Shown here in pieces: positions 1-64,000 of a stretch of 64,000 nucleotides of DNA. Every line of letters begins with the position of its first letter. Position 1 is the first letter of the stretch. Source of the DNA: Siniperca chuatsi (taxonomy: Eukaryota; Chordata; Actinopteri; Centrarchiformes; Sinipercidae); NCBI RefSeq assembly GCF_020085105.1, contig NC_058045.1:6772333-6836332 (forward strand), in the 5' to 3' direction. The position numbers and the translations under genes were made by a program. The notes below the pieces were generated by a model. The model did no database searches, was not told where the DNA came from, and saw only the letters and a program-made list of their open reading frames with translations.

Positions 1-430
1 ATAGCAGTTATAATGTTTACCATGTTCACCATCTTAGTTTAGCATGTTAGCATGCTAAAATTTGCTAATTAGCACTAAACAGAAAGTACAGGTGATGCTG
101 ATGGGAATGTTTTTAGTTTGCAGGTATTTAGTTATAAGGCAAACTGTTAGAAAAGTTAAAGGATCACCATCATCACAAGTTATTAGAATTCATCATGAAT
201 TTGTGTACCAAATTTCATGGCAATCAATCTAACAGCCGTTGACATATTTCACTCAAAACCACAAATGTCAACCTCATGGTGGTGTTACTAGAAAAGTGAA
301 AGGATCATCTAAGTCAATAGATTTCATCCTATGGGGACCATGAATGTCTGTACAATATGTCATGGCAATCCATCCAGTAGTTGTTGAGATATTTCAGTCC
401 AGACCAAAGTGGTGGACAGATCAAGATACC
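1..430. repeat. Dispersed teleost repeat with GCATGTTAGCATGCTAA core
   Basis: The segment carries the alternating GCTAAC/GTTAGC words and the GATGCTGATGGGAATGT block that recur at 29136-29345, so two copies are visible in this window. It also holds an internal direct duplication: the stretch from about 150 to 256 (AGAAAAGTTAAAGGATCA, then CATGGCAATC, then a TTTCACTC end) is repeated in diverged form from about 289 to 405. I recognise it from memory as a very common fish-genome repeat, but I cannot assign a transposon class. The left end lies outside the window. Confidence 0.7.
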
Positions 431-3400
431 TATGCATGGAGTCATTCCACTAACATAGCTAAAAATGCCACCACTGCTAAAAATGCTTATACTGCACCTA
501 ACACTAAAGTTGCAACTCACTGAAATAAACCTGAAAGCTATATAAAAATGCCTTATTTTACAAAACTTGTGTAAAAATCCATGAAACCCTTAGGTAGTAT
601 TTACTGAAGGGTTAAATACAATTATACAGCATCATCTGCACTCCTGTTTCTGGGAATAGTGAAGGTTTTGTATTCTCAGAGCCCCATTTTGATTCTCCCT
701 TTGATTTTCCATAAATGTAACAGCTGTCTGTGTCTGCAATGGAGAGGAGCAGTTGAGATGTTAAGATGGTATTCAGTTCATTGACACAAACATTATTGTC
801 CATTGAGGCTTTAAAGGACGTCCTCCACAAGGCTTTCTTCAGGAAGGGCACACAAAGACTGTCAGCATGGCAAAGGACTATTTATATAATGTTTACATTT
901 GAGGCTTTTAGAGACATACTTATCCAGAGGAACTTAAACTGATTCAGTATGTAATAGCTCAGGGACACAGCTGCACAGTTGCTGTGGGGACCAAAATTCT
1001 CAAACTTCCTCTGTAACTACAACACTGCCACCACTCTGCGGCCTTTCCTGGACAGATTTATAGTTAACAGTAACTTGTAAAACACAACATTGTCACCAAC
1101 CTCTTTACACTGTGAACCCTTAACCACTGTCTGAACACTCTCAGTGGATAGTATATTGAATTTAAAATGATATGAAACTATAAGAAACGCAGAATACCCT
1201 CTTTGTGAAGCTGTGTGCATCACATATTTGATATATTTACAAGTAATACCATCAGTCAAAAAATCTTCTGTCTATTGACGATTTCTTTCCGTTCGCTAAA
1301 CCCTGCCCCTGAACAGTGATTGTCCAGTCCTAGCCTTGCAATCATAACCGGACACATATGGCCTGTTGAGCACTGGATTTCTCCATATGGTGAAGCAGTG
1401 TGCATGAGGCTTTAGTAAGAGCGATACTCTGAAATAGAAAAGTCTGGAGGGTGGTGTTTTGTTTTGTTTTTTAGGCCTTTATAAAACCAAAAACACAAGA
1501 GCAAAAGTATAAGAAATGGATTTAAGTTTGTGTTTATCTGCTTTAACATATGCTGCAAACGTTAGCATGTCCTGCTAACTAGCTTAGTACAAGTGTTACT
1601 AGTTACTACTAGTGTTATTTCCAAAAGCAAGGGGCATATAATTAGCTAACTACATTATTTTGTGGCGTTACAGGATATGCTAGAAAAATTCCTGTTAAGG
1701 ACTGAAACATTTGACCTGTGGGAGAGAAAAAGACCCATATCAAAATACCGGTAGCCTACTTTAGAAAGGATGAAAGCCAAAGGTTACCATAGTTATTTCA
1801 ACTTGGATTAATTTTTATGAAAAACTGATTTGAGTCTTTTGATTGGTGGACCCTTATGGACTAAAGGAATATGAATAATCTAGGAATGGACACATATTCG
1901 GACTTTATGACCGCTTCAAAGGTCAACACTTTTTTCCCGTCTCTCTTGTTTACCATGCCAGTAAATCTGAATGAATTATTAATTAAATCACAGTTTAATT
2001 GTTTGTAAAAAAATAATTACTAAATTACTTAATTTTGAGTGGTAAATTTTCCAAAAACTGTATATGTGACATGCTAGAATGGAGAGCTGATCAAAATAAG
2101 TCATAAGTCATTAATAATTAGTTACTAAATAGATGCTAAAATGAACAAAAAAACCTACAGTGCAGCACAAGTAAGTTACATTTAGAAGAACAGATAAGCA
2201 AAGAGTAGAGATCTGTGGCAAAGTTCTTGTCTCTGAAATTGCTGTTGATTAGAGAAGGAATGATCAGCACTTGAATTGTCAATCAGCATAAGAGCCATTT
2301 GATGTAATTGCATGAGGTCGTTAGACAACTATTGAGTCGCATGCAAGAGCCCCCTCGTGTGTTTGTGGCTGTGTGTGTGAGTGTCTGTAAGTGTGTGTCC
2401 AGCTGCATAAAATCAGGCGACCTGGCGATGTGAGTGGGGCTCTTTGGTACATGCTCCTCATGACTGATGAGCTGACCTCTGGTCTCCAGTGTGTGCGACG
2501 GCATTGCAAGATGCCTCTGCCTACATAGAGGCTTCTCATGCACTGAAGCCTGAGTTGTGCTGATGCACAAATTTGGTTAAGAATATTTCATGATAAACTT
2601 GATCCAACAAATCTGAAACCCATATCTTTTTCCCAGGCTCTAATTATATCAATTATAGTACGTTCTGGTTGTTCAAAGATAGTTCTGCTCTATTTCTAAA
2701 AAGCAAAAAGTGAATAAGCATAGCATATGAAAGTTGTTGCTAGGGCTAGTCTCTGAACATATACTCTTTGCTCTGCTTTAATTAGAAGTATCAGAAAAAA
2801 GCCGTACACTATAAGTAACTAAATTTGAAATATAAAAGCATCTTTGATTAACAGCTGATAAAACGCTGGAGATCAAATATCAGTGAGTGTGCCAGGTTGC
2901 TTTCACTACACTACAGTGATCAATAGCCTGAAGCGTGTGTGGTTAAACAGCAAACTGTATAGATAATCAAAATAATTCTATTAATAAACTATTGATTCAC
3001 TAGACCTTCTCTGCCCTATTGACATGTTTCAAGGTGGTGTGAGTGCATGTTTCAAGTGTGCACACTGTACATCTGTCTCGTGTTATCAGAGCATGTTTGT
3101 GTCTAATCTCTGCTGGTCTGTGTGAACGGGTATGTCGTATAGATGAGTGATGACCTAGTGTGTGTATGTCCTCTGTGTGTATCGACGTCAGGTCTGTCAC
3201 ATACCATTTGCTGAGTGACTCATGGAAGGTCATGTAATGCTGATGCTGACAAGACCTTGGATAAATGAAATATAACCTCATAATTACTGTCAAATCACCA
3301 TTTCTGATTAATTAAAACCCGTCAAAAGACGTCTACAGGTACAAAGGCAAGCAAACACAATATTAAATTGCTCCTTTTAGCCTAATTAATAAAATGTTAC

Positions 3401-3692
3401 AATGTGCTTAGTCTTCTTAACAATTTTGCAACAGCTACCGAAAATACTTGTTGTATTGTAAAATTGTATAACAGGAAACCCTCAAATATCATCATCAAAC
3501 AACATGTTTCAGTCAACAATTTAACCACTGTTCTAATTCAGTGCACAAGGTATATTAAACTGCAGGTAACCATAGCAACAGTACTTCTACTTCATGCTAC
3601 ATTACCAGTTGATTCTCACTGTTGAAACTGGCACACTAACTATGGGTTAAAGTGAGCTTCTCGTTTTACCTGTGGTAAAAGTGGCCTTGATA
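431..3692. other. Intergenic DNA, no gene seen
   Basis: Only short chance reading frames occur. TG/TGTG-rich patches lie near 2357-2400 and 3030-3180. No recognisable element, RNA gene or promoter was found. The sequence is AT-rich and apparently unique. Confidence 0.6.
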
Positions 3693-4229
3693 CAGTGGTG
3701 GAAGATGTACTCAGATTCTTGACTTGAGTACAAGTACAAAAACCACAGTATGAAAATATTATGTTTAAGTAAAACTTCTGAATTCAAAAATTTACTCAAG
3801 TAAAAAGTACATATGTATTATCTGCAGAATGTACTTTTAAGTATCAAAAGTAAAAGTACTCCTTACGTAGAATTGCCCCTCTCCAAATATTATTATACAT
3901 ATTATTATATTTTTTAAATTTTGTTATTATACTGTATATATTATATCATTGAATTATTAGCATTAATGCATCACGATGTAAGCAGTATTTTAATATTGTA
4001 GCTGGTTGAGGTGGAGTTTATTAAAAAATTAAATTATATCTATATATAATTATTTTTATATATTATATCTATATTATATAATTCTGAAAATTAATGGGTA
4101 ACTACAGTTGTAAAATAAATGTAGTGGAGTACTGTATAAAGTAGCAGAAAATGAAAATATTCAAGTAAAGAACAAGTACCTCAAAACTGTACTTAAGAAC
4201 TAAATATACTTAGTTATTTTCCACCATTG
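3693..4229. mobile_element. hAT-type MITE, CAGTGGTGGAA ends
   Basis: The element opens with CAGTGGTGGAAGATGTACTC and closes with TTTTCCACCATTG, an imperfect terminal inverted repeat. The interior is full of AGTA/TACTTAAGTA words, as expected for a common fish non-autonomous hAT family. Flanking 8-mers CCTTGATA (3685-3692) and CCATAGTA (4230-4237) match at 5 of 8 bases, so any target duplication is eroded. A second, better preserved relative is at 39377-40178. It has no coding capacity; the middle (3895-4080) is very AT-rich. Confidence 0.8.
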
Positions 4230-4240
4230 CCATAGTACAA

Positions 4241-4300
4241 ACTCCCTGAGGAAGACCGTTGAAAGCGGTTGAAAGCTCCGGGAAAAAAGATAGAAAGTGG
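4241..4300. repeat. Possible retroelement 3' fragment (GAGGAAGACC...GAAAGC)
   Basis: The block CCTGAGGAAGACCGTTGAAA followed by GCGGTTGAAAGCTCC resembles the 'GATGAAG...GCGAAACGCGTTG' motif near the 3' ends of some fish retroelements. A related block is at 26640-26700. It is short and could be coincidental. Confidence 0.3.
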
Positions 4301-6384
4301 ACTTAATGGATTCATTCTTTTTTGTCTATTTTTTGCCAGATTTATAGTATTTTTGAAATAGTTTTTTAGGTTATAAATGTGTTTTATAGACTTGGTGGTT
4401 TACTTTTGCTATATCTGCCCAGTGCAGTAAATGAGTATACTGTCTGTCAACTGGAGTTCAATCTTACGAACATCCTTGAGAAATACACACTAAACCTCTA
4501 CCAGTCCAGGGTTTCTGACTCCCAGAGGAGAGAAACAACAGCAAAAAAAGGAATTTCTTATTCGGGCGATCAATACATTAAGTACCATAGGATGGAGGGA
4601 AAAACTTAATTTCTACATCAACTTCAACTACATTTGTCCTGTCAGCTCATTCCTGGATTACTTTAAAATGGTGTCCTTGGTAGTCGGCCTAAAATCATGC
4701 AGTAAAAAGAACCAGGCTCCCCTAATATATAAACCTTTGTTATTACATCCAGTGTTTGGGTTTGGCTACATATGACAAAGCTGTCAAAGCATCCAAGAAT
4801 GAATCATCAACTCGAAGATCATTTGTGAAACCAACAATATAATTTTAATAGGTCACAGGAAAGAACAGGGAACACAGAGTACAGAAAAAGCAATTAAATG
4901 GTGTTAAAATGGCATGAATATAATTCAACATATCAAAAAGGAATTACTGCAAAAACTAGATCTGCAATAAATAAATACTTTGTACTTAGAGCAGATTTTA
5001 TTTGGAAAGCTTTTATTTAAAGCTTGTAGTGCAGTAACAGACGTTGCATTGTCATTTCAGCAATCCTGTGGTCAACTCCTTTTGTATGCTAGTCACATAT
5101 ACTGCTAATCTAAGTCTTTATTGCTTTTCAGGGAATCGTGCTAAATTAAGGCCAAGAATCCAGTATCTCTGAGACCCTCAGTGAGGAAGACAGATGGGCG
5201 AGAGATTTATTAGCAGTATAGATTTCATCGCCCCCAGCAGACCTGCAACACGTCATTTATTGAGAATTGTCACGAACAGAGACACGATTTAAGCCCTGTG
5301 AAAGTCTCAGCAAATATCAATCATCTTTTTCTTCCCTCTTGTGCTGTGACAATATTTGAATTATCTACATTTATGTAAACTCTGTAGAGCTCAAGAGTCC
5401 TCAACCTCAGTACTGAATCACCTGCGGGGCATATTTAGGTTACTCTACAGGGTGATAAAGGAAAATCTGATTTGCAAATATGTTATCCTGTTCATTATAT
5501 ACACGATAAATGCTTTTTGAACGCTGTGAAATGACTTGGTGAAATGTTGAATCCACCAAGAGTCCTCAAGTAAGGCAAGAATGTTTTTATGTCACAGCTT
5601 GCCAAAATGTGGCACTTGAAGGTGTATGTTTGACTTTTCTGTAACGTCCTTGTTATCACATCAATCTTGAAATACTGATTTCTCAAAAAGCCACATCTGT
5701 TTAGCTTGAGATATTTCCTTTTCCATTTTGGACTGGGAGTGCTGTGCATTGTTTTTATTTTTGCTGGGATGTGAAGAATACTGCAAATCTAATCATAGCA
5801 ATGTAATCACGCTCAAACCGCTGCTGAGTGAACAGTGACACTGTTTTTGGGAGCGCCTGGAGGAAAGGCGAGATTAGCTTTGATCATATACACACATACA
5901 CGCGCACGTTCATGCGAACAGACATATTGTGTCTTGTCTTTCATCCGTTCTCACTGTTTGATTCCATCTGTCAATTCTTCAGACCTAATGCACCTCAGGG
6001 TCTGTGTTTTGTCTTTTGTGTGTGTGTTTCCCTTGAGACTGATGGGAAGAAGAAGAGCGAGAAAGACTCTCTTGCCCTCTCTAAGGCCTTGGAAAAAGCA
6101 GACAAGGTGATTTCTTTTTGATTTGTCATGAATCACAAAACATTACCTCAACATGACATGAGACAGGTGGTGTCTGTCTGTGACCAAAGACTTGGAAGCC
6201 TACTGCATGCAGAGCAGTATCCACTGTATGCTGACAATGCTCAATGCTTTTCAGGTGCTTCTTTTCTTTTGGTTCAACCTTTTACTACCAAGATGCCATA
6301 ATTCTAAATCATTTAATTTTACAACATACTGATCAATTGAAACATCAACAATAGCGCAAATGTATTGTTTATATACTGTATATA
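4301..6384. other. Intergenic DNA, no gene seen
   Basis: No coding exon or RNA gene is supported. Short open frames at 5828-6121 overlap in several phases and show no domain. The sequence is AT-rich and apparently unique. Confidence 0.6.
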
Positions 6385-6435
6385 CTCCGATTTGGATCAG
6401 GGCCAAAAAAAACTTGGACATCACGGACATCCCTA
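6385..6435 (-). mobile_element. hAT terminus fragment (TAGGGATGTCC end)
   Basis: Read on the minus strand, this begins TAGGGATGTCCGTGATGTCC and continues with a T-rich run, GGCC and CCAAATCGGAG. That is the same kind of end as the element starting at 42693 (TAGGGATGTCCAGATC...). Only about 50 bp of the terminus is recognisable here. Confidence 0.5.
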
Positions 6436-6446
6436 GTAACTAGTAG

Positions 6447-6525
6447 CGCTGAAACAATTAGTCAATCAATTGTCAGAAAATTCATCAACAGCAATTTTAA
6501 TAATTGATTAATTATTTCAGTCTTT
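6447..6525. repeat. Fragment of a GCTGAAACAATTAGTCAAT-type MITE
   Basis: The words GCTGAAACAATTAGTCAATC and AATAATTGATTAATTATTTC match the ends of a common fish MITE related to the intact element at 10366-10671 (GGGCTGCAAC...GATTAATC). Only one side is present and no target duplication is visible. Confidence 0.5.
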
Positions 6526-7789
6526 TTTTTTAAAGAAAAACTGCAAAAAAAATGTGGTTTCAGCTTCTCAAATGTGAATATTTGGTGGTATTCTTGGTTT
6601 TGGACTGTTGGTCAGTAAAAACAGGGGGGTCACATTATGCTACCCCAACCAAAGACCATTGCTTTGAAATAATGCCATGCTTTATATCTCAAGAATCTTC
6701 AAAAAAAGGTTTTAAGAAGCAGCTAAAGGGGTTCTTTTTTTTGCAATGGATGTTTAGATGAACTGAGATTGTTATTGTTTTGTTTTACTTGTTATGTGTG
6801 TTTACTGTATGAAGTGTAAGTGCAGACATCGTTGACTATGTATTTTATTTGAATATGGACCCCAGGAAGAGTAGCTGATGCCTCTGAGATGGTCATTTTT
6901 TAACTATATCTCTGCTTCCTTGTGAGTAGTCTATTAATAATTTAAAACCACTAAAGGATTTGGCAGCAGCCCAATTCTCTGATGTATTGGTAGGTTAGCA
7001 CACACCGATACACACCCATGCACAGATGCACCTGAATGGTGGAAGAAGAAAAGAAACCAAGTGCAATTTGATTGCCCACTGAAGGGCCGATGGCAGCTGA
7101 GTGTTGACAGCATGCAGGTAAAGACAGGCAGCTGCCTTCAGCTTCACAGAACACAAGCAGCCAGGTGGAAATAAAAAAAATAGAAAGTTATTTAATTTAA
7201 AAGCATTTTACTTACAGAAAAAACACCATTCTTTTGTTGCAGTGAATTGTTCAGTCTTCCATTAGGCTTGCTGAGGTGGGCGATATCACTGCTGCCATAT
7301 GGTACACGAGCCTACACCAGTGTAAGTTTTTTCTACACCTCCTTATCATGATTTAATAATTTTCTGAGATATCCAGTACATTCAGTGAACCTCACTAAAG
7401 ACATTCTGCACGATTTGGGATTAATGACCGAATGAAATCAAGAGTGATATTGACAGAAGTAAATGGCAGCTGCAAAGTGGATGGATTAAATCTAACAGTT
7501 GCTGTCACATGAATCAAGAAATGTGATTTCAGATAGATTATGGATAAAACTGTACCACTGTGTTGCGAGTTTGGTTGAGTGTTCATACTCTGGATTGGCA
7601 AGAGTTTTTAAAAGTATGAGAGAAGTTAAGGGCCCTGTATTTTAAGTCTGTTATTCAATTTGTACAGTGTATGTTCTTCTCAATTTTCCAATTTATTTTA
7701 TGAGCTTGTGGCCATATGAAGCTGATTCCACTTTGGGAATCAGTAACCTTATGTTAACAGAGGGGTCTGCATGTCTCCATGACCTTGAA
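6526..7789. other. Intergenic DNA, no gene seen
   Basis: Apparently unique AT-rich sequence without a supported gene, RNA or delimited repeat. Confidence 0.55.
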
Positions 7790-7995
7790 AGTTTTGTTAT
7801 TGGGTTCAGTAGTAACTGGTTGTGTCTCCCATGTCAAACTGGACCCAGGCAAGAGGCCAGATAAAAAATGATTCAAAGTCTCTAATGAAGTGGCTGAAAG
7901 AGGACAGATGTGGGACAGCAGGGTCCCCCTCTGGAGCCAGGCCTGAGGGAGGAGGCCAGGCTTGGACCCATGGTGTTTGGCTGAGCTCAGCCTGA
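7790..7995 (-). repeat. LINE-associated dispersed repeat fragment
   Basis: On the minus strand the order is CCTGGCTCCAGAGGGGGACC, then a 'TTCAT...TTTGAATCATTTTTATCTGGCCTC' stretch, then GCCTGGGTCCAGTTTGACAT and a GGGAGACAC end. I recognise this order from a widespread fish repeat that usually sits beside LINE sequences, but cannot name the family securely. Reading frames on both strands here are repeat-derived. Confidence 0.5.
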
Positions 7996-8282
7996 GCACA
8001 CAACATAGATCGGCCTTTCCACCCACAAGGAATGTCAGGGAGCCAGAGTTTGTGCACAGACTTGAGCTTACCTCTGAGCACAGTGTAGGCTCTGCAACAA
8101 ATCTCCACAGTTGGGGCTGGACTCTCTTTTCATGGTGAGATGTGACAGGGTCAGTTGGAGATACCCCATATCCCTGGCTGTAAATCCCATCCTACAAAGA
8201 AAGATAAACACAATCGAAAGTTACTTTAAAACGGAAATAATCTATACTTTCAAAATGACAATGGATCAAATAACTAACTGTA

Positions 8283-8725
8283 ATGTGAAAGAGTTGCTCA
8301 TAGTGATGAACCCACAGAGAATTATCACCCGAATCTGTAGTTCTATTCAGCTTTACGGAGCTTTATAGTGTTTTTCAGCTCATTGTTTTGGTTTTCAACC
8401 CCGCAACTTTATCGTTTTGGTTCACTTTCACTGTTCTCAATTGTACAATACCTGCTCAGCACCAAACAGCAGACAGACACAGCAACATGCTTGTAAACCT
8501 AGTGAATCATTTAGCAGCTAAAGAGCCAGATATTTCCCTCAGGAGTTAGGGGAGAACAAACCTGAGCTAAAAGAAGAGTGAATATTGGACTTACTTCATC
8601 GGGTGGCCAGAAACAGCACTCCAAATGAATGCTAATGTGCTAAAGTGTTATGTTCACAACTTGTTTTTGCTTCCCCCAAGTGGCCAAAAAAACAGTTATT
8701 GCGGGTTTAATATGCAGAAATGGCA
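8283..8725 (+). mobile_element. Truncated copy of the TTAAAGGGG element found at 25936-27666
   Basis: The block GATGAACCCACAGAGAATTA with ATCACCCGA, the CTGCTCAGCA block, GATATTTCCCTCAGG and TATTGGACTTAC...CCAGAAAC...CCAAATGAATGCTAATG all recur in the same order at 25955-26245 and 26768-26825. Here the copy is uninterrupted but lacks the distal half and right terminus. The left end is altered (GTGAAAGAG instead of TTAAAGGGG). It is non-coding. Confidence 0.75.
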
Positions 8726-9386
8726 GATTAACAATGAGAATTGGGATCCAGTGGGCCTCAGGCTCGTCTTGGTGCACTGTGTGACAAATCAAGTCCAAGT
8801 ACGCCCCTGATGGCACACAAACATCCATCAAACAATAACAGACTTAGCGTTTCCTTCCTCTGAAACATGTGCAACGACGCACTGAGTGTCTCACCAGGCT
8901 GATAGCAGAAATGCATCCATAGATTTCCAACACTTCATAATTAAAAGCACCATGTTCGTCTCTCTCTGCTTTGTCACTGCAACTGTCACTGTCTCCTTTA
9001 ATACTGAATTTCAATTTCACGCAACCTCAATTTACTCTTATCTGTAATAAGTGACACACAATGGTTTGTAAATCGAGGCACTATGCACATTGTAGATGTA
9101 GAGAAAGAGAGAGAGGGGAACAAATAAAGCCTGCATGTAATACTTGTGTCAGTCTCTGCTGTCCCTTGTGTGTTGTGTGTATGCATGTTTACTTCTTAAA
9201 TCTGTGTGTTAGGATGCTCGATTATTACGTAACACACCACAAACAGAATGCAATTAGCAGTATTGGTGTGGACAGTTTTCTTTGATGTTAATGAAAAGAA
9301 ACGTTTGAAGAAGAAGGGGAGACGCTCACCAGCAAAGCCTGGTTGCCATGGCAGGGGCTGACGCAAAAACCTATCCGCACTCCCTA

Positions 9387-9388
<2 letters not shown>
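8726..9388. other. Intergenic DNA, no gene seen
   Basis: No supported feature. Short frames at 9061-9285 have no recognisable content. Confidence 0.55.

Positions 9389-9446
<58 letters not shown>
9389..9446. repeat. (CA)n microsatellite
   Basis: About 29 uninterrupted CA dinucleotides, the longest CA tract in the window and probably length-polymorphic. Confidence 0.97.
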
Positions 9447-9449
<3 letters not shown>

Positions 9450-10365
9450 GTTGGCTATTTAAAGCTCTACAAGACTGTAATTTGAGTGCTCCATTTTTGA
9501 CCATTGTAACTCAGGGTGCAGATGGGGAAAAAAGAGGGATCAGAGGCTGACAGGGGTGGAGGATGAGGTTGGAGTGAGAGACTAGCAGGTGAGGGTATAA
9601 TGAGAACAGCCACAGCCCAAAGTGCCAGCGGGCAGGGTCAGGGGAGCCACTTGTTATCAAGTTCACCTTTGCCCCTGTAACACTCTTTCATGTGCTTTCA
9701 CAGAGAAAGCCCTTGTGTAGACACACATCCTCCTGGATTGCCTGTCGAATGTAGTCTCAAAAGCATTTCACAGCATGAGGGAAAGTTTTGTCTGTGCTTC
9801 TGTAAAAAATAACTTAAATTGTGCTTCTTTTGCAATCACAGATTCTGGACAATTGCACAAAATTGTTCACAACCTCTGCTGATATTTTTAAGTCGCTGAA
9901 CACACTGGGGGACTTTGCGCCTGTATGTGACACAAATAAACAGCTTTAGTGACTCATCCAAGTGTACTATACTGTAGTCATACGTTGTACCCGTACTGAC
10001 AGGAGAGTAGAAGCACTGGACAAATGCCACTTTGGATTCCTTGCGAGATGTGTGGGTGGAAGTCAGATCTATTCTAGGACCTGGACGGGTTTGCTTTTCA
10101 GACATCAATTAGTCTGGAAATAGCAGCAAGTCAGAGAGATTATTGCCAGGATGAATCAGAGAGGAGGCAGACACCTGCGCCATGCTGTTTATAATGGAAG
10201 ATATCAGGCAGCTGTCATGAACATTTGGATTAAGTCAGAAAAGCTTACATGTCACTTCATCTGAAAGCCTGTGTGAACCAATGGGCATCCTGATTCTCAG
10301 ACTAAAGCTGGAAGTGCACTCCACTAAATTTCCATTCTAATTTTCCAAAACAGGACTGACTCCTT
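9447..10365. other. Intergenic DNA, no gene seen
   Basis: No supported gene, RNA or delimited repeat. The sequence is of mixed composition and apparently unique. Confidence 0.55.
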
Positions 10366-10671
10366 TAGGGCTGCAACAAAGGATTATTTTCATTATTGAT
10401 TAATCTGCGGCTTGGTATATAAAACATCAGAAAACAGAAAAAAAAAATGCCCATCACAATATCCTAGAGCACAAGGTCACATCATTAAATGTCTTGTTCA
10501 ATCAACAGTCCAAAGCCCCAAAAGTATTCAATTTACTATAATGTAAAACCAAGAAAAGCAATGAATTCTCACATTTGAAAAATTGGAACCATCAGATGTT
10601 TAGCATTTTTGCTTGAAAAATGACTAACGAGTAATTATCAAAATAGTTGATGATTAATCATTGCAGCTCTA
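10366..10671. mobile_element. hAT MITE with perfect 8-bp target duplication
   Basis: A 306-bp element starts TAGGGCTGCAACAAAGGATT and ends with TTGCAGCTCTA; the inverted ends are imperfect (TAGGGCTGCAA versus TAGAGCTGCAA). It is flanked on both sides by the identical 8-mer GACTCCTT (10358-10365 and 10672-10679), the duplication length expected for hAT transposition. The interior has no coding capacity. The palindromic GATTAATC/GATTAATCA words near both ends are typical of this fish family. Confidence 0.9.
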
Positions 10672-10679
10672 GACTCCTT

Positions 10680-12504
10680 TACATCGAACCTCAGTACCTG
10701 CTATTTTCCTGTGTTAAGTTTTTTACACAGGATGCCATGGGATACAGAACAGGCAGTGTGTCTTATAAACTGGTTGTTTTCTGCATTACACCTATGTTTT
10801 TTTAAGGAATATTGTTCATTTCAGTCTCTCATATTATAATGTAGTCAATATCTGACAGGTGTTTTTATTGTTTTGTGCACCCCATCTTCCATCAAAAATA
10901 GATTCGCTGCGTATTCACTGCGGAGCAGAGCGGAGAGCCGCTTCTGGGGCGCGCTGCGGTGCATCTGGTGGGATCAACACTGTTACAGCAGACTGCCTGG
11001 CTCGATTTTCACAGTCAGTAGGAGCAGTATTCACGTTTGGTGTGGACACACTGCCACTCTTGGTGCTACTACTGCCATCCATCACCATGATCTCATTGCT
11101 CCCACACCCACTACATATTTCTCTGATTATCTGATACATTTGTGATTTCGAAGGAGGAATACAAGAGAAGACGTCTGATAAATTGTATTGTCAGTGGCTT
11201 CAGGTTATACCTGAACTTGGAACAGTTCTGTTGTAAATGTAGCTGTCACGACAACTTTCAGTCTTTATTATCAATACAAAAAGTCTAAAGTACGTAACAT
11301 GGCAGCTTAGAAAAATGTTATTTTTTTACTGGTCTGAAGAGGAAATGATAAAAAATAATAGCATTGGCTAAACCAGTGACATCACTGACAAAGAGTCTTG
11401 ATCACTTCCTGAATCGACAGTATACTTACAGTATATTGTATAGGCATACTGTGACAATGTACCTCAGTTTCATTCAAATATTTTAACAACACTACATGGG
11501 ATACATTACACTACAAGGGTTTGAGTGTGCCAAAGGCAATTTTAACCAGTCTATGGATCAAACTGCAAATCATCATTAGTTTGCAAATGGCTGCCATTCA
11601 GAAAGAGGAAGAAAAGTAAGGAGAGGAAGGTTTAGTGGGAGTTCAAAGGCAAGAGGAAATATGAACCATCTGTGTAAGCCCTAATTTCTTGGTTGTAAAA
11701 AACATTTTTGTATATTGTTATTTCTAATAACCGGGCAGCGTGCCTTGTGGCTGTTTTCAGTCACAGACTTCAGAGTCTACGGGCAAACAAACAGTGAAGC
11801 AATTAGTCAAAGGTAAAACATACAATGTAGAACAGTTATACCGCTCAGAAATGCATTTGTTTCACAGAGGTCACACGTAGTTTACAGCTGCTAGACATTC
11901 CTGACAGTAAAAATCTGCCCGCAGTCCTGCATCTTCAAACACAAGTGGCCATAGTTAGTATTGCAAGAAGAAAACTGCCCATACATTTATCAGAGATCCC
12001 CCCCCCATTGTTTCCCTTATATCTCTGAGAATTCTTATGATAAAACTGTTCTGTCTTATTTCTCTGTCAGAAATTCAGCATGTTTCCATGGCAACCACAC
12101 TGCCGTTAGCCAGCTGTCCAAAGTGAGATAACGTAGTAGGCAGAGTTGAGAAGGAGTTCTATAAATTCCCATTGTGATCAGACAGATTAGAGAAAGCTGT
12201 TGTGTCAGTGCTGGTGAAGGTGTGTGTGTGTGTGTGTGTTTACTTGGCTCACATCACCTGGGCCTCATTCAATACAACTAGCTCAACACTGCTTCATATT
12301 AGCTGATTTTATCTGAGTACAAGAGAAGATTTCTGGACTGAGTCAGGTCTATTACTGGTATATTTTACAGAACAGATGTGTTAAAAGGTGTGTTTCAGTT
12401 AATTAGTGATATATTTTCCTTCCTGTTCATGCTGTTTTGTGTGCATTTACAGAGAGCATTCAAACTTTGACACATTACACTATTTATGCTAAGGAGTACT
12501 TCAG
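10680..12504. other. Intergenic DNA with a small CpG-richer patch
   Basis: No gene is supported. At 10912-10975 there is a local run of CG-containing words (GCGGAGCAGAGCGGAGAGCC, then GGGGCGCGCTGCGG) in otherwise AT-rich DNA. It is too small for a CpG island and is more likely the interior of an old transposon. A short GT repeat lies at 12221-12239. Confidence 0.5.
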
Positions 12505-12735
12505 TTAAATTTGATTTATATAGCGCCAATTCATAACAGAAGTTATCTCATTGCTTTTCCTATAGAGCAGGTCTAGAACATACTCTTTATAATGTTATTT
12601 ACAGAGACCCAACAAATCCCACTATGAGCAAGCATTTGGCAACAGGGGCAACAAAAAACGTCCTTTTAACAGGCAGAAAACTTGGACAGAACCAGACTCA
12701 ATGGTGGGCGGCCATCCGCCGCCGCTGTGTTAGGT

Positions 12736-12787
<52 letters not shown>

Positions 12788-13256
12788 TTTTTTTGGGGGG
12801 TACAATGCAAATACCACCTAGAATTTTTAAAATAGTAATAATGTAATTGTAGTGGTAACATTAATACATTAGCTATAGGAATAATAATGACAGTATTAGT
12901 AACAGAGCCAATAACAACAACTGTAGTAGCAGTTGTCGAGCAGGAACACGGGGGACAGCAAGTGGCCCACAACCACAGATCCAGACTCTGCAGCTCCGGA
13001 GGCAGAAATACCTGCTGAAAGCGACAGAAGGAGAGAGGAGATAAATGAGAAACCACAGAACCACGGGAGAGAGAAGATGTCGAGTTAGTAACATGCAGTA
13101 ATGAGATAAAAATGCATTCAGATGGAGAAGGGGAGGGGGAGAGGAAAGAGGTGCATCATGGGAAGTCTCCCGGCAGTCTATGCCTATAGCAGCATAACTA
13201 AGGTTCAGGACTCACCTGAGCCAACCCTAACTATAAGATTTATCAAAGAGGAATGT
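12505..13256 (-). mobile_element. LINE (L2-clade) 3' untranslated region and tail
   Basis: Immediately 3' of the reverse-transcriptase remnant on the minus strand, this stretch runs to a conserved tail which on the plus strand reads TTTGATTTATATAGCGCCAA then TTCATAACAGAAGTTATCTC. That is a very common fish LINE 3' end as I remember it. An AGACCCAACAAATCCC block and a GGCGGCCATC block also fit. A (GA)n tract interrupts it at 12739-12786. The element is truncated at its 5' side near 13845. Confidence 0.75.
12739..12786. repeat. (GA)n microsatellite
   Basis: About 24 GA dinucleotides inside the LINE-derived 3' region. Peptides translated through it are Ser-Leu or Arg-Glu runs and are not genes. 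Confidence 0.95.
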
Positions 13257-13844
13257 CTAAAGCCTACTCTTAAATCTGGAGATAGTGTCTGCTTCCTGAA
13301 CCCTAACTGGGACCTGATTCCACAGGAGAGGAGCTTGATAGCTGAAGGCTCTGGCTCCCATTCTACTTTTGGAGACTCTAGGAACCACAAGTAACCCTGC
13401 ATCCTGGGAGCACAGTGTTCTAGTTGGGCAATACGGTATTATGAGCTCTTTAAGATACGATGGTACCTGACCGTTAAGAGCTTTGTAGGTGAGGAGAAGA
13501 ATTTTAAATTCTACTCTGGATTTTACAGGGAGCCATGGCAGAGAAGCTAATATTGGAGAAATATGATCTCTTTTCCTAGTTCTTGTCAGTACACGTGTCG
13601 CAGCATTCTGGATCAACTGGAGGGTCTTAAGGGACTTATTCGGGCAGCCTGAAAATAAGGAATTGCAATAGTCCAACCTAGTAACAAATGCATGCACTAG
13701 TTTTTCGGCATCATATTGAGACAGGATGTGCCTGATTTTTGCAATTTTGCATAGGTAAAAGAAGGTAGTCCTTGAAGCTTGAAGTACTAATGAATTATAA
13801 TTGTTCCCACGAGTTTTCCATGTATTTAACACCCTCCCTGACAA
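13257..13844 (-). pseudogene. LINE (L2-clade) reverse transcriptase C-terminal remnant
   Basis: An open frame of about 195 codons on the minus strand matches the C-terminal part of L2/CR1-group non-LTR retrotransposon ORF2. Landmarks include TRLDYCNSLFSG (residues 56-67), LQLIQNAATRVLT, a LASLPWLPVKSRVEFKIL block, and LLTYKALNGQVPSYL. These lie downstream of the catalytic RT palm, so the polymerase active site and the endonuclease domain are absent. The frame closes at 13257 after FKSRL, consistent with the natural ORF2 end, and the 3' UTR follows directly to 12505. The first 15 or so residues are probably not element-derived. It is a 5'-truncated, dead insertion, the usual fate of LINE copies. 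Confidence 0.88.
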
Positions 13845-15720
13845 AATATGACTGTATTGTGCGAGTGCATGCCCTATGGCATGAATGCATCAGTTAGGCC
13901 ACCATCTGGCAGCTTGTGCAATATTTGTCCTGCTGTGCTCTGCAAGTGCTTCCGCCGAAATGGCAGCATTGGTAACGTAGAAACAGCTTGTATGTCCTCA
14001 TACAAGCCTTATTTATATGCCTGTCCCTAAAGGCCGAAACCAGCTGGCAGGTTTAGTTGAAATTTATAATTTTGCATGAAGGAATCATGGTAGTGCACAT
14101 ATTAAAGTACACAATCTAAGCACAGATCATTGGTAATATGTGAATGTACATCATGCACAATAAATAAGCATGCACAGATACAAATGTGAGGTGCAAAAAG
14201 GCCAATACGACTGAAAACTGTGCATCCCTCCACTCTAACCCTCCCAGTGTCTAATAAGTCACCATGACAACCGGAGAGTGGAGAGGATTGCCCTTGTTGA
14301 GCTTGAGCTCCCTTTTGTTGGAAAGGTTTCCCTGTTTCTCCTGTGGTCTCGCGTAATCACCTCAAAATAATGATACATAATCTTTGTGGAAAGAATATCT
14401 TCCCCATGAGAATGTATTATAAACCAAACAGAGAAGACGACTGAAAGATGTCTGTGCCAAGACCAATCATCCGCACTGACTCAGCATTCACTCCTGCATT
14501 TGAAAAGGTGCTGCAACATCAGAAAAGCTAGATAGTTTTTTTTATGAAATTGCTTTTTTCAGTGGTTTTTGAAAAGCACAACAAATGCGGACATGTCCTT
14601 GTCCTATTCTATGTAAGTACAACAGTAGTCCAATTTATTTTTGCATTTTCAAAAACTTCTTTTAGAGATTGTGGTTTGGGGGATTTTTTGTGTTTTGCAG
14701 CAAACCTAATGTGAAAACACATCACAATCACATCACTTTTAAAAATTGCATATCAAAATAAAAATAAAAAGATTTTTCATTACTATCTGCAGCAGCAGCA
14801 GTGAGAAAACACTCATTGAACCAGTCATAGCATTCCCGTAATCAACACTCCTGCACCTGTTGAAGAGGATTAGCATTTGAGCCCATTTTCACGTCTATAA
14901 TCCCCCTTTAATATGCACTTCATGTAATAATGAGCTGCTTGACTTCTCTGATAGCACAGCTTGAATCTGATTCAAAGCCACCCCATGGCTTGTAGAGTTC
15001 CTTCTCTGCCTCAGCAACTAAACTTTGTTCCTCTATTTTGTACATAACCCTCCCCACTACCATCGCCACCACCACCTCCTATCTGTCTTTCACTGCCTGC
15101 CAAGGGAGCACACATCTCATACGGAGAATCAGCTACTCATCTTCTGCCGCTCTGATCTGAGTAGGCTCCAACTGACGACTGAGGGGGCACAGGGCATCAG
15201 ATACCACACGCATGCTCTACAGCAAAAAGCAAATCAAGTGAGCCACAATATCTTACTGTTTGTTTCCAAATCACTAGTGGTACAAATTGCAGGAAGCACA
15301 TGTTAGTGTAGTGTAACCTTATATATACATACAGTATATCTGTATGTTTATGGTACAGCAGGGAAAAGTAAAGCAATGCAGAAGATAAGATTATTAAATT
15401 AAACATTAAATGGTGGCTCATTGGCCATAATTCTTAATGCAAAAAATATTTAATTCAAACATTTGCATATGGTCAATAAGAAAAAAACAGTAATGCCCCG
15501 TCATTATTACAAGACTCTAACTTTCATATTCTAAAATCTAAAAAGTAAATGACAAAAAAAATCCATTAAGACAAATTTATCATATTTATAATTAACTTAA
15601 ATAAACCGTTAGAACCAAGAGTGCAGTTCAAGCTTTTCAAATTCCAACCAAACAGTTTTGAAGGAGAGGTATGTGATTCTAATAGAATTCTAATCCAATA
15701 CACGGCTTTTTGTCATATTC
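13845..15720. other. Intergenic DNA, no gene seen
   Basis: No supported gene or RNA. The sequence is AT-rich, with poly-A/T runs around 14530-14770. Short frames near 13848-14030 and 15025-15306 have no domain. Confidence 0.55.
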
Positions 15721-16197
15721 AGTGAACATCTCCTCAGGGTCCGCTAGCTGATGCAAATGTAAAGGAACATTATACTGTAGCGGGGCTCAAGCCTCAAAAA
15801 CGGTATAGTGTGTTTGATTGATTGTGTTCCAAAGAATTATCAAACTTTAGTTCAACGATGTCAGCACACGGTTTGTCGCTGTAGCTTATTGGGAAACTAC
15901 AACACTTCCAAACTATATCTAAATGACATCTGAGGCTTTTCCAGCTTTGGTTCCTCATTCGCATTCATGATATGAGCTAAACATCCAAGAATGAACTTGA
16001 CTGTCCCACTGTCGAAACTGTCCAGGAGGAACTATCGCACTTTATAATTTATTTAGACCTAATTATACTGTTTATATCGTTATCGTTTAAGCTAATTTAA
16101 CAATAATTATTTAGATCACAGGACATATAGAAGCAAAGAAAGTCACATACCGAACCAAATAGCCTGTACCGAATTTACATACTGTTACACTCCTACA
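15721..16197. mobile_element. hAT-like element remnant, right terminus only
   Basis: The right end reads ACCGAATTTACATACTGTTA then CACTCCTA, resembling the 'TGTTACACCCCTA' terminus of a common fish hAT group. The upstream block (TAGCTTATTGGGAAACTACA, then TGTCCCACTGT...CTGTCCAGGA) is consistent with its interior as I remember it. The matching left terminus is not visible, so the copy is truncated. Confidence 0.5.
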
Positions 16198-18402
16198 TGT
16201 AAGAGTCAAAGGCACTGTAATCTTCACACTAGTACAGTACAACCGCATGAATACCTGCCCTTAAAACAGACCAACACGCCAGTTTAAACAGCCCTGTCAC
16301 TTTGTCATAAAATCTGATTTAAATTAATTAATTTTCTTATTAAATGACGCTTGTCAAATAACTGACATAACAACCAGAAGGACAAGCACGCAATACATTC
16401 ACTACATGAGGTTCAGAGAGTCGAATTTTCTTGTTCATACAGATGTACCACATTCAAGGATAACTGAGGAGGCTGAGAGGTGTATTCATTTTCTCTCTCA
16501 TTCTCAGTGAATCCTAAGACCAACTTATCTGCTTATCTGTTACGGTATTCTTTGTTTAATTATCAACTGCTGATTAAAATTCTGCTCGTCATGTGTAGCC
16601 TGCATCGCTGAAGCATACAAAAGCACACGCACACACACACACACAAACAGACAAGAATGCAGAAGCTGACATTTCAATATCGATTCCTAGCTTCAGCAAG
16701 GAGATGAAGGATTGTGGCCACAGGAGAGCAGGGATATTCATCAAGGTGAGCTTGTGATAAATGAGAGTGACAAATATTGTGGCATAAATGTTAAAGGTCA
16801 TGTGTGACATTGGGCATCTCTCCAACTAGGAGAGTGAGCCATGTTATTATCTCCTCTTCCAGCTCAAAGGAGGGACCAGCAGGGCAACGGCCAGCTAAAT
16901 GTCACATCTGCCCTGCCAATGCATGCCGGCGGAGTGCGTCGACAGCCCTGCGAAGCCACAGGCTGCCACTGCTTTGCCAGTCCTTTATAAAGCACCCATC
17001 TCAGTACTGGCACACAATAGCTACTGTCATAATGTCACCTGACTACCTCGCCTCCAGCAGACAATGGGCGCCGCAACCGCTGCTTGAATGGGAGCGTGTG
17101 TCCAAATGTGTTTGGGAAGATAATGGAGTGTAACCTGGACCTTTTCTCAGCCAACCGAGAGCCTCCTTCTCCCTGCTCACCGCTGAGCCTTTCTCCTCTT
17201 TGTCCCTTTCTTTTAAAATGCTAGAAATTCCTCTTTGTTCAGAGGACGCACTGCTTCTTTTACTTCATGATTTCTAGGACAAGGAGAGCTATTATAAACC
17301 AGCATGAAAAAGTAAGAAGAAATATGCAAACTGCTACGTTACTCTGAAAGACAGATGTCAAGCTGTTTGTGTGAGTTAAACCTGCAACTACACGGCGGTA
17401 CAGATTATAACACTTAGGTCATTCCTTTTACTTCGTGGCAGATTGATGGGAGATGGCTACTGGTGTCTAAAGTCTGTTTGTTGCATGATAAATGTGTTTT
17501 TCATACATATTTGTATCTAACTGACATCATTCACCAGTTTTATTTTTCTGAATTACAGGGAGGAGACTTGAAAGCCAAAGGAGAAGAAAAAAAAATGCGA
17601 CAGTTATTGAGGGATTATGCGTCATCATTGACATTTGCAGAACATTTTTATCGAGCTGTATTCATTATCTGGTGAATTACTCCCTTTTTAGCACCTAATC
17701 AGCCTGCCGCGGATTAGCTTCAGCTCATGCAAAATTTATTTCATGCTTCAGCTTCCATGGAAGCAGGGCATGAAAAACCACTCAGACCAGAGAATGTGCC
17801 ACAGGCGTGTAAATAAATGGCATTTGAGATAGCTTGAATGTTATGTGGGAGTATCATTAAGTATAATAAGCAATTATTTAGAAATTCCATAGCATACCAT
17901 ACTATTTCACAAAGACTCTTGATGCACTTCAAAAATCTACAATAATATAGGAGTAAAAAACATTTCACAGGTTGTCAGAGCATTGCTTTCCTTCAGTATT
18001 TGGTATTCTTTCTGTTTCATGTTACCCAGACAAGTTGCACTGTGTCTGACCTTTAACTGGTGAGAGAATTAAGCTGTCCACCAGGCCTATTTGTATGGAG
18101 AACAGCACCTCATTAATATGTAAATACCTGCCAATTCTTCCCTGCTTCACATTTAAGAAAGGAATAGCTTGACCTTTGGTGCCAACCTGTCAGCAAAGTC
18201 AAGCTGGCCTAATTTAAGAAAGTTGTTTAATATCAATTGCCCTTTAATTCAGGGGGGCACCAAAAGCTTAGGGTAATACACTGATGTGTAAACCTATGGT
18301 GTGGAAAAACAACTGGGAGTGACCAATAATACCGCTATGTGGAGGTATGCAAAAATTTGTTATTCATATAACCCACAGCTGTCTGCCTGTTGTGGTATAA
18401 TT
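16198..18402. other. Non-coding DNA with possible conserved elements
   Basis: No coding exon is convincing. A short CA repeat lies at 16628-16646. The 109-codon frame at 16804-17133 shows no domain. Stretches around 17685-17960 and 18050-18240 are non-repetitive and rich in homeobox-like (TAATC, TAATTTA) and octamer-like (ATGCAAAA) words, and are candidate conserved non-coding elements by eye only. Confidence 0.4.
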
Positions 18403-18625
18403 ATATACCATAGACTGTATATAAAGATGGACGACGTGTCTACACTTCCTCCCACTGTACAAAAAAGAAGCCAAAATATCCCGGATACGGGAGCTGCCAT
18501 CTTGTGCTGGTGATGTCATTTGGAGCCAGAGCAGTAGTGATCGGGGTTGGAGCCGCAGCATCGAGGTTCTGCCCACACACCCGGCCGACTCAATCGCGAG
18601 CAGAGCTCAGCTGTCAATCATGGCG
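18403..18625. repeat. Dispersed fish repeat (CATAGACTGTATATAAAGATGG)
   Basis: The block ATACCATAGACTGTATATAA followed by AGATGGACGACG, AAAAAAGAAGCCAAAATAT, GGGAGCTGCCATCTTGT and GATGTCATTTGGAGCC is a very common repeat in fish genomic sequence as I remember it. It is non-autonomous and non-coding. Open frames on both strands here are repeat-derived. Confidence 0.7.
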
Positions 18626-18751
18626 TGAAACCCCCTTTTAATAGGATCAAATAACTAATTAGAACCAAACTTGAAACGAAAATGAACACTTGAACATACA
18701 TCAGCGTGATAAGAACTACTTAACAGAAACCATCTTTGGGGAAAATTTATT

Positions 18752-19215
18752 TCAGAATCTGAATCAAAATCAGAAATACTTTATTGATCCCCGAGGGGAA
18801 ACTCTTTTGTTACAGCTGCTCACTATCACGTCAGTGCACACAGGAATAGAGTACCAAGCACAAAATATAATACACTACAATACAGGTCAGAAAATAAATT
18901 AAGTACCAAATGGGTATAAGTATAAAATAAAATAAGTGTGAAGTACAAAGTGGGTTTACCGGTTGATGATAATAATACAGTATAAAGTAAAAGTGCATGA
19001 ACTGTTAAGTTAAGTGTAGCTTATTAAGATTATTAAGATTATAATGAGACAGAGGATATTGCACAGCAGTAATAGGAGTATGAATAAATATCAATAAATA
19101 GGGAATTTAAAACTGAAAAGAGTATATTGCAAAGGAGTATTAACACAGAATATTGCACAATTATGTCAAATATTGCAGAGATGTTATGATCAATGTCCAG
19201 TTTAACGACTTAGGG
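18752..19215 (-). mobile_element. LINE 3' end (TTTATTGATCCCCGAGGGG tail), truncated
   Basis: The left edge carries a short (GAATC/AAATCA)n tail followed by AATACTTTATTGATCCCCGA and GGGGAAAC, then a run of TATTGCACA / GTATATTGCA words. This is the hallmark 3' region of a fish non-LTR retrotransposon group, possibly Rex1/Babar-like, in minus orientation. No reverse-transcriptase frame follows, so it is a short 5'-truncated copy. Confidence 0.7.
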
Positions 19216-19394
19216 TCAAATGATCAAACACCATCAAAGTTTATTTGCTCATGTTTCTTGCCCTCAGAAACGATCCTTGGCTTTGTACTTATAGATTGCA
19301 GAGAGCACCTTAACCAAACAACAACAAAAAGCTCCATTTTAGCTGTTAAAAAAATGTATGTCAATTAGCTCTAGCTGATATAATCTAACAACAG

Positions 19395-19510
19395 TGATGT
19401 TTGTCATTTTAACGGGCCGCGGTGACGATCAGTGGTTGGTAAAAGTGAGGAGCTAGCTGCCTAAATGTTTTCTTCATAGCTTTTTGCTTCTAAACATAAA
19501 TAAGGAGAGA
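19395..19510 (+). repeat. Segment shared with the hAT element at 43228-43340
   Basis: TTGTCATTTTAAC(G/C)GG, GATCAGTG/GGTCAGTG, GTGAGGAGCTAGCTGCCTAA (here) versus GTGAGAAGCTGCTAGCTGAA (there), ATGTTTT, GCTTTTTGCT and AAGGAGAGA occur in the same order in both places. This identifies an internal fragment of the same transposon family. Confidence 0.6.
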
Positions 19511-22500
19511 ACTTCCATTAGGGTCAGAGGTTAGAGAATGTCATTATCATTACCATCATGTTAACTCTTTGAATATATGTTGAAGAAAAACTGGTACTGA
19601 AGATGTCCTCAATTGATTAAAGGAATAACTCGATGAGCCCCAGTTGGCGTGACATGAATATATGGATTTATTACAAATCTGTCGACAGAGAAGCAATGTG
19701 GCAGCGTGTACACAGGGCACAGCCTACACAGATCTTTACTTTGCATCCAAAAGCTACACTTTTTATACCAGAACAGTGGGTGGTGGTTTACAGGTTACAT
19801 CATCTATAGATGAGACAAAGAAAGAGACTGTCTCCATCCCAAGTTATCAGTATAAAAACAACAGAGACTTCTGGGACACTTCTATCCTATGTTAGGAACA
19901 TCTAGTGCCCCATAACCCAAAACAACATATTCACAGTGCCTGAGGGCTCCTTTGTGAAACCATACTCACCCCCAAATTTCTCCCACATTACAGAAGAGCA
20001 CCATTGGACAGACTTCATTGATCCTGTGTCTTCAGATTCAGATGCCCATCAGTCATCTCCGGTGTGTACGACAGCGACAATGGTGATTTATTGTATATCG
20101 AGGCTTCATTGATGATCTGGGATTAAAGTGGGATAAATGCAGAGTCCCTAGTGTTTGACATTACATAAATTTATGATGCTGTAGGAGTACTGCTATTAAA
20201 CTCAACCTGCATTCTTTATGCAAAGGTATGTTGAAATGCTGAGCATTGTTAAGCTACCCAGGAAAATTTTTACATTTTAGTGGTGATCATGAAGAAACAT
20301 GAAAAATATTTCAAGAAAACATAAAAGTATGTCACCTGATGATGATACTGAATTGCCTTTTTGTTTAGTTTTGACCTAGGTGAGAGAGTAGAGAGTGACG
20401 TATCCATTACACCAAAGTAATTTACTGTCAACACTGCAGTAGTGGTTGCGTTTCACACTGATCAAAGAAATATGTCCATTTAATTATTATTTCTGTGAGT
20501 TGATTACATTGATCTCATCCATACTTGTTGCCATTTTTCTGTCAGTATTTTAGCTAGTTATGTAGGCAAACGACTATTTAATTAGTCTCAAAACCCGCGC
20601 ATATAAAAACCAGGCATGTGCATGTGATAGAGTGCACAGAACAGTGTCCGTGAGCTGAAAACCATCCTCAGGAGGGAGCATTTCTGCTCTGAGTGCACAA
20701 ATGCGGACTGTGGCGAGCACTCGCTCGACCCTCCCTGCGCACTCACAACTGCTCAACACTCGCTTGCTCGTCAAGTTGACTTTTGAAACTTTAGAGGCGT
20801 GGATGAAATAGACAGTGGCTGATGTCTCTGTTCCTTTGATTGGTCACTTTGAATACTGACCATGACCTTTGACTGGCTGTTTGGTTTGATCACTGACACA
20901 GTCGAAGACAGGCAGTTGCTTGCAGTGACCTTAACTAACTGATGCACTGAGTCTACATTTTTTCGTAGCAATTGTAAACTACATGGATCATATATGCCAC
21001 TGCTGTTACATTTTGTTATGCACGATTTACTTGTGTTAAGGGCAATGTAGAGCTCTTATTTGTTGACTGTTTCTCCAACTGGCTGAATCAGCCGTCAGTG
21101 GGCACAACACCAGACCTCTTTCAAATGTTGAACTAATCTGAGATGTGAGCAGCGATTTAGAGGTCTATCACCAAGGTAAGAATTATGCTTTAGACAGAGA
21201 ATTTTCTGCATCATACTGTATAATGGTGCAATCATGTTGATTATTAAACTCTAGATAGGCATGATTATGCTTCAAAGGATCCCTGAAACAAGCAGACAAA
21301 AAATGTAGGCTATATGTGAGATCATCATACAGGGCGGAAATACATTTTTTCATGCAGGGTTAAAATGACCTTTTTGTGCGAATAAATTCACTGCAATATT
21401 AAACGTTACCTATAACTTTGCATAGTACCAGCAGGTAGTGCTGCTCAGGTCATCATCACCTGACTGAAATCTCTTCCTTATGGCTGCACGACTAAATAAA
21501 GTGAATACAGGCTAACTTACTTAAATCACGGATGCCTGAAGCTCCTGTTTGAGCTTTGTGATTTAGACATTACCAGCACAGAAGGCCAGTCGTCCTGCAA
21601 AGAGTCAATGTCTGTAAATGATTTGAATGACTCAAAGGTCGACTCTGAGAATATTCATTCCAGAAGGCGAGTTGTGACTCATGCTCAGGGAGTTCAGTTC
21701 AGCTGACCGAATTCAGGTGGCTATAGTAATGAGGAGTGAGGAAAATTTCATTGAATGTTATCATCACTTGATAGGTTGAGAAACTTTTAATGATGCCATA
21801 TCCACACTCTATCTCTGTCTATATTTTTTAAGACTCCTCAGTGAACTGCTATGAAGCGGCAGATCTTAAAGGTACTCACATTTCTCAGAAATGTTATTGA
21901 AATACCAGTTTATAAGCAAATTCATTAGTGTCTGAATAATACTGGACTGAGGCGCCTATCACACCAGCCATGGCATGAAAAGAATGGTGGTTCAGGCCAG
22001 TGTTCTCTGTTTGTGTCAAAGCACATAGTTACTGACATTCGTGTTTAGACAGAGCAATAAACAGAGATAGGACTGCCCAGCCAAACTAATACATGGTCTC
22101 AGAGTTTGGTAAGGTGGCTGGCAACTGGGACTCCATCTCTTCTCACTTTTAATGATCTCCCTTGTGTGCTTTGGCAGATATGGAGTATGAACACTGTTCC
22201 AACGACTGAGGCAATTTCATTACACCACACTTTTAATGTGCACACTGGTGTTAAGTTTAGACCAAACATACCCAGGGGTAAAACAAGTTTTCAGCCTTTT
22301 TAATTTAATATACTTTGACCTGGAGGGGCATTATGTAATGTATGGCTTTCGTTGACCTCTACCGGCAACTGATTGGACCTGCATCAACATCATCAGAACT
22401 TATTTCCTCCCACACAAGTCTCCAGCAGAGCCTCCCTCCCACCTCTGTGGAGGTAGCCTATAATTAACAGAAATAAGTCTGATTTTCATAACAGAGACTA

Positions 22501-24478
22501 GTTAAGTTCCTAACAGAAACATTTAGATCTGGTTTATCATGATGAAAGAACAATATTTATTTGTTTTGAGCTCTCTGTGTTATAGGAGTGGGGTATTAGC
22601 CTTCACAGCTGAAATGTAATGTTGGGTATTTGCTTGTTAAAAGCAGTGTACTGAAATTCCAGCAAGCTTTTATTCCAAAAACGTGTTGACCATAAGGTGT
22701 TTAATAAGACAAAAAAATTAGCACCAGGCAATGTTATCTGCCGATATTGATTAATATCTTTATCAGCTTCTGCACGTCATTGTCGTGGACCATTTGGACA
22801 TATGAGGCAGTAGAATAATATTTGTGAATGACAAATGTCACAATCCCTGATTTTGCTACTGCACCCAATAATGCATAGTTTTATACAAGATTTGCTAGTG
22901 CCATAATGTCATCACATATTTATCTTGTTTCTACATGAATAGAATAAGATAAAATAATGAAGCTTCTTGTTGTTGAGGTCCTCCCAGAGTATGTAGTTTA
23001 AATACCACTCAGTGACAGAAAAGTCAACATCTACATAAACTTGTCTTATTTTATATTGGCATTGCTATTTTAATATAAATTCAAATTGTTAATCGTTCAG
23101 CCGTGATTAATAGTGAGCTGGGAGGCAATTTGGAGTTTTGGGGTTGCTATTGAGAACAATAACAAAATCAGGGGTGTGTATCTTTAAGTAATGTATTGCA
23201 GGAAGATTTAGCATGTTCACATTTAACTGCCTTGCTAGAAGCACAACGGAAACATTTCTGACACCCAGATTCAATTTGCTTTGTTGGGATTCCTGGCTGA
23301 CAAAACAATTAGTGCAGCTGTGCCACAGAGAGCAGCGTTTCTGCTCAGGCACTGACATGACACTGATGGAGCATGGAAAGAAACACTGCCACTCCACAGG
23401 TTTAGCTCTGTCATTCACAAACCAGCCTCATTAGCTAGCTGACAATGTGTGTTGGCACTGAAAATCTGCCATTAAAAAGCATATCTAAATGGTTAAATGA
23501 GTACATGAGCTGTGCTAACAGGAAGTTATGCATGTTTGCAGTGAATGGGATCTCAGCCTTAAATAAATCAATATATGACTAGATTTTGAGTTAGAGAAAA
23601 AAAGGGCAGAAATACAATTCCCTCCACACCATTTTTTCTTCAATTGTCGAAAAAGATTTCTGTAAATAATACTAATAATTTATGAAGCCACAAAGCAGTG
23701 ATCCTACAAATCATTAACATACATTTTTGATAACAAATCAACATCCAGAGGAAAAATGGGTAAATTGCAGTGCGTGCCTGAAACAAAGCAAAGATCCAAC
23801 CACTTTCTCACACAAACCCTGAGTATGAAGCAGGATAATAAACATTTTCAACAAACAACTAACGGATATTGGTCACAGTATAATGATTAAGACCCTTTAG
23901 AATGACCTATTCTGGTCTATGGTGTACTGGATCTTATACTGGTGCACAACAGAAATGCAGCACAGGAAGTGAAAGTAGTCAGTCAAACTTAAGTCAGGAA
24001 GTGCCAAGTTCAGTAATAACCTAATAATTATTATTAGTTTAAACTCGCTCTGATGTTGTCACTTGTGTGGCTGTCCCGTGCACAAAGCGACCATCATCAC
24101 ATCTCTGTGTCTCAGCATTGACATTAGTGAATACAATGTTATCTTTAATGATAGGAATGACAGCCAGAGCAAAAAATAAGATACTGGTTGTAATAAAAAC
24201 TGAATTCTTAGTGCTGTTTTGTATGGATTCCAACAAAATACCTAACGTGGATATCGGTGTGAAAACATACACTTGCATAGCTAAAATGTTTTAAATTGTT
24301 CAAAACTTAAACATCAACTATTTAATATGTTTGTCACACATTTGGCAGTATACAAATACACACTGATTATTTAATAAACAGTTAATCACAATAAAAGTTT
24401 TGTCACATTTTTAAAGGGAAAAAGCACATGTAATATTACAGTGAAAAACATTTACATTCCCTAAAAGGGAAACATTTT
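19511..24478. other. Long intergenic stretch, no gene seen
   Basis: Nearly 5 kb without a supported exon, RNA or delimited repeat. A moderately CpG-containing patch lies at 20590-20780 (CGAGCACTCGCTCGACCCTC, TTGCTCGTC), without a splice donor or coding frame; an old transposon interior is the likeliest explanation. The rest is AT-rich and apparently unique. Confidence 0.5.
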
Positions 24479-25214
24479 GGCCTCATTTACACTTGTCATT
24501 TCAAGTGTCTTGTATTCGGATGAAATCCAGATGAGCTTTAAGACACTTTCATTTAGTCTTAGCCACATACATGACATCACAAATCTGTTCATCTGTTTTT
24601 CCGGGCTACAGGCAAATCACGGTCACTCTCCTCCAGTCCAGAAGGAGGTGGTAATGCACCTGAAGCTGTTAACTGACAAAAACAGCAGAAGAACAAAAAC
24701 TTCTTCACTTCAGCAGTTTAGTTACAACAGCAGTTTAGATAGCGTTAGTTAAAAACTATCCATAACATAACACAAACACACCCCTCCCTCACCAATACAG
24801 ATCAATGCTCCTTCACCCACACAGATCATTCAGTGGTAGAACTGATCAGGGATCAGATAAACATAACAGCAGCTCGACGCGCCTCGTATTTGATCGAATG
24901 CGTATAAATCGCTTTCCTTGTTGCTTTAATGAGATGAGATTATTTTAGTGTAACTTTAGCTGCAGTGATCACAAGGACAGAGGAGAGAGACCATGGATGT
25001 ATTAAGAAAATCAGACAGTGAGTGGCTATTTCCACAGACTATGGGAGGAGTAAAGATTACGTATGCATCTTGGAAAGACAGATGCACTTCGACCTTTTCA
25101 ACATTTGGCTAGAACATGTCTCAAACCACCTCAGACTTCAATCGGTCTTGAATGCTTCTTGGATGCATTTACACTTTACACCCAAGACGCATGATGTGAC
25201 TAAGTGTAAATAGG
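24479..25214. mobile_element. Non-autonomous DNA transposon with CATTTACACTT ends
   Basis: The left end GGCCTCATTTACACTTGTCA and the right end ACTAAGTGTAAATAGGG form imperfect terminal inverted repeats (TTTACACTT / AAGTGTAAA), enclosing about 735 bp without coding capacity. Internal subterminal words (TCCAGATG, CAAGACGCATGATGTGAC) fit a common fish element whose ends read 'TTTACACTTG'. No clear target duplication was found, so the superfamily is unassigned. Confidence 0.6.
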
Positions 25215-25935
25215 GTCTTTGTTAGGGCTAATTGTGAGGGTACTAATTTACAATTTAAAATCCAGTCACACAAATTACTCTTTTGCTTCAATGAGCAAAG
25301 CGTTGGCCTTAAGGGATTCTGACACTTTAAATCATGCCCGTTGATCTAAGACTGCCTGTTAAAACTGACCCAAAACAGTCGCAGTTTGAATTTAAATGCA
25401 GGTTTGTCAGAGACTGATGTCACAGAAAACACATAAGCCTTCAACTTACTCTCATAGCACTTGTTGTCCACAGGATGTTCTTAGAAAACTAAAGCTGTTC
25501 AGTTAATTTCCCAAATGGCTTTAACTGCAAAACTCCCCAGTGGCAGAGGCTGCCATTTTAAATGGTATTTGTTGTCCTCCTCAAGACCCATTTAAGTTGT
25601 CAGCTCAAGAGCCTCTATTGAAATCACAAAAGGGGGAAGGTGGTGAAGGAAGACAGAGACCAAAGGAGTGCAAAAGAGCTTCAGAATAGACACTGGCTAT
25701 TGTACTGTGTAGAGGACTTATGTCCTCAGAATCTGAATTTGAATTGCAGGAAAGAACAAAAGTGGCAGCTGTGGCCACCATCTTCTCTATTTAGATAAAG
25801 GGTCATTTTTAACATCATTATAAAATACATTTAATGGTTGTTTCATAAAATGCTGCTTGATTTTTTTTCATTTACTTCCTTGAAGCTGCATCAATCAATG
25901 TTTTTATTATCAATGGAAACAATGATTGTGTAATG
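25215..25935. other. Intergenic DNA, no gene seen
   Basis: Apparently unique AT-rich DNA with no supported feature. Confidence 0.55.
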
Positions 25936-27666
25936 TTAAAGGGGTTGCTTGTAGTAATGAACCCACAGAGAATTATCACCCGACTCTGCAGTTCCTCTCA
26001 TCTCTACAGAGTGTTTTAGCATCTTTCAGTTTTGGTTAGTTTTGGTTTTACAGCACTGATTTGATTCACATCTGTTTGGTTCACATCCATTTCCAGCATA
26101 AAGGCTCTCATAAACCCGCTGTACACTACCTGCTCAGCATCAAAGTGCAGGCCGACAAAGTTAGTGATAGCTGGTAAACGTAGTGGAGCATATAGCAGCT
26201 AAAGACAGATATTTCCCTCAGGGGTGGATATCAAAACAGAGTTGCAAAAATGAAAAAGAGAAAAAAAGCTTTGCACACAGCATGTACTACAAGGCTGGAG
26301 GTTCTGGCAACTGCAAGATGAACATGCAATAAGAACAAAGTTTTCTATTTGATTTTCTTATCATTTATTGTGATTCATTTTTTCTTTCTTTCATTTTATT
26401 TTGTTTTTCTTTTCTTTTACCTTTTCTTTAAAAAATTATTTCCAGTGTGTGTTGCTACATGGTATTTCAGCGTGTTGTTTTGAGAGACGTTTGCACCTAC
26501 AGTATATTGATTGTCTGAGGTGAAGTTGAGGTGATGGTGAAGCTTATTTTGCACACCTGTATGCCATTGCTAATCACTACACAAACTGTGTGTGTGTGTG
26601 TGTGTGTGTGTAAGCCTTAACCCACTGCACATTTTCATGAGTCTGATGAAGCGAGAGAGAAATGCGTTGCTCTTGTCAGTTAATAAAAGATCTTTGATTA
26701 TAGTTTTGCGAAGTGTGTGGTCTTTACCACAAACACTTGTGGTTAGTTTTCTCTGAGAGCTTAAAGGGATATTGGACTTACATTTGTCAGGTAGCCAGAA
26801 ACACCTCCAAATGAATGCTAATGCTGCTCCATGTCTGCAGGATGTGTAGATAGGCCACTGTTTGGTAACTCATTCGCCAAATAAACTGTATATGGTGATA
26901 ATATGTCAATGCTGTGTTTACAGCTTGCTGTGCTTCCCCAAAAGGCCAAAAATTATGAGGCTGGCTGGATTCTATATTTTTCTTATTGTTAACAAATCCC
27001 ATTAAAGTATTTAAGTATTGTCTGTGATTCTAAAGCCTGATATAGCTTATTCCTCTGTACTGTAGATCTCCCTTGTTGTCCAAAAACTACTAAAAACACA
27101 TCAATGAGCCACATCGTTGACATGGTTGACATGTTCCTTCATTACCATGAACATGGACACTGTTGTTTATTTTGAGTCAATCCCACATACACCATCCTGC
27201 TATCGTAAATATTCACAAGCACAAAATGTGTATTAATCCACAGCTTAAAGTAGTCCCCAATAACTGCACTTTTTACTAAATTTGAAATGACATGCAATTC
27301 GTTCGAATTAATTCTAATGCGCACTCGCACCCTTGACAAATAACGTCGGAGTCCTGGTCAGAGCTGCTGTAAATCAATCAAACTGTATTCCCCGTCGTCA
27401 AACTGGTCTCCGTCGGTCTCAGAGGCTGTGTTCGGTTCCGGTCTGGCCGTGTTCACTGGGAGGCTGCTGATCCCGGTTCTGTTGCACGCTCACCTGGCTC
27501 TGGTTCTGAGTCAGCTAATAGGACTGCTAAGTTAGCTGCACGGCTAACTAGCTAACGGCAGTTAACAGCGGTATGACCTGATATGTGATATGCTGCCCCC
27601 TATTTATTTGGAGTATGAATTCAAGAGGTGGAGAGTAGTCTCAGTTCTTACATACTGCCCCTTTAA
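25936..27666. mobile_element. TTAAAGGGG...CCCCTTTAA DNA transposon, interrupted
   Basis: The element starts TTAAAGGGGTTGCTTGTAGT and ends CATACTGCCCCTTTAA, so the ends are inverted and each carries TTAA, consistent with a TTAA target duplication (piggyBac-like habit). The left third matches the copy at 8283-8725 in order, but here about 0.5 kb of unrelated sequence interrupts it (26262-26757) before the shared order resumes with TATTGGACTTAC. The CpG-rich block 27340-27560 belongs to the element interior rather than to a promoter. No transposase frame is visible. Confidence 0.7.
26262..26757. mobile_element. Insertion inside the TTAAAGGGG element
   Basis: This segment is absent from the homologous position near 8565-8590. 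It contains a T-rich stretch, a (GT)n tract at 26587-26611 and a block GTCTGATGAAGCGAGAGAGA followed by AATGCGTTGCTC and AATAAAAGATC, which resembles fish retroelement 3' ends. The boundaries are approximate, and no clear target duplication or terminal repeat could be fixed. Confidence 0.5.
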
Positions 27667-29135
27667 ATAAGCACAATTTGATAAGTTCTCTGATTTACAA
27701 TGAGCTCAAGTGATGCCAATCATCATTGTGTTGTTTAAAGTCCTTGTGTGCGTCAGCTGCCACTCCACACTCTTCCACTGTTCCTTTCTAGCCAGTCAGA
27801 TGGGATTAGTGAGTCCGTCAAATGCCTTTGATCAATAAAGAGGCTTAAAAGAGACAAGACACTTCACTTTCTCGCAGCTAATTATCTTGAGTGAGCTACC
27901 AGGACAATGACAAAGCTAGTGCCAAAGCAGTCGGCTCTCTACTACATGCTTATTATTTGCTGTCAAAGACAACATACTATTACAAGGTCATAGCACTGAG
28001 TCACTGCATTGTGCTTGGTTGTAAATACTGACCTTTGAATTAGAGGGTTCCAGACATTTTGGTCTAAAATAAGTCCCTTTTTTAATATTAGGACAAGAAA
28101 GAACCTTTAAATTAATGAAATCAATTAAACTACAATCAAAAGCTTACAGACAATGTTCTAATCCTCATCAGATGTATAGGCTCCAAATCAGTTTCAAAAT
28201 GCAATAATCTCTTCATAGTTACACCTGCTAAAAGTTCTTAAACCTGAGCAGTATGTATCCATGAAATTCCACGAGCATTTAAGAGAACATCTATTACCAC
28301 AGGGCACCAGGAGCATTAAGCTGCTTTGGGACTTTTTAGAAAATAAAAATAGACACTTCTATAAGCTAGAGAATTGCTGATAGGTTTAGAAAGTTGTTCT
28401 GATTTCATCCTTAGAGGAAAATGGCCAGAGGGGAAATTTACAGCCCCTTGAGAGAGTCAACCTCACTGATCCTGCTTTCAGTTTTTATCTTAGGCGTGTC
28501 CACATACATTTCTGTTACTTTTCTTAGAATGGCATTGTCTGTAAAGTCAGAACAAAGCAAATATGGTTTGTTGTAACAAAACAGATACAACACAACAATG
28601 AATAGAGACATGCATTTTATTTTTCCAAGATGAATCTGGGTCTAAAGTGAAGTCAGGTTAACGGAGGCTGACCTTTAGCCTCTGTATATGCGACATCATT
28701 ACTGCAGATAGAAGAGTCCTGCCCACAGGCATGGACATGGACGTGTGAGTGTGAGTGTGTGTGTGTGCATTTGTAGGAAAAAACCTCCCTGTCCAAGAGG
28801 GGACACATTCTTTCCATCGTCATCTATCACAGACAAAAGCATCAGTCATAGAGGAAACAGTGACAGTAATGTGTTCTGAAATAACGCAGCTGTCTTGTTT
28901 TGACTGGATAACCACATCACATGCTGCCCCTTGAAAACATCTGAGAAACGAGAAATCATTATCAGATGCAGGCCAAAAAGTGTAGCTGAGTTAATGAAGA
29001 GGGTTTTTTTTTTTTTGTAAAAATCAGGTAGAGCCTGTAATTAAGGGGTTAATATATTTATGACTTTCACTGAGCCGGAATTACTAAACTTGCTGATTCT
29101 TCTTGGTTTTCTTTAAGCAAGACTAAGAGTCTACA
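27667..29135. other. Intergenic DNA, no gene seen
   Basis: No supported gene or RNA. A short GT repeat lies near 28747-28768 and a poly-T run near 29006-29018. Confidence 0.55.
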
Positions 29136-29345
29136 GCCATGCTAGCAGCTCTGTGAGGCTATACTTCCGCACAGCAATACAGCAGTACTACTTTGAGCTA
29201 AATGCTAATGTCAGCATGCTAACATGCTAACAATGACAGTGTTAACATGCTGATGTTTAATGTTAGTATGCTAAACATTGCTATTTACAACTAAACACAA
29301 AATACAGCTGATGCTGATGGGAATGTCATTGGTTTTTCAGGTTTG
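29136..29345. repeat. Second copy of the GCTAACATGCTAAC dispersed repeat
   Basis: It carries ATGCTAGCAGCTCTGTGAGG, repeated CATGCTAACATGCTAAC words, and the block GCTGATGCTGATGGGAATGT shared with position 93-112. The copy stops soon after, whereas the copy at the window start continues for about 300 bp. Confidence 0.7.
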
Positions 29346-32300
29346 TTTGTTTTTTTTCTTCTCCTTTTTACTAATTTACTCAATTATTTAATTATATAAG
29401 GAGAAGAAATATGTAGAATATTTGTAATGCTCCCTCTGTAAATCCCACAGTTGCCAATAAAAAGTAAAATTGAAAAATAAAATGTCAAATGTGACAAGCA
29501 TCAGATATCAAATCCATGTCTGAAGAAGTTCCCCTGGAGTAAATAAATTCTTATTTTTAAATCTTCCCAATGTGTTATCCATAACATTTACAAACTGTGA
29601 AAGGTTTGCGCCATGAAAATATACAGCATAATGTCAGATACTGTTATTTTACCATATTCCTGGAGGTGAAATCAGCAGGGTAGCCAACCATCTCAATCTA
29701 ATCACAAGGTAAGTGAACAAAGAAAGCCAATATAAAAAAGATTTTTGTGGCCCAACAAAATAAAGAAGCAGCCACAGGTGTTCATTTTAAAATCAATACC
29801 CAAGCAGGAAAAATGAGGCACTGATGAGAAATTGATGTGTCCTCCTTTTTCACTGAAGAAGATCGTTGGTTTGCTTTTCATGCATCTCTGAAAGGACTGT
29901 CCTTTGAATGAATTACTTTGCAAGTAAATCCCATTTCCCTGCTTTGATTGGCTTGAGGTTCTGAGCAGATTTAGGAGGAGATGATGAGCAAAAATGATTG
30001 GCAGCGGAGGAGAGAGGCCAGTAGGCAAGTGCATGTTGTGTCACATCAGTGAACTAGCTGCAGCCTGTGAGGCCTGTCTGCTCTGACTGAGAGGAGTGTG
30101 TTCACAGCTGAAACACACAACAGGGGTGCCCACAATCCATCGGCTTTGCACAGGAGTTGTGCCATTGGCTGTATTTTGGTTTGGAGTTCAAATAGCTACA
30201 GTACAGGTGTTTCTGTGTGTATATTGTGCCTTCAAACACAAAAAGAGATCCTGTGTTAACACATTTTGCCAGTTTTATTCATGGTTATAATGGGCGTATG
30301 CAGACATTTGTGCAGATGTTTCATAAAATGTAAGACTTACAGCTACTTGGTGACATACTGTAGCACCAAGCCTGAGTACACTACACTGAGATATTAAAAT
30401 GCTGCACACATTAACAAAGATTCATAACTGGTATGATTCCGATCCTGACATTTGAGAGCCTGGCAGTCAGTATATAAAACTGTCTGAAAGGACATTCCCT
30501 GCTATATCATATCTTTCTCAAATACACCCTCTAGAAAAACAAATGTGCTAACTTGCCACCCAGGATGGTAGTTAGTAGATAATATATGCAGCTATAACGA
30601 CTTTTACACTGCCAGCAACAACATTGTGCAATTTTGAAGTGCTGCCAGCTGTACTACCGGCGATGTTGCATTAATAAGCTGCAAATGTAGTGACTGGCCA
30701 CATGGCCAGATTAACCTGCCAGTGGGCCCCAGGGCAAAAATGAATTGCTAGGCCCCTATTAACCCTTCTGTTCCTCCCACTCTCTGTGCACTGTGTACAG
30801 TATTCCTGTACTGGAATAGTCACTGGCCCCAGGTTTGCTGTGCAGTCATTTGAACACAAATTCATTTAGCAATACACACTAAATAAGTGCAGTGTCAACC
30901 AAAATAATGATGGTCTTAAAATCATACTTTCTTAATCAGCCTCTTACCACAATATTTTCTGCCAAAATTAGAACAGTTTTGGATGATTGACATTAGATAT
31001 TTCTTATTTTCCCTGTGCTCTTCTCACTGGGTTTTAGTGGGCGAAGCTTAGTTGGAAAAAGGTAATGTCATGTACTCCCGTGCACCAATCAGGATTTAGC
31101 AACATCTGAATCAGAATCTGAAGATAGTTGTTGGGTTGTTTGGTAACTGTCTGATCAAACCACATGTCCCGATGACAAGATTAACTTAATTTTTGACTTA
31201 AACTTGTAATTAATAATACCTAAGGATGTTTTTAACCTTGATGTTGCTTATTTATGTATATGTGTATATGTATTTATGTCATGTATATTTATAGTTTTAG
31301 TGAAATACATTTGAAGCCAAGTTTTCAGGGCCTTTAAAATTAGATTTATAGTATAAGGTCTAAATTGATATTGTGCTTTCATGGTGTATTTTCCCAAACA
31401 AATTAAACAATCAAATTAGTACAAAGCAATTAACACACAGTGAACCTAGGGCTTTCGGGGCATTAATACAGTAATTTGATTAATTCTCTAGGACCAATGC
31501 CAAGTAATGTAAATCTGTAGAAAATGCCAAACAAAGGGGAGCGAATGTAAGGATGTGTATATTGCAGGAGACAGGCAATTCCAATTTTGCTAAACAAAAT
31601 GGAACAGTCATTCAGTTCTCACTTGGCAAATTGTGACAGCTGTTATATTCATTGTCGTAACAAGCTGTTACAATGTCTGCTGCATTTCCCACTGAATCCT
31701 GATGTAGATTCTGTCATTTCTCCATCTGAGGATTCCTTCAGCCAAAATCTTTATAAGACTTATTTATATCACACTCACTGGCAAGGCTATCTTTCATTCG
31801 ACTATGCCGGAGGTCTTCCAAGGGGCTCCATTAGCAGACTCCTCATCACTGTGTTTACTTTGGTTCCGACACATATGGAGGATGCAACATTCCCCGTGCT
31901 CTTGTCTCTCCATCTCATGCTGGATAAATTATTCACAAGTGATCACATTCCAATAGTATAATTATCACTGTCCGACACAAACACCTCAGCAGTTTCTTAG
32001 CAACTGCTATCGGCACATTTTCTGCTTCCACAACAGCAGTATTTTCCATCTAGTTGAAACCAGACTCATTGCTTGTGGAATTTATGAAATAATGGCATAG
32101 TGATTGTCCTCAATGCAAATGCACACGCTGTACCTTGTAATCAAAGCTATTTTACTGTTTTAACAGTAACTCCTAATCTAATGTCATAACAAACATGTCT
32201 GCTCTCTCTCTGCTGAGCTGAAGAGAACACATCCTTGGAAACATTGGCTCTTGATGTGGGAGTTATAGACAGGAAAAAGAGAGACAACAGCTCCATGCAC

Positions 32301-33189
32301 ACTGCTTAGGGAGATGAAAAACCTCTGGACTGAGCTTGTACATTATTTATCCACCCCAGCCTGAGCTGTGTATGTCAGCATGGCAGACAACCACCCCAGG
32401 CCACAGGCTGAGGGAGTCAACCTTGGTCTTAGTCAGTGAGCTGGTGGCTCAGATGGCTGTGTGGATGGCAGCCAAAATCAAACAGGAGGGAGGTTCAGAG
32501 AACAGAGTAGGGAAATTGTTGAGGTTTTGTTTGGGAAGGTTTCAGATCAGTGAATTGCCAGTTGGAGAAGTTAGCTTGTGGGCCTTTTCGGCTGGATAGT
32601 CCTAGGAATTAAACTCAGGGACCCAAAACAGTAACTAGAACTTACTTTTTCATCTTTGGATTTCCACCACATCTCAAGAATTGGGGAAAAAAAACAGCTT
32701 TGTTAGAGAGTTTTTTGCCAAGTTCCAACAAAGTGTTGTGTGACTGTGAGATTGATTTGATGTTGGAAAGCTGTGCAAAGGTGGAAAGTGAGATTGAAAA
32801 TACCAGAAAGACAAGACTCTTATCTGATAAGTGTTATTTGTGTTTATTTTTCTGCTTATGTAACCATTTTGAAACATTAGAGCTAGTTGGCTGATGATAG
32901 CTTATTACAGATATATCAATATCTGTATATATGTCGGCTGATAAATAACAAGAAATTGCAGGATAGAAATGCCAAAAATATGGCTGTTGTCATTTACAAC
33001 AGTGTCACTGTTTATTTTTCAACTGTAAAATGTCACAATAATTCTTTCAAAAACACATTGAAGAGATCCTTATCAAAAATATTTGTATATGTCGTGTTTA
33101 TGTAAATTTAAAATATTGTTATCAGTATCTGCCTCAAAAATCCAGTAACTGTCAGGGTCTAGAAACAATTAGCAATTAACCTTAAGTTT
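29346..33189. other. Intergenic DNA, no gene seen
   Basis: No exon or RNA gene is supported. A 124-codon frame at 31587-31961 has no recognisable domain; the surrounding 31600-31970 is non-repetitive and could be a conserved non-coding element. The patch 30690-30860 (GGGCCCCAGGGC...) may be an old transposon fragment, unassigned. Confidence 0.5.
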
Positions 33190-33375
33190 TTGCCCACTCC
33201 TTTCTGGTCGGTGGAAGAGCGCTGGGAGAGTTCCACTCTGACACCAATATCCGAGGCATCTACCTCCACCGTAAACTGTCGTGTGGGATCGGGTTGCACT
33301 AGGATGGGAGCCGAGGTGAAGAGGGCTTTGAGTTGGGCCAAGGCCGTGTCCGCTTCAGGGGTCCAGGTGAAAAGG
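33190..33375 (-). pseudogene. Ty3/gypsy RT-RNase H fragment
   Basis: The minus strand encodes a short stretch typical of Ty3/gypsy pol at the junction of reverse transcriptase and RNase H: TWTPEAD, then [31 protein letters not shown] and [17 protein letters not shown] is the usual beginning of the RNase H domain, with its first catalytic Asp. The usual small-residue pair after ASD-x-G is altered (RVELSQ). Homology stops abruptly on both sides, so only about 60 residues of a roughly 1000-residue polyprotein remain, without LTRs. It is a dead fragment. Confidence 0.85.
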
Positions 33376-34540
33376 ATCTTGGATCAGGCACACTGGAGCA
33401 CACAGGGATCAGGGTGGCATAGGGGCCAACTATGACAAATAGTCCCTGGTCCATCAGAATGTACTGGCCTACATCTGGAGCGCCAACTTTTTGGGGGCAA
33501 GAAGCTGCCCAGACACCAAAACTTGGGTCCTGTGGTCAAAATGCAGGCACAGGTAAAAAAAAGTTTCCTGTAAAGGTTTCCTGCAGTCAAATGGAAAATT
33601 GTTCCCGTGGTTCCTAAAGAGTTAAGGTGATTACACATTCCAACATACTTGGGTGATCATTTTGGCTGCCCTACAGAGAGGCGGTGAATAGGCGGAGATG
33701 TGTTCTAAATTTAACAGTTAGCAATCTGTCTCTGGAGGAGGCCATTTATCGCACCCAATGACTTTAACACGGTTGTCGCAGCATGGACCTGTGTTTGACT
33801 GAAATCCAGATTGTGTGGAAGCAACCTTCCTCACTTCCTCACAGTCTATCTATAATCAAGTGTCTAGTTGCTATTTGGAGGAAGCTTTCAAATAGGAGCT
33901 GGCTACTCAATTGACAGCCAACAGCCTATCTCCTGTTCTGTTTCTCTTTCACATCAGATATTAAAGCTGAAGGTCTGCACAGTCCTATGTTTTTTTATCA
34001 GTATACCATGGGAACCTGGCTTTTTCCATGCCCACCCTTATATTGACATTTAAAGAATCCCCTTACTCAGATACACATTAGTGTGATACCAAAGAAATCA
34101 TCTCCTTCTGGTTAAATTGCTTTTTCACAATCTGATGCAAAGCTGTATCGGATGTTGACTGATTTCCTGTTAAACTCTTCCCTGCCAGTCCTGTTTACAC
34201 AAAAGAATGACAGATTTCAGATTCCATTACAAATGCTGTTCAAACTGAAATCCCTTAATCTTTTCACATGCACATATCTGATTCTGAATTTGACATTAAA
34301 ATGTAAAATACCACAAATTCAAATGCAGTACTGAAATTCACCAAAATAAATGCCATCATATATTATTAACCCTACATTTTGCAGACTGTGTAACAGTACA
34401 GTAAGCTGTACTACTACTGCAGGACGGGTTGATAACGTACATAGGAGTATATGTCAAGTAGCTGTGGCAGCAGAATGTCCTTTAGATTAGTTTCATGAAC
34501 ATGTGGTGAGAATGAATTATCTTTTAGTAAATAGCCTCTC
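33376..34540. other. Intergenic DNA, no gene seen
   Basis: No supported feature. Sequence directly after the gypsy fragment (33376-33620) keeps short open frames but matches nothing I recognise. Confidence 0.5.
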
Positions 34541-34669
34541 ATTCACCCATTGACACACACACCAATGGCAGCAAGCTACCATGCAGTGTGCTGGACTGAC
34601 TTGTGGTGTTCGTGCCGCCAACTCTGCGATCAGCGGACGACCTGCTCTACTTCCTGAGCCACAGCCGCC
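34541..34669 (-). repeat. tRNA-derived SINE, internally deleted
   Basis: Read on the minus strand, the head is GGCGGCTGTGGCTCAGGAAG then TAGAGCAGGTCGTCC, a tRNA-like 5' part with a recognisable pol III A box (TGGCTCAGGAAG). A GCGGCACGAA stretch sits where the B box is expected (decayed from GGTTCGAATCC). The tail contains GCATGGTAGCTTGCTGCCAT and TGGTGTGTGTGTC, as in a common fish SINE. The copy is shorter than the usual form and no longer looks transcribable. Confidence 0.65.
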
Positions 34670-34737
34670 ACAGTTGCTCACTTAAATGCGCCTGAAAGCT
34701 GCCTAATACAAACACACTGCTGTAATGCTGAATACTG

Positions 34738-35496
34738 AGTAGCGATGTGCCCATATAATTGTTTTACTGTACCACAAGTGAGTGCTGTTCTACCAGTCAA
34801 AACAGGAGCAAAACAGCCACAGCAGGACCAGCGAAGGAGGCTCCTTCTCTGTCTGGCTCAAGCTACCGTGGTTTAGCTTGCTCTGCTAACATTAGTGATT
34901 TAGAGGAAACTCGCTGCCGAAGATTACACAAATTACGTTCTTCCCCACAGGTCATTTTCAGCTCTACCCGTGGCAAAGGTTTCATTTGAGCTTTGGGGTG
35001 ACATAACCGTCACACCACCTGACGAGAACGAGACAGATAACGCATTTGTTGCATTCGTTAAGTATTATTGCAGTGGCAGGGTGAAGGGGGACGAGCGGTG
35101 CTAGTAGCTTGTAAGAGCCTAATGTAACTGCTGTTATTAACTGTTATTTTAACCATTAACAGCCAAAAGAAATCAGAACAGGTATGAAAACATGAATGGA
35201 TGTGTAAAGTCTGAGCAACACAGATTATATGCTGCATTCAGAGTCATTCTTTTAACAACCAACCTGCTGTGTTGAGGGTGTTTTTAAGTGTTTTTTATGT
35301 TAATTCTTTTGCAGAACTTAACAAAGTTGCAATATACGGTTTACTGTTAAGTGTTTGTTCCAAGACCAGCATGGTCTGAAGTAATTTTAGTATATTTAAG
35401 CAGTATTTTCTAAACGTTTGATGAATATCTTGATAAAACTGTGCTATTTTGGGCAATAACCGTACCATGAAAATTTGATACCGGCACATTACTACT
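34738..35496. mobile_element. Non-autonomous DNA transposon, AGTAGCGATGTGCC ends
   Basis: The left end AGTAGCGATGTGCC pairs with the right end GGCACATTACTACT, whose reverse complement is AGTAGTAATGTGCC (12 of 14 matches). About 760 bp lie between, without a coding frame; the last 50 bp contain ACCATGAAAATTTGATACCG. No clean target duplication is visible (best 8-mers match 5 of 8). Confidence 0.6.
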
Positions 35497-38400
35497 TTTG
35501 AGGGAGTTAAGGCTAAAAGGCATTGCTGAAGACTACACAAGCAATAGCTGATGAGGTGAGGAAGAGTATTAGTCTCACTTTTCAACAAATCTAAGGATAT
35601 GAATCTGAATCACAACTCCACTTTTTTGACATTTAGGTTGCTGCTGGTTTTTTTAGTGCTTGCTTTTTCATCATTCGTCATTCGCAGCAGAGAGAGGAAA
35701 GTGACAGATGACAAAAGCTCCGGGCCAGATCAAAACCAAGGACACATTTGTACATCTCCAACTTTATCACCAGAATACAATGACACACTTGTAACTAAAC
35801 CTGAATCCTAATTTGCTCAGTGTACAAAAGAAAAAACAAAGTGTAGAAAATGGGAATTGAGTTTATCTCTGGTGCCTTCTTGTCTGTTCATTGTGTTGAC
35901 TTGAAAGTCGCCACATTTTAGGATGCTAATTTGTAATTGATCTAGATGATTTAGCACAACTCAGACTGTCTCGCTCAGTAAATGGGATTCTCCTGAGAAG
36001 CTTCTTCAGTGTTTAATTGAAAGCTGTGCAATTAACGTGTAATTACTTTTCAAACTCAATAACAGAAATAAGCTGATGGACCAAACACGACTACCAGTGA
36101 GAGTAGCTTTACTGTTTCACTATATTATACAAGTCTTTAACAGTTTGTTACTCAATAGATTCACTAAATGTTAGTAAGATTGTCAAACAAATAGTGATCA
36201 GATGTTGGTTGTTTAGATATTTATGTTTCATATGTAGTATTTCATGTTTCTATACAAAAAGGGTATTCCAAGACCCATTTTAGAGCAGATTCACAGAAAA
36301 TACATCATCAGTAATATACAGTACAAACAGAAGTTTGGCCAGATGGTGTTGTTGCTTCACAGTTTGCATCTCCTACTGTTCATACTATTGCATGGGTTTC
36401 ATTTGATCCATAGGCTTTACTCATCACAAGCATTTGTTACATAAGCTTTCAGATGGGTTTGTTATGCTTTGTTATTCTGGTTGGCATCAAAGTCTTATTT
36501 CTACAAGAAGGTAGAATTTCAATATACGGCTCCTAAATATTGTGCATGACTGTTTCACTTGAATAGTTTTAATCAGGGGGTTTGATTTTTCAAGATTATG
36601 GCAATTTGCCCAACATTTGCCATTTGTAGTAAGTAAGATTTGTAAGATTTCAGTTCCTAATCATATTTATATTTGTCAAAAGAAAACTCTCCAGACCTTT
36701 TTTTGTCTCTCTCTGTACAGCTGATTGTGTCTTAAAATGTTGGAGTCTTGCCTCCAAGATAATGTTTTGCCCTCCGTGTTTAGTAGGTGGAATGAGAACC
36801 TGTCTGACAGGAGATTTGTCATGGATGTTGACCATGTACTGACGCTCCATCACTCCCAAGTCTCTTTGTGGGTGTTTGTGACCTACCAGACCTGGATGCA
36901 GACCCAGATCAGCCTGCTCTTTGGGAAATAATAACCACTCTCACAGGAACAGGTTGAAGGTTAGGACAGAAATCCAATAATAAATGTGGCTAAGTCCTTG
37001 TCCCTGCATGCTGGTTCCTGCATTGACGTTCCCCATATGTCAATAGATCCACTTTCTGATAGAGCTGACTTAGTGGTGTTGACACTGAAGAGCTTTGTAC
37101 AGCAAATGTCAGAACCGGCTGATTTCATTGACTGACCTTCGGCCCCCACAGTTCAAGTTGACACCAACAACAATGATTCTTTCTTTAACAAAAGATCATG
37201 ACATGCTGAGTCAGTCAGCAGAGTTAAATGGCAAACCTGTTGGAGACTTTCTAATTTCTATGGAGTGTTATTTTCAACTAATTTTATGCAAGTAAAAGCG
37301 AGCTCCCATTTACAGACAGGACTAGTTCCTGACACGTTCAAAATGAGTTCAAATCAAATTGTCAGTCAGACACACTTGATATTTGCAGCAGTATGTCTTG
37401 ATTGTGTGTGATGATTGTGTCGCTCTGGTCAATGAAATTTGTGCAGTGTGTGACACCATTATGTGTACTTTGAGCATGCCCACTACTGCCTACAAGTGTT
37501 GCTGAGGGTTTAATCTGCTGCTACTTTTAATTAACTGCAATGAGATACAGATCAAATACAGCTGAGATTTAGGTTCAGCCTTCTCTGTCTGTCTCTTTTA
37601 GAGATATCACGACTGAAAAACCAAAACATATCCATGAACAAACTGCATCGTGTTATGTGCAAGACTTGGACATTTAACTCACGTTCCAGTATGCACGCTG
37701 TTTACGCGTTATGGTGTAAATCAAGCCGAAACATCTCACACCGCCACAAAAGCCTAAACGGGGATTTATAGTCATATTTATAGTGTGTTAAGTGGTTATG
37801 GCATAGTTTTGGAGCCTACATGCCAGCATGTAGCATACCCTGTAGCTACGTCATAGCTGACATGTACCTCTCGGGCTGAAGATACCATGTGGGGACCACA
37901 AGGACTGTGATTGATCAGCTTGGTGTTGTGTTTTCTCCAACAAGTTTCCAATGCTGGTGAAGATTGCTGATAGTGAAGAAACACTCAGTAATCTTGTCCT
38001 TTTCAGTAACACACATCTAGCAAAACCATTTGTACTGCAAACCTTCTGCTTGCCGTGATCACTGCTTTTTACCACAGTGAATTAAAGAACGGAAACACGG
38101 CAATTGCACAGTAGTAGTCTCCCATTCAGTAATGAGACAAGACAAACCTTCCCATCATTGCTCTATATCACAAAGTGAATGATTAAAGCATAATACGGCC
38201 TGGTGATGTACAATACATCCATCTGGTGTTGTGGTGGTGCTATCAATGGGTGAAATCTGAACTGACACATCAAAATCTACGTTATTGTCATGTAACTCAG
38301 GACAGCTGTTAAACCCTTGAGTCAAGTATAAATCCAGTCTAAGCTGCTTGCAGAAATCTGAGTATGGATGAGAAGTCTGTTGAGTCAAAGAAAGTATTGA

Positions 38401-39368
38401 ATTTAAGATAAAGAAATGAATGCATTTAAGATTTGTTTGACATTTTAAAGAGCAACGAGGGGAAAAAAAATAAAATGTGACAAAACAGCTCTTCTATGTA
38501 GCCTCAGTAAAAGGCCTCTTTTCTGTTTTTGTCTGTGGACCATGTGATCTCAGAATAAATACTATGGCAGCCTGAAAACCTGCAGGACCTTGAGGAGACC
38601 CATTTAGCTGCCAATAAAGGAGCATATATGATTATGTCCTCTAAATTTGATTTGCACGGATGAAAGATGACTTGCACTTCCGATGACTCTAATTGTTTCA
38701 TGGGGCAACCACCGCAACATCAGTGGGAATGTTCTTGCCTTGCTATATTAAACATTCTGCTTCAATATTAATTATGCATACCATATAAATGTTAAAGTTG
38801 ATTAAGTGCCAAGATTAACACAAACTAAATTAAGCGAAAAAAAATGCTGTGTGTAGTGTAACACACGTCAGCCTAATCTCAGACTTACAAACCGACAACC
38901 AAATACTGCGTAAACCAATATTAAATATTGTATTCTGTTGTTTGAGCCTCCTGCTGGATTTTCCTTTCTGATGATACTGAATGCAAGGTACACCAAAAAA
39001 ATAAAAATAAAACTTGCTATCTTAATAATTCTCGAATAAAAGCTTACTTTATTTGTCTAACAGACACTTTTTCCAGAGGTTTAGATTTAGGAGATTTTAT
39101 TTCACTGAAAAATAAATGATTGTACGTGTGAAAACTGGCAAGTAACAACTTCAGTAGCGCTGAAGTAAATTTTTTCAAGATACGTTTTTTAATAATTTTG
39201 AAAGGCTTTTCTTTTTTATTTTACATGGGGTAGTAATTACACTAATATCTAACATTTGCAGTGAAAATTATTCAATGCTTTGCCTTCTTGCTAGTCTTAC
39301 TGATACAGTAAACTTGTGAAGCCAAAATATTCTACTATAACAAATCAGCAGTTAGATAGTTTTATTTG
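35497..39368. other. Intergenic DNA, no gene seen
   Basis: About 3.9 kb without a supported exon, RNA gene or delimited repeat. Short frames (36244-36444, 37796-38075 minus) show no domain. The sequence is AT-rich and apparently unique. Confidence 0.5.
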
Positions 39369-39376
39369 ACAATAAC

Positions 39377-40178
39377 CAGCGGTGGAATGTAACTGAGTAC
39401 TTTTACTCAAGTACTGTACTTAAGTACAAATTTGAGGTACTTGTACTTTACTTGAGTATTTCCATTTTATGCAACTTTATACTTCTACTCCACTGAATCT
39501 CAGAGGCAAATATTATACTTTTTACATTTTACTTACATTTATCTGACAGCTATAATTACTAGTTACTTTTCAGATTACAATTTTTCATACCCTTCCTGTC
39601 CAAAACCATGTAGGCTATCTCCAAGCCTACAAAATCTTGGATTTTTTCTGATAAACTGAAGTATATCTATCCTAACTATTTAATCTCCAGTTGGATTAGC
39701 TGGAAATTGCATCGCCACGAAACTGAAAACAGGGCTGTTTTTCTGAGCTCATGAAAAGTTGACTTTTTAGAGATACATTCTCACAGGACAGCGACACTAC
39801 AAACATATGATGACCTTATAGAAAATGATGCATTGCTGTAGGTTAAACTACTCAACGGTATATCAGGTAGTTAAAATTAGCTCAACCTTAAACGTCTGCA
39901 GCAGTAAAATGCAACTTGTGAAAATGCAAAATGTACAGCAGTAAGAAGAATCCAAAAACAGAATATGTAATAGTAAAACACTGACAGGAACTATTTTACT
40001 GCATAATGAGTCCTTTTACTTTTGATACTTTAAGCAGATTTTGCTGCTAGCACTTATATACTTTCACTTCAGTAAGGTTTTGAATGCAGGACTTTTAAAA
40101 CTTGTAGTGGAGTATTTTCACAGTGTGGTATTAGTACTTTCACTTAAGTAAATGATCTAATTACTTCTTCCACCACTA
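39377..40178. mobile_element. hAT element with perfect 8-bp target duplication
   Basis: The 802-bp element begins CAGCGGTGGAATGTAACTGA and ends CTTCTTCCACCACTA, the imperfect inverted CAGTGGTGGAA terminus also seen at 3693-4229. It is flanked by identical 8-mers ACAATAAC (39369-39376 and 40179-40186). Subterminal regions are rich in AAGTAC/GTACTT words. It is longer than the 3693 copy, but no transposase remnant is visible in its interior (39560-39950). Confidence 0.9.
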
Positions 40179-40186
40179 ACAATAAC

Positions 40187-42692
40187 AATAACAAAGGTAA
40201 ATACATAACAATCAGCAATCACCCACTACAACTAATAAGGGTAGTTCAGATAATGAACAATATATTTGTAAATTTCCATTAAAAGTAACTAGCATTTCTT
40301 AATAATCATATAATCATGCCAATGTAAGACAGTTATATTAATTTGATAACTGTTTCTTCTGATTATGTAGGCAACTAAAAGCTGCAGGAGATCTCAACAT
40401 AAAATAGACCAAAACCTCAACAGAAAATTGCAAGAATTTAAACATATGTCCTTCATAACTAAATACTCAGATTCCTTGCACTTTAATGCAAGTACACACA
40501 TTTTTTGAGTCAAAATGTTCTGTTGGGTCTCTCTAAACTACATCACAAAAATTACAACATGTAGGTCTAATGAAGAACCCTTGCTTGCAATGTTCAAGCT
40601 TATTTTGTGTGAAAGAAAACAAGCACATCCTTGGCCAAGGCATCAACAGTCTGTTATCCACTTACCCGCAGTGTAAAACAGTCTCTGCAGGCACGGCAGT
40701 GGCAGGAATAGCAACATACTGTTTGGCAAGGACATCAAGTCTCTTGAAACAGCTTTCCTTCCTTTGCCACTACTGAAGTTCATTTTGGTTGGATATAATG
40801 GCTTATTTAAGTAAACTTTCTGTAAGATTTAGCTCTAGCTCTGTAGCACAGCACTCTTTTTGTGAAGGGCTACTAATAGTTGGGACTCTCAAACATTCAG
40901 AAACTTGTAGAAGCTTCCTAAACATCTGCACCATTAACACCACCATTCAAACCCATTTAAACATACTATATGATCAGTATATTTAAGGTAGGACTTTGTT
41001 TTTACTTGGCTAAAGCTAGTTGTGCAAACTGCGTATTACCTATTCTTTAGTTTAAAAAAACCCCCATCCAGATCTAGCAGTACTTGAGCTGATCAAGGAT
41101 TACTAATAGTCTCAGACTTCAGTACAAACTTGATACTTTTGGAGTTTAGCAGGGTAGGGACCTCACACTCCAATTTGTTCAACACCCCAATGTTCCTCAA
41201 AAATTGTATGATGTTAGATTAGTGCAAGCAACACCAGAACCCATTTTTAGCTGGCTTTAACAAGTGGCGAGAGGAGAACAGATGAGACACAGCATGAGGG
41301 GCATGACACAGTGGAGTCAGAAGTAGCGCCTTAATAAACTCCCACCTGATGTCCCAACCTCAAAATCCTGTACCTTGTTAAAATTTCCCGGCTGAGCCCC
41401 GAGAAAAGCAGCCTATGTCTCACTTCATACTTTGCTATCACTCAATTATTGCAGAGCCTCTCAGCAGTACTATGACAGAATAACATCTAGGAGAGAGCAA
41501 TTACAATAGGCCCTCAAATTCTGAATATAATTCATATTTCACAGGGTGACCATTTTGTAATAGAGTTACATGAACCATTACACGAACAGACTATATGTTC
41601 ACATATGTTTAACAAAGATATGCTTAAACCTTGCTTTGACAGAGTGAACTTACCGCACTTTCTAAATATTTAAATTTTTCAGGCTGTTCCACACTGGCTA
41701 AAGACAGAACATTACAACTTACTTGGATTTCACTGAGGCTCTGCAATAAAAACTAAGTATCGACAATAACTTACATATGAATTGTCCTTGTGGAAAGCCT
41801 CTTGTCTTTAATGGGCAACAAGTAGCCTAGCACAATTATACTAAACAATAAAACATTCAAATCTGCATGATGTGATCTTATTCTTTGTCTTTATCAATTC
41901 ATGTGCCCATTTAGACAGAGAAATGGTGCTCATTTCCTCTGACTAATTGCTTTGACCAGGCTTGGACCTGCTATGGAGTTATAATAGGATTTTAAAAGAG
42001 CCATTTTCTAAGGGATTAAAGGGCTGGCTGGTATAAGTCACTGCCTTCAGTACATGCTCGTCCTTAAGTCAGTTTCATTTAAGAAGGTCAAAATACCATG
42101 GAGGTCCTGGGTCCCAGGGAATAAATGCTTTTATACTGGATTTAAATTCATCCCCTAGTGAAGGTGGTTGGATTAAATGGCTCTGGAGATATTCAGAAGT
42201 GTTGGGTCTCTAATTTCTCTAAAACTGTGGTATTACATGAAGATATACAACATGTATGTCAGACTTGATGATTCACAACATATGACTTGATGAAGTCTCA
42301 CCAGGCTTACAAGGAATTGCACCATTGGCGAGGGTGGGAGTTGAATATTTGATCACATTGTAATTTCAAATCAAATCAAAGTTCTTTGTAAAGTTTACTT
42401 ATGATTAGAGTGACTATAAAGGCACACTTGTTAAAATTACACACTATCCAAGTTTGGCCTGAGAGCAGGCAATAATCTTGTCAAAGAAATCCAATTAAAA
42501 GCACCTGGATCCTGAGGAAACAGGGGAGACTGATACCTTTTAAAAAGCTATTTCTGAGAGCCGCAAGCTACTGGGGGCTACCGGGGCTCTGCTTCTAATA
42601 GTCTGAAGGAGCAGGGGTTCCCTTTTCTGAGAAACGATACACTGACATGTATCAGCAAGCACACCAATATACACTGACTTTAGATCTCAAAC
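40187..42692. other. Intergenic DNA, no gene seen
   Basis: No supported gene. A perfect 12-bp palindrome CCTTGGCCAAGG occurs at 40629-40640. The stretch 41890-42560 is non-repetitive, with AT-rich homeobox-like words (CCAATTAAAAG), and might be conserved, but this is not testable here. Confidence 0.5.
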
Positions 42693-43340
42693 TAGGGATG
42701 TCCAGATCAAGGTTTTTGGCCTCTATCCCAATCCGAGTCCTTTAATATTGAGTATCTGCCGATACCGAGTCTGATCCAATACTTATATTTACCTAAATGC
42801 TGATTAAATATGTATCTGACACACTGAAATAACAGCTGTGGTCTTCTATATTTGTCACATCTTATTTTACACAAGATTCTTGGTCCAAATACTGAAGGTA
42901 AACTATAAAGTTGATAAGTTTAAATTATTGATATGATATGAATTAAAGCCTAACTGGGGGAATACGGCTCCTGAAACTGACGTGACATGATCTGCTAGAG
43001 AGAAGATGTATCACTCTGTTGAAGTTGTTGGAACTACAAAAACACTCACAGTTGTACAGTGGCGTTACAGAGTGATTCTTCTTTTACCCTTATAAACAAT
43101 CTTCGGCGGCTTGCAGAGAGCGCACAAACCCGACAACAGCCATGTGTTATTTTGGCCTGCCATCACGTTACTCATGCAACTAATGTTAATTAGTGACAGC
43201 TGATACGACCTGCCACAGCTGCCTTTTGTCATTTTAACCGGCGTGAAGTGAAGGTCAGTGCCAGCTGAGGTGAGAAGCTGCTAGCTGAATGTTTTGTTCT
43301 CCGCTCTTTGCTAATAAAAGAGGAGAGAGATAACAGATTT
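42693..43340. mobile_element. hAT-like element, left end TAGGGATGTCCAGATC
   Basis: The segment starts TAGGGATGTCCAGATCAAGG, followed by CCCAATCCGAGTCC and GATACCGAGTCTGATCC, the subterminal pattern of a common fish hAT group. The later block 43228-43340 recurs at 19395-19510. No matching right terminus was found, so the right boundary is approximate and the copy is probably truncated. No transposase frame is intact. Confidence 0.6.
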
Positions 43341-43806
43341 GTTACTGTCCAGGTTTTGGGCAATCTGTCTATTTTGCCAACCTGGTGTCAGAACAGAGTC
43401 AATCACCGGTTACGGACATATTCATACTACTGATATTCTGACTGTCCTTCATTTCAAACAATCTTCAACACACAGTAGAGGTCTTATAACAACATAAACT
43501 AGAAGTGAGTATGGATATCCCAGCTACATCGCAATTATACAGAGCGAATATCTGATGTCTGCTGAGCTAATTAGAAGGTCAATAATTTGACGACATTGAA
43601 TACTGTGACTTCTTTGATTCTTGTAGTGAAATCACGCTACCTCACTTATTATTACGACAGGTCATGTGGGGGTTTGTGAAGCAGGGAGAAGTCTCAATAG
43701 CCAACAGGAAAAACAAATTAAGAATAATTTCACTGGCTCTGTGTTGCATATGTGTAAAATCTAAACCTAAAATCTCAGTAGAGATTTGCGCTAGGATGCA
43801 TGTGAT
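43341..43806. other. Intergenic DNA, no gene seen
   Basis: Probably unique sequence or the decayed remainder of the preceding element. Confidence 0.45.
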
Positions 43807-44412
43807 TAGGCTTGGGCGGTATCTATTCTTTCATACCTTCATACCTTCCTGACATTTCACCGGGGTATACGATATATGACGGTATTTGTGTAAAAAAAAA
43901 ATTTTTTTAAAAAAGAATAAAGAAAAAGCTGCTGAGCTGCTGGTGATAGAAGTCATTGTAGCATGTATGACATGCCTGGCCCATAGAATAATGAATAGAT
44001 AGGAAATGAGTGTCCTTCTTCCATAGATTCTTGCTGGGGAACCCGATGACACTTGTTTCCGTGGCGAATACCAACACATCAGTGGGCTGAACGGAGATGA
44101 TGTGCGGGTGCTACCTTCTTTAGCCACAACTTGCTTGAGGCAAATAGTGCACACAGCTTTTTCCCGTGTTGGCTGGCAAACTCTTTTTTACTAGTCCTGT
44201 AACGTTATCCCCACCACTCGTAGTCGCCATCTTTCTCAGCTCAGCTGCCTGTTCCACAAGTGGAAACTGACCTCTGGTCACCTCAATACAGCATCTCCGT
44301 ATCAATTTAATAGGGAGAGGAGCATCTGTATTTTTGACGGTAATGAAAATCACGCCATCGGGTTTTCTAAATACCCTGGTATACCATAATACCTTGATAC
44401 CGCTCATGCCTA
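43807..44412 (-). mobile_element. hAT element with broken BED-finger frame
   Basis: The 606-bp element has ends TAGGCTTGGGCGGTAT and ATACCGCTCATGCCTA, imperfect inverted repeats. It is flanked by CATGTGAT (43799-43806) and CACGTGAT (44413-44420), an 8-bp duplication differing by one CpG-type change. On the minus strand around 44090-44160 the translation reads VCTICLKQVVAKEG, the CxxC half of a BED zinc finger as found at the N-terminus of hAT transposases. The upstream part (KMATTSGG...) is in a different frame, so the gene is frameshifted, and the catalytic region is missing. It is an internally deleted derivative of an autonomous hAT transposon. Confidence 0.85.
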
Positions 44413-44420
44413 CACGTGAT

Positions 44421-44828
44421 AAAGCCTTTGTTTTTGCTGTTATGGACATTTTACCATTTTGGTGCAACAATAACTTTTAGTGCACAATTTTTAGGAAAAT
44501 CATTAGGCTAAAGGCATATCACCACAAGTGATGACAACCAGAACGACAAGAAACTGCTGTACCAGTATCTGGCAATGCAATCACAGACTCCATCCTCAGT
44601 GACAGCGGTAACAGAAGAAAACTGTTTGCTTTTCAAGGCTGTTCATCAGTTATGGCCAGTGATGACGAGGAAAATGTAAAGTTCAACTGATTTAGTTGTG
44701 ATGTTGTTTCTTCATTTTGACTTTAGTAGATGTACGTGTATGTACTTGCTGGTAACTGAAATTGTCAGTTGAATAATTGATTATTACTTGTGTCTGTCTA
44801 CCTCTAGTTCTACTTCTTCTTCTCACAA
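44421..44828. other. Intergenic DNA, no gene seen
   Basis: It contains a tiny ATG frame at 44653-44691 (MASDDEENVKFN) but no exon structure that I can support. Confidence 0.45.
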
Positions 44829-44901
44829 TGTTTCAAGTTGTCATGGCAGAGTATTTGGTTAAGTTTTCAACCTGCAACAATAATCACACCACAGGCAAAC
44901 C
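44829..44901 (+). repeat. Old, CpG-depleted copy of the 142-bp module
   Basis: TGTTTCAAGTTGTCATGGCA through TTAAGTTTTCAACCTGCAAC to GGCAAACC aligns with the central part of the modules at 48167, 49369 and 50192, with about 70 to 75 percent identity by eye and a 3-nt insertion. All five CpG sites that the modules carry in this interval are TpG or CpA here, the expected result of methyl-CpG decay. The head (GTCTCCTTAGAGACC) and the tail (TGCCACTGCGCAA) of the module are absent. It shows that the module is a multi-copy family of some age. Confidence 0.75.
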
Positions 44902-46587
44902 CTGTAATAAATGTAAAAATATATATAATGCAGAAGCTTTCTGCTGTTTCATCGGCGCAGAACTGCCAAGCATTAAAACATAACAATAACTGTTACAGTT
45001 TATGGCTCTTTTATTCCTAAACATGATGGACTATCCTTTGACACCCCCTACCAATCAAACAGAGGGAGGGAAACAGAGCAAAGAAAGATAAAGAGTGGAG
45101 GGGATCACCTCTGACCGGAACGGTCTTCAAAGTAATTGAAGCTGAACTACAATCACAATGCGGCAGGGTGTCACAGGAGGCAGCTAATTGGGGGCAACCC
45201 CTAGTACACCGCACAGTGATTAAGAGGGAGATGGCATTAGAGGATTGGAATAAGTTTAACTGGGTGTGTTTAATAACTTGATAACTTTTGAGGTTTCTGT
45301 TCATTCATATGATCTCTACATTTCTGGTTATCTACCAGGAATAATGGGTTAATTCTTCCGATCAGCTCTGAGGAAAGAGGAAGAGTACTCACATAAAGGT
45401 GATGCAACAAGGATGTCCGTAATTGGCCTCAAATCAAAGCATCTCTTTTAGATTTGCACCTGCTTTTTTAATAGAAGAGGCTGTGATGTCTCACTCTTTG
45501 AAGAGAAGCCTGGTTTCCATTTGGAGCACCGAGTTGTAACTGGATTTGTGACAAACAGCATAAAAACAAAAGACCTGTTGCAAAGCAGATTGCAAATTAG
45601 CTTGTTGAACAAAAGATCTAAGGAAAATGATTAAAACTAGTTTTTGTTTACTCTGATCTTGAAAAATGTCTTAGTTTGTAATGGAGTTCAGGCTAATTAC
45701 GGTATTCTTATTATACTAGTTGGAGGAAAAGTGTGAAAGCAGGACACTGAATTGCATGGTAATGTACAAAGGTAGTGTTAATATTTCAGAAAGGCTTGCC
45801 AGCTCTAACAGTGGCATTTTATTCTCAACCATGTTTTTTCCCTTGGTGTATAGCATTTACTATATATCTGCCTGAATTCATTCTACATCTTGTACAGTGA
45901 ATGAGGGGAAATTACTTTCTATGACGTGACGGTGTCTTCCTCCACAACTGTCAGACCTGGAGAGCAAAACCAATTCACAGGAAAGGGAATATTCTCATAC
46001 ATTTCCTAAAAGAAATGCCAGACAGAGAGAGAGAGAGGATATGCTGGTTTCCATAGCAATTGTTGGCACTGTCACATGGTTACCTAGGAACTAGTCCTGT
46101 GATGCTGTGCAATTTATTTGTTTATGTTTGGCAAGTCTCCAGCTGCCGCTTACATAGAACAAAGCCATATCTTGCCATTTCATTTCTGACAGATAAAGAA
46201 CTGTCAGTGAAATGTGAAAAGGTCGGAGTTTGAGAGATGTCAAATGTGCTGTGAAGGACGAAAAACTCCAGCTTATCTCACATATTTTGTCTGCGTACCA
46301 TAATTACATCTTAACATGTAGAAAACACTGGGTCATATGCAGGTCAAGAGGACCACACACAGGCAACTCCATTTGGTGCAGCCTGATCAATGCTCAGTGG
46401 ATGTGTATAGAACAGATAGTAAAAGCAAGTGCATCATGGGTCACACTGAATGAGGATTAAATGCAAAAGCCGCCTCAAGTAATTTATGTAAATATGAATC
46501 ACTCTTCAAAGCCTTAGATTCACCTTTAACAACCAGATGATCCATTTGTCTGAAAGCATGATCCACTTTTTCCCACAATTTGATTAA
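44902..46587. other. Intergenic DNA, no gene seen
   Basis: No supported gene. The segment 45360-45560 is non-repetitive and could be a conserved element, on visual grounds only. Confidence 0.5.
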
Positions 46588-46820
46588 CAGAGCTGGGGAA
46601 AGATACATTACAAGCAGCTGGATTACAATAATCACATTACAAAAAATATCTGAACCTCTGATTAATTATAGATGCTGAACTAAACCCAGAGTAATAACAT
46701 TTCAGATTGCTCAGAAACATGTCTAAATAACCAAAGACATTTTATCTGTGAGGTTGTAGATGAAAACTCCATAAACTACAACTGATTACAGTTTAAAAAA
46801 TAATAATTTCCCCAACCCTG
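46588..46820. mobile_element. Short MITE, CAGAGCTGGGGAAAG ends
   Basis: The left end CAGAGCTGGGGAAAGATACA and the right end AATTTCCCCAACCCTG are imperfect inverted repeats of the widespread fish 'CAGGGTTGGGGA' terminus. The interior consists of ATTACA/TGTAAT words (GGATTACAATAATCACATTA). It is 233 bp and non-coding, with no target duplication evident. Confidence 0.65.
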
Positions 46821-48166
46821 AAGAGTGCTCCTGACCCAAGGTGCAATTTTCTACATATAAATATCTACTATTTTGTGAATGAGAGATACAATTTTGAAGG
46901 TAATGTTAAAAAAAATGTCAACCACATCACAGTTACAAGTATAGACACTGTTAGAAAGTGAGAAAATTAAGTAAGTGCACAGTGCACTTATATGACAGCA
47001 AGGGTGTAAGAGAGTTTTTACAGGGTGACAAGAGGCTTTGAGCTCATCTGCCTAATGGGAAGACTTGATTACCCATCCACCCCTATGACTGCCTAAAACA
47101 CACCCCTCTTCTAATCAGAGATCACTGCAATTACAGTTCTCTACAGGGTGGTAAAACATGACTGCACAAATGTTACTTTCACTTTAGAAAGAGAATCTCA
47201 ATCACAGGAGACTTTTAAGCACAAACTCTTTCAAGATGCAGCAATCATCATCAAATTGCAAAAAAAAAAAAAAAAAAAAAAAACTCTTTCAAATTCCAAC
47301 ACAGAATTGCTTAATATCTTTATAATATATATAAAAATTGTTTATCACTTAGCTAGAAAACAAACTGACTTATGTTTAAAGATTTTAAACAGACACAACT
47401 GTGTGTTTCTCTACTTCAAGGTCTATTTTCTCCTCACGTTCACCATCCCATATCCTGTTTCAGAGTGCCCTCTGCTGTTCTGGCAAGTACATTGCACCGT
47501 GACCAGGATACTGTGTATAACAATCTTTTAAAGGGTTTGTTTCCATGTACATTAATCAAAGGCAAGTCCAGAAGACCACAGGCTCTTAATAAATACATCT
47601 TACAAGTATGAAATTAGGTAAGAGTGATGACAGACAAATGCTGGAGGTTTATCAATAATAAATAAGCATCTGAAATGTTAGTTCCCAGCAGCTGACAAGC
47701 GTTAAATTCAACAGTACAGAGATAGAAAATAAAGCCTGTCACAAAAAAAGTTATCTAGTGTAGTTATCTAGCGTATAGTATATAGTGTGAGGAATACTAA
47801 TATTGTTTTATCCTTTACAAGGGGAAATATAAAGGGGCTGCAGACACCAAACAATACAGAGCGAGAAACAATTACGTCCCCCATGGAGACCTGAGGTAAT
47901 TCTAATCATGATAAAGAACCACCACAAATACAAACAAAACATTCAATGTAAAAAAATATTGAAATGCTTTGAGTCTACTGCATATTATAATAAAAACATT
48001 TATGTTTGTCAGACTCTAGTTTTAAGTGCATCAGTATACAGACTGCAAAATAGGTTAAGTATAGAATACATCTTGAACACATCTGAAAGTGATCATGATA
48101 TCAATACACGTAGTTATCCGCTAGTATTACGCATACAAATGGCATCTTGTTTAATTTTCACAACAA
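46821..48166. other. Intergenic DNA, no gene seen
   Basis: No gene is supported; the 127-codon frame at 47148-47531 passes through a poly-A tract and has no domain. A degenerate TATCTAG-rich patch lies at 47750-47790. Confidence 0.5.
47260..47283. repeat. Poly-A tract
   Basis: 24 consecutive A. No retroposed gene or SINE body is recognisable immediately 5' of it. Confidence 0.95.
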
Positions 48167-48308
48167 ATCAGTCTCCTTAGAGACCGTCAAAAATTGCCAT
48201 TGCCGACTATATTTCAAGTCGTCAAGGCGGGGTATTGGGTCAAGTTTTCAACTAGCAATAATCGCGCCTCGGATAAACCTCATTGGCTACGATACTGCCA
48301 CTGCGCAA
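48167..48308 (+). repeat. 142-bp CpG-rich module, copy A
   Basis: Runs from ATCAGTCTCCTTAGAGACCG to GCCACTGCGCAA. It differs from copies B and C at only two positions (C at 48241 instead of A; T at 48284 instead of A). It contains nine CpGs, high for this AT-rich window, and two potential hairpins: GTCTC-CTTA-GAGAC at the head and CGACT-ATATTTCA-AGTCG about 17 nt later. The homology with copy B continues in gapped form to CTCTGTTAGGGTTTT near 48375. A frame through it (FQVVKAGYWVKFSTSN...) is open, but there is no sign of a complete protein. The family is unknown to me. Confidence 0.9.
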
Positions 48309-48589
48309 GGCTAACGAGCACATTGACTCGGCGAGGGGGTGGCTCCAAGCCGCACACCTCTCTGTTAGGGTTTTAAAAATGGGTGTGGTTTATAATATAT
48401 GGTTATAATTACATAGAAATATAAACCATTTTATCCCCAAAGTGGAGCCATGGGGACTTTATAAATACATCTCCATAAATATGAACAGTACACGTGGAGA
48501 AGACAGAAGAGATATTAGAAAACAGCAAAAGTGTCCTTAAATGTGATACTGCCGTTATTATATGTAACATCTTTTGATTTAACTTTGTG

Positions 48590-48800
48590 GTCGAATCGTG
48601 TAGTAGCTTGTAATCAATACGAATAAGTAATGCACAAACAATCCAACGTCAAAACTCACCTACAACGTTAAATAAATACACAATTGAAAGAAGTTATAAA
48701 CGGAAATGACGTACCCTCCTGTACGTCTTTGTTTAAGGCTCCCGAAAACTCAGCCAGACGAGGAAGACGAACACGTTCTGACCATGCAATGTTTAATTTT
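48590..48800 (-). other. CpG-containing block with a possible minus-strand splice donor
   Basis: Read on the minus strand, a run with ACACGTGTTC-like, GACGTAC and ATGACGT-type (48703-48713 region) words leads to GTTGTAG|GTGAGTTTTG (donor at about 48655-48664), a full GTGAGT consensus. Nearby plus-strand words are CGGAAATGACGTACC and GCCAGACGAGGAAGACGAAC. This could be a first exon of a minus-strand transcript, or part of the array's repeat unit. There is no coding frame. Confidence 0.25.
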
Positions 48801-48849
48801 AACCAAATATGAGTCGCATTTTTATATTTCACTTATTCACATATTAACA

Positions 48850-49030
48850 CTTTTAACACGACTGAAATGCCCAAAATAATATACACGTTTAAATACAAAT
48901 ATTTAATAAGTATATAAAAGTGTATGAGTGAGAATTTATAGAGAAGTGAAGACAAAGAATAAGAGTCTGCAGCAGTGTCTAAACATGCAGAGACAGAATT
49001 GTTGAGACATACTGTAGCAATATCAGCCTT
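48850..49030 (+). repeat. Inter-module segment X, copy 1
   Basis: The block ACACGTTTAAATACAAATAT then TTAATAAGTATATAAAAGTG (48883-48924) recurs nearly unchanged at 50006-50047. Weaker similarity continues through AGAGTCTG and AACATACTGT-like words. The preceding CGACTGAAATGCCCAAAAT (48859-48877) recurs as CGACTGAAACGTCCGAAAT at 49197-49215. Together these mark a repeated unit larger than the 142-bp module. Confidence 0.8.
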
Positions 49031-49106
49031 ACGAAGACTTTACATTACTGTAAAACACCCCCTGGTGGAATAATATAAACATTACATTTGAACATTTTAT
49101 ACATTT

Positions 49107-49136
49107 ATCTTAAGAGACCGTCAAAAATTGCCATTG
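49107..49136 (+). repeat. Truncated module copy D
   Basis: ATCTTAAGAGACCGTCAAAA then ATTGCCATTG matches the head of the 142-bp module and then switches to unrelated sequence (GGTAACAGTGG). It sits about 225 bp after segment X copy 1, the position at which copy C follows segment X copy 2. Confidence 0.75.
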
Positions 49137-49368
49137 GGTAACAGTGGGGGAAACATGTACAACAGACCATACCGAAACTAAACATCACTCTTTACACGAC
49201 TGAAACGTCCGAAATAGGACAACTGAAGTACCACAATACCAAGAGTTGACACTAAACTTCATTTTTAAAATCATTCATCCTAGAACACACTATTTAACAT
49301 TTTGTGATAACATATCAAATTTACTCCTCCTCTCCAATAAAGCAAGATATTTTAGCTTAGAACAAGAT

Positions 49369-49510
49369 ATCAGTCTCCTTAGAGACCGTCAAAAATTGCC
49401 ATTGCCGACTATATTTCAAGTCGTCAAGGCGGGGTATTGGGTAAAGTTTTCAACTAGCAATAATCGCGCCTCGGATAAACCTCATAGGCTACGATACTGC
49501 CACTGCGCAA
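49369..49510 (+). repeat. 142-bp CpG-rich module, copy B
   Basis: Identical over all 142 bases to copy C (50192-50333), although the sequence on both sides differs. Downstream, a gapped similarity to copy A persists to CCTCTGTTAGGGTTTTAA (to about 49579). The frame crossing it from 49246 to 49569 is open for 107 codons, but matches no domain that I recognise and is not shared outside the module. Confidence 0.92.
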
Positions 49511-49578
49511 AGATGAAGAGAAGGAGTCACAGAGGGGGTGTCTTTAAGGTCTGCTCACCCCTCTGTTAGGGTTTTAAC

Positions 49579-49998
49579 ATGCATACTGTAGAATGACACA
49601 GGAAACCAGTTATGTACGGATGGTACTTAAATTGTGATTGTTTGGTTAAGAAAAGTCAGTTCAGTTGTACTTATATATTCGGGGTTAACCTGTTACTGTC
49701 ATGCTATTGTTTATGTGGGTTAAGAAATGTTATTTATTCCAGCTGCTAATTACGGATGTGACTTGTATGTTAAGTTGGGTAGGTGGGGCTAATCATTTCC
49801 GTGTTTGGGCTATAGACTGTGTGGTTTGGGATACAGAAAATTATGTATTTATCAGACGAGCTCTACCGAAGTCGCCAGAGAATCACCTCTTCATTTTGGC
49901 GTGCCAAGTTGGTTTTTTTGCCCATTGTTGCCTGAGTATGTATCATAAAACCGTTCAAAAATACAGATCACCTCATAGACTTCCTGTATGAAACGCTA
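49579..49998. other. Array interior between copy B and segment X copy 2
   Basis: No gene is supported. A 96-codon frame at 49701-49991 has no recognisable domain and no counterpart between copy A and segment X copy 1, arguing against a conserved protein. Confidence 0.45.
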
Positions 49999-50095
49999 TA
50001 ATTACACACGTTTAAATACAAATACTTAATAAGTATATAAAAGTGTAAGAATGAGAGTCTGTAGTGTGTAAACATACTGTTCTAGTATCAACGTC
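49999..50095 (+). repeat. Inter-module segment X, copy 2
   Basis: Matches 48877 onward: ACACGTTTAAATACAAATAC then TTAATAAGTATATAAAAGTG (50006-50047), then GAATGAGAGTCTG and TAAACATACTGT with deletions relative to copy 1. Confidence 0.8.
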
Positions 50096-50191
50096 ATTAT
50101 TTAAGTAACTCCTAAAGAAAAGTATATTTTAATTATTTTCTTAATTTGCGTGTTCAGAATGAAATTTAAAACTAATTGTTTTTAACACTTT

Positions 50192-50333
50192 ATCAGTCTC
50201 CTTAGAGACCGTCAAAAATTGCCATTGCCGACTATATTTCAAGTCGTCAAGGCGGGGTATTGGGTAAAGTTTTCAACTAGCAATAATCGCGCCTCGGATA
50301 AACCTCATAGGCTACGATACTGCCACTGCGCAA
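50192..50333 (+). repeat. 142-bp CpG-rich module, copy C
   Basis: Identical to copy B. It is preceded by a T-rich stretch (GTTTTTAACACTTTATCAG) and followed, after GCGCAAAGCTGA, by sequence unrelated to what follows copies A and B. The sharp ends at ATCAG and GCGCAA[A/G]G define the module boundaries. Confidence 0.92.
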
Positions 50334-51600
50334 AGCTGATTCAATCTAGGTATGAACAGAGTCGTCATTCCACTACATACGTTGTTTAGTTATGGTATCT
50401 TAGCTTTAATTCAAGACAAGCATACCATCTTCTGAGGACATTCACGGCCACACACTGTACCAACCCGCTAATTGTTGTAGTTTGCCGATTGCTGATTGTT
50501 GAAATGTATTTCTAACTGTCACCATGACGCAATGCATCATGGGATATATTTTCCCGTACTCTGATTATAATGGAAGTTCCGCCCAACCGTACAGTTTATC
50601 TTAATTTAAAGGCACACCACCCTTTCATGTTTGATACAGATCGGGGTATACAAATTAACAACACACTACAGTTTGTATTTCAGATATTTAAGCATTCGGA
50701 CTGAAAACGGCAGTCTACGGTGGCCCCTTTGACCGAAATTCTAATCGCGAATTCCTGTTAGGGAGGGCTGGCATTCAGGCACACACTCGGGTAAAAAGTG
50801 TTGCAACAGAAGACAGTGACTGCCCTGTAGATATACGTTAAATATAGAATACATTTATACGGCACAGCATTTCAAAGGACCTGGAAAATGAATTCCTGCT
50901 GATCATGGGTCCAACCCGTCCATCGACAACGCTATATTACTGAAACACCACCAGATGTCAGTATAGACAAGGATAAACCTGCTCTATTTTCCCTGTAAGG
51001 ATCTGACGATTTTAAAAGTAACCAAATGTGTTAATACTAACCTACTTCCAGATACAATAAAATAAAATACAGTGTTATACAACCTTAACACGGTGTGTTT
51101 ATGAAGTAACTTACCAACAGTAACGTTACCAAATAATTTATTTAGCACGTTCAGCAGAATGCTTTACTTAAACCGTTGGGATAATTAACGTTAACTGACA
51201 CGATTAATCACCGTCCAGATACGTTTAAAATTATCATAAGAGATAATGATACAGCAAAAATGAGGCCTTATATTAATGTAGTGTAGTAGGCACTAATGAT
51301 AAACCGTGCCATGCTAGCTGCTGAGACGACGAGATTGAACTTTTCTCACGTGCTCGCTGCTGCGGCCTCCTTGAAAAGTAAAACTTTTAGGAGGAAAACC
51401 TTGAGAACGGTTCGAAGTGTTATGTCCAAAGCACATAGAAATGAATCCATACAGGGCGGTTAGGGTGATCACTGACGAGTAACTTCCACCTGGTCAGTAC
51501 CTGTTAAAAAGATGCTGTGAGGTGATGCTGGCCTGAAATTGTGTTCTAACAGGAATGAAAAATGGCCGGACCGGAAATTGATTAAACGACTCTTCTTTTC
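50334..51600. other. Non-coding DNA with above-average CpG
   Basis: No gene is recognised. Words suggestive of promoter binding sites occur, such as CGCAATGCATCATGGGATAT (50528-50547), GGAAGTTCCGCCC (50571-50583) and ATGGCCGGACCGGAAAT (51562-51578, ETS-like). However, no coherent exon, splice signal or coding frame was found, and CpG density is well below that of the island at 59.6 kb. Confidence 0.35.
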
Positions 51601-54600
51601 ATATTTTTACTTGTCCTATATATGTATGTAATGGATTACCTTTCATAAAATTGCCTTAAACAAATTCCATGTTTGCAGAAGCCCATTAATTTTAAACACT
51701 GGGCCAGAGACGATTTTAGACTGTCAACTATGGAAGCATATGACTTTGAATATTTAATATCCTGACAAATCTTTAAAGAGGTAGGCTACACTGCACTGTT
51801 GATAGTAGTAGTGACACATGGTTTTTGCCATTTATTCAGCTGTTAAAATTGGTCATATTTTTTTTCTCCCTTCATCTTCTCATTTCAGTATATAACACTT
51901 TTCTAAAGGTTACAGAGTCCCATGTTTCAGAGATGCAAGAGAAAAATAAATATGACAAAATAAACACCTAGAATCCTGCCCAGATGAACAAGCACAGTTT
52001 TCAGTAGAAATGCAAAGGAGCGCACAGAGCTGATGCAGAAATCTCACCCTGAAGAGCACAGGTTTGGGGATGAAGACAGTTAATTGGTAATTTTTGATCA
52101 TCATAGGGATTAACTATAAAGATGTAATGGAGGTCCTAATATTATAGGTTGAAGAAGGATACAATTATTTTGTAATAATAACAGGGGCTAAACCATTCAC
52201 TAATTTAAAAGAAACAAGGCAGATTTATCAGTTCTAAAATACTCTCGGAGCCAGCCACTAGGAGAAAGGACGCCAAAATTGGGGATGTCTGATACTGTAT
52301 GTTTGATCAGGTCATAAGCCCTTAGTAATGGTATGCATTTTGCACGCTGTGTGTTTGCCGTATGACACAAACTGTAATTTCCCTGTGTGGATATTAGAAG
52401 CTCTTTCACTTGTTGTGAAGCTTCAGTGGGATAATGCAGGTGCTTTTGGGTGCTCAGCAGATAAGCATTGGCGTGCCAGGTGTTAAAGCTGCCTGGGCTG
52501 ACACATTAGACAGGGATTTGCTCCTGCCAGAATGTCAGGCCAATGAGGTTCATAGAGGTAGGCTTGGATCACTGACAGGGACAGGTAAGTACGCAGATAA
52601 GGGGATTACACCATGTTTGCGCCAAGTAATCTCAAATGAATCCTGCCAGCCTCTGTTTCATCCTCACCTGGAAAGCACAAATTTCTCTTTTCTCAACCCA
52701 AGGAACACATTACATGAACAGAGTTCAATTCATAAAATGATCCTTTTAACCTGGCTTAAGAAGCATTTGAGGACACATTGGGTTATGGTCATTTAACAAC
52801 TGTGACAGCAATAATCTCCTTTAATTCTCTGAGGCACTTGATTACTTTTTTGTATTAGTATTTTCTCCTTTATCACAAGCTCTGCCCAGTCAAGCAATGT
52901 GTGGTGTTTTGTAATCACCTGGGCCATGCCATAAATGAGATCTGGTTTGGTGGTCCCTCACTGCAAGGCTTAGACTTGACCTATTGAACAAATAAATAGG
53001 ACTCTGTGAGAGCAGCTGAAGTCCCTTTGGGCCGTGGCTTTCCCCGCTGGTAGGCAGAGAGATGAAAATAGAGTGTAACAGATGGCTTAGCTGTTTCCGC
53101 CATTCAGCACAGGCTGCTGGGCAGCCCACATAATACCGTGCCATCCAAAAGGGGCTCAGTGGGCAGCCTATAGTCTTCAACATGCTGAGAGCTATTTTCC
53201 TCCTGAACCATCAATCACAGGGCTAAAAAAAAAAAATAGAGAAAAAAATCAATGTCATACTTGGGTTACAATCTAACCTATCTTACACCATGTGGAGCAT
53301 CTCATAGTAGGTTAAGTAAGACTGTTTTGGTTTGGGGAAACATAAGCTTGTCAGTAAAGTCTGTAGACTGTGTATGTGCCAACTAGGCTGATCCAGCTTA
53401 GACCACACAGTGCAGCTTTCTCCCCATAATCACACTTCTACAGGCCTTGTCAAGGACACATAACCTCTTTGAATTACTGATGTTACTGACTCAATAGGGA
53501 ATGGATATGGTGCACACTTTGTGTAAAAGTGTGTGCATGCAAGCAGGTGTGCGTGTGTGTGTATTTGTTTATCTACACATGAGTGTAGTTGGATGTACAC
53601 AGGCCATTTTTAATCTGGGCTACATCACATCAGCCTGGTTAAGGACATTTATTGATGCTGAGCGTCCCTCTGTTCCCTCTCAGAGTGGGGCCCCCTGGAC
53701 AATACAGGATGAGCTGGGCAAACTGTGATTAGATTGTGTTATGAGCAGAGAGAGGAAAACAATGACATTTTTCTTGGGTAAAGTGACAGCTCAGCCAGGG
53801 CAAGGGGACATCTGATAAGAGAAGACAAATGTCGCTCATGGTGCCTTTTAGTTTCTCCCTAAACTTCAAGGTCAAAGACACAGTGTTACATTAGTATTTT
53901 AGTTTCACTCATTCTTCAGTGCCACACAGCAATACATATATACAATAAATATCTACATCTCTTTTGTAGATATCTGTAATATCTTTTACACTCAACCAGC
54001 TTCTTTAAACATCAATCTTCTAATTCAAATAGTGTGTCTTTCTTTCTCTCTGACACACACATGCTTGCAGACTGTTCACACCAACCCACACACTGCTGCC
54101 ATCCTGCTATTCCCAGTTTGTGGTTATTCCCAGACTGAGTCAGAATGGCACCATAAGCCCGTCTGTCCGTTTTATGCCAAACCTGATGTCTCCTTGTCGC
54201 ACATGCCTTTGCGGAAGATCTGAGCCCCGCATACAGTAGCCATAGCTCGATCGCTCACACATCCCTCCCTCTGTAATTACTTATAAGTCATATTGACAGC
54301 TGGAGGCACATTTAGCTAGGTCAGAAAGCCATTCAAATCAAAGTGTTCCTTACGCTTTAAATAACCTTCCTCTGCCTCCCTGTTGAGTCTTTCTTCACAC
54401 CTTTATCATTCACCACCATGACAGCTTCCTTTGTCTGTGAACTGCTCCATCTGTTATCTCTGCATCTATAGATTTGCCACTACAGTATATCTGGCAACCT
54501 TCACCTGATGTAACAAAAAATGACAAGAATGATAGATACTGACGATACAGTTGCATAGCAAGGGCAAAACCAAGGGTACAATTGTGAGAATGTGTAGAAT

Positions 54601-54936
54601 AATATAACAATTTCCTGATTTTTTATTTATGTTTTTGCTGAACAGGTGATTAGATGCATAGAACATGAGACTAACATGACATTAACATTCCCAGTGTTGA
54701 CTTTGGCCACCTGTACTAAAAACAAATGCAGTGATGGTACTGTACCTACTGGTGTATGTTATTTACCAAATGGCATGTGATTAACACGACTTCATCTGTG
54801 AGATTCTTATATTTCTTATTGAGGAATTAATACATAAGGACCGCATATGCCAGCTGTATCAGTGAAAAATGACCAAAATAGCTCCCAAACTATAACCCTA
54901 TACTTTAACGCAATAAGATGATTTTCCCCCAAGGGT
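51601..54936. other. Intergenic DNA with candidate conserved elements
   Basis: No gene is supported. Non-repetitive stretches at 52400-52700 (two CAGATAAG GATA-type words), 52880-53220 and 54250-54400 look enhancer-like. A short GT repeat lies at 53541-53563 and an A-rich run at 53226-53237. Confidence 0.45.
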
Positions 54937-55120
54937 CAAGGTCAAGGTCTCTTTATTAGTACCCAAGGGTAAATTTGTTGTGCAGATGGGAGATTCAGCA
55001 TTCCAGATTTAGAAACACGACATCACAGCGATACAGATTCAGAAGACATCAAAACTAAATAAACCAGTAACATATATAGTATCAAAATATAAGAACTCCT
55101 AAGAAAGTCATAACAAAGTG
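54937..55120 (-). mobile_element. LINE 3' end fragment with AAGGTC tail
   Basis: A short (CAAGGT)n tail (GGTCAAGGTCAAGGTCTC) is followed by TTTATTAGTACCCAAGGGTA and AATTTGTTGTGCAG, the pattern of a non-LTR retrotransposon 3' terminus in minus orientation. Only the last 150-200 bp are present; the family is uncertain. Confidence 0.6.
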
Positions 55121-55126
55121 CTTCTG

Positions 55127-55151
55127 CACACACACACACACACACACACAC
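55127..55151. repeat. (CA)n microsatellite
   Basis: About 12 CA dinucleotides directly after the LINE fragment. Confidence 0.95.
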
Positions 55152-55856
55152 CCACCAACTCAGTCAAAAACTTAAAGTGCCATTCGTGGGTGAAGTGCAT
55201 CATTTTGTGCTAGCTTTGTTTAGCAGTGCAAAGCTAGAAAAAGATGATGCAAAGGGGATTCATAAAGTAATTCTTCTTCTAACGCTCAAATGTGATACAT
55301 ATATGATATTTTGCAGTAGCACTGGGGATGACTTGTTGATGATGCTCAGATATGCTTCAGTGTCCTAATGAACTTGCTAATGATGCATGCACTTGATAAC
55401 TATTTACTTAACTATTAACTATTTGCTTATAATTAATTCAAAACCGCATGTGTGAAAATGCAAACCATTTACCTTTATCACAAAAAACAATTCAGAAACA
55501 AGTCACGCCTCAATGCCTTCTGTACAACACATATAACATATGTATTGTACCATATCTGTTACTATGTTACTATGAAAAAACTAAATTCAACGTAAATGTA
55601 TGGGAACGGGGTCCCCAGCTACACAGGGGGGACGCAGCATTAAACAATATAATGCAATACAATACAGTATCACTGCAATAAATGCTAGTATTAATATCTG
55701 TAAATCAGAGAGGTGTTGGTTTACATATTTGTTAATTGTAGTGTTTTGGATTGGATTGTATTAACTTTAAGGTATTTCTGTTCTTTTGTACGTTTGTTGT
55801 GCACGCACTGTACACACAGTAAAGATGGATATAAAATGTGTAACAATTAATCCTGT
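55152..55856. other. Intergenic DNA, no gene seen
   Basis: AT-rich DNA with no supported feature. Confidence 0.5.
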
Positions 55857-56684
55857 TGCCAGCACTTTACTTAAAGTGCCCCTATTTAGCATTTATAATC
55901 AGTATGAAGATATTGAATAAATGGTTTATAACACACTATGTAGTTGTAAGCAAATATAAGTGTTTATTAATGTGTTTGTTGTAGTATTACATAGCCTAAT
56001 ATGTCTTCATAGGATAAATTATAATTGTTGAAAAAAACTGTACATAAATAAACACTTAAAAATATCCATATAGCTGTGTACAAATACATTATAGCATGTT
56101 CTAAAGCATTTACTAAATGTTTATATACTGCTTATAAATGCTGAACAGGGACCCTTAAAGCAGTGATTCCCAACCAGGGGTACTTGTACTCTGCAGTTAC
56201 CAGGGGGTACGTGGAAAAATTGTGAATAGAAATTATGATTTGATAATATATATCCACATATTTGTGTTTAGGAGAAAAATCAACACACAAGTAAGATTAC
56301 AAATTTGTGTGATCCTGATCTTTATAGTTGTCACAATAACTTACCAACTATGGTAATCTGCACAAGACGTGCCTCAGTTTTCGAGTCAAGTGTAAGTTGA
56401 CTGCAGAAAAACTAGTCAGAAAAAAGACAAAAAACCAAAAAGCTACTAAAGCTAAAAGTAAAGATACTGTAAATGGTTGAAACAACCAATTTCTGTCACT
56501 CCAAACGGCAGTAGTACAAATGCAAACTTGGCCAAAACTGCTAAAAAATACCATTGAACAATACCATAAAGCCATCCCATCTATCATAGGGGCATGATAA
56601 AGGGGTACTTAGCCCTTCTGATAGGGCTGTGGGGGTACGAAGGACAAAAAAGGTTGGGAACTACTTAAAGTGTTACCTCCGTTT
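55857..56684. mobile_element. AT-rich MITE (CTTAAAGTG ends) carrying a nested hAT MITE
   Basis: The outer element runs from GTTGCCAGCACTTTACTTAA (AGTGCCCC) to a right end CTTAAAGTGTTACC. The ends are imperfect inverted repeats around CACTTT/AAAGTG. The interior consists of TTTATAA/TTAATAA words such as AATGGTTTATAACA. It is interrupted at 56161 by another element, after which only about 20 bp of the outer right end remain. It is non-coding. Confidence 0.6.
56161..56663. mobile_element. Nested hAT MITE, CAGTGATTCCCAACC ends
   Basis: The element starts CAGTGATTCCCAACCAGGGG (TACTTGTAC) and ends GGGGGTACGAAGGAC...AAAGGTTGGGAACT, the classic fish 'CAGTGGTTCCCAACC' terminus pair. CCTTAAAG precedes it and ACTTAAAG follows it, a 7 of 8 target duplication derived from the CTTAAAG of the host MITE. 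There is no coding frame of significance. Confidence 0.8.
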
Positions 56685-58104
56685 TGTTAATGAGGTTATT
56701 AGTTGATGAAACAATACAAGCTTCCACCAACAGAGGGCAGTCTATCCACATGGCAACCACACTCTGAACTATGAACCTTGAATCTGTTATGACTACTACA
56801 TCATCATGGACAACTGAAATGCTGTGTCATAAATTAGGTCTTATAATATGTTGATAGTCAAACATTTTACAGCCCGGACCAGCTAAGGGACACTGTGTGA
56901 CAAATGGTACTGTTTGACACCAGCATGATAACAGATCATCACTATTCAAGCAACATAAAAGGCTAGCTGCAGGAAGGTATAGGCGCATTGATCAAAATGT
57001 CATCACAGTCAGGCTATCTAGTAGAACAAAGTGAACTTCTATTCCACTTTAGTGAATTTAGAGAGCTTTCACTTGGCCTTTCCTGGCTACCGACATCCCC
57101 TGGGCTAGCATGTTCCAGGACTCAGCAGGCTCATTACTCTTTAGACAAACAGGTTTGGACATATTGAACTCAGACCCAAAACAACCTGGCTCTACCCCGC
57201 CACTTTCCACTCTCTCAGCTCTATTTGTGATTGGGGAGTGTTTGTCTCTCTCACTCTATCTCTGGGTGTCTGTTTGCCTGACACTTGTCTGGCTTGGCCT
57301 AGTTTCTCCTTGATCTCATCAGTCAATGTGAGGACCTGTGAAGGCCATCTCCCCATCTTGCTGTGTGAATCTCTGCCAGCTCTGTGCCTGTGTCAGCAGT
57401 TAGGGACTGACTCACACCCACGCAGTCTCCAGTCTTCGCTCCAGGGCCCACTGGGCAAAGGCAGCACATCTCCCCAAACAGACAGCCTCATTTGCATGCC
57501 CATAAATCACTCACAAAACTGACACCCAGCCACACAACAAGGCATGACATGGAGCCACAAAACTCAGTGTGCCAAATTGCAGTGTTATGTGACATTAGGC
57601 TCTAAAGGCAAAAATAGGCTATTCATATAACCTCTAGGGTGATGATAGAGCCAATCAAGCTTGAGTAGTACTTACACACATATGGCCCATATCTGAAATC
57701 AAAGCAACTTTGAGCCCCTAACTGCATGAATGTCAAAAATCAGTGAATTTCTTACTAAAAAGACCCAAAACATATGGCTGATTCAAAGGTTATTACATAT
57801 TCACAGTGCAATGAAAGATTGCACTTTCTAAAACTTAGTTTAACTAAAGAGCTTCAAAATTATACTTCTTGTGATTAACGATTCAGCAGCCAAGGTACAG
57901 CGAGCACACCAGTAATTTTTGTTATAATGACTACTAATACGGCTCTTGTAAGGACATAGTCAAATGGGGCTCAGTGAAATATAAATAAATGAGCAGTGGT
58001 TGCTCTTGAAAATATTTTTAAGCCAAGCAATGTCCCCAGATTCCCTTTCCACACTATTCTGTGTCCATCTGCACGAAATACCAATGGTTTATTTATGTTT
58101 TACT
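56685..58104. other. Intergenic DNA, no gene seen
   Basis: No supported exon. The frame at 57110-57522 is pyrimidine-rich and lacks a domain. Confidence 0.5.
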
Positions 58105-58407
58105 TAGTTGTTTATTTGACAGGGAAAGTGCAATTAACATAATTACATTCAGCCGCTTAAAATACAACAAATGTGTTGCAAGTGGAATTTATAGTGACAG
58201 CTAATTTACAATGATTGTCCCTAGGTGGGCTTTTAGATCAGTTACACAATTTTAAATTAAAGCTGATTTTAAAAGCACAGGAAATGAACAGTGCAATATA
58301 ATTCACATTATACTGTACATAATAATAACAGCACAAACACTGGACCATAACAGTAACGTAACAATGATCATAGTGATACTACTATTAGTTTACATCACAA
58401 TTAATCA
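58105..58407 (-). mobile_element. LINE 3' region fragment
   Basis: TTGTTTATTTGACAGGGAAA followed by GTGCAATTAACATAATTACA, a GTTGCAAGTGG block and a downstream run of ATAATAACAG-type words resemble a common fish LINE 3' region (TTTATTTGACAGGGACA...). The family is unassigned. It abuts the MITE at 58411. Confidence 0.5.
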
Positions 58408-58410
58408 ACC

Positions 58411-59303
58411 TTAAAGGGACAGTTCACGAAAGAAAAAGACTTGGTTTAAGAATAGCTGCTCCCGAGGCTTCTGCTGACACACATACAATGAATGTGAATG
58501 GAAACTTGTTGGCTTTGATGCTCAAAGGATCAAGAAATGGAAAACACTCAACAGCAATGTGTCTTTCTCTGGAGAACTGACAGACCTCCCTGTCAACAGT
58601 CACTGGAAACTGTTTGGTAAGTTTGGTAAAGCTGTCTATAGTGACGTCTGTTGATTATCCCGAGAAAACATGGGATTGTTTCTGAATAGACACATGCTGT
58701 ATGGTATTTTCACTGAGATCATGTCTTCAGTATTGTTTGTGGGATGTTGCAGTAGCCTACAGACCTGAGGAGTTTACATTCTAAAATTACACACAAATTA
58801 CACACAAAGTCTGATATTCTTAGGAGTTAATATCTTTAAATAAAGGTATTATGGTGTCAAACATGAATTGGTTTGGGGTAGGGAGAATTTGGACCCATGA
58901 CCTCAGTATTTCTAAAGTCCTGCCCTACCACAGGCCTATTTCACAGAAGACATTTTGACATGCCACAGTAGGAAAAACAGAAAAGTACAAAATAAAAATG
59001 AATGATGGCTGAATTTCATTTAGTTGCTGGGTCCTGGTATTGTGCATGCTGGATCACTGTCAGCTTACTGGGACATTTGAATACAGAGCCATTAAACAGA
59101 GCCATTGTTAATGTTATTAGTAGCATCATATAAGTGCTTTTCCTTCTATCGCAAGTCAAAATGTCTGTTGTGGAAAAAGCCACAAAGTGTAGATATTAGC
59201 AGTAGCAGTAGCAGATGTTTCTAAACTATCTGCAAATCAAACCTAAACTATCTGTATCCTGAATGAGTTGTAAAATTGTGATTTTTGTGAACTGACCCTT
59301 TAA
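58411..59303. mobile_element. MITE with TTAA target site, AGGGACAGTTCAC ends
   Basis: TTAA-AGGGACAGTTCAC at the left and GTGAACTGACCCT-TTAA at the right are near-perfect inverted ends (one mismatch in the 13 bp shown) with TTAA on both sides, the target choice of piggyBac-type elements. The 893-bp interior has no transposase frame. Members of this 'TTAAAGGGATAGTTCAC' group are abundant in fish. The right end lies only about 290 bp upstream of the CpG island. Confidence 0.82.
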
Positions 59304-59569
59304 CTTTTCCCAAAGTTTAACTTATCACGGATCAACAGGTTAACAGATGTGTTATTTCGTTGGACTGTATTCCCATAGCCTATTTCATGTGAAAATGAAA
59401 AAAAATAATCTAAAAATAAAAAACATCTTTTTTGTTATGGTATGACTTGACAGAATTATGTAACTATGTTTAGTCTGATGGGGGCGGGGGCGTTAGAAAA
59501 CCATTAATTTTGAACATTTCCTTGAGAATATGCCTCCTTATTTTGCCTGGAATGACCTGGAACCCTGTT

Positions 59570-59598
59570 GGTTCCGGACCACACTTTGGGAACCACAG
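59570..59598. repeat. hAT MITE terminus at the promoter edge
   Basis: GGTTCCGGACCACACTTTGG then GAACCACAG is, in reverse, CTGTGGTTCCCAAAGTGTGG(TCCGGAACC), nearly the terminus of a common fish hAT MITE (CAGTGGTTCCCAAAGTGTGGTCC...). Only one end is visible; it touches the start of the CpG-rich promoter sequence. Confidence 0.5.
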
Positions 59599-59960
59599 CG
59601 CGGGGCTGCTGCCACACCGCTCCCACCGCCCGCGGAAATATTTCGGCGCGTCGGCGAACAGACGACACAACTTGTTTCGTTTTCTCCCCGTTTTACTACT
59701 TGCGGCTTAGTGTCTCCACACAGAGGCTTTGCGGCCGACGAGTGGAGTGGGAGGGGAATAGTTCCGTTCCGCGCCCGGACGCGTCGGCTCTCCTTCAGTG
59801 CGCGCCTCTCTCTCTCTCTCTCCCTCCCTCCCTCCCTCCCTCCTTTCCTCTCCATTCCTCTCCTCCCTCCGCACAACATCACGGTTTTCAAACGCGATGA
59901 CAGTCAATGCGAACGCGTGAGCGGATCCCACAGGTGTGTTGCTGCCAACTGAGCCGCGGC
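59590..59960 (+). promoter_or_regulatory. CpG-island promoter
   Basis: CpG density rises sharply here (GCGCGGGG, CGCCCGCGGAAATATTTCGG, CGCGTCGGCGAACAGACGAC, CCGTTCCGCGCCCGGACGCG), while the rest of the window is CpG-poor. A pyrimidine tract of CTCTCT and CCCTCCCTCCCT repeats occupies 59805-59870, a setting common around vertebrate transcription starts. No TATA box is obvious. Because a plus-strand splice donor follows at 60313/60314, the direction is inferred as plus. This is the only convincing gene promoter in the window. Confidence 0.78.
59805..59870. repeat. (CT)n/(CCCT)n pyrimidine tract
   Basis: CTCTCTCTCTCTCTCCCTCC and further CCCT/TCCTCTCC repeats within the promoter or leader region. 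Peptides read through it (Ser-Leu-Pro or Glu-Arg-Arg runs) are not genes. Confidence 0.9.
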
Positions 59961-59972
59961 TCCTGCTGGAGA

Positions 59973-60005
<33 letters not shown>

Positions 60006-60134
60006 CTGGGAAATTACCATGTGACTCGGCACCTGGGCGTGGAGAAAGTCCCTGATATTGTAACCAGAGACTCTTTTGTTGAGGAGTTGCCCGGGTCGTC
60101 TTTACAGGAATTGACAAATCGGTCAACCAAGTAG
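59897..60134 (+). promoter_or_regulatory. Upstream ORFs in the leader, including a start-stop element
   Basis: If transcription starts in or before the pyrimidine tract, the unspliced leader contains a 7-codon frame (ATG at 59897, TGA ending 59920), an overlapping 75-codon frame (59907-60134), and an ATG immediately followed by TGA at 60019-60024 in a strong context (ATTACCATGTGA). A second ATG-TGA lies at 60199-60204 (TAAAATGTGA). Start-stop elements are known to stall scanning ribosomes in some vertebrate leaders. If the alternative intron 59934-60246 is used, both start-stop elements would be spliced out. Confidence 0.4.
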
Positions 60135-60246
60135 CCCGTGTTTCCTACGGAATAGTGCCTTTCTGAAACCCTTCACAGAACTGCGCGAGGAGAGTAAAAT
60201 GTGAACTTGGTTACGGACTTATTTCTTTTTTTTTTTATTTCACCAG
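59934..60246 (+). other. Possible short alternative 5' intron
   Basis: The left edge CCACAG|GTGTGTTG is donor-like. The right edge has a 14-base T run and then ATTTCACCAG|GGCGG, a very good acceptor with polypyrimidine tract. Removing this 313-bp segment would join the CpG-island exon to a 67-nt exon at 60247-60313. The acceptor is stronger evidence than the donor, so an unannotated more distant donor or a continuous first exon are also possible. Confidence 0.4.
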
Positions 60247-60313
60247 GGCGGTTCTTCAGTATCTGGACTGTTCGCGTGTGTGCAACTACTCTCTTCGCTC
60301 TTTTTCTTCCAAG
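60247..60313 (+). other. Leader (5' UTR) exon end with strong splice donor
   Basis: The segment ends CTTTTTCTTCCAAG|GTGAGTTCCG, a full donor consensus, and is preceded by a strong acceptor (TTTCACCAG|GG). It has no ATG in its 67 bases, so it is untranslated, and translation must begin in a later exon outside the window. Whether it is a separate exon 2 or simply the 3' end of a first exon starting in the CpG island cannot be decided from sequence. The gene cannot be named because no coding sequence is present. Confidence 0.65.
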
Positions 60314-63300
60314 GTGAGTTCCGGGAAGCTGGTGTATCCCGTCAAAGTGGGGTTGGGACTATTTGCGTCAGCGTTTAACCGTATAGTATCAATTTCAAAC
60401 CATGGTACATATGAGCACCAAGTTTTGATATACTATCATATGCCCTGTCGCTATGGCATGGGAGCGTAAACCGTAACCAGTCTCTAATAACACTGCTGCT
60501 CTTTAACACGTTACTGTTTTATTTATAGTCTTTTTTGAAATTATATCTACATCAGTGTTCTTGTGCAGGAATTATGAAATGTGTCACTGAAACGCTGCAA
60601 AGTTGTTCTACTGTTAAACTAAACAGCTGTGTGCTGGGAGGAGGGGAAAAAAATGCCCCTTTAGACATGCTCTTCCCTAAACCATGCATTTCATCTCGGG
60701 ATCGCAGCATCTACCCAGTCACCTCACAAGGAGCCGTCTGTCCCCATACACAGGCAATTTCAGTGAGAAATGGGCATGTGAACTGTGTTCCTCACCTCTG
60801 GACAGTAAGCTGTACATCAACAGCTGAATGGACAGAAGTAGTAGTGAGCATTGCCTCTTGTTTGTTTTTCCTTTTTCTCTCTTTCTTTCTTTTCTCTTGT
60901 AGAGAACAAGGAGACAGAAGCACTATTCATGTCTCTGTTGAATCTCCTGTGCAGTTCTGTCATTCTGTATCTCTCAGTCCCTGGCGCAGCCCTCAACAGA
61001 CCACTGTACTTCCTTGTTGTCTTTCTAAATCGTCCTTTCATTCACAGCCCCCTGCCATCTTCCGCCCCTTGTGCACAGACTGTACATAGGATGCTCCATC
61101 CCCTGGGGATTATTCCTATTAAATATTATACAACATACAACATTATACAAGCAGTCTCATAGTGGGGACGGATTAGTGCGGGCAGGGGGCACGTGGAGGC
61201 AGGAAAGGCGGCTGCTGGTGGCAGTGGTGGTGGTGGCTGGAAGGGGCTTCAGAGCAGGGGGTCAGCCTCCTAACTGAGCAGGGATGGTTTTCCAATAGAT
61301 GCCATCTGCTCACATGGACACACACAAGCAGTTGAAAACCAAGCTGCTTCCTTGTCTTTTCCCTCTTTCCACGTTCTCGCTCTCTTTCCTCTTTCTCTCT
61401 CTCTCTCTCTGTCCCACAATGCTTCATTCAGGGTTTATCTGTTCCATTCTGAATAAATAGAGACACCTTATCTGCGCAGAGGAGAGTGGTGATAAATGAT
61501 TTCTCCTGCTCCCCGCAAGGGTGAAAAAGACAAACGTACCACACTTCTTCATCATAGATGCTCTTTTCGGGGCAAGTGAATAGGAGACATTTCTCATTCA
61601 GGTCATGTTAGTGTTTGAGGATTCAGCAAAACAATCCCGAAAGCCGGATGCAAGCTCATACCCTGTAATACAAAGGAAACAGAGAAAATAACAAACAAAG
61701 CAGGCATTTCCATGAGTCCTTCCTATATTTTTTTTTTTTTTTTTTTGGTAATAGGCCACTGGCTCTGGAAATGAAACTTTGTGGTGAGATCCACTCTGAG
61801 TATTTTTGGATCCAGTAAAATAGCCTCTGACCAACTGAGAAACGGAGGTAGAGAGCACTCAGCTGTTAAGCTCCTACATGTTTTGGGTGAGCCAAAGTTC
61901 ATCCTGTATTTTTTAGTGTTACATAGTTTTCTCAGATAGTTTAAATCATTTTGTCTCCTGGAAGCATGCCACATTTCAGAGAGCGTTGCAATATTTTTGA
62001 GGTCAAATGAATTTGAACTCATCCCCAGTCTCTTTTGTTTCCTTTGCATTGGATTACTGACTTCTGTCATTTTCATTTTGAAAGTAAAACCATAATCCTC
62101 GTCAGCAACAAGCAATCCCATGCCTCCTGTCTGCAGCCTACAAAAAGAAAAACAGCACCAAAAAAACTGCTACATGAATAGTGTGTATGCCGTTGGTGCA
62201 TCGCAAGCGGCTCATTTTAAATTACTAGTTAATCAAATTTTTTCTTTTCCCTACTAAAAATGGGATGTAATCTAAATCAGTATCATATTGCAATACCTGT
62301 TAGACATACTTTCACTTTAAAAAGCTGATTGTTGGGTGCTGTTTTGCCAACATTTCCTCTCTGTAGAATAAAATAGGTGTGGCGCACATGAGACAGACCC
62401 ATATGCATTACCATGTTCCTCTAGCTTTTCTAAAGTACACATATACTTCAGGGGAGTGTGGGCAGATGCATGAAGGGCGTGTCAGCATGGCATTAAACGG
62501 CTGAAGAATCAGGGGAATACAGATTTCCTTCAGATTGGAGACAGGCTCGTCTTTTCATGTCTGAAGATTATCCTATGATGAAGGGACGTCATGCTGAGGT
62601 GGATTTCTGATCTTATCGCCACCGGGTTTTACAGCTGCCCCCCTTGCCCTTGGACTTCATGGCCTGGGACTTCAAACTATCCCCTCAACAGCTTTCCTTT
62701 CTTTACCCCTTGCTCCAATGTGGTGTTTGTGCTTCACACACCAAACCCTCACCACCCTTGCCACACTGTGGCAAGAGATAGCAGCCTGGCACTGCTTTGC
62801 ACCCCCCACCACCAACCCACCACCTCATGCAGCTTTAAGTTCACCACTATCCATAGTTTAACCTAGTCTGTCTGCAGGCTTCCAAGCCAAGCACTTCACC
62901 TCCAGATATTATGGTCATGTTCAGCTCAGCAGGGTGTACTTTTACCTCTAAAACAACCTTGACACTTTCTCAACCCACACTGTCTTTCATCCCATATCCA
63001 TGACTGACCACACCATGCACTCAACCCATTGTGGCTTACTTTCTTCTCCACGCCGCTGCCAACTCATGCTGATTTTTCCCGCTGCTGCGCAATGCTTTTC
63101 TTCTGCCCTCACCTCTACATTTTAACCATTGTGACTCTTCCAACACTCCCAGTGCTTGGAGCATGAGCAAGAGGAACATGATGAATATTGTAAACATGCT
63201 CACACTCCTGAAAGAGATAAATGATTCACGAAGGGAGGGAGCTACCTTAATCGCTCGGTTGAGAGGTTGTGGGCAGGATGTTCTGCATATGAACTGAGAC

Positions 63301-64000
63301 ATCCTAATATTAAAAAAACAAACAAGACGAGAGAGCGCAAAACGGGAGATGGATGACGTGATATGAGGTTTAGAGAGGTAAGTGGCTACTTGAAAAAAGT
63401 TAGCCCAAAGGAAAACATGATCTTCATTGTTGTTCAAAAGGCATTTTGGGTGGTGTTGGCTGTCAGCAGCCTTGAGGTTGCGTATCTGAGGACTGAACGC
63501 CAGTGATGGATACACAATACAGACATCTGCCTTAGTCTCCCTCCCCTCACCCACTTCCCCATGGCAGCTGAACTGACAGACTGACACAGACACATAGTTT
63601 TGCAGAGGCTTTTGATGCTACCTGCTCACTGGAGGCATGTCAACCAGCTCACCTACTCAGGCCACTGGCAAAAGTTCACACCCAGCCAGGCATTTTAGCT
63701 TGACACTATAGAAGCAGGTATCTGAGAACTTATCAGCAATGATGAGAGTGAGGGGTCACCTTGATTCCTATCCTGGGAAATCTTAATCAGATGCTTTCTT
63801 CTCAAGTCTTGTATTGGCAGGAGAAAAGAGAGCAGGAAGCTAATTTATTTTTTGCTTTGGTAATTGAGTCTGGCACGCATTGCTATCAAAATGATATCCA
63901 TTTAAACACTTCAGAGGGAAGTTGGTCGTGCCTGCTTCAATCAACGTAATGTGACGGGCGATGTTTAGTCCAGCTCCCTTGCTTTATGATAAAAAGATGA
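60314..64000 (+). other. First long intron of the plus-strand gene (to window end)
   Basis: From the donor to the window end I found no acceptor-exon-donor unit with a convincing coding frame. The long chance frames 60535-61089 (plus) and 63036-63593 (minus) lack domains and splice support. Low-complexity tracts are present: CT-rich at 61376-61411, GGTGGTGG near 61219-61236, and poly-T at 61728-61746. Small unidentified exons could be missed. Confidence 0.5.
61728..61746. repeat. Poly-T tract
   Basis: 19 consecutive T within the inferred intron. No SINE body is recognisable beside it. Confidence 0.93.

Follow-up and report, generated by a model that had tools for sequence, protein, structure and literature searches.

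The window, by which we mean the whole 64-kb stretch analysed here (C4:6772333-6836332, in a genome of 719 Mb and 65 contigs), was described in an initial annotation as containing three near-identical, CpG-rich modules of unknown nature, at 48167-48308 (copy A), 49369-49510 (copy B) and 50192-50333 (copy C). All three are present at these positions, and sequence comparison found B and C to be identical over 142 bases, with A differing at two, corresponding to U4 positions 29 and 72. The observed to expected CpG ratios are 1.14, 1.24 and 1.21 in A, B and C respectively, against 0.35 in the window, and GC content is 0.45-0.48, against 0.39. Their nature can in fact be specified: each module belongs to a full-length U4 spliceosomal snRNA gene on the minus strand, matching the whole of Rfam model RF00015 (positions 1-138) with an E value of about 1e-29 in all three cases. 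The match is visible on this strand only, and the three copies are the only matches above any Rfam family's cut-off within the 64-kb window. The genes are 145 nt long when the full terminal stem-loop is included, and hence exceed the module by a few bases at the 5' end, a feature that had been missed along with the strand.

Three U4 genes and their surroundings

Copy A occupies 48168-48312 on the minus strand (RF00015 match at 48172-48312, 130.4 bits against a cut-off of 46 bits) and has A at position 29, G at 72 and C at 4. Copy B lies at 49370-49514 (minus strand; match at 49374-49514, 131.7 bits), with T at positions 29, 72 and 2, and copy C at 50193-50337 (minus strand; match at 50197-50337, 130.4 bits), with T at 29 and 72; outside the 142 bases, the deviating positions are 4 in A and 2 in B. 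U4 base-pairs with U6 and delivers it to the spliceosome, after which U4 is removed. A, B and C all have the K-turn 5' stem-loop, the T-loop region, stem I and, at nucleotide 118, the Sm site AATTTTTG, and their stem I and II regions are complementary to U6. Saturation editing of human RNU4-2 showed depleted variants at K-turn nucleotides 27-33 and also within 62-70 and 75-78, in the results given in PMC13253345; position 29, which varies between the copies, falls inside the first of these intervals, and position 72 between the other two. Judged by sequence and structure, the modules are three minus-strand U4 snRNA genes, presumably transcribed as such, and the finding as originally posed is an ordinary one, these being members of a known family.

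The module is short, repeated and sharply bounded, and it had been suggested to be a transposon end, a satellite, or the promoter or 5' part of a multicopy non-coding gene. The last suggestion was right in so far as each module makes up almost all of the body of such a gene, but not as regards a promoter. Comparison of the module, as DNA, with the whole of its own genome (719 Mb) returned the same three places and no other, a count that is a lower bound, and U4 is matched at full length each time; hence the probability that the module is a transposon end, a satellite or a promoter element is negligible.

A PSE would be expected near -55, and the PSE-like core ACCNTAA is found on the minus strand at -59 in copy A (48365-48371), -58 in copy B (49566-49572) and -59 in copy C (50390-50396), with a second occurrence at -36 in B. 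These amount to two independent cases rather than three, since A and B share an upstream flank that C does not. No clear distal element, either SPH or octamer, was found in A or B; in C alone there is an SPH (ZNF143)-like site at 50528-50546 (minus strand, -209), which agrees at 17 of 19 positions with what we take to be the consensus, a score reached by three of 500 base-shuffled sequences. Candidate 3' boxes agree at 8-9 of 11 informative positions in all three copies, the same as in shuffled sequences.

The flanking DNA is, as previously noted, far more diverged than the modules, duplicated segments included. A and B have around 64 bp of upstream sequence in common, and are 89% identical over 219 aligned positions including the gene; outside the gene, copy C shares hardly any in-register sequence with either of them. 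At 48880-48941 there is a 62-bp flank segment 89% identical to 50003-50064, which lies in the 3' flank of copy C. Two dead U4 fragments are also found on the minus strand: one at 49109-49136, corresponding to U4 positions 111-137 (28 aligned positions, 96%), whose 3' flank resembles that of copy C, and an older one at 44825-44881, corresponding to positions 51-107 (81% over 57, blastn E 1.7e-7). The combination of near-identical modules and diverged flanks is what would be produced by a small family whose members arise and die and whose gene body is constrained: selection would hold the gene bodies whilst the flanks drift and dead fragments remain. Among the causes of near-identity put forward in the initial annotation, constraint on the gene body, along with local duplication, fits best, and B and C may also have undergone recent gene conversion.

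Paxillin, presumably a neighbour of the human RNU4 locus and the only neighbour checked, is found on C5 and C2, not on C4, and synteny with that locus was accordingly rejected. A protein scan covering 55 of the 108 stop-to-stop open reading frames of at least 75 aa in the window, 20 of which were rescanned singly, gave three weak matches (E 0.0023-0.0076). One, at 12733-13155 on the minus strand, is to the Pfam family p53-inducible protein 11 (E 0.0029); it falls below its cut-off and may represent one exon.

A second U4 type in an array

Searching the whole genome with the U4 model scored 42 places, a lower bound, comprising the three in the window and 39 on C15. When C15:1-130000 was read in 13 pieces, 76 Rfam U4 matches were found, one of them cut at a piece boundary and all in the first 87 kb. 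As far as about 39.4 kb the copies are on the plus strand; the array flips near 39.4-40.7 kb, and the later copies are on the minus strand. Their commonest spacing is around 1015 bp. The contig begins inside a U4 copy, so the array may be longer. Thirty-seven copies are identical over 141 nt, and 51 exact array-type 5' ends were found, all on C15. Scores run from 108.4 down to 59.9 bits, indicating that some copies are degenerate.

Over 141 positions, and with no indels, the array type shows 26 differences from A, 25 from B and 26 from C (about 18%). When these changes were set against the secondary structure, using the Rfam structure for the 5' stem-loop and folds of window and array copies for other pairs, five stem pairs proved to be changed on both sides and still to pair (23-49, 27-46, 34-42, 89-112 and 92-109); two more are changed on one side with pairing kept, and the outer pairs 20-52 and 127-144 are lost. 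Random relocation of 26 changes within the first 141 nt gave a mean of 0.64 such double changes, with five or more at a frequency of 5e-5. For broken pairs alone the same simulation, with a mean of 4.9 against the 2 observed, fell short of significance (P 0.064); it spanned only 141 nt, whilst one of the observed broken pairs reaches position 144. The simulation was repeated over 145 nt with 28 changes and with CpG transitions weighted 5, 10 and 20 fold, which gave P 0.013-0.021 for broken pairs. With the CpG weight at 20, five doubles arose at a frequency of 0.0025, falling to 3e-4 when no more than two broken pairs were required as well. CpG decay was rejected as the source of the five compensated pairs, as five doubles were still rare at all three weights.

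CpGs fall from nine in the window type to three in the array type, which has an observed to expected ratio of 0.51 and whose terminal stem is predicted to be less stable (-4.7 against -10.1 kcal/mol). The lost outer pairs, weak terminal stem and CpG depletion are as in partly decayed DNA; the depletion would suit DNA that is silent outside the oocyte stage, and equally suits decay.

Matched changes in U4 and U6

The 48 places scored for U6 in the genome also fall largely into two types. Two canonical genes, at C12:24451859 and C13:3994470, score 112.6 bits and are identical over the gene, and 36 copies forming an array on C10 score 89.2-100.4 bits; the remainder are one on C20 (86.5 bits) and nine weaker matches. 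The 300-bp upstream flanks of the canonical genes are nearly identical, which suggests recent duplication between chromosomes. The C20 sequence (C20:953704-953809) is a third form reading CCCTGTGCAAGG, and may be a gene or a pseudogene.

The array U6 has GGAATCGATACAGAG in place of the canonical GGAACGATACAGAG, and near the 3' end CGTTTCC (CGCTTCC in one copy) in place of CGTTCC. Hence both strands of one internal helix, the telestem, carry an extra base, and the helix is still predicted to form, with one mismatch, in all five copies fetched; the first of these bases sits between the part forming stem III and the ACAGAGA box. CpG is not depleted in the array U6 gene (1.2). Between ACAGAGA and GTGAAGCG near the 3' end, the commonest array form differs from the canonical sequence at a single base.

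That base is the very one that pairs with U4 position 7, in stem II, which is G in the window genes and U in the array; of 73 array U4 5' ends tallied, followed by GAGGCAATTTCA, none has the window form. A change of G7 to U in U4 would lead to A being expected in place of C in the partner U6, and the array U6 base is indeed complementary to the array U4. The array-type strings are GCGAAAGG for U6 and CTTTCGCAG for U4. A follows CTGCG in all five array U6 copies fetched, four having the exact string and the fifth one extra A. A 27-base U6 pattern carrying A has 32 exact matches genome-wide, all on C10, being absent from four of the 36 C10 copies, including that with the extra A; the same pattern with C has two, on C12 and C13. 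The matching changes in U4 and U6 are both transversions and not CpG changes.

The effect on pairing was estimated from predicted cofolds using U4 nucleotides 1-64. With canonical U6, window copies A, B and C gave -41.6, -43.6 and -41.2 kcal/mol, and the array U4 gave -40.3 kcal/mol with the array U6; the crossed combinations gave -34.9, -36.9 and -34.7 kcal/mol for A, B and C with the array U6, and -35.8 kcal/mol for the array U4 with canonical U6. Same-set pairs are thus predicted to be better by 4.5-6.7 kcal/mol, a difference arising from one base pair, and since the gap rests on a single mismatch, cross-pairing between the sets may still occur. The double change, U4 G7 to U and U6 C67 to A, would keep stem II paired within each set at the cost of one pair between sets. 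The pairing surfaces of the array U4 and U6 therefore appear, from sequence and modelling, to have changed together.

The greater number of array U4 copies, and the lack of a clear distal element in A and B, would be expected were the window genes pseudogenes and the C15 type the only working U4. This we regard as very improbable: the window copies score 130-132 bits where the array reaches at most 108, keep every motif checked as well as their CpGs, have the PSE-like core, and fit the canonical U6 of C12 and C13. A less improbable alternative, though still an unlikely one, reverses the roles, with the array U4 and U6 being non-functional, homogenised satellites and their matching change a coincidence. 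Arrays can be homogenised without function, and both the reduction of CpGs from 9 to 3 and the degenerate U4 copies of down to 59.9 bits would accord with this; against it stand the five compensated U4 pairs, at a frequency of 0.0025 or less even at a CpG weight of 20, the complementarity of the lone array U6 difference to U4 position 7 through two transversions, and the undepleted CpG of the array U6 gene. Taken together, the matching stem II changes, the same-set energies and the five compensated U4 stem pairs point to two co-evolved U4/U6 pairs, probably of the somatic and maternal kind described in zebrafish. It is well known that U4 and U6 can show compensatory changes from one species to another, as described in PMC4237228. 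Matched sets of paralogues within one genome were not found among the titles and abstract openings searched, which is not a claim that they are absent from print.

A division into two types, one in arrays, holds for U4, U6, U2 and U5; among the snRNA copies compared, U4 and U6 are those with a changed shared pairing core. In comparisons of one array copy with two dispersed copies, U2 is identical over its first 66 nt and different thereafter, U5 keeps its loop and differs after it, and U1 is nearly the same in both types. The U2 and U5 array copies interleave in a repeat unit of around 1.03 kb on C29, and also occur on C41, C46, C27 and the start of C12, several of these contigs being short and unplaced. 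U1 forms an array of 30 matches at C22:19433783-19453099, with a spacing of about 660 bp; its best score, 169.4 bits, exceeds the maximum of 166.5 bits for dispersed U1 (C7, C16 and C21), hence array-borne copies are not always diverged. At C7:29.10-29.13 Mb, U1 and U2 genes are interspersed on the plus strand.

Proposed roles of the two sets and comparison with known systems

We have high confidence in the explanation as a whole: A, B and C are a local birth-and-death family of U4 genes, a matched second U4/U6 set lies in arrays, and the window genes would by analogy be the somatic-type set and the arrays the oocyte or maternal type. The window genes would supply canonical U4, pairing with the U6 of C12 and C13, whilst the arrays would supply the second set. 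Oocyte supply is the likeliest array role because the array-borne U1 and U6 of zebrafish are called maternal-specific, and it is from this parallel that we infer the assignment of the two sets.

Redundant snRNA loci are common, and both sets might be general-purpose, with copy number serving dosage and no split by stage or tissue. Redundancy by itself would leave distinct, matched sets unexplained, and the maternal-specific report for the zebrafish U1 and U6 arrays (in the account of PMC11075544) also argues for a split; we consider general-purpose sets doubtful. We lean slightly towards a more specific form of the somatic and maternal reading, of two parallel, partly orthogonal major-spliceosome pairs, one of window U4 with C12 and C13 U6 and the other of C15 U4 with C10 U6, divided by the stem II change from G-C to U-A. 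As the extra array U6 base lies just before ACAGAGA, it could shift the positioning of 5' splice sites in an array-type, perhaps egg-type, spliceosome. In the results given for human U4 in PMC13253345, single changes at stem II nucleotides 6-11 are depleted in saturation editing, and in the stem II core the editing scores track predicted pairing energy (rho -0.79). The interest lies in the pair of U4/U6 sets and not in the module, which is a well-known gene: a natural double change in stem II, alongside a retained canonical pair, offers a test of separate egg and body U4/U6 particles.

The minor spliceosome, with U4atac/U6atac, provides a precedent for one genome having an additional U4/U6 pair that matches itself. 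The pair described here resembles it in this respect, but differs in that both array RNAs belong by their matches to the major families U4 and U6; U4atac would have won the best-of-clan comparison had it been the better fit. Maternal and somatic snRNA sets in zebrafish are reportedly the subject of a 2020 preprint by Pagano, Dekker and colleagues. As the account in PMC11075544 has it, two U4 genes in Region-1 of zebrafish chromosome 4 are called somatic, and the array U1 and U6 of Region-2 maternal-specific. The present genome is similar in having few U4 genes of the somatic type and array-borne second snRNA types, but in that account chromosome 4 houses maternal U1 and U6 together, whilst here U4 is on C15, U6 on C10 and U1 on C22, with U2 and U5 arrays on C29, C41, C46, C27 and C12. 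Among the material summarised in PMC4291461 is the way snRNA isoforms switch during development in fly, frog, chicken and mouse, with U4 itself switching in Xenopus and chicken; such animals likewise have more than one snRNA isoform per genome. In the comparison given there, the U4 of human, mouse, rat and chicken shows three nucleotides of difference, whereas the two types here differ at 25-26 of 141 positions, one of these differences being matched in U6. The window genes themselves are most like human RNU4-1 and RNU4-2, which belong to the same RNA family and similarly form a small contiguous cluster of near-identical genes, being contiguous, 141 bp each and four nucleotides apart in the description of PMC11030480, although the cluster here consists of three genes rather than a pair.
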